Shown here one piece after another: positions 1 to 64,000 of a stretch of DNA of 64,000 bases; position 1 is the stretch's first letter, and each line of letters begins with the position of its first letter. This DNA comes from Tetrapisispora phaffii CBS 4417 (taxonomy: Eukaryota; Ascomycota; Saccharomycetes; Saccharomycetales; Saccharomycetaceae): positions 434,001-498,000 of the forward strand of contig NC_016520.1 in the NCBI RefSeq assembly GCF_000236905.1, written 5' to 3'. Both the position numbers and the translations under genes were made by a program. The notes under the pieces were generated by a model, which was not told the DNA's origin, ran no database searches, and saw only the letters and a program-made list of their open reading frames with translations.

Positions 1-1508
1 TAGCAATGGAATTGGGATTCGTGAGATTTTAAGGTGACGTACTCTAATGAGGTGGTATTTATGCCATCTCTGACGGTTGTGACTAGACACAAATCAGCAG
101 CTCTCAATAGAGATAGATAAACATCATTTGGTATTCTCATGTAGTAATGCTGTACAGGTGTAAAATTCAACTCACCATATTGAGCATTAATAGAATTAAC
201 TATGTCGTTGATTTGTTGTTCTAATTTGATAATGGATGAATTATATCTATTAGCAATAGGACTACTAACTTGAATTAAACACACTTTACCAATCCATTCT
301 GGATTCATAGCTAAAAATGTTTCAAAGGCTCTTAGTTTTTGAATTACTCCTGTAGTTTCATTCAAACGATCTCTACCAATGATGATTTTTTTACCTTGAT
401 AAGCCTGTTTAATTGCTAAAACCTTTGCATCGACATTTTTATTGAATGCATTCTTCAAGAAGCTTTTAGAATCTATACCAATTGGCAATGAATCAACAAT
501 AATATCACCACCATAAACACTTAAATTATATTGATCTAAGTCAAACGTGTTATTGAAAATCTTTTTGTGAGTACAATCCAACAATCTCTTACATGAAGAA
601 ACAAAATGTCTAGCGAAGCCATCATTTTGAAATGTAACTCTGTCAGCTCCTACCAAACCGTCCAAGATTTGTTTTCTTCTTGGTAAACATCTAAAATACT
701 CATTACTTGGCCAAGAGGTATGATGGAAATAAGCAATTTTAATATTATCGTCTCTATCATTCAATTGCATTCTCAATAATTGTGGTAATAACAACAGATA
801 GTAATCATGAATCCAAATGACATCCCCATTCTTGTAAATTTTTGAAATTTCCATGGCGTAAGCTTCATTGAATTTGACGTAATCGTACCACCAATCCTTC
901 TCTTTCTCACCTTCAGCATTCTGCTTCAATATATAATGAAACGTTGGCCATATAATGTTTTCAGCATACATTCTCCATCTCTTTTGATCTCTTCTTAGCA
1001 GCCAGACCGGATGAACGTTGTCAACATTCACGTTGAACGTATTGCCTTCTTCATTTTTCTTCTCCGGAGCAGAAGGATCGCTATACAGGTAACTCTTCAA
1101 CGCAGAGTTCAATGAATCCAACTGTTGGTTGCTCAAATAAAGTGGGTCGTCATTATTCACAGCAGAACTTGAAGATTTCTCCAAGTTATTCAAATCGTTT
1201 TTCAAATGTTGATCCAAAATATCTGCGTTAATGACTTTTGAATCCAAATCTTTCAACTCAGTTTCATCTTCATTTATTTGTTCATCTTCTTCATGTTTGG
1301 CAAATATTGGAACGTCGTCTCTTGTAATTTCACCTGTCCAACCGACTATATGCTGTTCGTAATTTTCATTGTCATTCAAATATTGGAAAGAAGTATATAA
1401 CGCAGGGTTTGTCAATAAAGGTTTAATGTTCCATTCATCATTATACCCATTCAATTGGATATTGAAAGGTAGCTGTCCTACACAATTAATAATTCTTTGT
1501 TTAGCCAT
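1..1508 (-). CDS. TPS2: Trehalose-6-phosphate phosphatase, N-terminal part (cut by window edge)
   Basis: The frame opens with an ATG at 1506-1508 and runs off the left edge, giving about 502 codons of a protein expected to be near 900 residues. Translation begins MAKQRIINCVGQLPF and contains WTGEITRDD, NVHPVWLLRRDQKRW, WIHDYYLLLLPQLLR and SNEYFRCLPRRKQIL, which are the hallmarks of the glycosyltransferase-20-like half of yeast Tps2. This half is catalytically degenerate in the family; the phosphatase half lies outside the window. Tps2 dephosphorylates trehalose-6-phosphate in the cytosolic trehalose synthase complex with Tps1, which is encoded at 55667-57154. The next genes, SNF11 and IPT1, are also its neighbours in S. 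cerevisiae. The motif equivalent to DGMN of the S. cerevisiae protein reads DGIN here (about residue 480). An acidic Asn/Ser-rich stretch at about residues 70-125 looks low-complexity. Confidence 0.93.
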   Translation of the reverse strand, partial: MAKQRIINCVGQLPFNIQLNGYNDEWNIKPLLTNPALYTSFQYLNDNENYEQHIVGWTGEITRDDVPIFAKHEEDEQINEDETELKDLDSKVINADILDQHLKNDLNNLEKSSSSAVNNDDPLYLSNQQLDSLNSALKSYLYSDPSAPEKKNEEGNTFNVNVDNVHPVWLLRRDQKRWRMYAENIIWPTFHYILKQNAEGEKEKDWWYDYVKFNEAYAMEISKIYKNGDVIWIHDYYLLLLPQLLRMQLNDRDDNIKIAYFHHTSWPSNEYFRCLPRRKQILDGLVGADRVTFQNDGFARHFVSSCKRLLDCTHKKIFNNTFDLDQYNLSVYGGDIIVDSLPIGIDSKSFLKNAFNKNVDAKVLAIKQAYQGKKIIIGRDRLNETTGVIQKLRAFETFLAMNPEWIGKVCLIQVSSPIANRYNSSIIKLEQQINDIVNSINAQYGELNFTPVQHYYMRIPNDVYLSLLRAADLCLVTTVRDGINTTSLEYVTLKSHESQFHC

Positions 1509-2253
1509 CGTTTACAAGTCGTTTTTATAGATATTATTTGCTGCTCCCTATTTTTTCAATAGGTGTTCGAAGAGAGAAATTAGGAAACGAATTAATACAA
1601 ACAACAAAGAAATAGCTCGACACGACTTATATATATATATATATATGTCTGTTGTGTGTGTGTGAATGATCAACTAATAAATACTAGAATGAATTGAGTA
1701 AGTATTACGATCAGGGGGTGATAGATAAAATTCCATATCATGCATTAATTAATTTTTAGTTTATTCATATCCATGACGAATTTTCATTTAGATTTTCCAA
1801 ACATTACCCTGGTTTTCAAGCGCAGAGAGACAAATGAACATTAGAACGACATACAGTCTGCATCAGTACAACAAGCGGGGCTACAAAGCAACCTCATCTC
1901 AAGTAACTTTGCCATGGACAAGGAGACGAGTTGGAAGACCTTGACACCCAACAGCAACGTCATGTGGGGATATATGTTGACATCGTTTGATTAACGTATG
2001 GATTCTTTTGAATAGATAAGGAATGGACAACGAATGGGGGTAAGGGTCCGTGCATCTTACCCAATGATTTTCTTGATAGTGTGGGACAAAGCTTCCATGA
2101 GTGTATATTATACATATTGTACATTACTTAATTATTAAATGAGATGTCTAAAACATACAGTTCTTGTGCTACATTTATGTATTGTGTTTATAGAAACCTA
2201 GTGCCATGTTTTATGAGAGATGGCGGGGATAGGTTTCTGATGAGATGACACTA
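1509..2253. other. Intergenic region between TPS2 and SNF11 (TPS2 promoter side)
   Basis: No gene is supported. Both flanking genes are on the minus strand, so this should hold the SNF11 3' end and the TPS2 promoter. A run of alternating T and A lies at about 1627-1646. One AGGGG stress-element core (1713-1717) lies about 205 bp upstream of the TPS2 ATG, in keeping with stress induction of TPS2 in related yeasts. Confidence 0.6.
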
Positions 2254-2685
2254 TTACCAAATATCGAATACTCTATTTAGTAGTAAATAAAATTTCAATA
2301 TGACATCTTGTTGTGCTGGATTTTGTGGATTTGCATTTGAGTTTGAATTTGTGTTATTAATTAAAGTTGGGGCTTCAATAATCGATGGTTTTGAATTTAA
2401 TTGGCCTTGATTAATTTGCGAAATACATTGTAAATTTGAATGTACTCTTTTCAAATATTGCGAGGATATATTTTGTAATTGTTCCGGCAAACTCGAAATT
2501 GCGACTTTACTGTTTTGTGTAATTGAAAGTAATCTTGATAATAAGATATTGTTTATGTGCAGCAACAGCTCGATCTTATACTTGATCTGGTCGCCAATAC
2601 TCGTTTCGAACAGTTCTTCACCGTTGACCATCACGCCGCCAGCATTTCCATATACAACACCATTGTTGGTCATTGCGCTATCCAT
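2254..2685 (-). CDS. SNF11: SWI/SNF chromatin remodelling complex subunit Snf11
   Basis: Taking the ATG at 2685 gives 143 residues. The open frame continues upstream to 2769, but that extension (MRFGFCSSQ...) resembles nothing and lies ahead of the more natural start MDSAMTNN. The conserved core is clear: YKIELLLHINNILLSRLL, then QYLKRVHSNLQCISQINQ, and the C-terminus FYLLLNRVFDIW, all very like S. cerevisiae Snf11, which is 169 residues. The middle is Asn/Ser-rich. Snf11 is a small nuclear subunit of the SWI/SNF complex that contacts Snf2. It sits between TPS2 and IPT1 as in S. cerevisiae (YDR072C to YDR074W), which strengthens the call. The start is the only real uncertainty. Confidence 0.9.
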   Translation of the reverse strand: MDSAMTNNGVVYGNAGGVMVNGEELFETSIGDQIKYKIELLLHINNILLSRLLSITQNSKVAISSLPEQLQNISSQYLKRVHSNLQCISQINQGQLNSKPSIIEAPTLINNTNSNSNANPQNPAQQDVILKFYLLLNRVFDIW

Positions 2686-4721
2686 CGTTACGGGAGTGGA
2701 TGAGGAGTATACGCGAGTAAGACAGACTTTGAGAAGAGATGTTTGACTTGAACAGAAGCCGAATCTCAAAACTCAACGTCTACTGAACTAGATACCGAGG
2801 CTTGTATATAGAATCGGATTAAATGTTTATATAACCCTATGTTATAGAAATGTGGTATAGCAACACGCCACTTGACAACCATAGTATTCAAGTCAGTCTT
2901 CCATTCATTCCATCTCCAAAAACACAGGCATCGTAAACTTGAGCTGATACCAGTACATGACATGTGTGAATGCACAATCTTCAACAATGATGTTTTTACA
3001 CATTTCGCGACCGCCGGACCCTTGCAGGTGGCGATGAGATGAACACATTCAAAATTCATTTTGCATTGCGCCATTCGTGTTCTTCACCGTCAAAAGACGG
3101 GCCGGCCCAGGGGAAATGTGATATGTAATAAAGTAACGTGATATGTGACTCGCTACTGCTGACGGCCTGCCTGTCTCTGTTGGTCAGTGTTGGTTGGCCA
3201 GAGAATCGGGTTTAATCACCACCCAAACACCGCGCGACATTAGAGAGAACATGTAGGCAGACAGGAAAGCATATTGAAAGTTAGTGTGACCTGTTACTGG
3301 TAAATGCGAGATAAAAGAAGCGATTGGTGATTACCCTTTCCTAACAATGGTGTGTTTGTGTGGGTTAACAACAAAAACAAAAGGGAAATCGAATGATATC
3401 ATTTCTTACCTCCGTGGAATGCAGTGGCAATGTCGCATGGGCCGGAAAAGGCAGTGCTCTTGTCCTTCGGATCCAGAGACTGCTGTTCTGCACATTTGTT
3501 ACTTGAGTACATGAACACAAGTAACAAAATGCACGCCCTTGCGCACACGACGTCCGTGGTGGCAGAACTCTTGTTCGTGTGCATGGGCGAGCGCGAAACT
3601 ATCATCTGTAACCGCACACCGCCCAGAAAAACGTTATATCGGTTCAAAGGGAGGAGACGGACCTGGTACGCCTCCTAGATGTTGATGTGCTAGTCGCTGG
3701 CCCAGAACAAAAGAGAGGGGGGTGGCGCTTGTCTGTTTTCCTCGGATGGCGCTGCAAAAAACGGCTCACATTGCCCAACTGTTGTGCGCACTGTTTTTCT
3801 CTCACACCGTAAATAATACACGAATGTTTGCGCTGCTACCAATAATTACTGCCTGGTCTTCCATCTCTTAAGTGTTCATATTTTGTGGCGTTTCTTTTTC
3901 TTTTTCTTTCTGGGGGGGGGCACTACCGCACGAACACAAGGTAGATGTAGTAGTTATTGTCCGGTTCCGTGGCTCCCTCCCTCTATTCCGCCCCTCTGCC
4001 TCACCCACCACGCCTCCCTCTAATGCTAAGTATGTCACAACCAAGCAAGAAAAGAAAAATAGGAAGCGAAAAAAAGATGCTTAGACTGTCTTGATCGTGT
4101 TTTTTCTTTCTTTCCTAGCCGCTTTTCTCTCGTCGGTAAAATTTCTCTCGAGATATCACTCCATTTTTGTTCAATTAAATTTTTTTTTCTTGCCGTCAAT
4201 AAGAACGTCAACATAATAACAATTTCAAAACCATTGTGCTAATTGTGAAATCTGACCGAACTCACTAAAAGAAAGGCAAGTTTCACCGAAGAATTGAAGA
4301 TGATACTACCCACATTTCAAATATTTTGGTTCAACTATGCTTCTTTGTAAACAAGAACTAACAAGAATCGTAACGTAATAAAAGCTATCCCATTGGTTTT
4401 TTGCAGTCTAAGAAATTTTTTTCTGCTTCCTTTTGTCAATTGCTATTATTAGTAATATATGAGCACTGTGCCATACCCAGTGTACATGAACATCTCCATA
4501 AACAGACATGAAAAGTGTTCATAATTGTATATATATAAACATCGAACTATATGTATTTTGGGTTCATGTAGTTGCAAATCCTCTTGTTGGCGCAAATATA
4601 TACATATACATATCTACATAGACATATATATAGAGGCCTATGGACATATGCATGGCATCACCTCAGTCGTCATAAACATCTCTAACTAACATACATTCGC
4701 ATTCATAGATATATTACCATA
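2686..4721. other. Long SNF11/IPT1 divergent intergenic region, no gene recognised
   Basis: About 2 kb separates the divergent SNF11 and IPT1 starts. Short open frames exist on both strands (for example 2766-3074 minus and the overlapping pair near 3400-3680), but none has recognisable motifs. The stretch at 3050-4050 is richer in GC than its surroundings. It contains a pyrimidine-rich run followed by nine Gs at about 3890-3920. The last 250 bp before IPT1 is AT-rich with many TATATA steps, as expected for a yeast promoter. The length is unusual for this compact genome, and a lost gene or an unrecognised ncRNA is possible. Confidence 0.5.
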
Positions 4722-6311
4722 ATGGTGTTTATTGTTAACGTGGTTAAAAGATTATATAATGGTGCAATTAATAAAAGAAATTTAATTACACTGCCGTTAA
4801 ATTTTCTAATTAATTTTTCGTTAATTTTTCTATGGCTACAACTGTTTGGCCATGCTGGTATTGTTCCAAATGATATAAGACCAAAAATTAACTCTCATAT
4901 TGCATTCTTTGCTGATTTGTATTTATTTGGTGATTATTGGAATGAAATTAAGAACCAAGGTTTATCGAATCATCATATCATAACTACTTTTGCGACTTCA
5001 TTTGCATTCCTAGTTATCGGAACTATTGTCGTTCCTCTATCGATTTGGTATTACTTATATTATGTCAAAAGATTAAAGTATAATTTTTTCAATAAATTCG
5101 ATTATCTATTACATTATAATGTAAACACACAAACATTTAGTCCAAAACATTTCCGGAGTCTATTTTTGCCATTTTTCTTACCATTATTCACATTCATTAT
5201 TTTAAATATTGATCATTATTTTGCCAGCCAAAACCAAGAGAATTTTACAAAAGCAAAAGATTTATTAGCTTGGACTTTTTATGTCATTCTGCATGTTACT
5301 GCACCAATCCTGACCGCCGTTTACCTATACGTTTTCCATCCAGCAGGTGTTTTAAAGTGTTTTGCATTAACTTTAGGTATTCAAAATATCTGCGGTGTAT
5401 TCACGCATATGTTATTGCCAATGGCACCACCTTGGTTCACTCACATGTACGGCATTTATGACACTGAACATGTTAACTACACTCAAGAAGGTTTTGCCGC
5501 GGGCTTAACAAGATTCGATGCCCACTTAGGGTCTCACATGAATACAAACGGTTTCCATTTATCACCAATCGTGTTTGGTGCTGTGCCATCAATTCATTCG
5601 GCAATTGGTTTCCAATGTTTCCTATTTTTAGTCGCTACTTCAACTAAATTAAAAAATAGATTTGTTAAAAACACTATGCACAATAGATTATCGCAATCTT
5701 CTGACGATAGTGCAAGCGATGTAAACATTGAATATTTCGACCTTAACAGCGATAAAAGCTTTAAATTATCAAATGAACAATCATTCGACCAATTGGAAAT
5801 TAACGATTATAATGAACAACGCCTATCACAACCTCAAAACGAAGCAGAAGAATATGTAGCTGGAAGCATGCATTCATATTCTTCTGATGCATTATCAACA
5901 ATTTCAGGCATGTCAGAAAACGCTGAAAACACTGTTTCTTTGAACACTAACAAAAAATCACCATTTGTTGAATACTATATTCAGGATATCGGTGTCTCAA
6001 GTAGATTCTATTTTAGAATCTTAAATATAATTTCATTACCAAGAGTATTAGGATTTCTATTTATCACAATTCAATGGTGGGCAACAATTTATTTGGATCA
6101 CCATTATAGATTCGACTTGTTTATCGGAATGTTGTACGCTTTATTTGCTAACATATTTATCAATCAACTTCTCCTGCAACCCAAAATAATGGAGAAATTT
6201 ATAGATATTAGATTGGGTAAGAAGGCAGATGACGATAACGAAGGTAGGACAATGGGTATGAGAGTATTTAAAGGAACAAAATACGAATGGTTTTTCGATC
6301 CACTAGCATAG
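4722..6311 (+). CDS. IPT1: Inositolphosphotransferase (mannosyl-diinositolphosphoryl-ceramide synthase)
   Basis: 529 residues, close to 527 in S. cerevisiae Ipt1. The protein is a polytopic membrane protein with hydrophobic segments near residues 22-43, 90-115, 145-165, 180-205, 215-235, 290-305, 435-455 and 470-490. It carries the two AUR1/PAP2-like catalytic blocks: GAVPSIHSA at about 286-294 and DHHYRFDLFIG at about 464-474, whose His and Asp residues form the expected catalytic set. The family transfers inositol phosphate to mannosyl-inositolphosphoceramide in the Golgi, the last step in complex sphingolipid synthesis. A hydrophilic Ser/Asn/Glu-rich insert of roughly 100 residues (about 310-410) sits between the catalytic blocks. 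IPT1 next to SNF11 and TPS2 reproduces the S. cerevisiae order. The paralogue Aur1 is shorter and would not be expected here. Confidence 0.92.
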   Translation: MVFIVNVVKRLYNGAINKRNLITLPLNFLINFSLIFLWLQLFGHAGIVPNDIRPKINSHIAFFADLYLFGDYWNEIKNQGLSNHHIITTFATSFAFLVIGTIVVPLSIWYYLYYVKRLKYNFFNKFDYLLHYNVNTQTFSPKHFRSLFLPFFLPLFTFIILNIDHYFASQNQENFTKAKDLLAWTFYVILHVTAPILTAVYLYVFHPAGVLKCFALTLGIQNICGVFTHMLLPMAPPWFTHMYGIYDTEHVNYTQEGFAAGLTRFDAHLGSHMNTNGFHLSPIVFGAVPSIHSAIGFQCFLFLVATSTKLKNRFVKNTMHNRLSQSSDDSASDVNIEYFDLNSDKSFKLSNEQSFDQLEINDYNEQRLSQPQNEAEEYVAGSMHSYSSDALSTISGMSENAENTVSLNTNKKSPFVEYYIQDIGVSSRFYFRILNIISLPRVLGFLFITIQWWATIYLDHHYRFDLFIGMLYALFANIFINQLLLQPKIMEKFIDIRLGKKADDDNEGRTMGMRVFKGTKYEWFFDPLA

Positions 6312-6905
6312 TTATATAAATATATACATTTGTAATATAAACAGATTGTTCACAGTACGACATTTCTTTTAGTTCAAAGTAAAAGGGCAAGACTCGTAGC
6401 ATAGCAGTACTTCATAGCTTACAGCTTAATACATGTTAAGGTATGTATCAGATAAGAGAACATGAGAAGAAACTGTTTTGCTTTGTTATTTGTTTGGTCA
6501 ATTTGTGAAGACTACTAACTGAGTCACAAGAAACAAGTTTGAAAATAACGAATAGAACTAGTAACCTTTCACAGAAGGGCAACATAACACAACACTTAAA
6601 ATAATAATACTTGATATACAGTCAACTTTCTAATTAAATATTAACTAAATCATCATTTTCAGTAATTATTTGGGTGTCAATATTAAATAATATTAACAAG
6701 AATATTTCTTTTGTCACTGCTACTATTAAAACCAGAAACGCGATCGTAGGTAAGCTCCTGGGTTTAACGTGTCTTTCATAATCGCGTTAACTCTTCCTAT
6801 ATGGAAAACCTTTCGTTCTTATCTTGGAAGCTTTTAGCAAATAATGCAGAATTAACGTAGAACGTACATATCGTTGTTGCTTCATTTTCATTTTTTTCAA
6901 TTAGG

Positions 6906-6935
6906 AGGGTGCGGCAACGGCCAGCAGCGGGTGTA
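6906..6935 (-). promoter_or_regulatory. Candidate Aft1 iron-regulon sites upstream of FTR1
   Basis: Read on the minus strand, 6928-6935 is TACACCCG, a full match to the Aft1 consensus YRCACCCR, and 6906-6913 is CGCACCCT, a seven-of-eight match. They lie 15 bp apart and about 830 bp upstream of the FTR1 start. FTR1 is a classical Aft1 target in S. cerevisiae. The distance is large for a yeast activator site, so the role is inferred only. Confidence 0.35.
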
Positions 6936-7624
6936 GTCACAGAATTGTAACATATTTTAAGTGACAGTAATTAAAACCTAATCGAGATTTAATAGAATTA
7001 CAATACTGTAATAAAATACTTCATATAATGGGAACTGGTCGCTTAAAAAGGCAATAACTAATGGCAATTGACTGGAGCTTGTTTGTTTGTTTAGACCAAT
7101 AAACAACCACATACATAAAACACAAAACAAAATAAAATAAATTGGCACTGCACTACATAACACACTTTATCTAAGACATTGTGTGACTATTTTTGTTGCA
7201 ACTTCGTGCATATTAATATAAAAAAAGCGAAATGTTATAATATAGATAATGGAGGTCAAATAATAATTGCTTAACTTGAGGTGCCTCTGCAGCTCGTTTT
7301 CCTCATAAAATAATAGGTGTTTTCGATATATTTCAATGCTGAGCATATCGGGCTTCTTGGTCATATAGGTCTATATTTCGAAATTCTATGGTAAGATATT
7401 ATGTATATACATATTTTGCTAGAAAGGAAAGATTCATGTTTTACAACAAAAACATTTTGAAGAGTCCAAATGTTCCTTGAGCGATATTGACATACATTGA
7501 ACTAAAGCAGAAGATGTCTTATTGTTTTTGCATCAGCATTGTGTTGTAGCTCATCGGTTTAACTTTAGGTTTTTTCTGTACTACCTATGTGTAAGACCTT
7601 GGAAATCGTTAGTAATTAAAATAG

Positions 7625-7632
7625 TATATAAA
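7625..7632 (+). promoter_or_regulatory. TATA box of FTR1
   Basis: TATATAAA lies 133 bp before the FTR1 ATG. In yeasts transcription starts roughly 40-120 bp downstream of the TATA, which would place the two short upstream frames at 7681 and 7692 in or close to the leader. Confidence 0.55.
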
Positions 7633-7680
7633 GGTGCCAAAAAAAAATAGTTATCACTACAGTTGTTGTAAATTTCAATC

Positions 7681-7742
7681 ATGGTTCAATAATGCTTTTA
7701 AATAAATTTGTGTTCTTTCTTGTACAAGAGCTATCTCAATAA
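7681..7742 (+). promoter_or_regulatory. Two overlapping upstream reading frames in the FTR1 leader
   Basis: ATG GTT CAA TAA at 7681-7692 encodes MVQ. Its stop overlaps the next start in a TAATG junction, and the second frame at 7692-7742 encodes 16 residues (MLLNKFVFFLVQELSQ). The FTR1 ATG follows 22 bp later at 7765. Whether they are in the mRNA depends on the transcription start, which cannot be read from sequence. Confidence 0.4.
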
Positions 7743-7764
7743 GAATATTTGGCTTAATTTTATA

Positions 7765-9003
7765 ATGGGTAAAAATAAAGTATTCAATGTCGCTGTCTTT
7801 TTTGTTGTCTTTAGAGAGTGTTTAGAGGCTGTCATTATTGTTTCTGTTTTATTATCATTTTTAAAACAGGCAATTGGCAGTAAAGATAAGAAATTATATA
7901 AAAAATTGGTCTTTCAGGTTTGGACAGGTGTCGTGACTGGTTTCATCATATGTTTAGCAATCGGTGGTGGTTTTATTGGTGCTTACTATCGTTATCAAAA
8001 CGATATTTTCGGCAATGCTGAAGATTTGTGGGAAGGTATCTTCTGCATGGTGGCTACAATCATGATTACCATGATGGGTATCCCTATGTTGAGAATGAAT
8101 AAAATGCAGAGTAAATGGAGAGTTAAGATCGCAAAGTCACTAGTTGAAAAACCAGAAAGAAAGAGAGATTATTTTAGATTAGGTTTCCTTGCTAGGAGAT
8201 ACGCAATGTTTATATTGCCATTCATTACCGTATTGAGAGAAGGTTTAGAAGCAGTTGTATTCGTTGCTGGTGCAGGTATTACAACACAAGGCTCTGTAGC
8301 AACTGCTTATCCTCTACCTGTATTTGTTGGTTTAATTGCTGGTGGTATTGTTGGTTTCTTATTATACTATGGTGCCTCTCGCTCTTCATTACAAGTGTTT
8401 TTAGTCATATCAACAGGTATTCTATACTTGATTTCTGCTGGTTTATTTTCAAGAGGTGCATGGTATTTTGAAAATTACAGATTTAATAAAGCTACTGGTG
8501 GTGACGCTTCTGAATCCGGTGACGGTAATGGTTCCTATAATATCAAAAAAGCTGTCTATCACATCAATTGTTGTAATCCTGAATTGGATAACGGTTGGGA
8601 TATTTTTAACGCTCTTTTAGGATGGCAAAATACTGGTTACTTATCTTCGATTTTATGTTATAATTTCTATTGGTTGGCTTTAATAATTGCTTTATCTTTA
8701 ATGATTTATGAAGAAAGAAATAATCACTTGCCATTCTTCAAGAATCTACAAATGAAGCATTTGAATCCAGGGTATTGGTTAAAGAATAAGAAAGCCAACG
8801 AAATGACCAGGGAACAAGAGTTAGAATTATTGAACAGAGTTGATGATTTAGAATTTGATGATGACGGGATTATTGTTGAAAAACAAGTAGTTAGTGGATC
8901 AAATAAAGAAGATTCCTTCTATGATGATGGTATGGGAAAAAGTTCTCATGCTGAGTCTAAAGACCAATCTGATATTAAAGTAAACACAGATACTTTAGAT
9001 TAA
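7765..9003 (+). CDS. FTR1: High-affinity iron permease Ftr1
   Basis: 412 residues from the ATG at 7765; S. cerevisiae Ftr1 has 404. The frame is open further upstream but without an ATG, so this start is secure. The N-terminus KVFNVAVFFVVFRECLEAV and the block PFITVLREGLEAVVFVAGAG carry the two acidic R-E-x-L-E iron-handling motifs in membrane segments 1 and 4. Seven hydrophobic segments are visible, with the family's GGDASE-DGNGSYN extracellular loop and a cytoplasmic acidic tail from about residue 350. Ftr1 works at the plasma membrane with a multicopper ferroxidase (Fet3), encoded elsewhere. The vacuolar paralogue Fth1 is longer and less similar. FTR1 is not next to IPT1 in S. cerevisiae, so a synteny break lies between them. 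Confidence 0.94.
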   Translation: MGKNKVFNVAVFFVVFRECLEAVIIVSVLLSFLKQAIGSKDKKLYKKLVFQVWTGVVTGFIICLAIGGGFIGAYYRYQNDIFGNAEDLWEGIFCMVATIMITMMGIPMLRMNKMQSKWRVKIAKSLVEKPERKRDYFRLGFLARRYAMFILPFITVLREGLEAVVFVAGAGITTQGSVATAYPLPVFVGLIAGGIVGFLLYYGASRSSLQVFLVISTGILYLISAGLFSRGAWYFENYRFNKATGGDASESGDGNGSYNIKKAVYHINCCNPELDNGWDIFNALLGWQNTGYLSSILCYNFYWLALIIALSLMIYEERNNHLPFFKNLQMKHLNPGYWLKNKKANEMTREQELELLNRVDDLEFDDDGIIVEKQVVSGSNKEDSFYDDGMGKSSHAESKDQSDIKVNTDTLD

Positions 9004-9064
9004 TATAATGTAGTATAAAAACTATGCTTATAATTTGTATATATTTTTAAAAATATGTAAATAA

Positions 9065-9229
9065 CATGGTATATCTTGGATTTGTTTATATAATACATTG
9101 AAAGAACAAGAAATTAATAAAAACAATTCCAAATCTGTTATTTTCGACAGAGGTGGTCATAAAATTAATTCAGCTCGTAATACTTTCTTAGTAGCAATAG
9201 ATACTGCTATCGGTGGTAGATTTGGTTAA
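9065..9229 (+). pseudogene. Coding-like relic without a start codon
   Basis: A 54-codon open stretch between TAA at 9062 and TAA at 9227-9229 has no ATG. Its last part reads SVIFDRGGHKINSAR, then NTFLVAIDTAIGGRFG, which looks protein-like in composition and ends cleanly. FDRGG followed by an Ala/Arg-rich helix and a terminal GG-F is superficially like the C-terminus of bacterial-type ribosomal protein uL18, but I cannot support homology by eye. It may be the tail of a lost gene just downstream of FTR1, or chance. Confidence 0.2.
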
Positions 9230-9325
9230 CTGGGACTGACACTTGGCACCCTTATAAAATTCACTTATTAAATAAATATAATGAATTAAAAAATAATGCC
9301 TTATTTCAATCGGAATTAAAAAATT

Positions 9326-9408
9326 TGAAGGATGCGAGGTTCGAACTCGCGCGGACACCGTCCAACAGATCTTAAGTCTGCCGCCTTAGACCACTCGGCC
9401 AACCCTCC
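9326..9408 (-). tRNA. tRNA-Leu(UAA)
   Basis: On the minus strand the sequence starts GGAGGGTTGGCCGAGTGG, has the anticodon loop CTTAAGA (anticodon TAA), a long class II variable arm and the T arm GAGTTCGAACCTC. It is nearly identical to S. cerevisiae tRNA-Leu(UAA). A and B boxes are intact, the length is 83 nt and no intron is present. LTR pieces begin 64 bp upstream of its 5' end, as is usual for Pol III-targeted retroelements. Confidence 0.96.
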
Positions 9409-9472
9409 ACCTATTTTATGCAATCTCGATAGTATTAACTCTTGTTATGTCACTAATTGAAATAAGGACATA

Positions 9473-9680
9473 ATCAGTCTGCCGTACGTGCTCAGTTCGA
9501 CTACGTCGTCTCGTTGGACAGAACGGTGGATTGAAATATGATGTATATATAAACCCCGGTAATCAATAGTAAATAATTCATTGATCCAGGTCCAAGAGAC
9601 CAGAGAGATTAATCTAATTATAGAGTATATAATTTAACTACATTTTAATATATTAAAGCAATGAATTCATCTATTGAGCA
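9473..9680 (+). mobile_element. LTR family 1, copy 1 (5' truncated)
   Basis: 208 bp matching the 3' part of the full 352-bp LTR at 9863-10214, from ATCAGTCTGCCG to ATCTATTGAGCA. It contains the LTR TATA region (TATATATAAACCCCGG) and an ATG 17 bp from the 3' end. It belongs to a slightly diverged subfamily (AATTCATCTATTGAGCA ending) shared with the fragment at 10492-10571. No primer-binding site is visible after its end. Confidence 0.8.
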
Positions 9681-9862
9681 CCATGAAATTGGACGAACAG
9701 GTAGACCAGTACCATTGATATCTACTTTTGCAATTTACGAGTTAATAACTTTGTGATTGATTTATGTCATGAAGGAAGCCTTGCTATTCTCGAATGAAAG
9801 AAATAAAAGGTGAAAGGAACTTACGAGTTGGAGCTTGATAGTCTGCTTTTTATACCTCAGTA

Positions 9863-10214
9863 TGTTGGAAATGAGACTGGTCGTATAAGTGACTATACGA
9901 TACCGGATATTACCTCTTTAGGAGACTATTGTTGCCAACCTGAAACAATAGTGCCTGCAAGAATGTAATAGCAGAATTTCTAATGCATAAATAGCACTGT
10001 AGAACCATCAGTCTGCCGTACATGTTCAATTCGACGACGTCGTCTCGTTGGACAGAACGGTAGATTGAAATATTATGTATATATAAACCCCGGTAATCAA
10101 TAGCTAATAATTCATTGATCCAGGTCCAAGAGACCAGAGAGGTTAATTTAGATATAAAGTATATAATCTAACAACATTTTAATATATTAAGGCAATGAAC
10201 ACAACTGTTGAGCA
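9863..10214 (+). mobile_element. LTR family 1, copy 2 (full length, 352 bp)
   Basis: It starts TGTTGGAAATGAG and ends ACTGTTGAGCA, the TG...CA termini of an LTR. It contains a small hairpin near the 5' end (TCGTATA...TATACGA), a TATA box (TATATATAAA) and, at the 3' end, ATG followed by codons for NTTVEH. In Ty1-type elements the LTR likewise encodes the first residues of Gag, so I infer a Ty1/copia-like family. The preceding 5 bp are CAGTA (9858-9862), which recur after copy 7 at 11579-11583. Confidence 0.88.
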
Positions 10215-10491
10215 CTCTGGTCTCTTGGACCTGGATCAATGAATTATTAGCTATTGATTACCGGGGTTTATATATACATAATATTTCAATCTACCGTTCT
10301 GTCCAACGAGACGACGTCGTCGAATTGAACATGTACGGCAGACTGATGGTTCTACAGTGCTATTTATGCATTAGAAATTCTGCTATTACATTCTTGCAGG
10401 CACTATTGTTTCAGGTTGGCAACAATAGTCTCCTAAAGAGGTAATATCTGGTATCGTATAGTCACTTATACGACCAGTCTCATTTCCAACA
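10215..10491 (-). mobile_element. LTR family 1, copy 3 (inverted, 3' truncated)
   Basis: 277 bp that are the reverse complement of 9863-10139, with only about one base different by eye. It begins immediately after copy 2 and ends with the inverted 5' terminus CATTTCCAACA. Together copies 2 and 3 form an almost perfect inverted repeat with a 75-bp loop (10140-10214). Confidence 0.85.
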
Positions 10492-10571
10492 CAGAGAGAT
10501 TAATCTAATTATAGAGTATATAATTTAACTACATTTTAATATATTAAAGCAATGAATTCAACTATTGAGCA
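10492..10571 (+). mobile_element. LTR family 1, copy 4 (3' fragment)
   Basis: 80 bp equal to the last part of the LTR, starting at CAGAGAG, which is where copy 3 breaks, and ending ACTATTGAGCA. It carries the subfamily differences of copy 1 rather than of copy 2. Copies 3 and 4 together add up to one LTR whose 5' three quarters is inverted. Confidence 0.75.
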
Positions 10572-10597
10572 GTATAGTCACTTATACGAACAGTNTC
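10572..10597 (-). mobile_element. LTR family 1, copy 5 (inverted 5' end, runs into assembly gap)
   Basis: GTATAGTCACTTATACGAAC and the following bases are the reverse complement of LTR positions about 11-36. The sequence then enters 20 Ns (10598-10617) in which the terminal TTTCCAACA would be expected. One further ambiguous base is at 10595. Confidence 0.6.
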
Positions 10598-10617
10598 NNN
10601 NNNNNNNNNNNNNNNNN
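10598..10617. other. Assembly gap (20 N)
   Basis: Twenty undetermined bases next to the inverted LTR duplication. They hide the 3' terminal bases of the initiator tRNA gene, its terminator and the end of an LTR fragment. The true length is unknown. Confidence 0.97.
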
Positions 10618-10686
10618 CGCCGCTCGGTTTCGATCCGAGGACATCAGGGTTATGAGCCCTGCGCGCTTCCACTGCGCCACGGCGCT
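10615..10686 (-). tRNA. Initiator tRNA-Met(CAU)
   Basis: The minus strand reads AGCGCCGTGGCGCAGTGG, then the anticodon loop around GGGCTCATAACCC and the T arm GGATCGAAACCG. It matches the eukaryotic initiator type: A1-U72, three G-C pairs below the anticodon loop, and GATCGAAA in the T loop, not elongator tRNA-Met. The last three bases, and any trailing sequence, fall in the N gap, so only 10618-10686 is seen. This is the tRNA used as reverse-transcription primer by Ty1-type elements. Confidence 0.93.
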
Positions 10687-10765
10687 TACTAATTTCGTAT
10701 CTTAGTTTTAGGTACATTCACTCAGATCAAATAGAGTTAATGTTACAGTGACACAATAGAATATT

Positions 10766-11216
10766 TGTTGGAAATGACACTGGTCGTATAAGTGACTATA
10801 CGATACCAGTGTGGAGTAACAAGCTTATGTTGGGTAGTTCCAACATCTAAGTTAGTGTCATTAGCCACTTCAGTTGCTCTAGTATAGTCCATCTTCTTTA
10901 TAGTTAAATAATCGATTGATCTTTTATTAGTGTAATTAAACTATTCTATATAGAGTTAGATGCCCTCCTTATATATGAGTTAATCTAGACAGTTGAATGA
11001 ACATGTGTACGTGTTCATTCATCCTCCTAGGCTCTTTAGTGCTGTATTGTACATCTGTGTTTATCACGTAGCCATTTACATTGTAGTGAGAAATTTTCAC
11101 CTACCACTTGGAAGATTGTTCTAGACCTTCTTTCCATTAGTAAGTGATCTATTAGTTCTGGACTCAAAGTGTCATAAACACTTAGTTCTGTCACATACAC
11201 TACAATAATTCTGACA
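10766..11216 (+). mobile_element. LTR family 2, copy A (451 bp, with 5-bp target duplication)
   Basis: It starts TGTTGGAAATGACACTGG and ends AATTCTGACA, flanked by ATATT on both sides (10761-10765 and 11217-11221). From 10810 the sequence (TGTGGAGTAACAAGC...) is homologous, over 407 bp without net length change, to the reverse complement of 13838-14244. The first 44 bp equal the 5' end of LTR family 1, so this copy is a mosaic. It lies 79 bp upstream of the 5' end of the initiator tRNA gene. The orientation given assumes TGTTGG is the 5' end. A non-LTR insertion is possible but TG...CA ends and 5-bp duplications favour an LTR. Confidence 0.72.
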
Positions 11217-11226
11217 ATATTCATGT

Positions 11227-11578
11227 TGTTGGAAACGTCACTGGTCGTATAAGTGACTATACGATACCAGATATTACCTCTATACGAGACTATTGTTGCA
11301 AACCTGAAACAATAGTGCCTGCAAGAATGTAATAGCAGAATTTCTAATGCATAAATAGCACTGTAGAACCATCAGTCTGCCGTACATGTTCAATTCGACG
11401 ACGTCGTCTCGTTGGACAGAACGGTAGATTGAAATATTATGTATATATAAACCCCGGTAATCAATAGCTAATAATTCATTGATCCAGGTCCAAGAGACGA
11501 GAGAGGTTAATTTAGATATAAAGTATATAATCTAACAACATTTTAATATATTAAGGCAATGAACACAACTATTGAGCA
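11227..11578 (+). mobile_element. LTR family 1, copy 7 (full length, 352 bp)
   Basis: It starts TGTTGGAAACGTCACTGG and ends ACTATTGAGCA. It has the same length as copy 2 with about nine differences by eye. The 5 bp after it are CAGTA, equal to the 5 bp before copy 2, while its own left flank is CATGT. The two copies have therefore exchanged flanks or once bounded a single insertion. Confidence 0.88.
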
Positions 11579-12486
11579 CAGTATTTGAATAAATATTTTT
11601 CAGCAAAAACTATCTGTTCAAATCTTTATTCCATGTCTCTCCCAGGGGATTTGTTTCCTAAGTTATATGTAACCATTCCTCCTGCACCCTACATCTAGAG
11701 AACAGATAACACTCCAATGAGAATAAATCTTACCACTGATGCCGCAATTGGTCTTCAATAGAGTAAGTGCCGCTGTTTAACTGCTAGTAGCATATATCCT
11801 AGCTGATGTTTCTATTGAAATATATATAAACGTACATTCATAGTTAACCATCAACAACCCGACTAATTGCTCATAATAACTATTACAAGCTTCCACACTA
11901 ATTATCTTATGTCTTCCCAATACTTCAGTTACCATTTTAACAGTTTCCAGGAAGCAAATTTTTAATCTATGGCAACATTATATGTTGATGTAAAGAGTCC
12001 ATACTGCACAAAATAACAGTTAAATACAAACATTATCCATTAGCATACCACCAGTTGACGTCTAGTCTTCTGCTTAGATCTCTAACTAAACCATATAAAC
12101 TATCTATAACTGAAACTGAAACATAAACCCTTTTATGTGTTTCTTTCTCAATAATGCAGGAATACTATTGTTGCGCCCTTATCCTTTACAGCCATAACTA
12201 CATGTTACTGGTCAGTTCCATCTTTCTTCTCCGCACAAGATATAGCAGAACTACGCTTATCGTTAATATTACATGCTTAAACTTTTGATATTTTCAATGC
12301 AGTTGCAACCAATTTTGTTGGCAACCATTTCGAATTCGAACAGTAACATGGCGATTGCAGTTATAAACGTTACTTCTAGTGTGCTTTCTTCCAAATTGAC
12401 CTTATATAAAGACATGGTTTGCTAAGCACAACAACATTTTCTAAGTCGTGAACGCAGGTCGACAAGGTACATTCTGAGAGTCGACA
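11579..12486. other. Region between LTRs and the orphan frame; possible decayed coding sequence on the minus strand
   Basis: No intact gene. On the minus strand between about 11,860 and 12,210 there are stretches that look protein-coding but are broken by stops, for example HVVMAVKDKGATIVFLHY and, later, DSLYGLVRDLSRRLDVNWW. They could be remains of a retroelement or of a lost gene; I cannot assign a family. The end of the stretch holds the TATA box of the frame at 12487. Confidence 0.35.
12403..12410 (+). promoter_or_regulatory. TATA box before the orphan frame
   Basis: TATATAAA, 76 bp before the ATG at 12487, at a usual spacing for a regulated yeast gene. Confidence 0.4.
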
Positions 12487-12837
12487 ATGCTAAATTTATT
12501 CAAAAAGCAGGAGTATAGAGATATAGAGGATGGGAAAGCTGATGAGACTACTGCTGACGAATTTAAAGCTCTCAGCCACAAAGATGCACTGCGCTGGAGT
12601 CTTGGCAGTGGTCTTTACTTTGCTGTCTTAGCGATTACTTTCCTTTGCGATGACAGAACGACTACCACTAGGCGGATGATAGCCTATTTGATCGATAGCG
12701 TTGCTGGCGCAACTTTTTCATACCAGCAGTACATATACTTGACTACTGGAACACAGGCCATAAACAGGTATCTAGTTTTGTATCTCATACACATGTGTGC
12801 TTTGATTATCGCAAGACTCCATGTCTATTATCATTGA
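12487..12837 (+). CDS. Orphan small membrane protein, function unknown
   Basis: 116 residues that I do not recognise. The first 36 are hydrophilic and charged (MLNLFKKQEYRDIEDGKADE). Three hydrophobic segments follow, at about 37-54 (WSLGSGLYFAVLAITFLC), 64-85 and 94-114. A TATA box lies upstream. Codon choice differs from the neighbours: CTG, CGC, CGG, GCG and GGC appear in a genome that otherwise prefers A/T-ending codons. That composition, and its place between LTR elements, suggests a lineage-specific or acquired gene, but this is inference. It could also be a remnant of a longer gene. It shows no resemblance to Gag or Pol that I can see. Confidence 0.45.
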   Translation: MLNLFKKQEYRDIEDGKADETTADEFKALSHKDALRWSLGSGLYFAVLAITFLCDDRTTTTRRMIAYLIDSVAGATFSYQQYIYLTTGTQAINRYLVLYLIHMCALIIARLHVYYH

Positions 12838-13832
12838 AAAATGGAAGATTGGAGAGACTGACCATGATCTGAGCACAAGTATATAAGATGAAGGCATGTA
12901 GCAGAGCACCTATAGCTTTATGTACTTTACAATATTAGATTTATATATTCAATCATATACAAGAGGCCCATAACTGTTTGCAGAATGCTGCTCTTTTATT
13001 TTAGTGTAATGAACTAATGGCTGGAAGCTAACAACAACGACGGCAAACTATAACGGTTTTCAAAAATGAAAATATATACCACTTGTGCAGTCGTTTTGTT
13101 TACGAGGCTCCTTTACTGAGCAGAGAAGAGTATATTGATCAGTATAGGAGGGCTGTTTCAGAAAAATACTAAACCAATGTACCTGATCAGTCGTTAGGAA
13201 ACAGTACGAGATCCATTGGTGTCTATTGCACACTCTGTCACCACAACTGTAATAAATATCTATGGAACAATTCTCAAAGCTCTGGATACAATTATAGAAT
13301 ACATATTTCTTTCAAAAATCTTTAAAGTTCTCTTTCTAATGTAAAAGATGTCACCAATTTCATTAAATACTGTTCATCATATACACATTAAGTACCACCA
13401 GAAAGTAACTCCTTGCATATTGGAAACCATGGAAATTACTATTTCCTTCAGAAACTTTATCATTCTGCCATTTATTTACCAGTTTTACAGTTGCTATTGA
13501 GGAGATGGGATACATCTTAATAAAATAAGTCTGGCATTTCCTCATGAATGTAGTTCATTATCCAGCGGTAAAAATATACACTCAATTAAAGTTGGGCATA
13601 GAACTGCTTTTGCAGCAAAAAGTTGTGCTATTCAAATTATCTATGAGCAGCAACTTTGGCCAAATATTAAAGAAGGTTACATCTGAAGATATTGTTACTT
13701 GTAGATTGGAACTGAACTTCTACCAGGACTGTGGTACTAATTTGATTGATATCATAATCGTAAGCGTGTCAAGATAAACATTTCGTAAAATCCTGATAGG
13801 ACGCAAACAGTCAGAGTATGTGATACAAAACG
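12838..13832. other. AT-rich region without a recognised gene, possible coding relics
   Basis: Two small frames (13363-13545 minus and 13544-13777 plus) abut each other but have no recognisable motifs. The stretch may be degenerate retroelement or gene sequence. The rest holds nothing I can identify. Confidence 0.35.
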
Positions 13833-13837
13833 CCAAC

Positions 13838-14271
13838 TGTCAGGATTATTGTAGTATGTTACAGAACTAAGTGTTTATGACACTTTGATTTCAGAACCAA
13901 TTGATCACTTACTAATTGAATAGGAGGTTCTAGAACACTCTTCCAAATGATAGATGAAAAATTTTCACTACAATGTAAATGGCTGCGTGATAAACACAGA
14001 TGTACAATACAGCATTAAAGATCTTTGGAGAATGACTGAACACGCTCACATGTTCATTCAACTATCAGATAAACTCATATATAAGGAGGACATCTAAATT
14101 CTATATGGAATTGTTTAAATATACTAATAAAAGAGCAATCGTTTATTCAACTATTACGAATATGGACTACTCGAAAGCAACTAAAGTGACTAATGACACT
14201 AAATTAGAAGTTGGTTCTAACTAACATAAGCTTGTTTCTCCACAAATTCAACTATTGAGCAATTTCCAACA
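13838..14271 (-). mobile_element. LTR family 2, copy B (434 bp, with 5-bp target duplication)
   Basis: Read on the minus strand it starts TGTTGGAAAT and ends CTGACA, flanked by CCAAC at 13833-13837 and 14272-14276. Positions 13838-14244 are homologous to copy A. Next to its 5' end, 17 bp (14245-14261) equal the 3' end of LTR family 1 in inverted orientation. The TGTTGG end is 81 bp upstream of the tRNA-Ala 5' end, the same arrangement as copy A and initiator tRNA. Confidence 0.72.
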
Positions 14272-14352
14272 CCAACACTCATTTATATTACATTCCTGTC
14301 ACAAATCTGTTTATTGTGATACCAATATTTGACTTTCGAGCCAGTAAATAAT

Positions 14353-14425
14353 GGGCATGTGGCGTAGTTGGTAGCGCGCTCCCTTAGCATGGGAGAGGTC
14401 TTCGGTTCGACTCCGGACTTTTCCA
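14353..14425 (+). tRNA. tRNA-Ala(AGC), with one unusual acceptor mismatch
   Basis: GGGCATGTGGCGTAGTTGG begins the gene; the anticodon loop is TTAGCAT (anticodon AGC) and the T arm TTCGGTTCGACTCCGGA. A T run follows as terminator. The alanine identity pair G3-U70 is kept. Compared with the S. cerevisiae gene as I recall it, 5-68 has changed in a compensated way (A-U), but 4-69 is now C opposite U, an extra mismatch in the acceptor stem. It may be functional or starting to decay. Confidence 0.88.
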
Positions 14426-14465
14426 TTTTTTTTGCTTATAACCATTGAATGTATTTATTTCAACA

Positions 14466-14471
14466 GAGTCA
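14466..14471 (-). promoter_or_regulatory. Gcn4-type half-canonical site upstream of HIS2
   Basis: TGACTC on the minus strand, 122 bp before the HIS2 ATG. HIS2 belongs to the general amino-acid control regulon in S. cerevisiae. A six-base match alone is weak. Confidence 0.35.
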
Positions 14472-14593
14472 TTATTTTAAATAAATTAAAATATATAATA
14501 AAGCTCATTGTTTTCAAACAATCAATATTTTTAACCTTTCTCTCTAATGAAAATTGCAAGTTGACAATTCCTACGATTAGAAAATAAAAATAA

Positions 14594-15652
14594 ATGTATT
14601 CTCACCATTCACATTCAGGAGATTATGTTGCACATGGCTTGGATTGCCTAGATGACATTGTTGCAGAGGCACTCATATTAGATTTCAAAACATACTGTTT
14701 AACAGAACATATGCCAAGAATAACAGATGAATTGTTATATCCAGAGGAATTTTGTTTTACGAACTTAGATAAAAAGCAGAGTATATTGACTAGTGATGAA
14801 GCTTTGATAAGGCTGCAAGCACAATTTAAAAAATTTATGCATCATGCAGAATTGGTAAAAAGTAAATATAACAATACCAATGAGTACAATACGACATTCC
14901 TGATTGGATCAGAAATTGAAGGATGTGATAAAATTCATATAGAGTATTGCAAAAAGCTAATTAGTGAAAATTCTAATGTTATTAAGTTTATTATTGGATC
15001 TTTACATCATGTCAATAACATTCCAATAGATTTTGATCAAGAAAATTGGGTTAAAGCTGTGAAATCAAGTAAGAACAATATTAAACAATTTTTAATCGAT
15101 TACTATAACCAACAATATGAAATGCTAGTGCACTTGAAACCGCTAATTGTGGGTCATTTTGATTTATATAAACTTCTAATTCCAAAAGATTTAAAAGTTA
15201 ACATAAAAACTGGGGATATCATTGATAAGAACGAACAATCGAATAACGAGAATATTGTTTACCTAAATGAGATAGATCTTACAACAACATGGAAAGATGT
15301 AGAACAATTAATAGTTAGAAACTTACAGTTCATACACTCTTACGACGGGCTAATCGAAATCAATACATCAGCATTAAGAAAAGATTTAAAAGAACCATAC
15401 CCAGGTAAAAGTATTTGCAAATTGGCCTCTGAACATTGCGACAATAGATTTCTGTTAAGCGATGATGCCCATGCTGTATCGCATGTTGGAGTATGCTATA
15501 AAAAATGTCTTGAATTCATAACTAAAGAATTAGCACTTGAAGGGTTGTATTACTTAACAGAAGATCGACAAACCCACGATATAAGAATATGTTATGATAA
15601 AATGAATGACATTATAAAAGACCCCTTTTGGCAGAGAATTGGAGACAAATGA
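14594..15652 (+). CDS. HIS2: Histidinol-phosphate phosphatase
   Basis: 352 residues; the S. cerevisiae enzyme has 335. This is a PHP-family metal-dependent phosphatase that removes phosphate from L-histidinol phosphate, the penultimate stage of histidine synthesis in the cytosol. Metal-binding His and Asp clusters are visible: HHSHSGDY (residues 4-11), the TEHMPR block near 37, SLHHVNN near 137, GHFDLYKL near 188 and SDDAHAVSHVG near 292. A polar insert at about 205-225 accounts for the extra length. In S. cerevisiae HIS2 lies beside LSB3, whose orthologue is four genes away here; the DED81-ARG4-YSC83 block lies between, as expected for ancestral order. Confidence 0.94.
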   Translation: MYSHHSHSGDYVAHGLDCLDDIVAEALILDFKTYCLTEHMPRITDELLYPEEFCFTNLDKKQSILTSDEALIRLQAQFKKFMHHAELVKSKYNNTNEYNTTFLIGSEIEGCDKIHIEYCKKLISENSNVIKFIIGSLHHVNNIPIDFDQENWVKAVKSSKNNIKQFLIDYYNQQYEMLVHLKPLIVGHFDLYKLLIPKDLKVNIKTGDIIDKNEQSNNENIVYLNEIDLTTTWKDVEQLIVRNLQFIHSYDGLIEINTSALRKDLKEPYPGKSICKLASEHCDNRFLLSDDAHAVSHVGVCYKKCLEFITKELALEGLYYLTEDRQTHDIRICYDKMNDIIKDPFWQRIGDK

Positions 15653-16307
15653 TTGATATAGGCTGGCAGAGATGCGTCTTTTCTATATATATGACTATTG
15701 CAATTGATTAGAGAATCCTTTGAATCAAGAATTCCTACTATTAGTATTACTATCATAACTCAAGAATGCAAGATCTTACCCGAAGAGGAAAAACTCGATT
15801 TCGAAATTGGAAAAAGTTACATTTTTTTTCAATTTATTCAATTTTTTCGAAAAAAGTATAAAATTTATGTGTGTGTTTCTAAGAAAAAGTTGAAGAAAAT
15901 TGATATTAATACTCATCAATTTTTAGATTATCTCTTGACGTTCAATATACTGTCGACATCTACAATTGCTAAACTCTTTATGAATGGGTAATTGGGTTGA
16001 ATTGAAACATTGTTAAGCAATTTGTGAGGATCATGGTGCTTAATCTGGAAAATTTTGGAAATTGTATGTAAAAGTATTCATGATATTGTTTTTTTTTTTT
16101 ATTTTTATTTTTTTCTAAGTGTTTTTATTCAAATTTGTTAGTGAGTAATTGATATATTCAACTATTGATGAGTCAAAATTCACATTTTTTAATTTGTTTA
16201 TTTACTATTTAGTTACTAGGTATTTAATACTGTTTAGTTGCATTTTTCTATTCTTTCATTGCATTTATTTTGTGTTCATTGGCAATTGCTCTAAGAAGAA
16301 TAACAAA
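15653..16307. other. Intergenic region HIS2-DED81 with T-rich promoter
   Basis: No gene is supported; the open stretch at 15698-15991 lacks an ATG start and has a biased composition. Strong poly-T tracts occur at 16088-16116, which are usual in promoters of highly expressed yeast genes. A Gcn4-type site is listed separately. Confidence 0.5.
16169..16175 (+). promoter_or_regulatory. Gcn4-type site upstream of DED81
   Basis: TGAGTCA, a full match to TGASTCA, 132 bp before the DED81 ATG. Several aminoacyl-tRNA synthetase genes answer to Gcn4 in S. cerevisiae. Confidence 0.45.
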
Positions 16308-17975
16308 ATGTCTTTATATATTAACGATTCCACAGGTGTTGACGAATTGAGTGTTGTTGGTTCTCAAGAACAAAGTTTCAAAAGTCCAGCTTACGCTTTA
16401 TTTGCTAACAAACAAAAGAATGGTGCTGAAGCTCCAGAACCAAAACTATTTGTTTTCAAAGCTGAAGATAATGAATATCAAGAAATTTCTGCCTCCGCAT
16501 TGAAAAAGGCTAGAAAGGGTTGTGATGGTTTAAACAAGAAACTGATCAAGCAAAAGGAACAAGATGCTAAGAAGCAAGAACAGGATGCTAAGAACTTGGA
16601 AAAACAAATGAGCAGTTTGAACATCAAGATTGAAGAAGACAAGTCCTTGCCAGCTGCTCAAAAATGTAAAATCAACACTTCTTATGCCAAGGTGGGAGAA
16701 AGAGTGAAGGTTTCCGGTTGGATCCATAGATTCCGTTCAAATAAGAAGGTCGTATTTGTTGTTTTAAGAGATGGTTCCGGTTTCTTACAAACTGTTTTAT
16801 CTGGTGATTTGGCTTTAGCCCAACAAACCCTAGATTTAACTCTTGAATCCACCGTTACTCTATATGGTGTTATCACTAAAGTTCCAGAAGGTAAGACAGC
16901 ACCAGGCAACGTTGAATTGATTGTTGATTACTACGAAGTAGTCGGATTAGCTCCATCTGGTGACGAATCCTTTACTAATAAAATTGCAGAAGGTGCTGAC
17001 GCATCCTTATTATTAGACCAACGTCATTTAACGTTAAGAGGTGAAACTCTATCTGCTGTCATGAAAGTTCGTTCTGCATTATTAAAAGCCATCAGAAGAT
17101 TTTATGTGGAAGAATCTTTGCTTGAAGTTACTCCACCATGCATGGTTCAAACTCAAGTCGAAGGTGGTTCTACTTTATTCAAATTAGATTACTACGGCGA
17201 AGAAGCTTACTTGACGCAATCTTCTCAATTATATTTAGAAACCTGTTTACCAGCTTTAGGTGATGTTTACTGTGTTCAAGAATCTTTCCGTGCTGAAAAA
17301 TCACACACCAGAAGACATTTATCTGAATATACTCATATTGAAGCTGAATTAGCTTTCATTACATTTGATGACTTATTGAACCATATTGAAAAGTTGATTA
17401 TCAACAGTGTCAAATACGTTTTGGAAGACCCAGTTGCTGGTCCATTAGTTAAGCAATTGAACCCAGATTTTGTTGCTCCAGAAGGTCCTTTCTTAAGATT
17501 AGAATATAAAGATGCTATTAAATGGTTGGTTGAACATGACATTAAGAACGAAGATGGTGCTCCTTTCAAATTCGGTGATGACATTGCCGAAGCTGCAGAA
17601 AGAAAGATGACAGACACCATCGGTAAGCCAATTTTATTAACCAAGTTCCCAGTTGCAATCAAATCCTTCTACATGGAAAGATGTGCTGACGATGAGTCCG
17701 TCACAGAATCAGTTGATGTTCTAATGCCAACGGTCGGTGAAATCACCGGTGGTTCCATGAGAATTACCGATGCTGACGTTTTAGTGGAAAGAATGAAGAG
17801 TGAAGGTTTGGACCCAGCCGCATACTACTGGTTCATTGACCAAAGAAAATACGGTACATGTCCTCACGGTGGTTACGGTTTAGGTACTGAACGTATTTTA
17901 GCTTGGTTATGTGACAGATTCACAGTAAGAGACTGTTCTCTATATCCACGTTTCAGTGGTAGATGTAAGCCATAA
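16308..17975 (+). CDS. DED81: Cytosolic asparaginyl-tRNA synthetase
   Basis: 555 residues from the ATG at 16308; the S. cerevisiae enzyme has 554. The frame is open for 53 codons further upstream, but those codons are hydrophobic, lack a suitable ATG and fall in the promoter. Features in order: a yeast-specific N-terminal extension, a Lys/Gln-rich helix at about 70-110, an OB-fold anticodon-binding domain (VKVSGWIHRFRSNKK at about 130), and the class II catalytic core with motif 2 (FRAEKSHTRRHLSE at about 327) and motif 3 (GYGLGTERILAW at about 523). It attaches asparagine to tRNA-Asn in the cytosol. Its strongly biased codon use suggests high expression. The partner ARG4 is adjacent, as in S. 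cerevisiae. Confidence 0.96.
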   Translation: MSLYINDSTGVDELSVVGSQEQSFKSPAYALFANKQKNGAEAPEPKLFVFKAEDNEYQEISASALKKARKGCDGLNKKLIKQKEQDAKKQEQDAKNLEKQMSSLNIKIEEDKSLPAAQKCKINTSYAKVGERVKVSGWIHRFRSNKKVVFVVLRDGSGFLQTVLSGDLALAQQTLDLTLESTVTLYGVITKVPEGKTAPGNVELIVDYYEVVGLAPSGDESFTNKIAEGADASLLLDQRHLTLRGETLSAVMKVRSALLKAIRRFYVEESLLEVTPPCMVQTQVEGGSTLFKLDYYGEEAYLTQSSQLYLETCLPALGDVYCVQESFRAEKSHTRRHLSEYTHIEAELAFITFDDLLNHIEKLIINSVKYVLEDPVAGPLVKQLNPDFVAPEGPFLRLEYKDAIKWLVEHDIKNEDGAPFKFGDDIAEAAERKMTDTIGKPILLTKFPVAIKSFYMERCADDESVTESVDVLMPTVGEITGGSMRITDADVLVERMKSEGLDPAAYYWFIDQRKYGTCPHGGYGLGTERILAWLCDRFTVRDCSLYPRFSGRCKP

Positions 17976-18901
17976 TCACATGGTCAAATGTCAAATCTAG
18001 AAAGTATATATGAAAGAGTACTATAGAAGTTTTTAGCATGTCTACAACTTTACAGCTATATATACATTGTGTATCACAATAAATCTTCAAAGTTACGTAT
18101 TTGTTTCATTAATGAAAAATCATTGTGAACAATGCATTATCGATTGTTATGTTACTGGTTCTTTGAGACTAAATATAGTGTGCACACTATTACAAGGAAT
18201 GAATGAATAGTATTCTACTTTATTCTATTTTATTCTATGTCAAGACTAATAATGTTGACATCTTATCTTATAAAACCTTTACACTGATATTGTATGAAAG
18301 AAAGTGAAATTTCCTAATTCATCGCGTGCACCGCTTTAGGAGATTACAATCTCCATTTTGGGAACCCGAAGATAATATACCGTTTTTATAACAATTTTGA
18401 CTCATAATTTTGCTGTTGATTGAATCAGTCATTTTTAACAAATTTCAATATTAATGCCTGTATATATAATATAATAAGGTTTTAAAAAATAAAAGAATCA
18501 GAAACAGTTAAGAGTGTTTTCAACAACCCAAATTCTAATGATTTAGTTAAGAAATTGATAATTGATATACTCTTACAGGAACGAAGTAGTTTCTTGTTTG
18601 TTAGTCAGTAGCATCTTGACTTTAATGATTCATTTCTTGAATTTATTCAATTTATCATAGAACGTTCTAGATTGGTAATTTTATCAAGACAGGTATAAAT
18701 AAGGATATATATTCCATGTTTCTTTTCTTGATTGGTTTTAACTTATCATGTTCTTCATCTTATTAGTATTCTCTCTGTTATTTAGATTATATATATCTTA
18801 TGATATATAAAAGTAATAACCAACAAGTATAACAATTGCTATAATTATTATAGTGAACTGAAAACTGAATAAATATACAGAAAAAAAATTATCATATTGA
18901 A
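17976..18901. other. Intergenic region DED81-ARG4 (ARG4 promoter)
   Basis: About 0.9 kb of AT-rich DNA between tandem genes with no gene recognised. It contains three imperfect 10-bp repeats of TATTCTAYTT at 18211-18239 and a Gcn4-type site listed separately. Confidence 0.55.
18398..18405 (+). promoter_or_regulatory. Gcn4-type site upstream of ARG4
   Basis: TGACTCAT, a full match to the Gcn4 core, about 500 bp upstream of the ARG4 ATG. ARG4 is a well-known Gcn4 target. Confidence 0.45.
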
Positions 18902-20293
18902 ATGTCAGAGAACACTCAAAAGCTATGGGGTGGTAGATTCACTGGAGAAACTGACCCTTTGATGCATCTATACAATGCTTCTTTACCTTATGATTATAAG
19001 TTATATAAAGCTGATTTAGAAGGTACTAAGGTCTATACAGAAGGTTTAGCTCAATTGGGTTTGATTACTAAAGAAGAATTGGTTAAAATCCATGAAGGTT
19101 TGCTACAGGTTGAGAAAGAGTGGGATAATAATTCTTTTATTAAGATGCCAAATGATGAAGATATTCATACTGCAAATGAAAGAAGATTAGGTGAAATCAT
19201 CGGTACGAAAATTTCCGGTAAAGTTCACACAGGCAGGTCAAGAAATGATCAATGTGTGACTGATTTAAGAATATATTGTAGAGAATATTTATCAGATAAA
19301 TTGCTAAAAAATTTAGAAACTTTGATTAACGTTCTGATCAATAGAGCAGAGGAAGAAATTGAGTTCATAATGCCAGGTTATACACATCTACAAAGAGCTC
19401 AACCAATTAGATGGTCTCATTGGCTAAGTTCATATGCTACATATTTCTTAGAAGACTACAAAAGATTAGTGCAATTGAAAGAACGATTGAATAAGTCTCC
19501 ATTAGGGGCAGGTGCATTGGCAGGACATCCTTATGGTATTGATAGAGAATATTTAGCTGAAAAGTTAGGATTCGACAGCGTGATTGGAAATTCTCTTGTT
19601 GCTGTCTCAGATAGAGATTTTGTGGTGGAGATTTTGTTTTGGAGTACTTTATTCATGAATCATATCTCTAGATTTGCGGAAGATCTTATCATTTATTCTA
19701 CAGCTGAATTTGGTTTCATTAAACTAAGTGATGCATATTCTACTGGTTCTTCTTTAATGCCACAGAAGAAAAATGCAGATTCTTTGGAACTATTAAGAGG
19801 TAAGTCAGGCAGAGTATTTGGTAACTTAAGTGGGTTATTAATGAGTCTAAAGGGTATTCCATCAACATATAATAAAGATATGCAAGAAGACAAAGAACCA
19901 TTATTCGACTGTTTGACTACCGTAGAGCATTCGATTTTAATTGCAACTGGCGTGATTTCAACATTAACTGTACAAAGTGATAAAATGGCAGCTGCTCTAA
20001 CTATGGATATGTTAGCAACAGATTTAGCAGATTATTTGGTTAGAAAAGGTGTTCCTTTCAGAGAAACCCATCATATTTCAGGTGAATGTGTTGCTCTAGC
20101 AGAAAAGGAAGGTCTATCAGGTATTGATAAAATAACAATGGAGCAATACAAGCAAATTGATAACAGATTCGAGAAAGATGTATATGAAACTTTCAATTTT
20201 GAGCAGAGTGTAGAAAGAAGAGATGCTACCGGTGGCACTGCAAGATCGGCCATTATTAAACAATTAAATTCCATAAAACATGATTTAGTCTAA
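18902..20293 (+). CDS. ARG4: Argininosuccinate lyase
   Basis: 463 residues, the same length as in S. cerevisiae. The enzyme splits argininosuccinate into arginine and fumarate, the last step of arginine synthesis in the cytosol. It is a homotetramer of the fumarase/aspartase superfamily. Visible motifs: [14 protein letters not shown] at the N-terminus, HTGRSRNDQ near residue 107, TGRSRNDQC and [11 protein letters not shown] in the first two conserved regions, and the superfamily signature loop [12 protein letters not shown] at about 281-292, which carries the catalytic serine. It stands between DED81 and YSC83 exactly as in S. cerevisiae chromosome VIII. Confidence 0.97.
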
Positions 20294-20419
20294 TTTTTTA
20301 AATATTAGGATTTTATCTTTATAGGTTACTGTATATTAAAACATGCATTTTTAATAATTAGATATCCATCTTTTAATGATTAAATATTTAAAATTTATTA
20401 ACTTAAAGAGAAGGGCGAT

Positions 20420-21532
20420 TCATGTCTTGTTAAATAAAAAATTTGGCAATGAACTTACACTACTTAACCAACTATACCTTCCACAATAAAAAGTAGTGTT
20501 ATAATATCCGAATGTCTTGACCCAATTATATGTTCGTTGAACAAAATTTCCATTATGATGGGTTATTAATTTGTATATTGGCAAAAGCATCGCATCATTT
20601 ATATTTGAACCTTGCGTCTTAAGATATTTATAGTTGGAAGCCTGACCCCCAATCTTCAGAATCCCAATATTTACTGTATAAACCGTCAAATTACTCACAT
20701 TTTCTAGGTTTTTTTTAACGCCATTCATCAAACTTGAAATCAAAAGCTCTGTTGGGTTGGTCGATAGATTAAGGTTATATGACAATGATGGGTTGAAAAG
20801 GATGCATTGCTTAGATTTATTCTCAAAATATGGTACTATTTTCATCAAAGCATTATAGTGTATTAATACATTGCAATTGAATTCTTTCTCTAATTTGGAA
20901 GTTGGTTGAAATCCATCTGGATAGTAAGATAGGTTGGGCATAAACAAAATGGACACTAATTTTATTGGTTCTCCTTGTGGCCTATTGATGAAATCAATAA
21001 AATATGACAAGTCATTAGATGATGTAGGGTCAATGTGATGCATAAAGTCATCCTCTTCTTCTTTTTCTTTGTACTGTTTTGCATGTTTAGAGCACACGAA
21101 TACAATATATCTTCTTCTATACAAATCCATCACTTGACCTCTCACAATAGGATCTCTAACGTCACCAAAAACTAGAACACATTCTCTTTCTAATTGTGGT
21201 AAGTAATCAGGAACAGTTAATAGCTTTGCAGTTTTCCAAAATAAAACTATTGAAGTGGTTGAAATACCCAAATAAAGAGCAAGCTTAGGGATACTGGTGC
21301 TACTGATTGAAGTTCTAATAGTGTCAAAATTGAAATTATTCAAGAAAGGTATAGTCTTATCATCCAAATCAGAAACATTAACTAGAACTGGCGAATAATC
21401 TTTAGTAGCATGCTTCCAATCTAATTTGTTTAGTACTTCTGATTTTACAACATTCGCAATGTTTGCACCCTTATTCAACACTGAATAACCTGTGTCAAAT
21501 ACTTGATCTATTATATCCTTATCACTTGACAT
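20420..21532 (-). CDS. YSC83: Mitochondrial outer-membrane protein of the DUF1776 family
   Basis: 370 residues; S. cerevisiae Ysc83 has about 385. The order of neighbours (ARG4 before, YSC84 after, convergent with ARG4) matches YHR017W exactly, and the C-terminal half has the DUF1776 Rossmann-like pattern (ECVLVFGDVRDPIVRGQV near 135, YIVFVCSKHAKQY near 160). A single likely membrane segment lies at about 100-122 (LALYLGISTTSIVLFWKTA). The family is related to short-chain dehydrogenases, but no catalytic YxxxK is evident, and the function is unknown. In S. cerevisiae the protein localises to the mitochondrial outer membrane and is expressed in meiosis. Confidence 0.88.
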   Translation of the reverse strand: MSSDKDIIDQVFDTGYSVLNKGANIANVVKSEVLNKLDWKHATKDYSPVLVNVSDLDDKTIPFLNNFNFDTIRTSISSTSIPKLALYLGISTTSIVLFWKTAKLLTVPDYLPQLERECVLVFGDVRDPIVRGQVMDLYRRRYIVFVCSKHAKQYKEKEEEDDFMHHIDPTSSNDLSYFIDFINRPQGEPIKLVSILFMPNLSYYPDGFQPTSKLEKEFNCNVLIHYNALMKIVPYFENKSKQCILFNPSLSYNLNLSTNPTELLISSLMNGVKKNLENVSNLTVYTVNIGILKIGGQASNYKYLKTQGSNINDAMLLPIYKLITHHNGNFVQRTYNWVKTFGYYNTTFYCGRYSWLSSVSSLPNFLFNKT

Positions 21533-21887
21533 TGTTATCAGTCAATTTACTATAAATAATAGTTGATAGTATTGTTCTATTAAGAACTTGTTGTTTTATA
21601 AAATTTTAAGAAGTAGATAATCATTTTAGGTGATGGAAGTCATTTTTATAGTCAGCACCTTATTTTGCAATTCGCAAGGCATTGATTGACAAGAAGGCTT
21701 GAAATTTAGAAATTCGAAACCGATTCAATGACGATGACATAGAAAAATAAAAAAAGAAGAGAAGGAAAGACATTTTGCTTTTATATAAATCTTACAGATC
21801 AATCATTTATATATAAAATCAACAAACCTATTCTATAAACTTAATAATTGTAAGTGTGTTTAAAGGTTATTAATAGAATTATTAAAA
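21533..21887. other. Divergent promoter YSC83/YSC84
   Basis: 355 bp between divergent starts, AT-rich, with a TATA-like element (TTATATAAAT) near 21780. No gene. Confidence 0.5.
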
Positions 21888-23081
21888 ATGGGAATAAACA
21901 ATCCAATACCACTAAGTTTAACAAGTGAAGTTAAAAAGGCTTCTAAAATTCTTACAAATTTTATTAAGCCTAATCAGTTATTTGGGGCTGATCAAGTCAT
22001 CCCACCAGGTGTTTTAAAGAGAGCTAAAGGTTTGGCAGTTATTACTGTCTTCAAGGCAGGGTTTCTGTTTTCAGGTAGAGCAGGCTCTGGTATAATCGTA
22101 GCAAGATTAAGAGATGGAACATGGTCAGCACCTTCCGCCATTGCCATGGCAGGTGCTGGTGCCGGGGGTATGGTTGGATTTGAGTTAACGGATTTTGTTT
22201 TCATCTTGAATACAGAAGAAGCTGTAAGATCGTTTTCTGAGTTTGGTACGATAACTCTGGGTGGTAACGTTTCTGTATCTGCTGGACCATTAGGTAGAAG
22301 TGCTGAAGCTGCTGCTGCTGCGAGTGCTGGTGGTGTGGCAGCTGTTTTTACATACTCTAAAAGTAAAGGTTTATTTGCAGGTGTATCAGTTGAGGGATCT
22401 GTGATTGTTGAACGTCGAGAGGCGAATAGAAAATTTTATGGAAACAACTGTAAATCTAAAATGATTCTATCTGGACGTGTACGGGCGCCTAGCTCAGTTG
22501 ATCCTCTGTTCCGTGTTCTAGAATCTAGGGCTTTCAGTTACAATAATAGTTATAATTATAACGACAACTACGATAGCGATGGATATTATAATGATCTCCC
22601 AGATTCCAGATATAGTTCAGACGAAGATTACTACAAATCTAGTACAAGCCATTCCAGAAGAAATAGAGGTGACTCTTTCAGTGATTTAGATGATACCGAA
22701 GAATACAGAAGCTATGCGAATGATTATAATGGAAGAGAAAGAAACTTTAGAGGAAGAGATAGGGATTATTATGATAACTATTCGAATAATAATTCGGTTA
22801 GTAATCGTGGTGTTAATGATGTAGCAAATAGATTCTCTAATGTTAGACTCTCATCTTCAAGAAAAAACACTGATGATTCTTATGTTTCATCTCCTATACC
22901 GCAGGGCCCAAAAGCTATAGCATTGTTCAGATTCAAAGGTGAACAAGCAGGTGATTTGTCGTTTAATAAAGGAGATGTAGTCACTATTCTGAAGAAAACT
23001 GATACGCAAAATGACTGGTGGACTGGAAGAGTCAATAATCAAGAAGGTATCTTCCCTGCTAACTACGTTGAACTAGTGTAG
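21888..23081 (+). CDS. Actin-binding SYLF/SH3 protein (Ysc84/Lsb3 family)
   Basis: 397 residues. The N-terminal SYLF (Ysc84) domain spans about residues 1-210 and is highly conserved (FGADQVIPPGVLKRAKGL, GAGAGGMVGFELTDFVF, GGNVSVSAGPLGRSAEA). A Tyr/Asn/Asp/Ser-rich linker of about 130 residues follows. A C-terminal SH3 domain occupies about 340-397, with the ligand-surface motifs ALFRF, DWWTGR and GIFPANYVELV. The family binds and bundles actin at cortical patches and acts in endocytosis with Las17 and Sla1. The locus is the single counterpart of the duplicate pair YSC84 and LSB3, so no single symbol is given. As I recall, the S. cerevisiae genes carry a short intron near the start; none is seen here, the frame being open from the MGINNPIP start. 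Confidence 0.95.
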   Translation: MGINNPIPLSLTSEVKKASKILTNFIKPNQLFGADQVIPPGVLKRAKGLAVITVFKAGFLFSGRAGSGIIVARLRDGTWSAPSAIAMAGAGAGGMVGFELTDFVFILNTEEAVRSFSEFGTITLGGNVSVSAGPLGRSAEAAAAASAGGVAAVFTYSKSKGLFAGVSVEGSVIVERREANRKFYGNNCKSKMILSGRVRAPSSVDPLFRVLESRAFSYNNSYNYNDNYDSDGYYNDLPDSRYSSDEDYYKSSTSHSRRNRGDSFSDLDDTEEYRSYANDYNGRERNFRGRDRDYYDNYSNNNSVSNRGVNDVANRFSNVRLSSSRKNTDDSYVSSPIPQGPKAIALFRFKGEQAGDLSFNKGDVVTILKKTDTQNDWWTGRVNNQEGIFPANYVELV

Positions 23082-23286
23082 TTTAATATTATAATGAGTG
23101 GTTTCATTCATACATTTGATGACATGCCAATGTCCTAATTAATATAGTTTATAAAGTTTATTTGAGTATGGATACTTAAATAATGTAATTTTAATTTGTA
23201 CACTAAAATGAAAAGTAAATAAGCAACTATGTATTGTATAATATATGTAGAATGTGCTTCAATTTATATAATCTATATATTTAGAC

Positions 23287-25428
23287 TCACCTTCTAAATC
23301 CTAATGTATCTGCTGCTGCTTCAATTTGGTTCTGCAAAAAACTTTCATTATAGGTGTTCATGGAAATTGTCATTAGAAAATTCCAAAGTTTTGTAGCGTT
23401 TTTATTCCAGAACACTTCGAAAATATATTCTGAAATGCAGCTTATGTTTATATCACGGGTTGCTGTAGGATATTTTATAAAATCCAACCCTTTATTAACT
23501 TGTTTTTTCAGCATTTGTAACACTTCATTTTTATTTATATTCTGAAATGCTAAGTTTAAAGATCCGTCATTAAAAGTCCCAGAACTGATCGGGATATAAC
23601 TTTGATTAATTTTCCTCATCATTGAAAAATTTTGACTAGACAAGATAAATTTATTTTCCCTAGCAGCAATTATATTATTATAGGAAGTTTTGTCGTGGGA
23701 GGAACTAACATTCTTTAAAGAATGTTCAGTTTTGAAATTTGCATCTAACCCATTCTTATTGGGTAGTTTAGGTAAAACTGATTTTGACATGTCGTGCCAA
23801 GAAGTTTTAATCTGCGAACCTCCGATTAACCTGTCGTTTAAACAATTAAATAACTTTTTTGCATCATTTTTAGTTTTGCAAAGTACTGAAGCGTTTAATG
23901 AAGAGTCATTATTTTGTGAATTATTGAGTTTTATTGTCTCCTGTCTAATATTTTTTAGAAAACAAAATTGTTTTAGAAATTCAATTGTGCAAATTGAGCT
24001 TAAGTTACTCAAATAAACAATATTTTTTTTCTTATTCTTCTTGGAAGGTTTATGACCTATTTCTTGAAGTGGATCTAAGGCAGTTTTTGCAAAGGATACT
24101 TTTATCTTATTATCACCTATAACAGTATTATTAGTTTTTGAGATAACTTTTTTCAAATTGACTTTAGTGTCAAACTTTAATATATATATTTGATGAGTTT
24201 TTTTTTTGCCATGTTTAGAAGATAATAATTTTGTGACGCTATGTATTTTACCAAATTTTTTGAAAATGACAAGTAACTTTTCTTCATCAACACAATCAGA
24301 AAATATCTTTATCAAAATTTCTCGTTTATTTATTTCATTTACTTTAACAGTAGTAGCAATTTTCGTAAGTTTGTGTTGAGGAGTGACCTGCTTATCGTCA
24401 TTCGATGCATTATTAGCTGAATTCAGCTTTAAATTAATGCTTTGATTATTAATTAAACTAGTTTTTCCTCTTTCTTCTTTATCTAAATGAACATTGCATT
24501 TTATTTTGTTACCAAAAAATAAGGTTTTATCATTATAAATTTCAATAACTTTGTTTGCAATCGATTTATTTTCAAAGAAAATAAAACCAATATCTTTTTC
24601 AAAATTTAATTTACATGACAGAATCTTACCATAAATTTTAAAATAATCATAGAATATTCTTGTTGTAATACCTTTCTTTTTTAATGAGAGTCCTGCAAGG
24701 TAAATATTGGTACCAATCTGTTTCCTCATTGTCGAATTTCTTAATGATGGCATTATTCTAACTTCACGACCAAAAATGTTAGTGTAGTTGTATCTTTCAA
24801 GAAGAGAGTAAGCTTCTTCTCTGTTACTTAAGTTCAAATATCCGTATCCTAATGACTCCCCTGTTTTCGAATCAATACAAATTTTCGCTGAAACGAAAGA
24901 ATTATAAGAATTGAAAATGGAATTTAGCATGCCCTCTGTGACATCTTTACCTAAATCTCCAATATACAAAGCAATAGAAGACTTACCAACTAGTATTGAA
25001 TCAGAAAAATCCTTGCTGATGTTCCTTTGAGAGTAATCCCTTGTACTTAAGTTTATGGAGGCACTAGTGTCATGTTCTCCTGTATTGTGACCTTTTTTTA
25101 GATAGTAGTCAATATTATTCGATCGTTCTGTTGATAGATCAATTGAATAGTCATCTTTGTTAGGAGTTGACAACCTCACTAAGTTAGTGATTTGAGAAGT
25201 TGATAAATCGTCATCAATAGTATTTGGAGGAGGAGGTAGACTATCTTCTTTGAAACTGTTCAGAACATTACAACTTGAATCTAAAGATAAATCTTCTTTA
25301 TTTTTATTCTCATTTAATCTTTGAGTAACTTTTAATGTATCAATGGCATTATATTTCTTATCCAGCACAATTTTCTTTTTCTTGACATTTAATGACACAT
25401 TATCCAAAATCCCTAAGGTATTCGACAT
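23287..25428 (-). CDS. RNA-binding protein with four RRM domains (Pes4/Mip6 family)
   Basis: 713 residues. Four RRM domains can be followed at about 148-228 (ALYIGDL and LGYGYLNL as RNP2 and RNP1), 239-320 (IYLAGLS, IGFIFFEN), 367-450 (EILIKIFS) and 468-550 (NIVYLSNL). A polar N-terminal region of about 145 residues precedes them, with a Pro-rich PPPP patch. The last 100 residues (about 610-713) look helical, with weak similarity to a PABC-type tail. It is the counterpart of the S. cerevisiae pair PES4 (YFR023W) and MIP6 (YHR015W), by position next to YSC84/LSB3 and ROG3. Mip6 binds the mRNA exporter Mex67 and affects stress mRNAs; Pes4 acts with it on meiotic mRNAs. Basic, Lys/Asn-rich and evidently fast-evolving. 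Confidence 0.85.
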   Translation of the reverse strand: MSNTLGILDNVSLNVKKKKIVLDKKYNAIDTLKVTQRLNENKNKEDLSLDSSCNVLNSFKEDSLPPPPNTIDDDLSTSQITNLVRLSTPNKDDYSIDLSTERSNNIDYYLKKGHNTGEHDTSASINLSTRDYSQRNISKDFSDSILVGKSSIALYIGDLGKDVTEGMLNSIFNSYNSFVSAKICIDSKTGESLGYGYLNLSNREEAYSLLERYNYTNIFGREVRIMPSLRNSTMRKQIGTNIYLAGLSLKKKGITTRIFYDYFKIYGKILSCKLNFEKDIGFIFFENKSIANKVIEIYNDKTLFFGNKIKCNVHLDKEERGKTSLINNQSINLKLNSANNASNDDKQVTPQHKLTKIATTVKVNEINKREILIKIFSDCVDEEKLLVIFKKFGKIHSVTKLLSSKHGKKKTHQIYILKFDTKVNLKKVISKTNNTVIGDNKIKVSFAKTALDPLQEIGHKPSKKNKKKNIVYLSNLSSICTIEFLKQFCFLKNIRQETIKLNNSQNNDSSLNASVLCKTKNDAKKLFNCLNDRLIGGSQIKTSWHDMSKSVLPKLPNKNGLDANFKTEHSLKNVSSSHDKTSYNNIIAARENKFILSSQNFSMMRKINQSYIPISSGTFNDGSLNLAFQNINKNEVLQMLKKQVNKGLDFIKYPTATRDINISCISEYIFEVFWNKNATKLWNFLMTISMNTYNESFLQNQIEAAADTLGFRR

Positions 25429-25662
25429 GATTCAATATTTTAACTTTGAACTTTACGTAACTAACTATTAATGTTTTGATGAACAAGAAGAGCAAGAATA
25501 AAAATAACTTTACTGTATAATGCAGATATATATTAGTGAGATACTAGGAGCTTAAATATTAATATAATTGATATTGTTTATGTCTTGTAAACTTGACGTC
25601 GTGTTTTCTTCTTTAATGACACAAAATGTCACTAAAAAAATTAAAACAAAACAAAAAAAGGA

Positions 25663-25734
25663 AGGTCCTACCCGGATTCGAACCGGGGTTGGTCGGATCA
25701 AAACCGACAGTGATAACCACTACACTATAGGACC
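25663..25734 (-). tRNA. tRNA-Gln(UUG)
   Basis: The minus strand reads GGTCCTATAGTGTAGTGG, the anticodon loop is TTTTGAT (anticodon TTG), and the T arm is CCGGTTCGAATCCGG; 72 nt with no intron. The anticodon stem GTCGG/CCGAC is fully paired. A run of Ts follows on the minus strand as terminator (25652-25660). No LTR is visible beside this gene. Confidence 0.96.
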
Positions 25735-25815
25735 CTAAAATTTGGAAGAAAATAGTATATTCATGTTGATATCACCGGAGATTTTGAATAAGAAACTATC
25801 CGAACCATAATACCG

Positions 25816-25823
25816 CACGTGAC
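25816..25823 (-). promoter_or_regulatory. Cbf1/E-box-type element CACGTGAC
   Basis: CACGTGAC matches the Cbf1 site RTCACGTG read on the other strand. It lies 82 bp upstream of the tRNA-Gln gene and about 390 bp from the PES4/MIP6 start. I looked for a centromere CDEIII partner nearby and saw none. Confidence 0.3.
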
Positions 25824-25966
25824 AAAATTTTAATGTTTATAGCACCTGCGTAAAAAAAGAGGCAGACTAAAATATTTCTACACAACATGTTAAAAATACA
25901 TTATAATACTTCTACGCAAGTATATCGATGTACCAACGGAGAAAAAAACGTTAGGTTCAATATTGA

Positions 25967-26942
25967 TTAGTAAAACATTTGCCTACATTTTTCATGCTAC
26001 CGATAACGATCTGATGCACTGGTATCCGAAAGTCCGTATTCAAGGTAATCTCAGTAACTTTTTGTAACTTTTCTGAATGGGACAAGCTTAAAATCTATAG
26101 ACCATTAACCTTAGAAGAAAGCTTGTACAGGCATACTTAACTACCAATGATGATTAATTAATGGGTCTATACCCACGTAAATTCTTGAATCGGCATTAAC
26201 AATGCGGTCCTACAATAAAATTATGGGGTAAATTGAAAAATATATGGGTTTATGTTACTTGTGAGGAAGACAGTACGCAGTTCTAAAGCAGATTAGTAAT
26301 AAATATGAATTCTTAAACTGATGTAGAGTGTGGTGTCCTGGTGTTTTATATTTTTCCGAGCTCTAGAATTTTCCGGATCAGCATTTGTAATCATTGGTAG
26401 GTACGGCAAGGGAGTACTATTGCTGTCCATTAGTGTTCGTACGCTGATATACTGGCCTAACAACAACTACTACGAATTTTTGGAAGAAAAAAAAAAGCTC
26501 AAGCATTTCTCACGAAGAAATACCCGTATGTGTTGAGTTTATTTATTTTTGGATTTTAAAAAACAATTTCGAAACCGGATAATTGGATACGAACTGGTAA
26601 AAAGAACCCATTAATAATACAGAGAAAAATAGGTAGGGAAACGTATTATATTCGGAAAAAAAAGGAATCAGAAAGAACGTAACGTGGGGAGAGCAAGTAT
26701 TGTTGTTTGGTTGTTTTATTGTATTATTATGGCAGATTTGGAAAACGGGTCTTTCCTGCTGAGAAAATGCCGTAAAGAACGTCCAGCACTTTTCTTTTTA
26801 TCCTCAGATTTCGCGGAACCCAACTTTTGTGCGGGTGATGTCTGCGGCTGTCAATGTACACTTCCGCAGTCCGCAGATTCAAGATCTATAACATGTATCA
26901 GCGGAAAAATAGGAATTCGTTTTTACTTGATCGAATTACTAA
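25967..26942 (+). promoter_or_regulatory. Three Yap1-type response elements upstream of the OYE gene
   Basis: TTAGTAA at 25967-25973 and 26293-26299 and TTACTAA at 26936-26942. All are full matches to TTASTAA, the last being 381 bp before the ATG. OYE genes are Yap1-dependent and respond to oxidants and electrophiles in S. cerevisiae. Confidence 0.4.
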
Positions 26943-27314
26943 TACACTATAATTTTGCATATCTCTGTTATGCAGTTTCGAAAAAATGTTACTGAGTTTC
27001 TATGTATTTTCAGATTCACTGTATATTTTACGATACGGTGAGCACAATTAAAGGGTTGCATCAGTACTATCTTGAATGATTATGTTTTTCATCCATTGAA
27101 GAAAAAAGAAAAGAGAAACAGAAAAAAATAATAAATTGTAATAACATCATTCCAAATTTCAAAAGATATAAAAGAGATGGAATATCAATCAATTATAATT
27201 ATTGTTCAATCTTAATGTTCTAATTAATTTTTATTATACTCTATTCTTTGTTAATATATAAGAAACCAGTAAGAATATTGTATTCTAATAACGAAGCAAC
27301 ATTTACAAAACTAA

Positions 27315-28526
<1,212 letters not shown>

Positions 28527-29120
28527 ACAATTTTATGTCCCTAATGCACTGATCACGATATTTTTTACTTTTTGTAGATGTTTGTATACATAGAATAACG
28601 TAAACTATATAAACAGTAAACACACTTTATTATTTTATTCATTTTCTCTTCAATTGACTCTAAAATACAAAATCTGGGAGATCCTTCTGATGAATAATAT
28701 GTGTAAGTTTTTCATTTTTTAATGTTAACTTTTGGTATCAGCAGTATCCAGGTCAGCTAGCGTCAACCAAAACAACTAAATATTAAATTGCCAGAAGATA
28801 ACTTTCAAGCAGAAAAAGAATAGCCAATACTGTCTCACGGTGGCTGCAATTGATAAGATCACGGAAAGTGACTCCTATCAGGATGACTAATTTTTAAAAT
28901 AACGCGATAGTCAACTGGTAAAAAAGGCTATCTGCAATCATGCTTAGATAAGGATTAGATAAACTTGATTGGACTTACCAAATATTAACTAATTGATATA
29001 TAGTTATATATATATATATATATAACTTAATATTTAATTAAATTGTAAAATGAACTTGGAGACCTATAATATTTCTCTTCCACTCTAAGTGAGAGTCAGC
29101 TTACAGAAATTAATAGCGAC
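28527..29120. other. Intergenic region OYE-DAO with GATA-type sites
   Basis: 594 bp, AT-rich, with an alternating TA run at 29004-29025 and two GATAAG elements listed separately. No gene. Confidence 0.55.
28852..28952 (+). promoter_or_regulatory. Two GATAAG elements before the D-amino-acid oxidase gene
   Basis: GATAAG at 28852-28857 and 28947-28952, with a further GATAA at 28957-28961, between 160 and 270 bp upstream of the ATG. Paired GATAAG is the pattern used by Gln3/Gat1 in nitrogen catabolite repression, which would suit an enzyme that releases ammonium. Confidence 0.4.
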
Positions 29121-30206
29121 ATGTCAAAGGTTCTAGTTTTAGGGGCTGGAGTGTCAGGCTTGACTTCCGCTCTATCTTTGATTGAAACATTTCCTGATAG
29201 TATCAAGGAGTTGACTATAATATCTTCCGAATTCCCAGGGGACTACCATTCTCATGACTTTGCATCACCTTGGGCAGGTGCCAATTGGTGTTCCTTTGCT
29301 AGCAATTCTGACAAATACCAAATCATTCGTGATAAGTTCACTTATTTAAAATTCTTAGAGTTGTCAGAAAGGGATCCAAGAACGCAAATTAAGAAGTTCC
29401 CAGTTAAACATATTGCTAGCAAAGAGAAAGAGACACCATGGTTCATTAAGGAAAACTTCGTTAAAGATCTCACAAAAATCACACCAGAAGAACTAAGGGA
29501 AAGAAATTTTGATCCTGACAAGTTTGTAGGTTGGCAATTTACGACTGTATCTATTTCACCAAATTTGTACAATAATTTTTTATTATCTCAGTTGAAAACT
29601 CATAATGTTATAACAAAGAGAATACAGAGGATTGAACATATTGAAGAAGTTATTGATATTTTAGGTTATACACCAGATCTTGTGATTAATTGTTCTGGTA
29701 TTAATGGCGGCAAGATTTTGTCTGAACTAGATCCAGAAGAGGCTGACAAAGTATATCCAGTAAAAGGTCAAATACTTCAAATTTATGAAGATTTACCTTT
29801 CCAAATTATGGGTGATGACCTACCTACTGCTGACATACCACTAGAAGATGAATTTTTAAACATTTTCCCAAGACCAGAGGGAGGTTGTATTGTAGGTGGT
29901 ATAATGAGAGCAAATGATGGTTCCCGAAATGAAATAGATGGATTGTTTGACAATATCGAAAGAATTGCTAAAAGACATGTCCCTGAATTACAAAAATTTA
30001 CTGTCTTTAATAAGTATGTTGCAATCAGAAATGCAAGAAAAGGTGGTGTTCGAATTGAGTTTTCGAATTATGTAATGAAATCACATAAAGGGAATTTGAA
30101 TGTAGTCCATAACTATGGTATCGGTGGCTCAGGGTATCAGTCTTCCTTTGGCAGTGCAAAACAAGTATGTGAACTTTCAACAGGGGTGCTAGGCAAGAAA
30201 ACTTAA
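29121..30206 (+). CDS. D-amino-acid oxidase / D-aspartate oxidase family flavoenzyme
   Basis: 361 residues. It has an N-terminal FAD-binding Rossmann motif VLGAGVSGL (residues 6-14), the conserved SPWAGANW block near residue 50 (FAD and active-site loop), a VINCSGI turn near 190, VKGQILQI near 214, FPRPEGGCIVGG near 252, and the C-terminal IRNARKGGVRIE and NYGIGGSGYQSSFG blocks of the family, the last gripping FAD. The enzyme oxidises D-amino acids to keto acids with release of ammonium and H2O2. The C-terminus is GKKT, not a canonical PTS1 tripeptide, although yeast DAAOs are usually peroxisomal. S. cerevisiae lacks this gene. It follows the OYE gene in the same direction. Whether it prefers neutral or acidic D-amino acids cannot be told from sequence. 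Confidence 0.92.
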   Translation: MSKVLVLGAGVSGLTSALSLIETFPDSIKELTIISSEFPGDYHSHDFASPWAGANWCSFASNSDKYQIIRDKFTYLKFLELSERDPRTQIKKFPVKHIASKEKETPWFIKENFVKDLTKITPEELRERNFDPDKFVGWQFTTVSISPNLYNNFLLSQLKTHNVITKRIQRIEHIEEVIDILGYTPDLVINCSGINGGKILSELDPEEADKVYPVKGQILQIYEDLPFQIMGDDLPTADIPLEDEFLNIFPRPEGGCIVGGIMRANDGSRNEIDGLFDNIERIAKRHVPELQKFTVFNKYVAIRNARKGGVRIEFSNYVMKSHKGNLNVVHNYGIGGSGYQSSFGSAKQVCELSTGVLGKKT

Positions 30207-30400
30207 ATGTCATTCTACATTATTTATGTACGTAAACCTTCTAATAGCTAGCTCTTTTTTAAAGATACTTATGACTATATGTCGATTACAAGAAATACAT
30301 TCCTGAAACACACTTTATTTATATTATTTCTAAAATAATAAATATTCAAAACTTCTTAACTATCTTTATAGGATATAATTACCTAGAATTTAGAGTTCAT

Positions 30401-32695
30401 TTACCTAGAAAAGAATTCAGAAAAAGAATTTAGTGAACCGGTTCTCAATCTTGAATCGGGTTTTACATTATCATCTGTACCGTAAGGCGTCATACTAAAT
30501 CCATACTGTTTCGTTACGGTTAAATTCTTTGCGCCAGAAGAGGACGGATTGGCTGATAGATTAAATGAATTTGCAGAAGATGATCGCGTCAATCTATTCA
30601 AAGATGAAGAGGAACTATTATTACTTTTACTCATTATTCCTTTAAAAACACCACTCCTTGAAGTACTATTTGTAGATGATGTTGACAAACCTCTATGACG
30701 TACACCTTGTGGTTTTTCTAAATTTATTATTGATGGTTCTGTCAACACAGTTTCATCTGGATATAAAGGTGGGAGGTCATCTACGGTGCTACTATGAAGC
30801 TTCATTGCTTTATCGTAAGAGGGAACTCTACTCAAGGTGTTATTATCCCAGTCCTTTCTTGGGGTAGAGGACTGCGTAACAAAAGAGCTATTTCTTGACA
30901 TACCAGAGAATATCGATGCGTGTGTCATATTGTTGTCAAAATAATTATCATCTCCCTTCGTAATAAATACTTCAGGAGTCTTAATTTCTACATCAATTCC
31001 TGACATATTGATACTTTTAAATGGGTTGAATTTAGAGTTTAAGGATGTAACCGATTTTTCTCTTTCCATATGTAGCATCTCTAATCGGTAATTCAGTTGT
31101 TCCAAATGAGATTCATCTGACAAAAGCAAGAAACTTTCTGTGGGGTTACTTGAAAAATTATGTTCCTCAATTAATGGAGAAGACATAGAACTATCAATAC
31201 TGAAACTCTTTTTATGTTTTTCATATTTTGGTGGGGCCATTAGTGATGAGATATTTTGTTGAGAAGAAGATGAGGTTTCTGAGTACAGGGTATCACATAT
31301 TTCATTATTTGGGGTTAGAATTTCTTGTTCGTTAGAACCAAATATTGTATCATCATCCACTATATTTGAATTTTTAACTTTTAATGGGTTACTCTTTAAA
31401 TTATCAGTTGCTTTTATACCATCAACGACAATATGCCCAGGTTCATTTATTTCTTTTCTATTAATCCCTAGTGGTAAAAATGTCGAAATATACAGTTGTA
31501 TTGGAACTGAAGCTCTCAATTCTGAGATGTGACCATCCGGATTCATTAAGGATATATTTACTTTAAATTTGTGACGAATCTTAATGTTGCTCAAAATATT
31601 ACAGTCTTGTGTACATTGAGATAAACTTGGTGGGATTGTAAAATCTGTATCAATATCCCAAAAATCTTGAAACTCGGTCTGCTCATTCAGCAACTCAGAT
31701 TCAGTCAATTCTTTTCCTTGCGTCTTTTTATGATATATGTTAACATGACCTAAAGGATCTTTGATTTTTAATTTTTTGATTATTCTTTCTTGATGTATCA
31801 CAATCCCTTGAGATCCACAGTATTGAGATGATTCTATCAAAGATATACGAATGGGACCTAATTTTAAACCTTTCAGTATTGGGATCATGTGGAATTTAAT
31901 TGGAATTGTTGAACCTATAGCGATTGCTTTTGATCTTACCGAAATATCATATTCTATTTTTTTTGGCCATTCATTTTGCACAAACACTGTTTCTGACAAT
32001 TCAACCACATCAGGAGACAACGTTCTCACTATTCTAATATTTTTCTCACATATAAGATCATTCTCGCCTCTGCCCCTTTCAATAGATGCACGCAGACTAT
32101 ACCTAACACAACCGTTTGGAAAGCCTTCAACACTTTCAGTTAATGAGCCAGGTAAAATGGCACTGAATGGAAATTCGTAGTTACCAGGTAATAACGTACA
32201 GTAGTTACTCCCACTGGATGTAGTTGTTAATGATGCTAGGGATGCATTTGATCGACTTCTTGGTTTTGTACTGTTTTTAAGATCTTCTTTTGGGCTTGAA
32301 ATACTATAATTTTTATTCCCATAATTACTATACAAATTTTGAAAATAATTTTGAATATTAATATTATCCCAATTATGCGTATAAATTCTCTTTTCAAACT
32401 TGCTATATCTGAATACTTTTGAAGTGCTATCTGTAGCAGATGACGTTGCTGGTAATTTTAAATTTGGTATATTTAATCTTAATTTACCTTCTAAACTTAA
32501 ATGAACCCCTTTAATATATACTGGTTCACATATCGAAAATACTATTGTTCCTGACAAAAAAATTGAAGGAGCATTTTCTGGAATACCATTGATGACGATA
32601 ACTCCATTACTATTTACTGAATTATCAATACTATTCAAACGAATATCAAATAATAAAGGTGCCTTCGAACTAGATTTGGTGTATGCAGAAAACAT
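30401..32695 (-). CDS. ROG3: Alpha-arrestin, Rsp5 ubiquitin-ligase adaptor (Rog3/Rod1 type)
   Basis: 764 residues. An arrestin fold covers about residues 1-400 (LLFDIRLNSIDN, LSGTIVFSICEPVYIKGVHLSLEGKLRL, NYEFPFSAILPGSLTESVEGF, SELRASVPIQLYIS). Two PPxY motifs for binding Rsp5 WW domains are present: PPKY at about 486 and PPLY at about 641. The C-terminal half is Ser/Asn-rich with many possible phosphosites, as in the family, where Snf1 and calcineurin control activity. These adaptors drive ubiquitination and endocytosis of plasma-membrane transporters and receptors in response to glucose and other signals. The location between PES4/MIP6 and FAB1 points to ROG3 (YFR022W); ROD1 is its duplicate and cannot be excluded on sequence alone. 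Confidence 0.9.
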   Translation of the reverse strand: MFSAYTKSSSKAPLLFDIRLNSIDNSVNSNGVIVINGIPENAPSIFLSGTIVFSICEPVYIKGVHLSLEGKLRLNIPNLKLPATSSATDSTSKVFRYSKFEKRIYTHNWDNINIQNYFQNLYSNYGNKNYSISSPKEDLKNSTKPRSRSNASLASLTTTSSGSNYCTLLPGNYEFPFSAILPGSLTESVEGFPNGCVRYSLRASIERGRGENDLICEKNIRIVRTLSPDVVELSETVFVQNEWPKKIEYDISVRSKAIAIGSTIPIKFHMIPILKGLKLGPIRISLIESSQYCGSQGIVIHQERIIKKLKIKDPLGHVNIYHKKTQGKELTESELLNEQTEFQDFWDIDTDFTIPPSLSQCTQDCNILSNIKIRHKFKVNISLMNPDGHISELRASVPIQLYISTFLPLGINRKEINEPGHIVVDGIKATDNLKSNPLKVKNSNIVDDDTIFGSNEQEILTPNNEICDTLYSETSSSSQQNISSLMAPPKYEKHKKSFSIDSSMSSPLIEEHNFSSNPTESFLLLSDESHLEQLNYRLEMLHMEREKSVTSLNSKFNPFKSINMSGIDVEIKTPEVFITKGDDNYFDNNMTHASIFSGMSRNSSFVTQSSTPRKDWDNNTLSRVPSYDKAMKLHSSTVDDLPPLYPDETVLTEPSIINLEKPQGVRHRGLSTSSTNSTSRSGVFKGIMSKSNNSSSSSLNRLTRSSSANSFNLSANPSSSGAKNLTVTKQYGFSMTPYGTDDNVKPDSRLRTGSLNSFSEFFSR

Positions 32696-34369
32696 TTTTT
32701 TTTAAATGTAAATGTAAATGGTCTTGATAAGCTATTTTGTTAACAATGCAAAACTTAATGAAAACCTGATATAAAAACAATATTTCTGAATAGCATATAA
32801 CTGTGTTTTTAAATATTTAGAGAGCTGAAATAAAATATTTTATCTTATTGATCTTATTGAGTTCTAATAAACCAGATCAGAAAATAGTAAGAAAGAAAAA
32901 GTACATATGTAACAACTCACCCTAGTATTTAAGTCATAAAAATACAATCACTACAGTAAGATATAATCAACAATTTTAAAACATTACTAGCGCTTACAAA
33001 CTTCTTATTTATATAGATCTCTATATATGCTGCTAACTATATTATTAACTTATTGTAATATATATCTATAATTCCTAAGAAGAAATAACGAATGATATAA
33101 GTTAACCCTTGACCTATTATTTCAAAATCTTTAAACTCAACATCCGTATTGTCGACTAAATATCTCTCCTTATTGTAGCCTCTACCTTAACTAATGTTCG
33201 TTTTCACAAGGTTATATAATCGCAATCGCATGCGTAGTTTAGTCCAGTTAACTTGGCATCCATAAACTAATCAGCTGTCGTACTCCCTTACTTAGTAGAG
33301 AAACACAGCCAAAACATATATAAGGCCACGAATCTAAAGTCCGCACTAATAAATAATATATACCATGTCGTTAGTTTACAAGTTGAACCCTTATTGCCAT
33401 TATGTGTTTTTCCTATCTTGTTCCCTATGTGGTGGTTCCAATTAATCAAAATTTATATCACATCGTTTACTTTCTCGAGAAATAAAAGACTCAAAAGTTG
33501 TTCCTAACTTCAAAACGTCTTAGTATGTTCCGCATCTCAGTGAGGGAAAAAGTGAAAGCCCTTTCTTATTCCTAGTTCAGCTTTTCTAATTGTGCTGGAA
33601 GAAAGAGAGATGGACAGAGAGAAAGAGAAAGAGAGCAATATGAAGTTAACGGTAAGTGTTTCTGAGAGGTCACGGAGAAACTCCAAGGTTAATTGACCAT
33701 GTAGTACACTAGAGGACACCATATAATATCTCCGACTGATGTTGCAGAGGCATGGATATATAGATACACATGGATAATATGCAAGCTATAAAAGTTGGTG
33801 AGGCTACAGATCTTTGTAGCCGCAGATGTTCTTAGATTTACGTGGAATGCCGATTGTTGTAACTTAAGTTTTGAGTTAGTCTTGCAATGCTTAGATTACA
33901 ATGAGAAGGATACCCTAAGTACTGTATAGATACAGAGAGAATCGAGTTTCTTACTTTAGTAAAGCATAATAATGCTAGAAAAGAAACAAATATCGAAGAG
34001 GCTAAAAGCCTTGGTTTTTGAACCACTGGTGATGCTTCAGTTCTAGTTTTCGTTTGTGTATACGAAATGAAAACGTCGAAGTATTAATTCTCCTTGTAAT
34101 TCTCTCAACTGTTATTGTATGTTATAGCCTTATTTTACATAATTTGTCCCAAGACACCGACAATTAGCAGCGCAAACTGAGAAAATCACTGGATACAAAA
34201 AGATTAATTACACTCACATCTCTTTATTGAGTAGGATATACTATATTCATACTATATGTGAAGAAACCTTATTTGATTAAGAACTTTGAGAAAGAAAAGG
34301 TAAATACTTAATATGATTGTTCACTATAGAAACCATTAAATTTATATTATTCATTTATACATTTTTTTT
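32696..34369. other. ROG3-FAB1 gap where ATG18 lies in S. cerevisiae
   Basis: 1.67 kb without a supported gene. In S. cerevisiae ATG18 and the small frame YFR020W sit here. I see no WD40/PROPPIN motif such as FRRG or LRRG. A purine-rich stretch lies at about 33600-33645, and a small hairpin at about 33808-33827 (GGCTACA...TGTAGCC). Both are of unknown meaning. Short frames (33537-33722, 33838-34026) are not supported. Confidence 0.5.
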
Positions 34370-37300
34370 TTAAATAGAATCTTGAAACCAAGGATCCGGA
34401 ACCATAAGTATATAACATTCCATTGCTTCTCTAAATCTATTTTTATACTGGCGAGGTGTCACTACAGTTGGCATCTTTGTACTACTAGCTCCTCCACCGA
34501 CAAACCCTTTCTCTTTAACCCAGCTTTCTAATTTCTTATCCCAAGTAAATGTCCTTATGAAATCTATAATACCCGCTGTAATTGTATGTGTTTCATTATC
34601 GATGCCAATTACTAAAGAATAATCCATCACGTTCATTTTCGCTAAGAATAAGGTATCATTCCAAAGAGAGGCTCTTAATAATTTTTTATCGTATTCACCA
34701 ACGTGTATTGGGGATTCGTAAATGTACTCTATCATATTTTCATCTAACAGGACTTCGTTTTCTTTGCCTGTTTGTTCGACATGTCTATTTCTCATAGATC
34801 CCTTTAAATCAAAGATTCTCGTTGATTTTCTTTCATAAAATAGATTTTCCATAATAATTAAATCCATTTTGTAATTTTTAGAAGTAGATGAATTCTTAAC
34901 TTGGATTTGGAAAAATCCAAATATTTTTGCTAAGGAGGTTGGCAAATCATGAAACATAGCCTGTGACATATATTCAAAGTAATTTGGTGCAAACTTAATG
35001 AATGCATCTAATTCACTATGGGATAATTCTTTTATAACAAATCTGTCATCTAAAGTCTTTAAAAATCCACTTCCACTTTTACCTCCATTCGAATTCCATT
35101 TGATACATCTTGATAAACTTTGAATAAATTTGTCACGGTCACAACAAGTCTCTCGAAAGGCTTCAAAATGCTCAGCAAAAAAAATTTTACAAGACATCAC
35201 TGAGTCTTGATCTTGAAACTGGTATCTTAGATGCACGGCTTTCTTTTTTAACATAATATTTTCCAATGCCTCATTATTTTCCAGTAATGCTTCCCCTGAG
35301 TCATTAATATTCATATGCGACATATTTTCTATAGAATCATGTTGGTTAAACTCATGAGGCTCCATAGAAGTAGACTCTGTATTTCCACCCTTCATTAGAG
35401 TTTCATTGTTGCTAGTAGTGTCGGCATGGTCAATATCTGCTTGGGTTACTGTATCATGTCTTTCTGCTTCTGATTTCTGTAAGTGCAACATTTTTTGTTT
35501 ATAATCTTCAATGCTTAAGCAAAAAGCAATCAAAGAGCTAGGTTCATCTTCTCGAATTATGACATTGCTATCAGAAAAAACGTGTTCGGTTGGAGTCGTT
35601 GGATACTGAAATGGCTTCCAAGATGATGCTGAATGATCTGCCCAAAAGTTAGATAATGCTTTCAACAGAGATGATCTTTCTCTTAATGTCGAACCTTGAG
35701 CATTCGGATTATCAGTAACCTTAGTGTCAAAAACTTCTTGCAAACTTTTGTCCAATGTATGTAACTTCTCTTGAATAGTAGACTCATTATCATTTCTTTT
35801 TTCAGAGGACAAATCTTCTGAATTTCTGTCATTAACAGCGTTTTCATTAGCATGATTTTTATCATTAGGTTCGCACTCTCGCTTACTATGTTTATTGTCA
35901 TCTTGGTTATCGGTGTTATCATTCATTTTTCTCATTTTTTCACCCCATATATGAATAGAATTTTCTAATTCATGCTCCAAATTTGTATTTAAATTATTTT
36001 GATATGTATTATTGAAAATAGTCTTACTAGTGGCATTGTCATTCATAGATAACGGTTTATCATGAAGAGGTTCTTCGACGGCATCTTTGACATCTTTGTA
36101 GATGTCTACTATAGGAGTATGGTTTGTTAGTCTATATGACTGATACTTCGCTTTATTGATCGATAACCTTTCCAGTTCTCTTTGTAACTCGAATTCTTTT
36201 GATAGCGAGTCAATATGCATTTTATCAAAAAAATTGGCTAATTTCCCAACTTTAGTATTTACATGACGATTTTGTTCATAATACTTTGTAATATCTTCAT
36301 TTGTCATTAAGCTTAACCTTCTTAAATCTGGTTTTTCTACATCACTAAATGATTTTCTTGATAAACTAACTTTATCAAATAAATTAGGCATAGAAATATT
36401 TACAGAAGCACCTGCTTTAGTTCCTAAGGTATTTTTAGTAAAATTATTGTTGAAATTGCGACCTTCTATACCTATTATTTCGTTATCATATCTTGGATTT
36501 ACAAGATCGGGTTCTTGTGCAACATTAGGTCTGTTGTCATCTTTAATTTCACTTTCTGGAACTGTATTATGATTTTTAGAGTGATGACTATCTGTTATAG
36601 ATTTAAGGCTATTCTCTAAGCTTGCATTATCGTTAATCACCTCATGTTCATTAGCTTTTTCATTTAGGTTATCTGGTAATTCCTCATAATTTGGACTAAA
36701 AAATTTCTTCAATTGATTCGTAGTGATCTGAGAAATATCATTTTCAGATGGCATATATTCCACTGCAAAATTATCAAATAACAGTTGCCAATTCTCTGAT
36801 TTTTCTGAAAGAATCTGAATTGCTTGATTTAAAGGTAAGTGGACGTCGCCAGGAACATTTTTGTATAAATTTTCAATTAAATCAAGAATATAGGCTTCTT
36901 CTGTATCAACTAATTTTTGGAAATCTTTTAAAATGGAAGCAGCTCTCACATATAATTCCTTGGGTATAATATCCAATTTGATATTTAATAATCTATTTCT
37001 AATGCTTCCATAAAATAAGTTGATCTTATCTAAGATATTATAAAATAGTTCAATTTTTAATTTAATATCTTTATCAGATTTCCATATTATTTTTCTTGGA
37101 GGCGTGACAAGTTCAAAAACTTCTAAATCTGAATATTCCATTCTTACTACTAGATCATTGTATCCATAATATTTCACATGATCTTTTGTAAAATCATGAG
37201 GACATTTGCTAACTTGTTTGACAGCTTCTTTGTCACTCCAGAACATAACTTCTAAAAATTTACCAAATGAATAACTCCAAGTATGTTGAGCCATCTGGAT

Positions 37301-40300
37301 AATAGGAGTCGAAGTACCACACTTTTTACAATAACTCCAAGTCAGTATTATATCATTTAGCCTTGGTAACTTGGATTGAAGCTTTTCAATTAAAACGTCA
37401 ACCTTCCCTGAACCATGCACATAACTCCTGTAATGATCAAGAAGTAAACCATTACAACCTTGTTGACAATGATATGATGAAGTAGCAACAATATTTTCTA
37501 TATATTGACCAAGCGATATATCATTATCCCAGAAATAGTCTATATTCAAAATTTGAGGGCCTATGCAAGGAGTTGATAATTTCGTAGAGACCATCGAGTA
37601 GAGAACTGTGATGGATTGATGTGTACCAGTGCTCATAATATTGTGAGATTGGGAATATGATAATTCCCATTGACGACTTCTCCTTTGAAATTCCAGCTCT
37701 AAATTTTCTATTTCTTTCTCATGAACGAATTTGGACAAATAACGTAAATCTGAGTTAGTTAATTTCGATTCAATATCACTAGGTAAAATACCCTTTATAT
37801 CATCTACGTTCATTTCTCCGGATAATTTTAATAATTCTTGTTTTTTACAAGTTAGAGCTTTTTCCAATTCTCTCCCACGTCTTAACAGAAAAGGCAAAGG
37901 GAATTTTACAGTAGGAGAAACACTAAGTATTCTTCTATTGTACTCATTTAGAAACTCAGAAAAATAGCCCTTCTCATCATTTTCCAAATTTTGTTTTCTT
38001 GTAGTATTATAAAATTCCAAAGATGGTTGAATGAAATTATCTTTAAAAAGACAATTCTCTAATTTTAATGCAAAATATATATAAACCATAAACTCAGTCA
38101 CCTGCTTCAATTTGCTTAATATTTCTTCATCACCACCCCTCAGTAAAATTGTACCACCCAAAGCTGGATTACAACCACGTAAAAACGTATATGACTTACT
38201 TATGTTTCCATAAATGAAAGTTTTAACTTCAAAAGATTCACATTCTCCCATTTTTATATTTGTTGACAGTTTATCTATAGACACAGCAATATCCGCCTCT
38301 GTTAATTTAGCTATTCTTTCTATAACTTGTGGTTTTAGGTTATATTGAACAATTACACCAGATTTATCTAAAAGATCAAGAGCATATCCACTGGCGTTGG
38401 CACCGACAAAGATTATATCTGCATTAAAAGATGATATTCTAGATATCAGTTTATTAAGATATTCACGTTCCTGAGCTAACACTGTTTCCAAGCTTAGAAA
38501 GTGATTCTCATTCTTTGTATACTCAAGTGGAAACATTATTAAAAGTATTCTAGGATTAGAAAAATATCTTGGCATTCGCTTTGATGATAGAGATTTGCCA
38601 AACACTATACCATTGATATACTCTGAACTTTCTACTATATCACCAGGAATTCTTTTGATTTTTATATAATTTTGTCGATAATCTAATGAGTTTGCCTCTT
38701 TTCCATTTATTTCAACCACTTGCAATTGTTTTAAGAAAATTTCCATAATGTTTGACCATTTGGTATCTTTTGTCAATTCTTGGTCCAGCATAACTTGTTT
38801 TAATAAAGCTTCTAAATGAAGATTCGATACTTCATTTAGTTCAACTTTATTTCTCTTTAATTTTCTATCATTAAAACTTGAGACTGAACGCCTCATTGCA
38901 TATGAATTCGTTGAATTTTTTGATTTCATTTGGAAATTATTTGCATTTGAAACACCGCTAGAAGAAAGCATATTGTACTCCCCATTAGCATAAGCACACT
39001 CATCATCGTCAATTACTGAAATTAAGTTGGGTGTACTGTGAGCGATCAGATTCAGACCTTTATATGCTGAATTTACACTAGTTGAAGTTGAACGTTTTGT
39101 TTTGCTTTTTCTTCTAAATTGTATTCTTCTCAAAGAAGCAGCAGCTCTCTGTGATGACTTTGTAGAGCTTCTGACGGATCTAATAGGATTATGTGTATGT
39201 TTTGGATCTATTAAAGTTGAATAGATAGACATGGATCCTTCGTCTTCTGAAGATGATCCACTTTTTGAAATATCAAAATTTCTATTTTGGCTTGATTTCA
39301 TAGAACTCTTCTCATGTAAACTATTTCTGGATGCATTCAATTTGTTAACTTCAGGATCAAGCCCGTAATTAAATTCAAATTGGTATTGCTTTTTTCCTGC
39401 CTGTTTGAATATATCAGAAGCCTTACTGCTTTGATATGATATTTTATCTTGAGGAGACTTCCCTCCGCTAACATAGTTCAGGAAAGAACTTTTTAAGGAA
39501 CTCGTAGTGTTTTTTCTTTTGATTTTATTCAGATGAGACGAAAGTTTGTCATACTGATCTGGTAAAATATCAACATCTCTAATGGTGTACCTATCTTTCT
39601 GGCTACTAACCCCATTATTATATGACAATCGATTATCGTTCATATTGTTTGAATGCTTATTGTAACTGTTAGGATAACCTGTATCCGAAAATATTTCTAA
39701 CGACTCACCTTGCCTTGTAGCAGGAATAGTCATTTTTGGAGGCGGAGTAGGAGTCGATAAAAACAATTTAGAATCTTCTCCATTAGTTAAAATACTTTGA
39801 ATGTCGTCATGATCAGCATTATATGCTGTTGGATCATTTCCATTTTTTATCACATCATAAGAAGCTTCAGGGGTATTTTCATAACTTGATGCCATCCCAT
39901 CCATATTCAAATCAGTTGTGTCTTCTTCTTGTTCACCTTCGCTAGAGTCTTCATATGCATCAATATGTCTGTTACAACTTAAACATACTTTAATGTTACC
40001 ATCATAACCAATTTTTTCACCTTGTACAGGTGCTATACAGTTTCTGCAAAATATCTGACCACACATTCTACAATGGTGTTTCCTCCTAAAAGTATTGAAT
40101 GATTTACCACATATAAAACATTCTCTGGCATTTTCATCTTTCATCCAATATTCCTTTAATAATATTCTCTCTTGTGTCTTCTTTGGATCTCTTTTATATG
40201 TATTATAAAATCCAAAAAGGAAACTTTTTGACAACGATGCATTTAATGAAGAATCTGTACTATTTACTGACATATTATCATCATTTAAGTTTTCCATGAA

Positions 40301-41029
40301 TTTATTTGTATTTGAATTTCGTATGGGTATCGCTTTAACTTTTGATTTAGACTCATATATACTAGATCTTTTCATGTTTGCTTCATTATTTAAAGTGAAG
40401 GTTAATGACTTCGATGGTTTATATTCTTGATGTAAAAAGCTTTGCTTCGAGTTAGAATTTGAGTTGATATTATTAATAGTCAGGGAAGTATCATCATCCA
40501 ATTTACCGGCTCTATTAATTGCGCTGAAGTTTTGATCTTGCAGATTAACATTTAATGTCAAATCAGTATCAATGTTATTGGATGATTGATCGGTGGCTAC
40601 CACTCTCATGTTCTCATGCAAATAGTTGCTCTTATCTGAGTGTGCACCAACTGGTTCTTTTATAAGATTAATCTCAGCATTATTTAGATTTAGTTCCTTA
40701 GTTTTTCTATTAGCATTATATTTATCTTTGTCCTCATATATTGCATGAATCAAATTGTCATTGTTGTCGGTACTGTTAATGTTGTCATCTATTTCTTCAA
40801 TTTTTTTGGATATAGGCAAAGTTATGTCATTACTAAGTACGTTGCTGGTCACTATATCGGTGGTTGTCTTTGGTAAAAGCACATTTGTTGGCAGTATCTC
40901 GGGTTTATATGATGATACGACGAAATCTTCTTCCAAATTTTCTGGTTTCAGGGCAATAGAGTTGTTCCTAATATTAGTTTGAATCTTCTGTATTTCTTCT
41001 CTTTTAATTACTCCCCCATTGTCACTCAT
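34370..41029 (-). CDS. FAB1: Phosphatidylinositol-3-phosphate 5-kinase Fab1
   Basis: 2219 residues, near the 2278 of S. cerevisiae Fab1. Domains in order: a long Asn/Ser-rich N-terminus; a FYVE zinc finger at about 298-356 (CFICGKSFNTFRRKHHCRMCG with the RKHHCR signature and eight Cys/His ligands) that binds PI3P; a chaperonin-like CCT domain at about 720-990 (GCNPALGGTILLRGG); a Cys-rich region at about 1185-1400 (QQGCNGLLLDHYRSYVHG, CKKCGTSTPI); a disordered stretch; and the C-terminal PIP kinase domain at about 1900-2215 (RFVIKELSHSEL near 1997, MDYSLVIGID near 2136, IIDFIRTFTWDKK). It makes PI(3,5)P2 on vacuole and endosome membranes in complex with Vac14 and Fig4. The domain set and the kinase residues look intact. 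It shares a divergent promoter with LAG2. Confidence 0.96.
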   Translation of the reverse strand: MSDNGGVIKREEIQKIQTNIRNNSIALKPENLEEDFVVSSYKPEILPTNVLLPKTTTDIVTSNVLSNDITLPISKKIEEIDDNINSTDNNDNLIHAIYEDKDKYNANRKTKELNLNNAEINLIKEPVGAHSDKSNYLHENMRVVATDQSSNNIDTDLTLNVNLQDQNFSAINRAGKLDDDTSLTINNINSNSNSKQSFLHQEYKPSKSLTFTLNNEANMKRSSIYESKSKVKAIPIRNSNTNKFMENLNDDNMSVNSTDSSLNASLSKSFLFGFYNTYKRDPKKTQERILLKEYWMKDENARECFICGKSFNTFRRKHHCRMCGQIFCRNCIAPVQGEKIGYDGNIKVCLSCNRHIDAYEDSSEGEQEEDTTDLNMDGMASSYENTPEASYDVIKNGNDPTAYNADHDDIQSILTNGEDSKLFLSTPTPPPKMTIPATRQGESLEIFSDTGYPNSYNKHSNNMNDNRLSYNNGVSSQKDRYTIRDVDILPDQYDKLSSHLNKIKRKNTTSSLKSSFLNYVSGGKSPQDKISYQSSKASDIFKQAGKKQYQFEFNYGLDPEVNKLNASRNSLHEKSSMKSSQNRNFDISKSGSSSEDEGSMSIYSTLIDPKHTHNPIRSVRSSTKSSQRAAASLRRIQFRRKSKTKRSTSTSVNSAYKGLNLIAHSTPNLISVIDDDECAYANGEYNMLSSSGVSNANNFQMKSKNSTNSYAMRRSVSSFNDRKLKRNKVELNEVSNLHLEALLKQVMLDQELTKDTKWSNIMEIFLKQLQVVEINGKEANSLDYRQNYIKIKRIPGDIVESSEYINGIVFGKSLSSKRMPRYFSNPRILLIMFPLEYTKNENHFLSLETVLAQEREYLNKLISRISSFNADIIFVGANASGYALDLLDKSGVIVQYNLKPQVIERIAKLTEADIAVSIDKLSTNIKMGECESFEVKTFIYGNISKSYTFLRGCNPALGGTILLRGGDEEILSKLKQVTEFMVYIYFALKLENCLFKDNFIQPSLEFYNTTRKQNLENDEKGYFSEFLNEYNRRILSVSPTVKFPLPFLLRRGRELEKALTCKKQELLKLSGEMNVDDIKGILPSDIESKLTNSDLRYLSKFVHEKEIENLELEFQRRSRQWELSYSQSHNIMSTGTHQSITVLYSMVSTKLSTPCIGPQILNIDYFWDNDISLGQYIENIVATSSYHCQQGCNGLLLDHYRSYVHGSGKVDVLIEKLQSKLPRLNDIILTWSYCKKCGTSTPIIQMAQHTWSYSFGKFLEVMFWSDKEAVKQVSKCPHDFTKDHVKYYGYNDLVVRMEYSDLEVFELVTPPRKIIWKSDKDIKLKIELFYNILDKINLFYGSIRNRLLNIKLDIIPKELYVRAASILKDFQKLVDTEEAYILDLIENLYKNVPGDVHLPLNQAIQILSEKSENWQLLFDNFAVEYMPSENDISQITTNQLKKFFSPNYEELPDNLNEKANEHEVINDNASLENSLKSITDSHHSKNHNTVPESEIKDDNRPNVAQEPDLVNPRYDNEIIGIEGRNFNNNFTKNTLGTKAGASVNISMPNLFDKVSLSRKSFSDVEKPDLRRLSLMTNEDITKYYEQNRHVNTKVGKLANFFDKMHIDSLSKEFELQRELERLSINKAKYQSYRLTNHTPIVDIYKDVKDAVEEPLHDKPLSMNDNATSKTIFNNTYQNNLNTNLEHELENSIHIWGEKMRKMNDNTDNQDDNKHSKRECEPNDKNHANENAVNDRNSEDLSSEKRNDNESTIQEKLHTLDKSLQEVFDTKVTDNPNAQGSTLRERSSLLKALSNFWADHSASSWKPFQYPTTPTEHVFSDSNVIIREDEPSSLIAFCLSIEDYKQKMLHLQKSEAERHDTVTQADIDHADTTSNNETLMKGGNTESTSMEPHEFNQHDSIENMSHMNINDSGEALLENNEALENIMLKKKAVHLRYQFQDQDSVMSCKIFFAEHFEAFRETCCDRDKFIQSLSRCIKWNSNGGKSGSGFLKTLDDRFVIKELSHSELDAFIKFAPNYFEYMSQAMFHDLPTSLAKIFGFFQIQVKNSSTSKNYKMDLIIMENLFYERKSTRIFDLKGSMRNRHVEQTGKENEVLLDENMIEYIYESPIHVGEYDKKLLRASLWNDTLFLAKMNVMDYSLVIGIDNETHTITAGIIDFIRTFTWDKKLESWVKEKGFVGGGASSTKMPTVVTPRQYKNRFREAMECYILMVPDPWFQDSI

Positions 41030-41601
41030 ATCTCTATTTCACAGTGTCTTTTTAGAAATCAAGTTGTTATTGATAAAGTTAGAAAACCCTCTTGAAGTTG
41101 TTAGAAACCGTAATTATCGTAAATATTTCTGTATCTATTCTCTTTAATTAATGCATGGAATAAAACAGATCAATATTATTTTTTGTTTTAAAATTAATTA
41201 ACTTAATGGTATTCAAAGTTGTCAGTTAAAAGATCATGATAAAGTATTAAAAATAAAGTAAAGTCTTAATATAATAACTATCCGGATCATTACCTTAATT
41301 TATGTATCTCCATGTTTTGTATCATGATTTATTCTTGATGATTTAATAATAAATAAAAATTTGAGAACCTAAAAAGCAGTCGATCACGTGCGACACTTTC
41401 TAACAAGTCTAAACAATATACATTGAATATTAAAGGCTGCTGTTACTATATAAGAGTAGTTCTCTCTTTTTATTTATACAATGAGTTGATATAATTACGG
41501 TTCAGGACTTCTAAAGAATTGAATTAAGATACATTACTGCGCTAACCTTTATTTGGTGACGTTAGAATAAAAGAAAAAGGCTGATATTACAGTGCTCAAA
41601 G
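41030..41601. other. Divergent promoter FAB1/LAG2
   Basis: 572 bp, AT-rich, with no gene. It contains ATCACGTG at 41383-41390, a full Cbf1/E-box site, and a TATA-like TATATAAG near 41448. Confidence 0.55.
41383..41390 (+). promoter_or_regulatory. Cbf1/E-box element ATCACGTG
   Basis: It matches RTCACRTG and lies about 219 bp from the LAG2 start and 354 bp from the FAB1 start. No centromere CDEIII-like partner was found at the expected distance. Confidence 0.35.
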
Positions 41602-43575
41602 ATGCAGACAGTTCCAGATCTCCTAAGAAAATACAACGAAACTGATGACAATGATGTCAAATATATGCTACTGAGAGATGATATCGTTATTACCGACATA
41701 TACAATGACATCCCAAGGCTAATAGACGAGCTATATAAACCTATATTGTTAAGTGATGCCAATGGTGAATTATCTGATTTAATCACTGGTAGTATTTTAC
41801 CAGAGTTAGTATTAACAAATATTGATACTATTAATAATAATCAAGTAAGAGATTGTAATTTCTTCAACAGATTTATTGTAGAGAATTTAATCCAAGGGAA
41901 TGATGATAGAGTACTATTTGCATTAAAGAATATTTTAAAGAAATTAATTGAAAAAAATTGTGCTCTAGTGAATTATCACAACAATTCATATTTGATTCTT
42001 GAGATGTTAGACAAAATATCACTTGAGAATTCAATTTTGTTTTTGGAAACGTTAAACGTATTGGTTAAATTTATATTTCAATTCAATAAAAATGAAGTTA
42101 TTCCCTCCAACATGCTTAATTCTATTATTACTTTATTGTTTATTGATGATAAACGAAGACGATTATTTAATGAAAAACAATCGACTTCCACTGTCATCGA
42201 AGAAATCATTTTACAAATTTTTAAACATGCAACGAAAGAAGATAATATATCTTTTTACAAATTAATTAGGAGTGAGAATAATTATAGATTACTCAGTGTC
42301 ATTACGAAGAATTGGTATAAGTATAATATAAACGTTGAAAACAATATATTTAAAGAAACCATCTTGCAAGGATTTGAAGATTATATCAATTCTGCATGTG
42401 AGAAACGCGAAAAGAAGAATATTGCCGATATTTTGACTGTACTAGAGAATCTACATTCATATTTCGATACAAATATAGTAGAAATGAGTGATAGCGAGAC
42501 TGATGAACACATTACCTGCAATTATAATGGCAACCGGAAGTATATAAGTCACGATACAATTGCCTCTATATATAATGGACTGGCACAGGTTAAAAAACTG
42601 GAGACCGAATGTTTGATGCAACATGATGCAAATATGGATGATGTTGTAATGACTATTGGTGATGAACTAGATGATGAGATCGATGAACAACAACAAGCAT
42701 ATCTAGACGAATTAGATACAGACGATGGTGAAAATGAAGATGATGATGTAAATGAAGTTGAAGAAAGACAATGTGATGAACAGCACCAAATGAGCAAGAT
42801 GATTATTGAGAAGATTGCTTCCATTCAAGAAACAATTGATAAAACCACAAGAATGCATCCGATTGACACTACAGAATTAAAGGAATCGCTTGCAAAAAAT
42901 ATAAATGATCTGGAAGAACTTGAAATGATATTAGATGGAATAATCAGGGAAACCACAAATGAGAACAATGCCTATACGGACACTTTGGTTAAAATGGCCG
43001 AAATTTATGAGACGATCTGTGGTAATAATAAGCAATATATCAAGATTCTTAAGATTGGGAACTTGAAACAAAGTATCGATGAAAGTTATGGAATTAAACT
43101 TAAAATTCTCAATCACGTGATGTACACATCACACAGCTACGAAATGGAAGAGCATTCACCTGACGCCAACAGATGCTCGATCGAAATGAGGTGGTTGCAT
43201 AATATATTACAACACAACTTTAAAATTAAACCTAAATTGTTAACAAATAATGATAACGACGAAAATACTTCTGATATTATCAAAGATGAAAATGTGTTAA
43301 ATGCAATTGAATTGAATACTCGATCAATGAAAATTATTAAACAATTGTTATTAAAAAATGAATATGACTACGAGTACAAAGATAAATTAAAATGCTTAAA
43401 TGAACAATGGTTTACTAAATTAATTAGAAATTCAATTGAAGACAAAATGAATAAACTAAACGATCTATTGAAGGTTGATATTCAAGAGGTAGCCAATGAG
43501 TCTATTACCAACAAAGAACTATTCACAACCAAATTGATTAGTGATGTATTAGAATTATTAACTATTGTAGTGTAG
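41602..43575 (+). CDS. LAG2: Probable Lag2 (Cand1-like regulator of SCF ubiquitin ligases)
   Basis: 657 residues; S. cerevisiae Lag2 has about 660. The identity rests mainly on position: the order LAG2, YOL024W, IFM1, TSR4 and DIS3 on S. cerevisiae chromosome XV is reproduced here with the same relative strands. The sequence is rich in Leu/Ile/Asn helices in repeated units (for example SLENSILFLETLNVLVKFIF), compatible with an ARM/HEAT-like fold. It has a strongly acidic linker at about residues 351-395 (DELDDEIDEQ, TDDGENEDDD). I do not recall the S. cerevisiae sequence well enough to confirm it line by line. Lag2 binds cullin Cdc53 and opposes its neddylation. No membrane segment or catalytic motif is visible. 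Confidence 0.68.
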   Translation: MQTVPDLLRKYNETDDNDVKYMLLRDDIVITDIYNDIPRLIDELYKPILLSDANGELSDLITGSILPELVLTNIDTINNNQVRDCNFFNRFIVENLIQGNDDRVLFALKNILKKLIEKNCALVNYHNNSYLILEMLDKISLENSILFLETLNVLVKFIFQFNKNEVIPSNMLNSIITLLFIDDKRRRLFNEKQSTSTVIEEIILQIFKHATKEDNISFYKLIRSENNYRLLSVITKNWYKYNINVENNIFKETILQGFEDYINSACEKREKKNIADILTVLENLHSYFDTNIVEMSDSETDEHITCNYNGNRKYISHDTIASIYNGLAQVKKLETECLMQHDANMDDVVMTIGDELDDEIDEQQQAYLDELDTDDGENEDDDVNEVEERQCDEQHQMSKMIIEKIASIQETIDKTTRMHPIDTTELKESLAKNINDLEELEMILDGIIRETTNENNAYTDTLVKMAEIYETICGNNKQYIKILKIGNLKQSIDESYGIKLKILNHVMYTSHSYEMEEHSPDANRCSIEMRWLHNILQHNFKIKPKLLTNNDNDENTSDIIKDENVLNAIELNTRSMKIIKQLLLKNEYDYEYKDKLKCLNEQWFTKLIRNSIEDKMNKLNDLLKVDIQEVANESITNKELFTTKLISDVLELLTIVV

Positions 43576-44465
43576 TGTAGTCGCTGTGCCTAGTACATAA
43601 TACATTGGTGTAACGGATATTAACATGCACATTCAATCCTTATTTCCGTGTCACCACTGAGTTAAAAACAACCGTAAAGATTTAAGGGGAGTTTCGTCGT
43701 TTAAGTCGTTGACACATAGCCTGCCATGCCAGGACAGGCCATCGACAGAGATACAGTGCCCCCCTCCTTTTCCCCGGATTTTCGAAAACCTTGGAATTCC
43801 ACGGGAGCAACCCGCGGCAGAAAATGTAAACGACAGAGGGGCGGCCAGCGGTGCAAGTGGGTGTGGGGTGTGGGTGTAAGGATAGTAGTATGCATATCAG
43901 ACCACAAAATGGGCATCCCCTTATGGAACGAACACGCAATAATATCTTTTTGAACTGATTGATAATAAGCTAAGTAACTGAACTGAAATGCTTCGAGGGT
44001 CGAAAAGATTTATTGTATGTGTGCATTGTAACCCTTTTGTATTCATCTGAATTAAGGATTAGCAACAGTGGTTGTAAAGGACTTCATTGTAGTAGGTGGT
44101 TGATGATAGTGATTCAAGTTAATAATGATGTTGTTTAGTCACGATCCGTCTCCCCTCTCTAGAGTTCGGAATAGGAAACACTTTAATGATGTATAGTTGC
44201 TTCTAGACAAATATGCTCTTGTTCTAATAATACGGTTTTATTACTTATAAGGTAACTTAGCAGTTTCCATTATTCCTTGTTGGTTGTCTTTGCGCTGTCG
44301 TGTCCCTAATCTATTTTCTCATCAGATTTAATACACATATATATATATACGTGACTGGTTTGTTAACTTCTCTATTGTTATGCACTCATCGCTCATTTTT
44401 GCTTAGTGAAGTATCAGGACAGTATACACACATATACATATATACACTACCATACACACACAACG
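43576..44465. other. Promoter region of the IGD1-like gene, unusually GC-rich in part
   Basis: 890 bp with no supported gene. The block at 43680-43930 is clearly GC-rich against its surroundings and carries four stress-type pentamers, a fifth lying at 44152. Open frames within it follow from GC content. A TATATATAT run lies near 44339. A short upstream frame (ATG at 44380, stop at 44406) may be in the leader. Confidence 0.6.
43685..44156. promoter_or_regulatory. Cluster of five stress-response elements (STRE)
   Basis: AGGGG at 43685-43689 and 43837-43841; CCCCT at 43761-43765, 43917-43921 and 44152-44156. The core is bound by Msn2/Msn4. The GC-rich runs around 43761 could also serve Mig1-type factors. 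This suits a gene of reserve-carbohydrate control. Confidence 0.5.
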
Positions 44466-45146
44466 ATGTTGTCAAAAGATTTTTTAACCACAAATGACAG
44501 TTCCTTAGGGGAGGACTACTCCAAGTCCACAGATTTTGTTAATTTAGATGATCCACCTACTCCATTGGAGACTCCGGATCTCTCGCAGGTAAACTTGTCC
44601 AATTTAGAACTCCCACAAACCTCATCCCCGGTTCAGAAGAAAAGACCCGTCTCTCGTCACCAGAGAAGACACTCCACAAACTATAAAGATGCTCTGCAGT
44701 TGAGAAGAAACAGTTCGAATATAGATGAGGCTCTAAATGATAAGTACACACAAGGACAATTCGAAGACATAAGTAGGAATGGGACAGAAGGTCCTTTCTA
44801 CGGCACGACAATGTGTCAGAACACGCACCCTGAAAGGCATGAGAGTGGAAAGGATGGAAGTGACCAAGAATGTCTATATACAGTCCACTCTAACCTATCT
44901 GGTAATTTAAAGAAACAGAGAAATCATTATAATACATCCGGGGATATGCACGGTAAGCCAACAACTAAAGTAGAGCATATCCAGCATCGCCATGGTGACA
45001 ACAGAGGAGAGAGAAAAGATTTATCACAACATAATGACTTGGAATCAACTCCTCGTGATGAGCCAAGATTATATCGGAAAAACTCATTCGAATATGAAGA
45101 TTTTAAAAAGCATATGTACAACAGATTGAATATGTTCAATGATTAA
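44466..45146 (+). CDS. Igd1-like protein (putative glycogen-debranching inhibitor; YFR017C/YOL024W family)
   Basis: 226 residues from the ATG at 44466; the open frame begins at a GTG 60 bp earlier, which is not a start. The protein is hydrophilic and probably disordered, with Ser/Thr-Pro-rich phosphosite-like stretches (RRHSTNYKDALQLRRNSS) and a compact, likely conserved end RKNSFEYEDFKKHMYNRL. Position supports the call: in S. cerevisiae YFR017C (IGD1) is two genes from FAB1, and its duplicate YOL024W lies between LAG2 and IFM1, precisely as here. Igd1 inhibits the debranching enzyme Gdb1. The promoter has a stress-element cluster that suits this role. The assignment is positional plus a motif impression, not an alignment. 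Confidence 0.65.
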   Translation: MLSKDFLTTNDSSLGEDYSKSTDFVNLDDPPTPLETPDLSQVNLSNLELPQTSSPVQKKRPVSRHQRRHSTNYKDALQLRRNSSNIDEALNDKYTQGQFEDISRNGTEGPFYGTTMCQNTHPERHESGKDGSDQECLYTVHSNLSGNLKKQRNHYNTSGDMHGKPTTKVEHIQHRHGDNRGERKDLSQHNDLESTPRDEPRLYRKNSFEYEDFKKHMYNRLNMFND

Positions 45147-45504
45147 ACATATTATCCATACCTAACTCCCTTCGTCACTTTTTTGCATCTCATTTTTTTA
45201 TAATGGCGTCTCTCATATCATAATTATGGATAATCAAATAGATTTTTATTTTACTTTGATTTTTTTATTGCAGTTTTATATACTCCCATATGTAGAATAA
45301 TTAAACATTACAGTTTGCAGTTGATAAATAAATGAACATCGATTTTATTTTATATATAAATGTTTCGCTAACTGTATTTCGGTATTAAAGAATTTAAAAT
45401 ATTTAAAATATTAAAGGCATGTATGAGCATATAAAAGACACATATACGCTTATATATTGAAGTATTTTACATAGGACACATATCAGCAAGCACATATCTA
45501 TGAC
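45147..45504. other. Intergenic region IGD1-like/IFM1
   Basis: 358 bp, very AT-rich. No gene or motif beyond TATA-like sequence. Confidence 0.5.
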
Positions 45505-47532
45505 ATGTGGAGAAATTATAACTCATGTGCCAAATACTATGGGATAAGTAAATTCTGTTCTCAAAAACTATTCAGTACAATACCAAATGTGTTGTTAGCC
45601 AGACAAGATTCTATTAGTAAATTCAAAATAAAAGGTTCACCAAAGAAACTTACTTTTGCAATTCCTAATTTCATCTCTGTAAATAAATTAGCAAACTTAT
45701 TGAATTGTAAAATAAATGATTTGGTGAAAGATTTAAAGAAGCTAGGGTTTGACAAAGTTAATAATGATTATATTTTATCAAGAGAATATATAGAATTGAT
45801 TTTACAAGAATACAACTACGAATTTCCTAGATCAATTAAAGACAATTTACATACTGAAGAAATAACTTCAAGGAATGTATACAACGAAGTGAAGAAAATA
45901 AAACCAGACCATCTCAAACCGAGACCGCCAGTTGTAACTATCATGGGACATATCGATCACGGTAAAACAACAATTATAGATTATTTAAGAAAATCGTCAA
46001 TAGTCCAAAAAGAATCTGGTGGTATTACTCAACATATTGGTGCTTTCCAGATTGAAACTCCAAAGACAAAAAAATTAATTACATTTTTAGATACCCCTGG
46101 GCATGCTGCTTTTTTAAAAATGAGAGAAAGAGGTGCTAATATTACAGATATAATTATATTAGTCGTGTCTTTGGAAGATTCCATTATGCCACAAACTTTA
46201 GAGGCAATAAAACATATTAAGGCTTCAGGTAATGAATTGATAGTGGCTATTACAAAAATTGATAAGATAACAAATCCAAGAGAGAGAGAAAAGTTACTAG
46301 AGAAAATTGATAATGGACTGATCTCCCACGATATAGCGACTGAAAAAATCGGTGGTGATATACAAGTTATTCCCATTAGTGCAAAGACAGGTGAAAATAT
46401 GGACTTGTTAGAGGAATCTATTATATCATTAAGTGAAATAATGGATATTAAATCGGAAAACGCTCCTAAATCTCAAACTACTGGATGGGTTTTAGAGAGT
46501 CAGGTTAAGAAAATGGTCGGTAATGTAGCTACAATTTTGATTAAAAACGGTACATTGTCTAAGGGGAAAGTTTTACTTTGCGGAAATACTTATTGTAAAG
46601 TTAAGAATATTTTTAATGAATTTGGAAAACAAGTATCTAAGGCCACTCCTTCGCAAGCAGTTTTGGTGTTGGGTTGGAAAGAGGTCCCTGATGCTGGTGA
46701 AGAAATTATCGAAGTAAAAGATGAAGCAACTGCAAAGAGGTATATATCTAAAAGACAAAATATACTGGAATTTGAAAAGAATTTATTAAACGTTGATAAA
46801 ATTAACGAACAAAATTATGCTGTAAATAAATTGAAGAAGCAAAAACTTCTAAATTCAGAAAAGAAAGATGAAGATATAATTGATATCAGTGAAAAACCAA
46901 CTGGTCCAAAGGATATCAACTTTATTATCAAAGCAGATGTATCAGGGTCCTCTGAGGCTGTAAGGGATGCAATATCTGATATTGGTAATGATGAAGTTAA
47001 GTGTAATATTATTTCGTCTTCGGTTGGACTTCCTAACGACAGTGATTTGAAAATGGCAGAAGTCACTAATAGCAAAATTTTATGCTTTAACGTTGGTAAT
47101 TTACCGAATGAAATATTAAACAATTCCAAGAAAATAGATATTAGGGAGTATACGGTTATATATAAGCTAATCGAGGACGTTACTGAGATTATAACAGATG
47201 AATTAGAACCAATTTATGAAAATAAACAATTAGCCACCATAGATTTACGTCAAATATTTAGCTATCAACTGAAAAAAAAGAATATTAGAATAGCTGGTTG
47301 TAAGATCACTAATGGTAAGGTATCTAGAAACTCACTAATCCAAATCAAAAGAGGTGAAGATGAAGAAGTAGTTTATGATGGTACAATCTCCTCGTTAAAA
47401 CAAGGAAAAGAAGATGTTTCAGAAATAGGTAAGGGTAAAGAGTGTGGTATCACATTTACTAATTTTGAAGATTACAAAGTTGGAGATAAAATTGTGGTCT
47501 ATGAAAAGGAGAGAATAAAAAGATATTTATAA
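45505..47532 (+). CDS. IFM1: Mitochondrial translation initiation factor 2
   Basis: 675 residues; the S. cerevisiae protein has 676. The N-terminus (MWRNYNSCAKYYGISKFC) is basic and hydroxylated without acidic residues, like a mitochondrial presequence. The G domain starts near residue 145: G1 is GHIDHGKTT at about 150, G2 GGITQHIGAF at about 173, G3 DTPGHAAF at about 196, G4 TKID at about 252 and G5 SAKTG at about 292. Two beta-barrel domains and the bacterial-type IF2 C-terminal domain (AGCKITNGKVSR near 594) follow. The bacterial-type factor positions formyl-Met-tRNA on the mitochondrial small subunit. The neighbours IGD1-like and TSR4 match S. cerevisiae chromosome XV. Confidence 0.96.
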   Translation: MWRNYNSCAKYYGISKFCSQKLFSTIPNVLLARQDSISKFKIKGSPKKLTFAIPNFISVNKLANLLNCKINDLVKDLKKLGFDKVNNDYILSREYIELILQEYNYEFPRSIKDNLHTEEITSRNVYNEVKKIKPDHLKPRPPVVTIMGHIDHGKTTIIDYLRKSSIVQKESGGITQHIGAFQIETPKTKKLITFLDTPGHAAFLKMRERGANITDIIILVVSLEDSIMPQTLEAIKHIKASGNELIVAITKIDKITNPREREKLLEKIDNGLISHDIATEKIGGDIQVIPISAKTGENMDLLEESIISLSEIMDIKSENAPKSQTTGWVLESQVKKMVGNVATILIKNGTLSKGKVLLCGNTYCKVKNIFNEFGKQVSKATPSQAVLVLGWKEVPDAGEEIIEVKDEATAKRYISKRQNILEFEKNLLNVDKINEQNYAVNKLKKQKLLNSEKKDEDIIDISEKPTGPKDINFIIKADVSGSSEAVRDAISDIGNDEVKCNIISSSVGLPNDSDLKMAEVTNSKILCFNVGNLPNEILNNSKKIDIREYTVIYKLIEDVTEIITDELEPIYENKQLATIDLRQIFSYQLKKKNIRIAGCKITNGKVSRNSLIQIKRGEDEEVVYDGTISSLKQGKEDVSEIGKGKECGITFTNFEDYKVGDKIVVYEKERIKRYL

Positions 47533-47800
47533 TTAAAAGTTTTCTACCAACTTTCTTATGATATTTTGAAATATAAACAATTGCTGGCATTAACTCCCAA
47601 TTTTGCATATGTAAATAGGCTTAACAATTTTCCAATAGTTTGTTAGTGCTACTTTCTATAAAATATATATTGGAGTTTTGGATAAATACTCTGTAAATAA
47701 ATATAATGGTATTACGAATTTCATCGAACTATATATTCTTTTTCTTAACGTTAGTTTATACTTAATAATATATAATCTTGTATAATTAGACATACCCAGT

Positions 47801-49012
47801 TTATTCTCTAAGCTCCCATTGAACCTTGACAACTTCTTCCACATAACCAACATCATTCTTATCGAATTGTGGAATATAATTTTCAATGTCTGTATAAACC
47901 AATATAGTTCCCCATTCCATGCCATCTTCTATATTAACGTTTTCTTCTAAATCCATTATCATATTTGGCATCAATTGCATTTCAAATATTCTTTTAGATG
48001 ATGGGTTATAACTTGGGTTTGCTACAATAGCATTGAAATCAATTTTTGATGCAGCGTACAATAATGGATTACCACCAAATTCATACCTTAGTACCTGATG
48101 AGGATTGTAACCAACAACTTCTTGAAATTTTTGGAAAACATCATCATCTAAAAATTTCGATAATTTTTCAGTCCTTGGATCCAACTTGATTGGGTTTTTT
48201 CCAAGGTCTTCTTCAATCCCATTTGCATCTAATTCTAGTGCACTATCGTCGATTTTTAGATTTTTTGGTAGTTTTAAATGGTCTGGTTTATTTTTAAATG
48301 ATTCCTTTTCTACGTATAATAAATAATTTTTGAAAGCTATTTTAGAATCATATTTTTTATCGTTCAACAAATCATGTTGCTTTCTAGTTGCTTTAATTGA
48401 TTGCTTATTATCGGATTCTGAAACTTTATTTTCAGGTTCTTTACTTTTACTAAAAGGACTGTTATTATTCTGAAATGGGTTATTGGAGAATGGGTTTGCA
48501 CTATCAGTTTCCTTTGTTAAGTCGAATGGATTAATTTTAAAATCCTTACTCATCGATAAATCTTCCATTTTCTCATTCACAACATCTAGATTACTTGTTT
48601 TGTTCTTCTTTACACCTCTAATGCAACGAATTGAATTACCTTTTCTAGGACATTTTGTACAAACAAATACGTATAAAACCCTATCATCATTTGAATTTAC
48701 ATTGGACAAATTGTTCAAATTATGTTTGCTTTGAACGGAATTAACTTGTTCAGGATCTAAAGGTGAGAATGCTTGCACCAATAGTTTCATTCTGTCCTTT
48801 GATTTGCATGCCCCACAGTGCAAATATTCCTCTGGTGGAATCGAATCTGGATGTAACCAGATTGGCTCGCCCCCAATAAAAGAGTCTTCTATGGTAACTT
48901 CATCGACCTCTTTTACTGGAGTATCAATAAAGGCAAGATAAACTTCGCTTGGACTACTATCCAGGTTATTATCTTCAAAATCTGAACCTTCCATCTCTTC
49001 AATTTTCGACAT
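47801..49012 (-). CDS. TSR4: Ribosomal protein uS5 (Rps2) chaperone of the PDCD2 family
   Basis: 403 residues; S. cerevisiae Tsr4 has 408. The protein starts MSKIEEMEGSDFEDN and has two zinc-finger-like Cys sets in the N-terminal part (LHCGACKSKDRM near 81, VCTKCPRKGNSIRC near 118). A polar linker of about 120 residues with NPF repeats (NPFSNNPFQNN) follows. The C-terminal PDCD2_C domain lies at about 290-403 (VVGYNPHQVLRYEFGGNPLL, DGMEWGTILVYTD). In yeast Tsr4 binds nascent Rps2 in the cytoplasm and is needed for 40S assembly. It is convergent with IFM1 and shares a promoter region with GCN20. The order IFM1-TSR4-DIS3 is that of S. cerevisiae, with GCN20 inserted. Confidence 0.94.
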   Translation of the reverse strand: MSKIEEMEGSDFEDNNLDSSPSEVYLAFIDTPVKEVDEVTIEDSFIGGEPIWLHPDSIPPEEYLHCGACKSKDRMKLLVQAFSPLDPEQVNSVQSKHNLNNLSNVNSNDDRVLYVFVCTKCPRKGNSIRCIRGVKKNKTSNLDVVNEKMEDLSMSKDFKINPFDLTKETDSANPFSNNPFQNNNSPFSKSKEPENKVSESDNKQSIKATRKQHDLLNDKKYDSKIAFKNYLLYVEKESFKNKPDHLKLPKNLKIDDSALELDANGIEEDLGKNPIKLDPRTEKLSKFLDDDVFQKFQEVVGYNPHQVLRYEFGGNPLLYAASKIDFNAIVANPSYNPSSKRIFEMQLMPNMIMDLEENVNIEDGMEWGTILVYTDIENYIPQFDKNDVGYVEEVVKVQWELRE

Positions 49013-49446
49013 GTCTTCTTTGTCTTAATCTTTTAAATGATTACAGTTTTGTTCCTTTCTAAAAATTCACAGAACTACAATATTATTGAAATACTAATTA
49101 TTGTCAGTTTGCCAACAATCCCTTGTTGGCGTAACATACTTAAAGAGTATACTTTCTTAAATGTAAAGTATAATTTATTCTCATTTTTTTTCGATGAGAT
49201 GAGTTTTGATATATTTTTAGCTTATCCTGGGCATCGGAAAAAAATTTATTGAATAACTTTTAACTACAATCAGAACATTGAAATATTGGAAAATACTGTA
49301 TAATACTTAAATAGAATTTCAACGTATTTATATAATTGACCTTACTAAATGAGATTAACTATAACTACCAATAGTACACTTATATTTATCTATTCTTTAT
49401 TGAGTAAGAAAGTTATCAGAGAGGACATACACGCCAAATATAAAAG
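49013..49446. other. Divergent promoter TSR4/GCN20
   Basis: 434 bp, AT-rich. No gene; one short frame at 49037-49252 is not supported. Confidence 0.5.
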
Positions 49447-51705
49447 ATGTCTAGTATCGGTTCTCAAGTTCGTAAGGCTGCACCAAATGTGGATTCGATA
49501 GTCACTGAATATGCTGTTGGTTATTTCAACCATTTATCACTTTTAACTGACGATGCTGTCCAGAGTAAGCAGTTGGATTTAATTACTGAGGTTCAATTTG
49601 TCTCTGACTTATTAGTGGATGCTGGTGCCATTAAAGAGAAAGTTGATGACTTAGGTAAAGAATTATTGAAAACTTTAAGTATCCAATTGAAAGAAAATCA
49701 ATCTAAATTGGAATTGACTGGTGACACTTCAAAGAGATTGTTAGATATTAATGTTTTACAAAGTCATAACAGTAAGGCTACTATTAATTCTTCTTTAAGT
49801 ATGTTAGGTGTGATGGGTGATATCGAACATACCGGTAGAAACATGGAAACAAGAGTTGATTTGAAGAAATTAGCTAAAGCTGAGCAAAAAATTGCTAAGA
49901 AAGTTGCTAAGAGAAACAATAAATTTGTTAAGTACGAGGCTTCTAAGTTAATTAATCAAAAGAATGATGATGATTATGATTCATTCTTCTTAAAGATCAA
50001 TCCTTTGGATTTTGGTTCGGGTGCAGGTAAGTCTAAGGACATTAAGATTGATACTTTTGATTTGTATGTCGGTGATGGTCAAAGAATCTTGTCAGACGCT
50101 CAATTAACATTGAGTTTTGGTCGTAGATACGGTTTGGTTGGTCAAAATGGTATCGGTAAATCTACTTTGTTAAGAGCACTGTCTAGAAGAGAACTAAACG
50201 TACCAAAACATATTTCTATCTTGCACGTTGAGCAAGAATTGATGGGCGATGAAACGTTGGCTCTTCAAAGTGTTCTGGATGCTGATGTTTGGAGAAAACA
50301 ATTGTTAACAGAAGAGGCAAAAATTAATGAAAGATTGCAAGAGATGGATAAACTAAGAGAGGAATTTGAAGAAGACAGCCTTGAAGTAAAAAAACTGGAT
50401 AATGAAAGAGAAGATTTAGATAACCATTTGGAACAAATTTCCGAAAAACTAGTTGATATGGAATCTGATAAGGCTGAAGCAAGAGCTGCTTCTATTTTAT
50501 ATGGTTTAGGTTTCAGTACTGAAGCTCAAAAGAAACCTACGAATTCCTTTTCTGGTGGTTGGAGAATGAGATTATCTTTGGCTAGAGCTTTATTCTGTCA
50601 ACCAGATTTATTGTTATTAGATGAACCTTCCAATATGTTGGATGTTCCATCGATTGCTTACTTATCAGAATATTTAAAAACTTATCCATCAACTGTATTA
50701 ACCGTTTCACATGATCGTGCCTTCTTGAATGAAGTTGCTACAGATATTATATATCAACATAATGAAAGATTGGATTACTACAGAGGTCAAAATTTCGACA
50801 CATTTTATGCTACTAAGGAAGAGCGTAGAAAGAATGCTCAAAGAGAATATGAAAATCAAATGGCTTATAGAAAGCATTTACAAGAATTTATTGATAAATA
50901 CAGATATAATGCTGCTAAGTCACAAGAAGCTCAATCTAGAATTAAGAAACTGGAGAAATTGCCAGTTTTGGAGCCACCTGAGGAAGAGAAGAGTATAAGC
51001 TTTAAATTCCCAGATTGTGAAAAATTATCACCACCTATTATTCAATTACAAGATGTTGACTTTGGTTATGATAATAAGGAGTTATTGTTGAATGATGTTA
51101 ATTTAGATATTCAAATGGACTCTAGAATTGCTTTGGTAGGTGCTAACGGTTGTGGTAAAACAACATTATTAAAAGTTATGATGGAACAATTAAGACCAGT
51201 TAAAGGTTATGTTTCAAGAAATGGACGTTTACGTATTGGTTACTTTACCCAACATCATGTTGATTCTATGGATTTGGATAAATCAGCAGTTGATTGGATG
51301 TCCACTGCATTCCCTGGTAAGACCGATGAAGAATATAGACGTCATTTGGGTGCATTTGGTATAACTGGTTCTTTAAGTTTACAGAAGATTCAATTATTAT
51401 CAGGTGGTCAAAAATCCCGTGTTGCTTTCGCTGCTTTATGTCTAGAAAATCCACATATTTTAGTATTAGATGAACCTTCCAATCATTTAGATACAGCAGG
51501 TATTGATGCTCTGGTTGATGCTTTGAAGAACTTCACAGGTGGTGTTTTGATGGTATCGCATGATATTTCTGTTATTGATTCTGTATGTAAAGAAATCTGG
51601 GTTTCAGAAAAGGGTACTGTTAAAAGATTTGACGGTAATATTCATGATTACAAAGATTACATTTTGGCAGCTGCTGATGCTAGCGGTGTCGTGAAAAAAC
51701 ATTAG
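49447..51705 (+). CDS. GCN20: ABC-F ATPase, positive regulator of Gcn2
   Basis: 752 residues, the same length as S. cerevisiae Gcn20. The first 200 residues carry the Gcn1-binding region ([19 protein letters not shown]). Two ABC cassettes follow: Walker [12 protein letters not shown] at about 233 and [11 protein letters not shown] at about 565, signatures [12 protein letters not shown] and [12 protein letters not shown], and Walker B blocks LLLLDEPSN and [12 protein letters not shown]. There are no membrane segments, as expected for ABC-F. With Gcn1 it stimulates Gcn2 when uncharged tRNA accumulates on ribosomes. In S. cerevisiae it is YFR009W, well away from DIS3, and opposite in strand to what the FAB1 region predicts, so a local rearrangement put it between TSR4 and DIS3. 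Functionally it links to the Gcn4-type sites in this window. Confidence 0.95.
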
Positions 51706-51854
51706 AGAATATAAAAAAGTATATTTATTAATTTTAGATTATTATTTAATAAAATATTTAAAATTAGTTGTGTTATTCAATTCTTAAAATGTGTATATTA
51801 AATTTATATAAAAGTATTTAATAAATTAATGTGATGCTAAAGATAATAATTTAA

Positions 51855-54800
51855 TTATTTTAATAATAATTCAGCTTTACGCTTTCCTGTTACAGGATCT
51901 ACAACGGATCTAACTTGAACTTCTACCTTGTCAAATACGTAAATATCTCTTGTCTGATTTGATTCACCGTGCATAAAGGATAATTTAAATTCAATTTCAT
52001 CATAAGCTGATGAGCTTGGGTCAGATGTTAAATTTTCTATTCTGATTAAACCTTCAACACCAAATTTTGGAACTAGAACTACGATACCATTGTTTAAAAC
52101 TTTAATGACATAACCAGTCTCAGTACATTCATTATTTCTCATAACTTGTCCAACATAGTATTCAATACTTGCTCTACCAGCAAATTGGGCATTTCTATGT
52201 TTTTTGTTAATATTTTTACAAATCATTTCCATTTTATTTTTATCTCTATGCATTAATGCCAAAGGTTCATACCCAATTGCACCTGCTAGTTGTCTATGGG
52301 CAATGACATCACAAAAACGTCTAATTGGAGATGTAAAATGTGTATAAATGTCAACAGCTAGACCGTAATGACGAAAATCTGAATATTGGTAGGCTCCTGA
52401 GTAAAAATATTGAGCTGCCATCATACAACGAGTAGACATGATACGAATCAAGGTGTTAAAGTATGGATCTTTAGGGTCTATACATCGGTCTAAGGAGTCC
52501 GCTAAGGCTTTAGATGATTCAAGCGAAATAGATAAGTTCTTTCTTTTCTGTAGCATTTCGTTTAGAATTGCAAAATTAGTAGATGGTGGAGAAGCATGTC
52601 TTCTCAACATAGCAGTCTGTGGGAAAGCATCAAAAATTTTTCTAGCTACAGAAATATTGGCTAACAACATGAATTCTTCGACTAAAGAATTAGTGGCTAA
52701 CAATTTCTTAATTTCAACTTCATTTGGATCAGAAGTTTCACTGTCCATATGTACTTTAACTTCAGGAGAAGCCAAATTTAATGCACCAGCATCTAATCTC
52801 TTTTGCTTCAATTTCACTGATAGTTCTAATAATGCTCTCATGCCTTTTGTTAGTTCATCGGTTTGGTTTTTATCGTCAATTCTAAGTTGGGCTTGTTCGT
52901 ATGAAAAAGCTTCTCTGGATCTAATGACGGATTTAGTAAATTTAACGTCAATTATTTCAGCATTATCATCCAATTCCCAGATAACTGAGAATGCGAATCT
53001 ATCCACATACGGCTTTAACGAACATAAATCAGTACCCAATAACATTGGTAACATATCTATACGTTTGTCAACCAAGTAGACCGATGTACCTCTAGAGGCA
53101 CCTTCAGCATCCAATGCAGTACCTGGCTTGACGAAATGAGTAACATCGGCGATGTGAACACCAACTTCCCAATTACCATTAGGTAATCTTTTAGCATGTA
53201 GGGCATCATCAATATCGACACACCCTGGAGGATCGATACTACAAATTAGCTTATCTCTTAAATCTTGTCTATTTTTTAATAATGGATCCTTTGCTTGTTC
53301 TTGTGGATCATTAATATTGGTAGGGGCTTTCCAATTATGACCTTCTTCAGGTAAGCAGTCCAGAACCTTCCTTGAGAATGGTCTATATTCAACGTCATGT
53401 TCTAATAATAAAGCTTCAGTTTCAGCTTCAGAAGATTCAACATCACCTAAATCTCTTACAAAATGACCTAACGGGTATTTATGGTCAGCTGGCCACGAAT
53501 CGACAGAAATAACAATTCTCTTATTTAATAATTCATTCGCTCTTCTTGTTCTGATTCTTATCTTAGGTAAACATTTATCCATTAAAATGACAAAGACATT
53601 TTGAGTACCACCTACTTGTTTGTCTACAGAATTTGGAGCAATTTGACCAACATATTGTCTCCATGATCTTCTAGTTATAGCGACAACTTTGGCAGTTGGA
53701 TGATTTTTATTTGATTTTTGGGCCAATATGGCATCTTGAGCCAATAGACGACGTTGTTTATCTGATAACATATTTTGGGCGTCTTGATTCTTATTTGGGT
53801 TAAGTATGCCATCATCTTCTTCATCGTCATTATCTGGATTATCGTTAACATCGTAATGTTCTGCATCAAGAACAATTGACGATGGTGCTTTCCATTGCGA
53901 TTCTGGCAATAACTCTACAACAACTTGATCACTGTTAAAAGCTCTGTTTAAGTTTTTAGAACCCACGATTAAAACTGGTTTTTTGAAGTTTGGTAAGTTG
54001 ATAGAACCTTCCAAGAAATTAAATTCCGAAATTTGAATATTACCTTGGAATAGAGACCCATTTTTCAAACCACCCATAATTCTTGATGTTGAATAATAAT
54101 CTTCGAAAGTAAATTCTTTTGCTAATAAAGTTTCACCTTTTGCAGCCGTAGTATTAAAAGTATCAAAATTAGGTACTAAATCTTTAATTAGGTCAGCGTT
54201 TGGTAATAAATCGATATATTGCATTAATGATTTTGTAATATATGTATTATCCTCATCATCTGTGGAAGTTTCCAATTTTGATTTTTCTCTATTTAATCTA
54301 TCATTGGATAATAAGACGATATTAATCCCATATTCTTTTAAATGTTTAGCATACCAAGAACTAGTCTTTCTGATGGCTCTATCATTTCTATCATTGATGG
54401 ATTCATCGTCAATTCTTTCGATGAACGTATTTTCATTAAACTCATTATGGAATACAATAAATCTTTTAGTACTATTATTTTCTGAATCTCTACATAAAGT
54501 TCTTAATCTTGTATAAATTGGGTACGATTTATTTCTGACTTCATCTAGTACAATCTGCGGAACAATCACATCGAAAAAACAACTTTCATTTTCTAATAAA
54601 TCAATAGATTGTAAAATAATGTTGGTATCTAAGACGATATAATGCTTACCGATATTATCTGCTTTAAGATCCTGTGGTGATTCAGATAAAATGAAAACTG
54701 GTAATTTATTGCTTGCATCCGGAACAACTAATTTAGAACATTTATCACAGGCTTTTGATAGACATGGAATATCATTTCTAAGATAATGTTCTCTAACAAT

Positions 54801-54902
54801 TTTTGTAGCGTTACCATTTCTAGATGTAACGAAGACTTTTTGTGTTACAGTCAAACCTTGACTTAATCTCTTTCTACCATTAGCGACAGTAGTTGATGAC
54901 AT
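51855..54902 (-). CDS. DIS3: Exosome catalytic subunit, 3'-5' exoribonuclease and endonuclease
   Basis: 1015 residues; the S. cerevisiae protein has 1001. In order: an N-terminal CR3 Cys motif (CLSKACDKC near 48), a PIN endonuclease domain at about 85-240 ([12 protein letters not shown] with the first catalytic Asp, and the later acidic residues NDRND near 170), two cold-shock domains, the RNB exonuclease domain ([14 protein letters not shown] at about 553-566, with the Asp cluster that binds magnesium), and a C-terminal S1 domain ([23 protein letters not shown]). All catalytic motifs look intact. Dis3 is the active nuclease of the nuclear and cytoplasmic exosome. It shares the 764-bp region upstream with TPS1 in divergent arrangement. 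Confidence 0.97.
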
Positions 54903-55054
54903 TCTTTTTTTTCACTTAAATATACTAATACTAATAAAATAAAAATAAAACAATTGATGAAACACTATTTCCTTTGACAACTAAACAGATCTCCACAATA
55001 TCTTACTGTAAAGATAAAAAAACTGGTAAAACTAATCTCAATTCATTGCAGTTC

Positions 55055-55079
55055 ATCTCATCTCATCTCATCTCATCTC
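55055..55079 (+). repeat. Five tandem ATCTC units
   Basis: Perfect 5-bp tandem repeat in the DIS3 upstream region, about 155 bp from its start; probably a simple repeat without specific role. Confidence 0.7.
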
Positions 55080-55195
55080 TTTTATATATGGTGCTGTGCA
55101 TTAATAATTATTATGTTCATATTAAAGATCATATTTTTTTCAAATTTTCGATGTAAAAGAAAGACTCTCGTTGAATATGACTAATTGTTCTCAAT

Positions 55196-55203
55196 CCGGG
55201 TAA
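55196..55203 (+). promoter_or_regulatory. Reb1-type site (left)
   Basis: CCGGGTAA, a full match to the Reb1 core read on the + strand. With the site at 55290 it brackets the palindrome. Confidence 0.55.
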
Positions 55204-55218
55204 CATTATGTTTAACCC

Positions 55219-55238
55219 AACCCTAATTATAACCCTAA
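55219..55238 (+). promoter_or_regulatory. Two Tbf1-type sites
   Basis: AACCCTAA at 55219-55226 and 55231-55238, spaced 12 bp start to start. This resembles the Tbf1 binding core (ARCCCTAA) and vertebrate telomere repeats. In yeasts Tbf1 and Reb1 sites together act as barriers or nucleosome-free-region organisers. Confidence 0.5.
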
Positions 55239-55275
55239 TTGTATACGACAACCCCAGGGTTGTCGTATACAATTA
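55236..55275. repeat. 40-bp palindrome in the DIS3/TPS1 promoter
   Basis: Two 19-bp arms at 55236-55254 and 55257-55275 are exact reverse complements, with a CA spacer. The left arm overlaps the second Tbf1-type site by 3 bp. The inner part of each arm reads TATACGACAACCC. It could extrude as a cruciform or bind a dimeric factor; no known factor is recognised. Confidence 0.9.
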
Positions 55276-55289
55276 CTATGTTTTCTGTT

Positions 55290-55297
55290 TTACCCGG
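55290..55297 (-). promoter_or_regulatory. Reb1-type site (right)
   Basis: TTACCCGG, the reverse of the site at 55196, 15 bp after the palindrome. Confidence 0.55.
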
Positions 55298-55371
55298 GGC
55301 TCGCTATATTCATTATGGGCTTGTGATTTACACGGTTCTTCTCCTCAACTAATTCGAACTCCCTACCCCCA

Positions 55372-55393
55372 CCCCTCCCCCCTCCAAACCCCT
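55372..55393 (-). promoter_or_regulatory. Stress-response element cluster before TPS1
   Basis: CCCCT at 55372-55376, 55379-55383 and 55389-55393, in a C-rich run about 275-295 bp before the TPS1 ATG. Msn2/Msn4 control of TPS1 is established in S. cerevisiae. Confidence 0.55.
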
Positions 55394-55621
55394 TCACATG
55401 TAACAACATAATAACATAATGATGGTTATATGTATATATACATATATATATACGTTGGCATTAGCATTATCATTATTACAATGAAACTTATTCACATTTA
55501 AATATATAACTGAGGAACTGTAAAGGATACTTTTATTAATAATAAAGAAGAAAATTGAGCCTAATCGCTTTTATTTGAAAAGTATAATATTAAAATTACT
55601 TTTATTAAGTTTCTCTAGCTT

Positions 55622-55654
55622 ATGCAAAATTATACCAAGAGCTTCTTTAGATAA
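55622..55654 (+). promoter_or_regulatory. Possible upstream reading frame of TPS1
   Basis: ATG at 55622 opens 10 codons (MQNYTKSFFR) ending in TAA, 12 bp before the TPS1 ATG. It would be in the leader unless transcription starts very close to the gene. Confidence 0.4.
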
Positions 55655-55666
55655 TCAAATATAATT

Positions 55667-57154
55667 ATGACAAAAAATACTTCACTTGCTAAACCTGACC
55701 TCGATAACTCCAATAGTGGGCATATTATTGTGGTTTCAAACAGACTTCCTGTTACAATTACTAAAAATAATGAAACCGGTGAATATGAATATGCAATGTC
55801 ATCTGGTGGTTTAGTTACTGCTTTACAAGGTTTGAAAAAAACCTCTACCTTTCAATGGTACGGTTGGCCAGGTTTAGAGATCCCTGATGACGATAAGGAA
55901 AAGGTGAAAAAAGATTTAAAGGAAAAGTTCAATGCTGTGCCAATTTTTTTAACTGATGAAATTGCTGATTTACATTATAACGGGTTTTCAAATTCCATTT
56001 TATGGCCTCTTTTCCATTACCATCCAGGTGAAATTAATTTTGATGAAAATGCATGGTTGGCTTATAATGAAGCTAACCTTACCTTTGCAAAAGAAATTAT
56101 AAAAGATATTAAAAGTAACGATATTGTTTGGGTTCATGACTATCATTTAATGTTATTACCTGAGTTAATTAGAGATTATATCACGGAATTAAATGCACAT
56201 GAAAAACCATTAGAAAATGTTAAATTAGGTTGGTTTTTACATACTCCTTTCCCATCGTCGGAAATTTATAGAATCTTACCTGTTAGGCAAGAAATCCTTA
56301 GAGGTGTTTTAAGTTGTGATTTAATAGGTTTCCATACTTATGATTATGCTAGACATTTCTTGTCTTCGGTGCAAAGAGTCCTTAACATAAACACTTTACC
56401 GAATGGTATCGAATATCAAAACAGATTTGTAAATGTTGGTGCTTTCCCAATTGGTATCGATGTCGACACTTTTACAGATGGATTAAAGCAATCAAGTGTT
56501 ATCAAGAGAATTCAAGAACTGAAAAAAACTTTTGAAGGCTGTAAGATTATTGTAGGTGTCGACAGATTGGATTACATTAAAGGTGTTCCTCAGAAATTGC
56601 ATGCTATGGAAGTGTTTTTGAATGAACATCCGGAATGGATAGGGAAAGTTGTTTTGGTACAACTTGCCGTCCCTAGTAGAGGTGACGTCGAGGAGTATCA
56701 ATACTTGAGATCAGTTGTCAATGAGCTGGTCGGAAGAATCAATGGCCAATTCGGCACAGTGGAATTTGTACCAATCCATTTCATGCATAAAAGTGTTCCA
56801 TTTGAAGAACTGATCGCCCTTTACGCCATCAGTGACGTTTGTCTGGTTTCATCCACCAGAGATGGTATGAATTTAGTCTCTTATGAATACATCGCTTGTC
56901 AAGAAGAGAAACATGGTAGTTTAATTTTAAGTGAATTTACAGGTGCAGCTCAATCATTAAACGGTGCATTGATTGTAAATCCATGGAACACTGATGAATT
57001 ATCAGATGCAATTAACGAATCACTGACATTACCAGAAGAAAAGAGAGTCGCAAATTGGGAAAAATTATATAAGTACATTTCCAAATATACATCTGCTTTC
57101 TGGGGCGAAAATTTTGTCCATGAACTATTCAATGCTTCAAAGAACTCTGATTAA
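55667..57154 (+). CDS. TPS1: Alpha,alpha-trehalose-6-phosphate synthase
   Basis: 495 residues, the same as S. cerevisiae Tps1. A GT20 glycosyltransferase that joins UDP-glucose and glucose-6-phosphate to trehalose-6-phosphate in the cytosol; the product also restrains hexokinase. Conserved blocks: VVSNRLPVT near 24, SSGGLVTAL near 45, WPGLEIPD, VWVHDYHLMLLP near 165, LGWFLHTPFPSSEI near 188, GVDRLDYIKGVP near 298, and TRDGMNLVSYEYIACQ near 400, with the sugar-nucleotide residues in place. It lacks a phosphatase domain, unlike Tps2, which is at the left edge of this window. Neighbours PTC4, TFC1 and MRPL36 follow in the S. cerevisiae order (YBR126C to YBR122C). Confidence 0.97.
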   Translation: MTKNTSLAKPDLDNSNSGHIIVVSNRLPVTITKNNETGEYEYAMSSGGLVTALQGLKKTSTFQWYGWPGLEIPDDDKEKVKKDLKEKFNAVPIFLTDEIADLHYNGFSNSILWPLFHYHPGEINFDENAWLAYNEANLTFAKEIIKDIKSNDIVWVHDYHLMLLPELIRDYITELNAHEKPLENVKLGWFLHTPFPSSEIYRILPVRQEILRGVLSCDLIGFHTYDYARHFLSSVQRVLNINTLPNGIEYQNRFVNVGAFPIGIDVDTFTDGLKQSSVIKRIQELKKTFEGCKIIVGVDRLDYIKGVPQKLHAMEVFLNEHPEWIGKVVLVQLAVPSRGDVEEYQYLRSVVNELVGRINGQFGTVEFVPIHFMHKSVPFEELIALYAISDVCLVSSTRDGMNLVSYEYIACQEEKHGSLILSEFTGAAQSLNGALIVNPWNTDELSDAINESLTLPEEKRVANWEKLYKYISKYTSAFWGENFVHELFNASKNSD

Positions 57155-57750
57155 AACTAAATAAATAAAACATAAATAATAATGAAAAATTATTATTTAG
57201 TCAATAATATATATAACATGTATAAATTCAACTAATACCAATTCAAACAATTGAAAAGAACTAATGATAAACAATAAGCTTCAATATTCTAAATGAATCA
57301 CAGATGGTATAACGATTATAATTTAAACAACTTCTCATAGCTTCAAACTTGTCCCGTTATCTTTCGATTGCAATTACGATAAACAGCCTCTCTCTTGTTC
57401 AGCGAACAATGAAAATAAGTACATACAGAAAATATGAAATATACAGACTTTGAATTGCAATGATACTGAAAACGGTATTATCTTATTTATACTAATAATG
57501 ATGAAGGTTTATATCTCTTCATAGATTTTATTCCTTTTGTGTATATGGACATGTGTTATTATTATCTAGTTCTCCTTTCATTTAATTACTCAAATATTTC
57601 ACCACATTTTTTTTTAATACATCATTGGCAATAGTTTTGATCTATTGAAAACAACAAAATTTAGAAAAGTTTGCTCCATTTAAATTCAAGTCTTCAAGGT
57701 TATTGGATTCTATACTGGCTCTCAAATATCTATAATCAGTTAATATTGAC
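57155..57750. other. Intergenic region TPS1-PTC4
   Basis: 596 bp of AT-rich DNA between tandem genes. I see no gene and no clear element. Confidence 0.55.
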
Positions 57751-59115
57751 ATGGGACAACTATTATCACATCCATTGACTGAAAAATCAATTATTTACAA
57801 TGATTACAAGCATTGTACGAAATTGTTAGAATCAAATCATAGAAATTCAATTACAGTAGATGACGACAGTAAATATCAAACTCCTAGATATTTCAATTGT
57901 ATAGGTTCTATGCAAGGGTATAGATTAACTCAAGAAGATGCGCATTTAATTGTTAATGACAACTATAATGATTCGAGTCAACTACAATACGTTCAATTTT
58001 ATAACCCTTTTAAGGATAAAATGGAAAATTTGAAGCTTTCAATATTTGGTGTGTTTGATGGACATGGAAGTGATGAATGCTCAAATTTCATTAGTGGAGA
58101 GTATGGAAGACAACTATGCAATAATAATAACGGTAATGGCAAGAAAAATAAGAAGAAGAAGAATTCAGATGATAAAAGCAATAAAGATATCGATTCAGAT
58201 GAAGATTTCGTACCTGCAAGTGAACAATATAAACAAGGGTTAGCAAAATGGATAAAATACAGTTTTGAAAATCATTTATATGGGGTAGAAGGTATATTAA
58301 TAAAAGGTAGAAAAGTCCAAAGAGGGTTTAAGACTTTAGAAGGTTTAATTTCACAAATTCTTAAGGATTCCTATATGTTACAAGATCAAGAATTATTCAA
58401 GTATTATTCAAGAAGCTCATCGGGTTCTACAGCAGTCGTTGCTATTATTATTAATGACAAAAATTTGTATGTAGCCAACTGCGGTGATTCTAGATGCGTT
58501 TTATCGTCAAAATCAAATGGTACAAAAACTATGTCATTTGACCATAAACCACAACATATTGGTGAACTTTTACGTATTAATGATAATGGTGGTACAGTTT
58601 CATTAGGGAGGGTTGGTGGTGTTTTGGCATTAAGTAGAGCATTCGGTGATTTTCAATTCAAAAGAAATATTGTATATAATAAAACCACGCCGGTACAAGT
58701 CCTTCAAAATATGAATGGTTCTGAAGAAGCAGAAGGCAGTGAAGGAGGTATATTAAAACATACTGGCATTCCAGCTCAAGAGTCTCAAGTTACTGTTGAA
58801 CCAGATGTACTAATGCATAAAATAAATTATTCAAAGGACGAATTTCTAGTGCTGGCATGTGATGGTATTTGGGATGTCTACAGCAATAAACAATTGGTAA
58901 ACTTTATTAAATATCATTTGACACTAGGAATAAAATTAGATTCAATCATAACTAAATTATTAGACCACGGTATTGCCCAAGCCAATAGCGATACTGGTAT
59001 TGGTTTTGATAACATGACAGTCATAATTGTGATATTAAATAAACCAGGTGAATCTTTATCAGATTGGTATGCCAAAATGAAAGCAAGACTAGAAAGAGAA
59101 AAAGGTATTGTTTAG
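57751..59115 (+). CDS. PTC4: Type 2C protein phosphatase
   Basis: 454 residues; S. cerevisiae Ptc4 has 393. The PP2C motifs are in order: YRLTQEDAH near 56 (metal-binding Asp), GVFDGHGSDE near 99, NCGDSRCVL near 247, LALSRAFGDFQFK near 294 and LACDGIWDV near 372. A GQ start (MGQLLSHP) makes N-myristoylation possible. Extra length comes from an Asn/Lys/Asp-rich insert at about 125-152 (NNNNGNGKKNKKKKN) after the first metal motif. A Mn/Mg-dependent serine/threonine phosphatase, cytoplasmic in S. cerevisiae. Adjacent to TPS1 as YBR125C is to YBR126C, which separates it from the other Ptc proteins. Confidence 0.92.
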   Translation: MGQLLSHPLTEKSIIYNDYKHCTKLLESNHRNSITVDDDSKYQTPRYFNCIGSMQGYRLTQEDAHLIVNDNYNDSSQLQYVQFYNPFKDKMENLKLSIFGVFDGHGSDECSNFISGEYGRQLCNNNNGNGKKNKKKKNSDDKSNKDIDSDEDFVPASEQYKQGLAKWIKYSFENHLYGVEGILIKGRKVQRGFKTLEGLISQILKDSYMLQDQELFKYYSRSSSGSTAVVAIIINDKNLYVANCGDSRCVLSSKSNGTKTMSFDHKPQHIGELLRINDNGGTVSLGRVGGVLALSRAFGDFQFKRNIVYNKTTPVQVLQNMNGSEEAEGSEGGILKHTGIPAQESQVTVEPDVLMHKINYSKDEFLVLACDGIWDVYSNKQLVNFIKYHLTLGIKLDSIITKLLDHGIAQANSDTGIGFDNMTVIIVILNKPGESLSDWYAKMKARLEREKGIV

Positions 59116-59330
59116 TTGTGAATATCTTTTATTTCTAGCCCCGCCAAATCTTCTCTTTGTATTAGAAATTCAATTTCAATATTGAATACCCTATTTAACG
59201 TAATTTAAATCATCATTTCAGATATATATCTACAAATGTATCATAGTATACACATATGTATGTACCATATAATGTACATAACACCAATGCATTGTCAATA
59301 ATCTATTTCCTTTGAGGCAAATTTCAATAT

Positions 59331-59385
<55 letters not shown>

Positions 59386-59681
59386 ACTATTTTGTATTAA
59401 NATTCCCTTTGAAGATTTGAAGCTCACACCTTTAACTTGTTGACCTTTTTTAAGTTACTCACTGAGATTCAATTCTTATGGCGGTAATTGAAAAATAAAT
59501 AATAGAATAGCATAACAAATAAAAGTTAAATCAATTTGAAATGTATTATGAAAAGGTTAACTGATAAAGTAACTAGGAATATTCGTGGTTAGTATCTAAT
59601 AAGATATTATTTCTAAAGTTGATTTCAAATGCAAGTCTGAAGAGAATACCAGCATTTATTGATATAAGTAATAAGTAATCA
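59116..59681. other. Intergenic region PTC4-TFC1 with TA microsatellite
   Basis: 566 bp with no gene. It holds the TA run listed separately and an ambiguous base at 59401. Confidence 0.6.
59334..59382. repeat. TA dinucleotide microsatellite, about 49 bp
   Basis: About 24 alternating TA units without interruption. Such runs vary readily between isolates; an N follows 19 bp later (59401). Confidence 0.95.
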
Positions 59682-61598
59682 ATGGAGACGACTGCTAATA
59701 TTGATGAACCGAACGTTAATATGTTCAACAACGTTCTCAAAGATGTAGATATGGATAATAGTGATGATATTGCATTGGAAGTTGCAACAGAGTATACATT
59801 AGACATTCCTCGAATTTCCAGTGTAGAATTGCCTCTTAAATTATCACATAATCCAGCAAGCATGGTTAAAGCAATTAGAATGTGTGGCGGTTTAGATAAA
59901 ATAAAAGAAGTCTTAAGTGAGAATAGTGATTCTGAAAAGGTATTAGAATTATATTTGAATGAAGGACAGGATAATGATGGATCAGAAAAGTTTTTCAACG
60001 AACATGGGATTCAAGGTAAGAAGGTTCGTTTTAGAGATGAATCAGTCATTTTGAAGATAACGATGCCAAAGGGAACGTTGGCAGAGCATAATGGTAATAT
60101 CCCCGAAGCTCTGTCATCATTAGATCACGATTCTTTTTCCGTAGTTCCGGTAGCAATTGTTAATAATACAATTAAATACAGAGAAATGTCAGATTTTCAA
60201 ATTAGACTAGATAACAATCCTTCTGCAAACGAATTCAAGAACTCCTTTGGTTCGTTGGATTGGGGAAACTTTCAAAAATTTGTTAGATCCGTTCCTGATA
60301 ATGACGTAAGACCCTATGAGAATATTAATAATATTGTATTGGATCGTAGTGCTTCCTATCCAAACACAGACTTCCAGTTACCGCCACCACCAAGGTTGTC
60401 TATGGTAGGCCTTCCATTCTTATATAAATATAAAGGAAATCCTTTTGCGGTCAAAAAATCAGATGGCGCAGCTGAGGTAAAAGGTTCCTATATTAAGAAT
60501 TATCAAATATTCATTCACGGAATTGGTGAAGATGTTTCAATTCCGGTGCAAGCTGAAGAACAACTATTAAAAGATTTCGAACAGGCCAAAACTACTGGGG
60601 TGTATCCTGGCACCAAAAAAGAATCTAAGTTTTTTGAGTCTTTAGAGCAATGTATTGAAATTGTTACTAAATTGTTTGAAGAGAGACCTATATGGGTTAA
60701 AAGACATATTGATGGTATAGTACCGAAAAGCATTCATCATACCTTAAAAATTGCTCTAGCTTTAATGTCCTACAGATTTACTATGGGTCCATGGAGGAAT
60801 ACGTATATTAAGTTTGGTATTGATCCGAGAACTTCATCAGAATATGCAAAATATCAAACAGAATATTTTAAAATTGAAAGAAGACTATTAAAGTCACCTA
60901 ATGTGTCCAAGAATATACCTAACCCTCCAAGTATAGTGTTTGAATCGAATGTTAAAAATGGTATTGATACCAGGTTTATATTTGACGGCAAGAGTATTCC
61001 TTGGTATTTGATGTTACAAATTGATTTATTAATTACTGAACCTAATATCGCAGAAATATTTGAGAAAATTGAGTATCTAGACAAAGCAAATGAAGGCACT
61101 GGTTGGTTTTCAGAATTAGATTTAACAAAAATAAGAAGAATTGTAAAATATGAGTTATGTTGTATGGCTCAAGGCAATTTTAGTTTCAATAAATATAAAC
61201 TAAAATATTTTAAATCAATGATTTATACTAAAGAATCTATGATTGAAAATAAAGAGAAGGAAGAAAAAGATAATGACGGTGATTATAATATGGATAGTGA
61301 TGTGAAGTCTAAGGATAGTGATGCCGATAATGATAATGATATCACAGTAGGGGATGCCGATAAAGCAGCTTTAGAAGCAGAGGAAGACGAGACCGAGCCA
61401 ATTGTAAATATTGCACCTCTTGAGTCCAGTGGTAGCTCTTCGGAGGGATTTAAAAATGATCTAGATATGCAGGGTGAAATCGATTTGAATGCTGCATCAT
61501 TTCAAGATATTCTATCCAGGATAAGAAAAATAGATTCTTCCGCAGCCAATAGATTAGAGAAAGAATTAAATGGATTCATACAGGAATCTCATCTTTGA
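59682..61598 (+). CDS. TFC1: TFIIIC subunit tau95
   Basis: 638 residues; S. cerevisiae Tfc1 has 649. The N-terminal dimerisation barrel begins around residue 35 (TLDIPRISSVELPLKLSHNPASMVKAI). The DNA-binding core contains PPPPRLSMVGLPFLYKYKGNP near 233, RPIWVKRHIDGIVP near 343, RFTMGPWRNTYIKFGIDPRT near 367 and IPWYLMLQIDLLI near 441. The last part is acidic, with DGDYNMDSDVKSKDSD at about 530-545. It recognises the A box of tRNA genes as part of TFIIIC. It follows PTC4 in S. cerevisiae (YBR123C). This factor also marks the tRNA genes that the LTR elements in this window cluster around. Confidence 0.95.
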   Translation: METTANIDEPNVNMFNNVLKDVDMDNSDDIALEVATEYTLDIPRISSVELPLKLSHNPASMVKAIRMCGGLDKIKEVLSENSDSEKVLELYLNEGQDNDGSEKFFNEHGIQGKKVRFRDESVILKITMPKGTLAEHNGNIPEALSSLDHDSFSVVPVAIVNNTIKYREMSDFQIRLDNNPSANEFKNSFGSLDWGNFQKFVRSVPDNDVRPYENINNIVLDRSASYPNTDFQLPPPPRLSMVGLPFLYKYKGNPFAVKKSDGAAEVKGSYIKNYQIFIHGIGEDVSIPVQAEEQLLKDFEQAKTTGVYPGTKKESKFFESLEQCIEIVTKLFEERPIWVKRHIDGIVPKSIHHTLKIALALMSYRFTMGPWRNTYIKFGIDPRTSSEYAKYQTEYFKIERRLLKSPNVSKNIPNPPSIVFESNVKNGIDTRFIFDGKSIPWYLMLQIDLLITEPNIAEIFEKIEYLDKANEGTGWFSELDLTKIRRIVKYELCCMAQGNFSFNKYKLKYFKSMIYTKESMIENKEKEEKDNDGDYNMDSDVKSKDSDADNDNDITVGDADKAALEAEEDETEPIVNIAPLESSGSSSEGFKNDLDMQGEIDLNAASFQDILSRIRKIDSSAANRLEKELNGFIQESHL

Positions 61599-62026
61599 TT
61601 TTGTGATGATATAAGTATAAATATATATATATTGTAGATAATTGTAATTTATAATGAATAATATATCTATCTGCTGTGACTATATATTATGTTCTAGTTC
61701 ATATACTTCTGAAGTAACTAATGATTAGATGGTATTGAACTACTCGTATACTATATCCGGGTAATATTTTGGAATTTTCATTTTTAACAACTTTTGAAAT
61801 CTCAATATCTTCAACTCTAAGATTCAAATGCCTTTAAGAATAGTCACTTAAATGTTCAAAGATCACCAATGGTATTAGCAGAACATTAGAGACTAATTGA
61901 CATTTAGTAATTGCTCCTATATTAACGAACTTTACTACTTCATTTATTGAAGGTGTGCTAAATACGTTAAAAGTTGCTACGGATATTCTTGAAAGAAGTA
62001 CCATAAAACAAAACTATTCCGGGGCA
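61599..62026. other. Intergenic region TFC1-MRPL36
   Basis: 428 bp, AT-rich. No gene; it contains the Reb1-type site at 61757. The open frame runs back to 61955, but without an ATG before 62027. Confidence 0.55.
61757..61764 (+). promoter_or_regulatory. Reb1-type site between TFC1 and MRPL36
   Basis: CCGGGTAA, 159 bp after the TFC1 stop and 263 bp before the MRPL36 ATG. Reb1 can open the MRPL36 promoter or act as a roadblock terminator for TFC1. Confidence 0.45.
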
Positions 62027-62617
62027 ATGCTGGGGAATTTTTTATCAAGAAGGTTTGCTTCAAGAGTTGCACAATCAGGTTCCAGTAATATGACTATTCC
62101 AAAAAGACCATTAAAGAAGATTCGGTTAGGTAAGGCCAGACCTGCTATATATTATCAATTTGATGTGAAAGTTGAGTTAAGTGATGGAAGTGTGATTAAG
62201 AGAAGATCTCAATTCCCAAAAGATGAGATAAGATTGATTCAAGATCAAAGAAATAATATATTGTGGAATAAAAGCAGAACAGACTTGGTTGTTGTCGATG
62301 CCAATGCTGGCGGTAGCATGGATAAGTTTAAACAAAAATATAGTTCTATATTTAATGTTGAAGACAGTAAGAAAGGAATGGGAGCGGATGCTATTGAGGA
62401 GGAAGTAGCGGCAAACATAGTTGATGCTGCAAAGGAGACCTCAGAAAAGACAAAATCTGTTAAATCCGGAAAAATCACTGAGGATTCCAAGAAGGATGAA
62501 CCGGAAGTGGAACACGATGCATTTGGTGTTGACGATTATTTGTCTATCTTGGATGATGAATCGTCTCAAATTAAGTCAGGCAAATTGGCAGTTAAACAAA
62601 GACAAAAGAAGAAATAA
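62027..62617 (+). CDS. MRPL36: Mitochondrial large-subunit ribosomal protein bL31m
   Basis: 196 residues from the ATG at 62027; S. cerevisiae Mrpl36 has 177. Upstream in-frame codons to 61955 contain no ATG. The start [14 protein letters not shown] is a typical mitochondrial presequence. The body contains [21 protein letters not shown] and [19 protein letters not shown], the bL31 core that helps bind the ribosomal subunits together, and a Lys/Glu-rich tail with [12 protein letters not shown] before the final [11 protein letters not shown]. Convincingly similar to S. cerevisiae along its length. Neighbour order TFC1-MRPL36 is conserved. Confidence 0.95.
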
Positions 62618-63051
62618 ACATAGTCAAATAGCATAAAATTGAACTTTACTATATTCTTTGCACCATTACGTGACTGTTAAGTGTTTGTAAATAATCTTTA
62701 TGAAAAAAAAAGAAATAATGTAATAGCAGTTCCAGTAATAAATAGATAATCATGTATATATTTATAAAAAATACCAATTTCAAATAAGTTAGACCATTCT
62801 TATACAATAAATATAATATATAATATTATTTATATAGTAGTGAAGGGTATCGCTATCGTGAAAGTGTACGGAAAAAATAGCCAGAGATCCTTTGCAAAAG
62901 TAATAGATTAAGTTCCATTATTAAAGTAAACTTTAAAGAGAGGTAGACGTTCAGTTATATTTTGAAAACGACGATATAGCTATCATCATGTTAATATGAC
63001 ATGAAGATAAATCAAGTTTGATTTAGTTTAAATCATAAATAAGTGACGAAA
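62618..63051. other. Intergenic region MRPL36-DIB1
   Basis: 434 bp, very AT-rich; no gene. The frame before DIB1 begins at a GTG (63043), not a start. Confidence 0.55.
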
Positions 63052-63486
63052 ATGGGTAGTGTCTTTTTACCACATCTTCATACTGGATGGCACGTTGACC
63101 AAGCCATTGTCACGGAAAAGGAAAGATTGGTAATAGTAAGGTTCGGTAAGGATACTGATAAGGAATGTATGCTAATGGATGAAATATTGTACTCAATTGC
63201 TGAGAAAGTTAGGAATTTTGCCGTAATTTATCTGTGTGATACAACAGAAGTGCCCGACTTCAATGAGATGTATGAATTAGATGACCCGATGACATTAATG
63301 TTTTTCTACAAGAACAAGCATATGATGTGTGATTTTGGTACTGGTAATAATAATAAGATGAATTTCAACATTGATGATGAGCAAGAACTGATAGATATAA
63401 TTGAAGTAATATTCAGAGGAGCAAGAAAAAATAAAGGTCTAGTTGTGTCTCCATATGACTATAATGATAGGAGGGTGCGTGATTAG
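63052..63486 (+). CDS. DIB1: U5 snRNP-associated thioredoxin-like splicing factor Dib1
   Basis: 144 residues from the ATG at 63052; the S. cerevisiae protein has 143. Nearly the whole length matches the U5-15K family: FLPHLHTGWHVDQAIVTE, VRNFAVIYLCDTTEVPDF, MYELDDPMTLMFFYKNKHMM and RGARKNKGLVVSPYDYN. It has a thioredoxin fold without redox cysteines, as in the family. It is part of the U4/U6.U5 tri-snRNP and leaves upon spliceosome activation. In S. cerevisiae it is YPR082C beside GRS2, while MRPL36 is beside GRS1. Finding both genes adjacent here gives the ancestral order and predicts a glycyl-tRNA synthetase gene just beyond the right edge. Confidence 0.97.
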   Translation: MGSVFLPHLHTGWHVDQAIVTEKERLVIVRFGKDTDKECMLMDEILYSIAEKVRNFAVIYLCDTTEVPDFNEMYELDDPMTLMFFYKNKHMMCDFGTGNNNKMNFNIDDEQELIDIIEVIFRGARKNKGLVVSPYDYNDRRVRD

Positions 63487-64000
63487 CGACGTGAATAGCA
63501 ACTCATTGCATTTTCAGAGAGTCCTCTACCCTCTTTACAAATCAACTGTCACTGTAGTAAAACCTCTCAAACAGGAAATAGTAATACTTTAAGGAAGACT
63601 TTTTACTATGGGGAGCGTTGCATCGCAGTCTGGAAACCACAGTAGCAGTGCTGCTGGGATTTTGTTCTCGATCAATCATTGTACATGTAAATAAGCTTCA
63701 GAGGGCACTTTAAGTTCTCCATATAAGTTCATTAGAACTACTATCTGGTATGCATTATGGCTTGGTCCATACCATGTACCTAAATTGAAGTATGAAGCGA
63801 TGAGCATTACCCGCTCTGCACATTTTCATCACCGGCAACGAGCACACTTTTCTTGAAAGTTTTCTTTTGTTCAATTTTTTTTCAGAAAATTTCAAAGCTC
63901 ATCGATTTTTTGCAAATACTGCTGAACAAGTTGTAAGAACAAACTGATTGATTTTGATATTTGATATTCTCTTTTAATCAATTACATACTTTTATTAAAT
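63487..64000. other. Promoter-like region at the right edge
   Basis: 514 bp without a gene. By synteny it should be the promoter of a GRS1/GRS2-type glycyl-tRNA synthetase gene just outside the window. A PAC-type motif and T-rich runs (63866-63882) support promoter function. Confidence 0.45.
63797..63804 (+). promoter_or_regulatory. PAC-type motif GCGATGAG
   Basis: Full match to the GCGATGAG core, about 200 bp from the right edge; a near match in reverse (CTCATCG) occurs at 63898-63904. PAC motifs mark promoters of ribosome-biogenesis and translation-apparatus genes. Confidence 0.4.

What the first reader, a model, noticed from the sequence alone, without database searches (positions are those of the whole stretch)
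10766..14271. Second LTR family inserted about 80 bp upstream of two tRNA genes in the same relative orientation
Two homologous insertions (10766-11216 and 13838-14271) each have a 5-bp target duplication, ATATT and CCAAC. Each puts its TGTTGG end next to a tRNA gene: 79 bp from initiator tRNA-Met and 81 bp from tRNA-Ala. Opposite strands of the tRNAs are matched by opposite strands of the insertions. This suggests position- and orientation-controlled integration at Pol III genes by an element I cannot match to a named Ty family.
Basis: partly seen in the sequence, partly recalled or inferred. Interest (0 to 1): 0.75.

Follow-up and report, generated by a model that had tools for sequence, protein, structure and literature searches.

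The report
Yeast retrotransposon remnants beside tRNA genes
The two insertions are leftover ends of a yeast retrotransposon (a distant cousin of baker's-yeast Ty4) sitting among broken pieces of a second, Ty1-like one; both families land at set distances in front of tRNA genes, and only the Ty1-like one clearly prefers one direction.

Summary
Window: Tetrapisispora phaffii CBS 4417. The repeated unit is a 406-407 bp solo LTR ("W") at 10810-11216(-) and 13838-14244(+). The TGTTGG ends belong to scraps of another LTR ("D"), and ATATT is not W's target duplication: a paralogue of copy 1 keeps W's true one, ACCAG. W is of the Ty4/Tkp4 lineage, D of the Ty1 lineage. Of 76 W LTRs scored, 63 lie within 1 kb upstream of a known tRNA gene and 2 downstream, in two distance peaks (medians 101 and 180 bp; none at 127-150), in random orientation (33 same, 30 opposite). 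D peaks at 78-96 bp, TGTTGG end towards the tRNA (26:5 within 320 bp; 18:4 among uninterrupted copies, p=0.004). The two peaks match those published for Ty1/Ty2/Ty4. W's integrase has a motif with the spacing of the Ty1 Pol III tether; D's does not. New members of a known kind; D's bias is the least expected part.

The parts
10810..11216 (-). Solo LTR of the Ty4/Tkp4-lineage element W (copy 1), sense strand -, 122 bp upstream of tRNA-iMet
   Evidence: sense strand from the ORF of full-length copy L040
13838..14244 (+). Solo LTR of W (copy 2), sense strand +, 107 bp upstream of tRNA-Ala, 86% identical to copy 1
10766..10809 (+). First 44 bp of a Ty1-lineage LTR (D); W copy 1 was inserted behind D base 44
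   Evidence: same nest with intact ACCAG duplication in L009
14245..14261 (+). 17-bp scrap matching the 3' end of D (AATTCAACTATTGAGCA)
   Evidence: read by eye against the D copies
14262..14271 (-). 10-bp scrap matching the inverted 5' end of D (ATTTCCAACA)
   Evidence: read by eye
10614..10687 (-). tRNA-iMet (CAT); its 3' end touches the run of N
14352..14426 (+). tRNA-Ala (AGC)
11227..11579 (+). Full D LTR upstream of W copy 1
9863..10597 (.). Nest of D pieces: 9863-10215 (+), 10215-10491 (-), 10492-10571 (+), 10572-10597 (-); 99.3% identical over 735 bp to C15:102705-103439
9473..9681 (+). 3' part of a further D LTR, 63 bp upstream of tRNA-Leu (9325-9409, -)
10598..10617 (.). Run of 20 N (probably an assembly gap)

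Best explanation
The two features are old solo LTRs of a Ty1/copia retrotransposon of the Ty4/Tkp4 lineage (W) in Tetrapisispora phaffii, lying among remnants of a Ty1-lineage LTR family (D). Shown: each family has more than 100 LTR ends in the genome, and copies with a known tRNA gene nearby lie overwhelmingly upstream of it. W insertion distances form two peaks 79 bp apart, in either orientation; D peaks at 78-96 bp with its 5' LTR end towards the tRNA. Inferred: as for S. cerevisiae Ty1, the integrase is tethered to Pol III at the tRNA gene and the cDNA is joined at two exposed sites of the first upstream nucleosome; LTR-LTR recombination then leaves solo LTRs, and repeated hits on the same target produce nests. 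For W the likely tether is a short C-terminal integrase motif (LFLKEFASI) with the spacing of the Ty1 residues that contact subunit AC40. D uses a diverged form of this tether or another contact, and its integration complex (or later selection) favours one orientation.
For: LTR boundaries, TGT..ACA ends and adjoining 5-bp duplications. Family: integrase before RT, Pfam RVT_2/rve; RT 61% identical to Tkp4; RT tree, W with Tkp4 at 98/97 and D in the Ty1-type clade at 100/99 (22 of 23 rows given, P0013 had no anchor); D integrase matches PDB 7z0h 'Integrase' at E=3e-92 (that this is Ty1 integrase is by recall) and Pfam TYA. Upstream preference: W 63 up, 2 down, 11 of 76 with no known tRNA within 1 kb; in a sample of 63 tRNA genes found without regard to LTRs, 29 have a listed W or D terminus within 300 bp upstream and 1 downstream, where about 0.5% per family and side is expected. 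Two peaks: 25 W at 75-126 bp, 19 at 151-199, none at 127-150; periodicity p 0.0004 and 0.0002 against smoothed resampling. D orientation: 16:2 at 60-100 bp, 18:4 uninterrupted copies. Tether motif: 11 of 17 scorable Ty4-lineage rows (W counted twice; 6 of 23 rows not scorable) against 0.15 expected from shuffles. Published pattern: two integration peaks on the first nucleosome for Ty1, Ty2 and Ty4 (PMC10347736, abstract and passages).
Against: No nucleosome map of T. phaffii was available; nucleosome placement is inferred from spacing alone. The best-fitting period was 91.5 bp, not 70-80, although the peak medians lie 79 bp apart. The motif pattern was chosen after looking at seven Ty4-lineage sequences, so its shuffle test is not blind, and 6 of the 17 scorable rows lack it. 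The one D copy examined lacks the motif yet D is targeted. Neither C-terminal integrase stretch matched the Ty1 integrase chain in the PDB search. Beyond 100 bp D's bias is weak or absent, by method (5:6:3), and the change with distance is p=0.038 but p=0.63.
Confidence: 0.82

Rival explanations
1. One reading: one new LTR family with TGTTGG ends, placed about 80 bp from tRNA genes in one controlled orientation.
For: Both window copies show the arrangement. D, which owns the TGTTGG end, does peak at 78-96 bp in one orientation.
Against: The 44- and 27-bp TGTTGG extensions are not part of the repeated unit and differ from each other. The paralogue has ACCAG on both sides of W. W orientation is 33:30.
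Confidence: 0.03
2. D's orientation bias comes from selection after integration: D in the tRNA's orientation transcribes into the tRNA gene and is lost, opposite copies persist.
For: D's coding start lies in the LTR (ORF begins MNTTIEH), so D transcription runs out of the LTR towards its 3' end. D copies have had time to diverge: the full copies listed are 90-99% identical to the window copy. In one search the bias does not differ significantly with distance (p=0.63), which selection on any nearby copy would allow.
Against: W, as dense and in the same places, shows no bias (33:30). In one search the bias is confined to the nearest class (13:2 up to 100 bp, 5:6 beyond, p=0.038).
Confidence: 0.4
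3. Both LTRs share one place because solo LTRs are merely tolerated near tRNA genes, with no targeting.
For: Regions upstream of tRNA genes are thought to be gene-poor (general knowledge, not tested here).
Against: 63 upstream against 2 downstream and an empty 127-150 bp stretch between peaks are not expected from tolerance alone.
Confidence: 0.03
4. The ATATT and CCAAC repeats mark composite D+W units that integrated as one piece (chimeric cDNA).
For: In both window copies W's sense 3' end is followed by D sequence and then by a 5-mer equal to the one at W's other end.
Against: The paralogue L009 shows W inserted in a D LTR that continues on both sides, with its own ACCAG duplication, so copy 1 looks like a nested insertion that later lost D sequence. 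Copy 2's CCAAC equals part of D's own end (TTTCCAACA), and full-length W in L040 is duplicated at CCAAC at a D end. How the rest of D was lost is not resolved.
Confidence: 0.08

Closest known systems
Tkp4 of Vanderwaltozyma polyspora; Ty4 of Saccharomyces
   Same: W: integrase before RT, RT 61% (Tkp4, P0012) and 48% (S. kudriavzevii SKDI_01G0670, taken as Ty4-like by recall) identical, one clade at 98/97; 5-bp duplications; tRNA-upstream location and two-peak pattern as published for Ty4 (PMC10347736); tether-like motif.
   Different: LTR 406 bp against 371 for Ty4 (PMC7175516 passage). The predicted protein P0001 runs from an N-terminal, presumably gag, region through protease, integrase and RT in one frame, whereas Ty4 has pol in the +1 frame. 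The primer site fits tRNA-Gln(UUG), 17 of 18 bases; Ty4's primer is another tRNA by recall only.
Ty1/Ty2 of Saccharomyces; Tkp1 of V. polyspora
   Same: D: TYA and integrase matches, RT in the clade of S. cerevisiae and S. mikatae rows at 100/99, beside Tkp1 (86/83, below the tool's mark for firm support), gag start codon inside the LTR and an iMet-type primer site, 12 of the first 13 bases, tRNA-upstream location.
   Different: The one D copy examined reads gag through RT in one frame and lacks the Ty1 tether pattern. I found no statement of an orientation bias for Ty1 at tRNA genes in the passages read; PMC3545840's figure 3A plots the two orientations apart, but figures are not held.
TRE5 of Dictyostelium
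   Same: [quoted passage not shown] D behaves similarly.
   Different: TRE5 is a non-LTR element; no relationship.

Membership tests
Ty4/Tkp4 lineage (W) | RT groups with Tkp4 and its relatives, apart from the Ty1 group | tested here: met
   98/97 support; 61% to Tkp4, 30% to a row named Ty2 (P0042)
Ty4/Tkp4 lineage (W) | Copia order: integrase before reverse transcriptase | tested here: met
   rve 552-651, RVT_2 1061-1272
Ty4/Tkp4 lineage (W) | Paired LTRs with TG..CA ends and 5-bp target duplication | tested here: met
   (36 of 76 LTRs); full-length L040 flanked by CCAAC, LTR pair 396 of 408 columns identical
S. cerevisiae Ty4 itself (W) | pol in the +1 frame relative to gag | tested here: not met
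   P0001, 1509 aa, one reading frame; gag assigned by position only. W is therefore filed in the lineage, not as Ty4
Ty1/Ty2 lineage (D) | RT in the Ty1 clade; TYA capsid; Ty1-like integrase | tested here: met
Ty1/Ty2 lineage (D) | Gag start in the LTR and iMet primer site at the LTR edge | tested here: met
   (12 of 13 bases, one copy); that Ty1 has these is recalled
S. cerevisiae Ty1 itself (D) | pol in the +1 frame relative to gag | tested here: not met
   L017 copy: 1365 aa in one frame with TYA, protease-type, integrase and RT matches; one copy only. D is filed in the lineage, not as Ty1
Ty1-type Pol III tether | Residues spaced W..K.M.SL near the integrase C-terminus that bind AC40 | tested here: inconclusive
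   W has LFLKEFASI; D has none by the pattern. Binding not testable here
Ty1-type nucleosome targeting | Two integration peaks about 70-80 bp apart on the first nucleosome upstream of Pol III genes | tested here: inconclusive
   W peak medians 101 and 180 bp; no nucleosome map available
Ty3-type targeting | Insertion within a few bases of the Pol III start | tested here: not met
   Nearest W at 75 bp, nearest D at 52-54 bp

The most novel reading that the evidence does not exclude
In T. phaffii two copia families share the same target (the first nucleosome upstream of tRNA genes), but only the Ty1-lineage D integrates in a preferred orientation, its 5' LTR end 78-96 bp from the tRNA. Its integration complex would then be held in one polarity on the nucleosome, by a tether that has lost the canonical Ty1 AC40-binding residues. 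The pair would be a natural experiment separating distance control from polarity control.
Probability: 0.35. Interest if true: 0.6.

Novelty: new member of a known kind. Interest (0 to 1): 0.4.

Why it matters
It extends the two-peak tRNA targeting known for Ty1, Ty2 and Ty4 of S. cerevisiae to a yeast of another genus, and ties it to a short integrase motif found in many rows of the Ty4 lineage. If D's orientation bias is set at integration, the polarity of the integration complex on the nucleosome becomes testable by comparing D with W, which share the target but not the bias. It also shows how nested LTRs can make apparent target duplications and an apparent family that do not exist.

Tried and rejected
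Rejected: a single new family with TGTTGG ends; orientation control of W (33:30; 15:16 among upstream copies with an intact duplication); a link between W orientation and distance class (p=0.048 on 38 copies within 210 bp; p=0.13 on 44); chimeric-cDNA insertion for copy 1. Led nowhere: PDB comparison of the integrase C-termini (one unrelated match at E=0.3; none); a whole-length protein search with W (its own species, then distant plant and other rows); paper searches for T. phaffii retrotransposons (8 papers, 7 listed, none on its elements by title; none), for Tkp4 or Vanderwaltozyma (233 papers, 10 listed, none on the element by title) and for Ty1 orientation at tRNA genes (1 and 2 papers; passages of both papers read, without such a statement). 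Not resolved: how D bases 45-352 were lost beside W copy 1, and the origin of the D scraps beside copy 2.

Limits: tRNA positions are incomplete (114 known: ARAGORN on the fetched loci plus a capped Rfam search that listed 63). Pattern lists are cut: I used 100 of 115 D 5' ends and 100 of 142 D 3' ends, 90 of 158 W 3' ends (the exact ones) and 100 of 134 W 5' ends. The D test used a null of 0.554 for that truncation. The reversed-pattern control gave 16 for the D 3' pattern and 3 for the D 5' pattern, so some D 3' matches are chance. The two iMet loci are paralogues; counting them once leaves 15:2 and 25:5. The D counts share copies and are not independent. The 76 W copies come from loci chosen by similarity, not by tRNA, and include LTRs of longer elements. 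Of the 49 uninterrupted D LTRs, 26 had no known tRNA within 1 kb.
Full report
WHAT IS THERE. The window lies in Tetrapisispora phaffii CBS 4417: the W protein found by search is TPHA_0I02520 on a contig of 740,259 bases, the length of contig C9 of the window's genome. The repeated unit, W, is 10810-11216 and 13838-14244, 86% identical. The last 27 bp of copy 2 read as two D scraps.

DUPLICATIONS. Of 76 full-length W LTRs in the fetched loci, 36 have an exact 5-bp repeat directly at TGT..ACA. In a paralogous iMet locus on C15 (L009; the 78-bp tRNA-to-D spacer is identical) W lies at the same base of D between two ACCAG copies and D continues beyond. The window copy keeps only one ACCAG; ATATT is therefore not W's duplication. 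Copy 2 lacks a repeat at W's ends; CCAAC occurs in D's own end, and the full-length W in L040 is duplicated at CCAAC at such an end.

THE ELEMENTS. The site after the 5' LTR, TGGAGGTCTTACCCGGAT, matches the 3' end of tRNA-Gln(UUG) at 17 of 18 bases. The 30 bases after the 5' LTR were the same in the five 5' LTRs and the 15 bases before the 3' LTR the same in the five 3' LTRs seen; these LTRs had been picked by the first 8 and the last 11 of those bases, so only the rest is evidence. RT places W with Tkp4 and D in a clade with Tkp1 and Saccharomyces Ty1-type rows; D's reading frame is in L017.

WHERE W LANDS. Of 76 W LTRs, 63 lie within 1 kb upstream of a known tRNA gene, 2 downstream, and 11 have none known within 1 kb; of these 11, 5 are marked as LTRs of longer elements and 3 (L069, L070, L073) come from loci fetched with short flanks. 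Upstream distances: 25 at 75-126 bp (median 101), none at 127-150, 19 at 151-199 (median 180), 19 farther (medians counted by me from the list). Periodicity exceeds smoothed resampling (p 0.0004 and 0.0002 for two bandwidths, 50 distances under 350 bp; best period 91.5 bp). Orientation is 33 same, 30 opposite (p=0.80).

WHERE D LANDS. With listed D termini and 114 known tRNA genes, the nearest facing terminus within 320 bp is D's 5' end in 26 and its 3' end in 5; at 60-100 bp 16 and 2 (p=0.0037 with the truncation-corrected null), at 100-320 bp 10 and 3, the two classes not differing significantly (p=0.63). In the 63 tRNA genes found without regard to LTRs, 15 and 2 (p=0.006 with the same null). 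A second method (BLAST segments) gives 13:2 up to 100 bp and 5:6 beyond (p=0.038 between classes). A third (49 uninterrupted D LTRs, 23 with a known tRNA within 1 kb, 22 of them upstream of it) gives 18 opposite and 4 same, p=0.004. The three methods share copies.

HOW IT PROBABLY WORKS. Published work reports an 80-bp periodicity and two Ty1 hotspots per nucleosome upstream of Pol III genes (PMC3545840, abstract passage and part 1 of section 3), the two-peak pattern also for Ty2 and Ty4 (PMC10347736, abstract and passages), and a C-terminal Ty1 integrase segment binding Pol III subunit AC40 through residues including W614, K617, M619, S621 and L622, the segment being conserved in Ty2 and Ty4 (PMC10050235, abstract and passages). 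W's integrase has LFLKEFASI in that spacing just before a basic stretch; the pattern is found in 11 of 17 scorable Ty4-lineage rows (W counted twice; 6 of 23 rows not scorable) against 0.15 expected from shuffles, in 7 of 29 scorable Ty1-lineage rows (7 of 36 not scorable) against 0.21, and not in D. A wider scan gave 14 of 22 Ty4-lineage rows. The pattern was drawn up after seeing seven Ty4-lineage rows. Thus W most likely uses a Ty1-like tether; what holds D, and why D is polarised, is open.

Position control: supported for both families. Orientation control: not for W, yes for D near the gene. New family: no; new members of the Ty4/Tkp4 and Ty1 lineages. None of my paper searches listed a paper on these T. 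phaffii elements by title, and I saw no statement on Ty1 orientation bias at tRNA genes in what I read; the library holds only openly licensed papers.

PAPERS SEEN. PMC5911963, PMC7888664, PMC7175516, PMC11739139, PMC5371812 and PMC10218751: passages only. PMC10050235 and PMC10347736: passages including abstract text. PMC3545840: passages and part 1 of section 3. Others: search listings only.

Noticed in passing
10598-10617; 9863-10597: A run of 20 N touches the iMet gene, and the D nest next to it is 99.3% identical over 735 bp to C15:102705-103439 beside a tRNA-Gly (L064), itself next to a run of N; misassembly or recent exchange is possible.
   Followed up: partly
L040 7795-7835 (W 5' LTR edge); window 25660-25735: W's primer site fits tRNA-Gln(UUG), a copy of which lies in the window, at 17 of 18 bases; an unexpected primer for a Ty4-lineage element (Ty4's own primer recalled as another tRNA).
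   Followed up: partly
P0001; L017 2617-6714: Both T. phaffii elements read from the gag region into pol in one frame, without the +1 shift described for Ty1-Ty4.
   Followed up: no
L015, L039, L040: W is flanked by GTTGG/CCAAC repeats in three loci; in L015 and L040 this lies at the outer bases of a D LTR, so D ends near tRNA genes may be repeated targets of W.
   Followed up: no
C8:37813-38589, C10:475972-476451, C1:762439-762981: Full W LTRs lie directly beside partial W LTRs on the same strand, without spacer.
   Followed up: no
9863-10571: The D nest can be explained by one D inserted inverted into another at D bases 273-277 (5-bp overlap) followed by inversion between the inverted arms.
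   Followed up: partly
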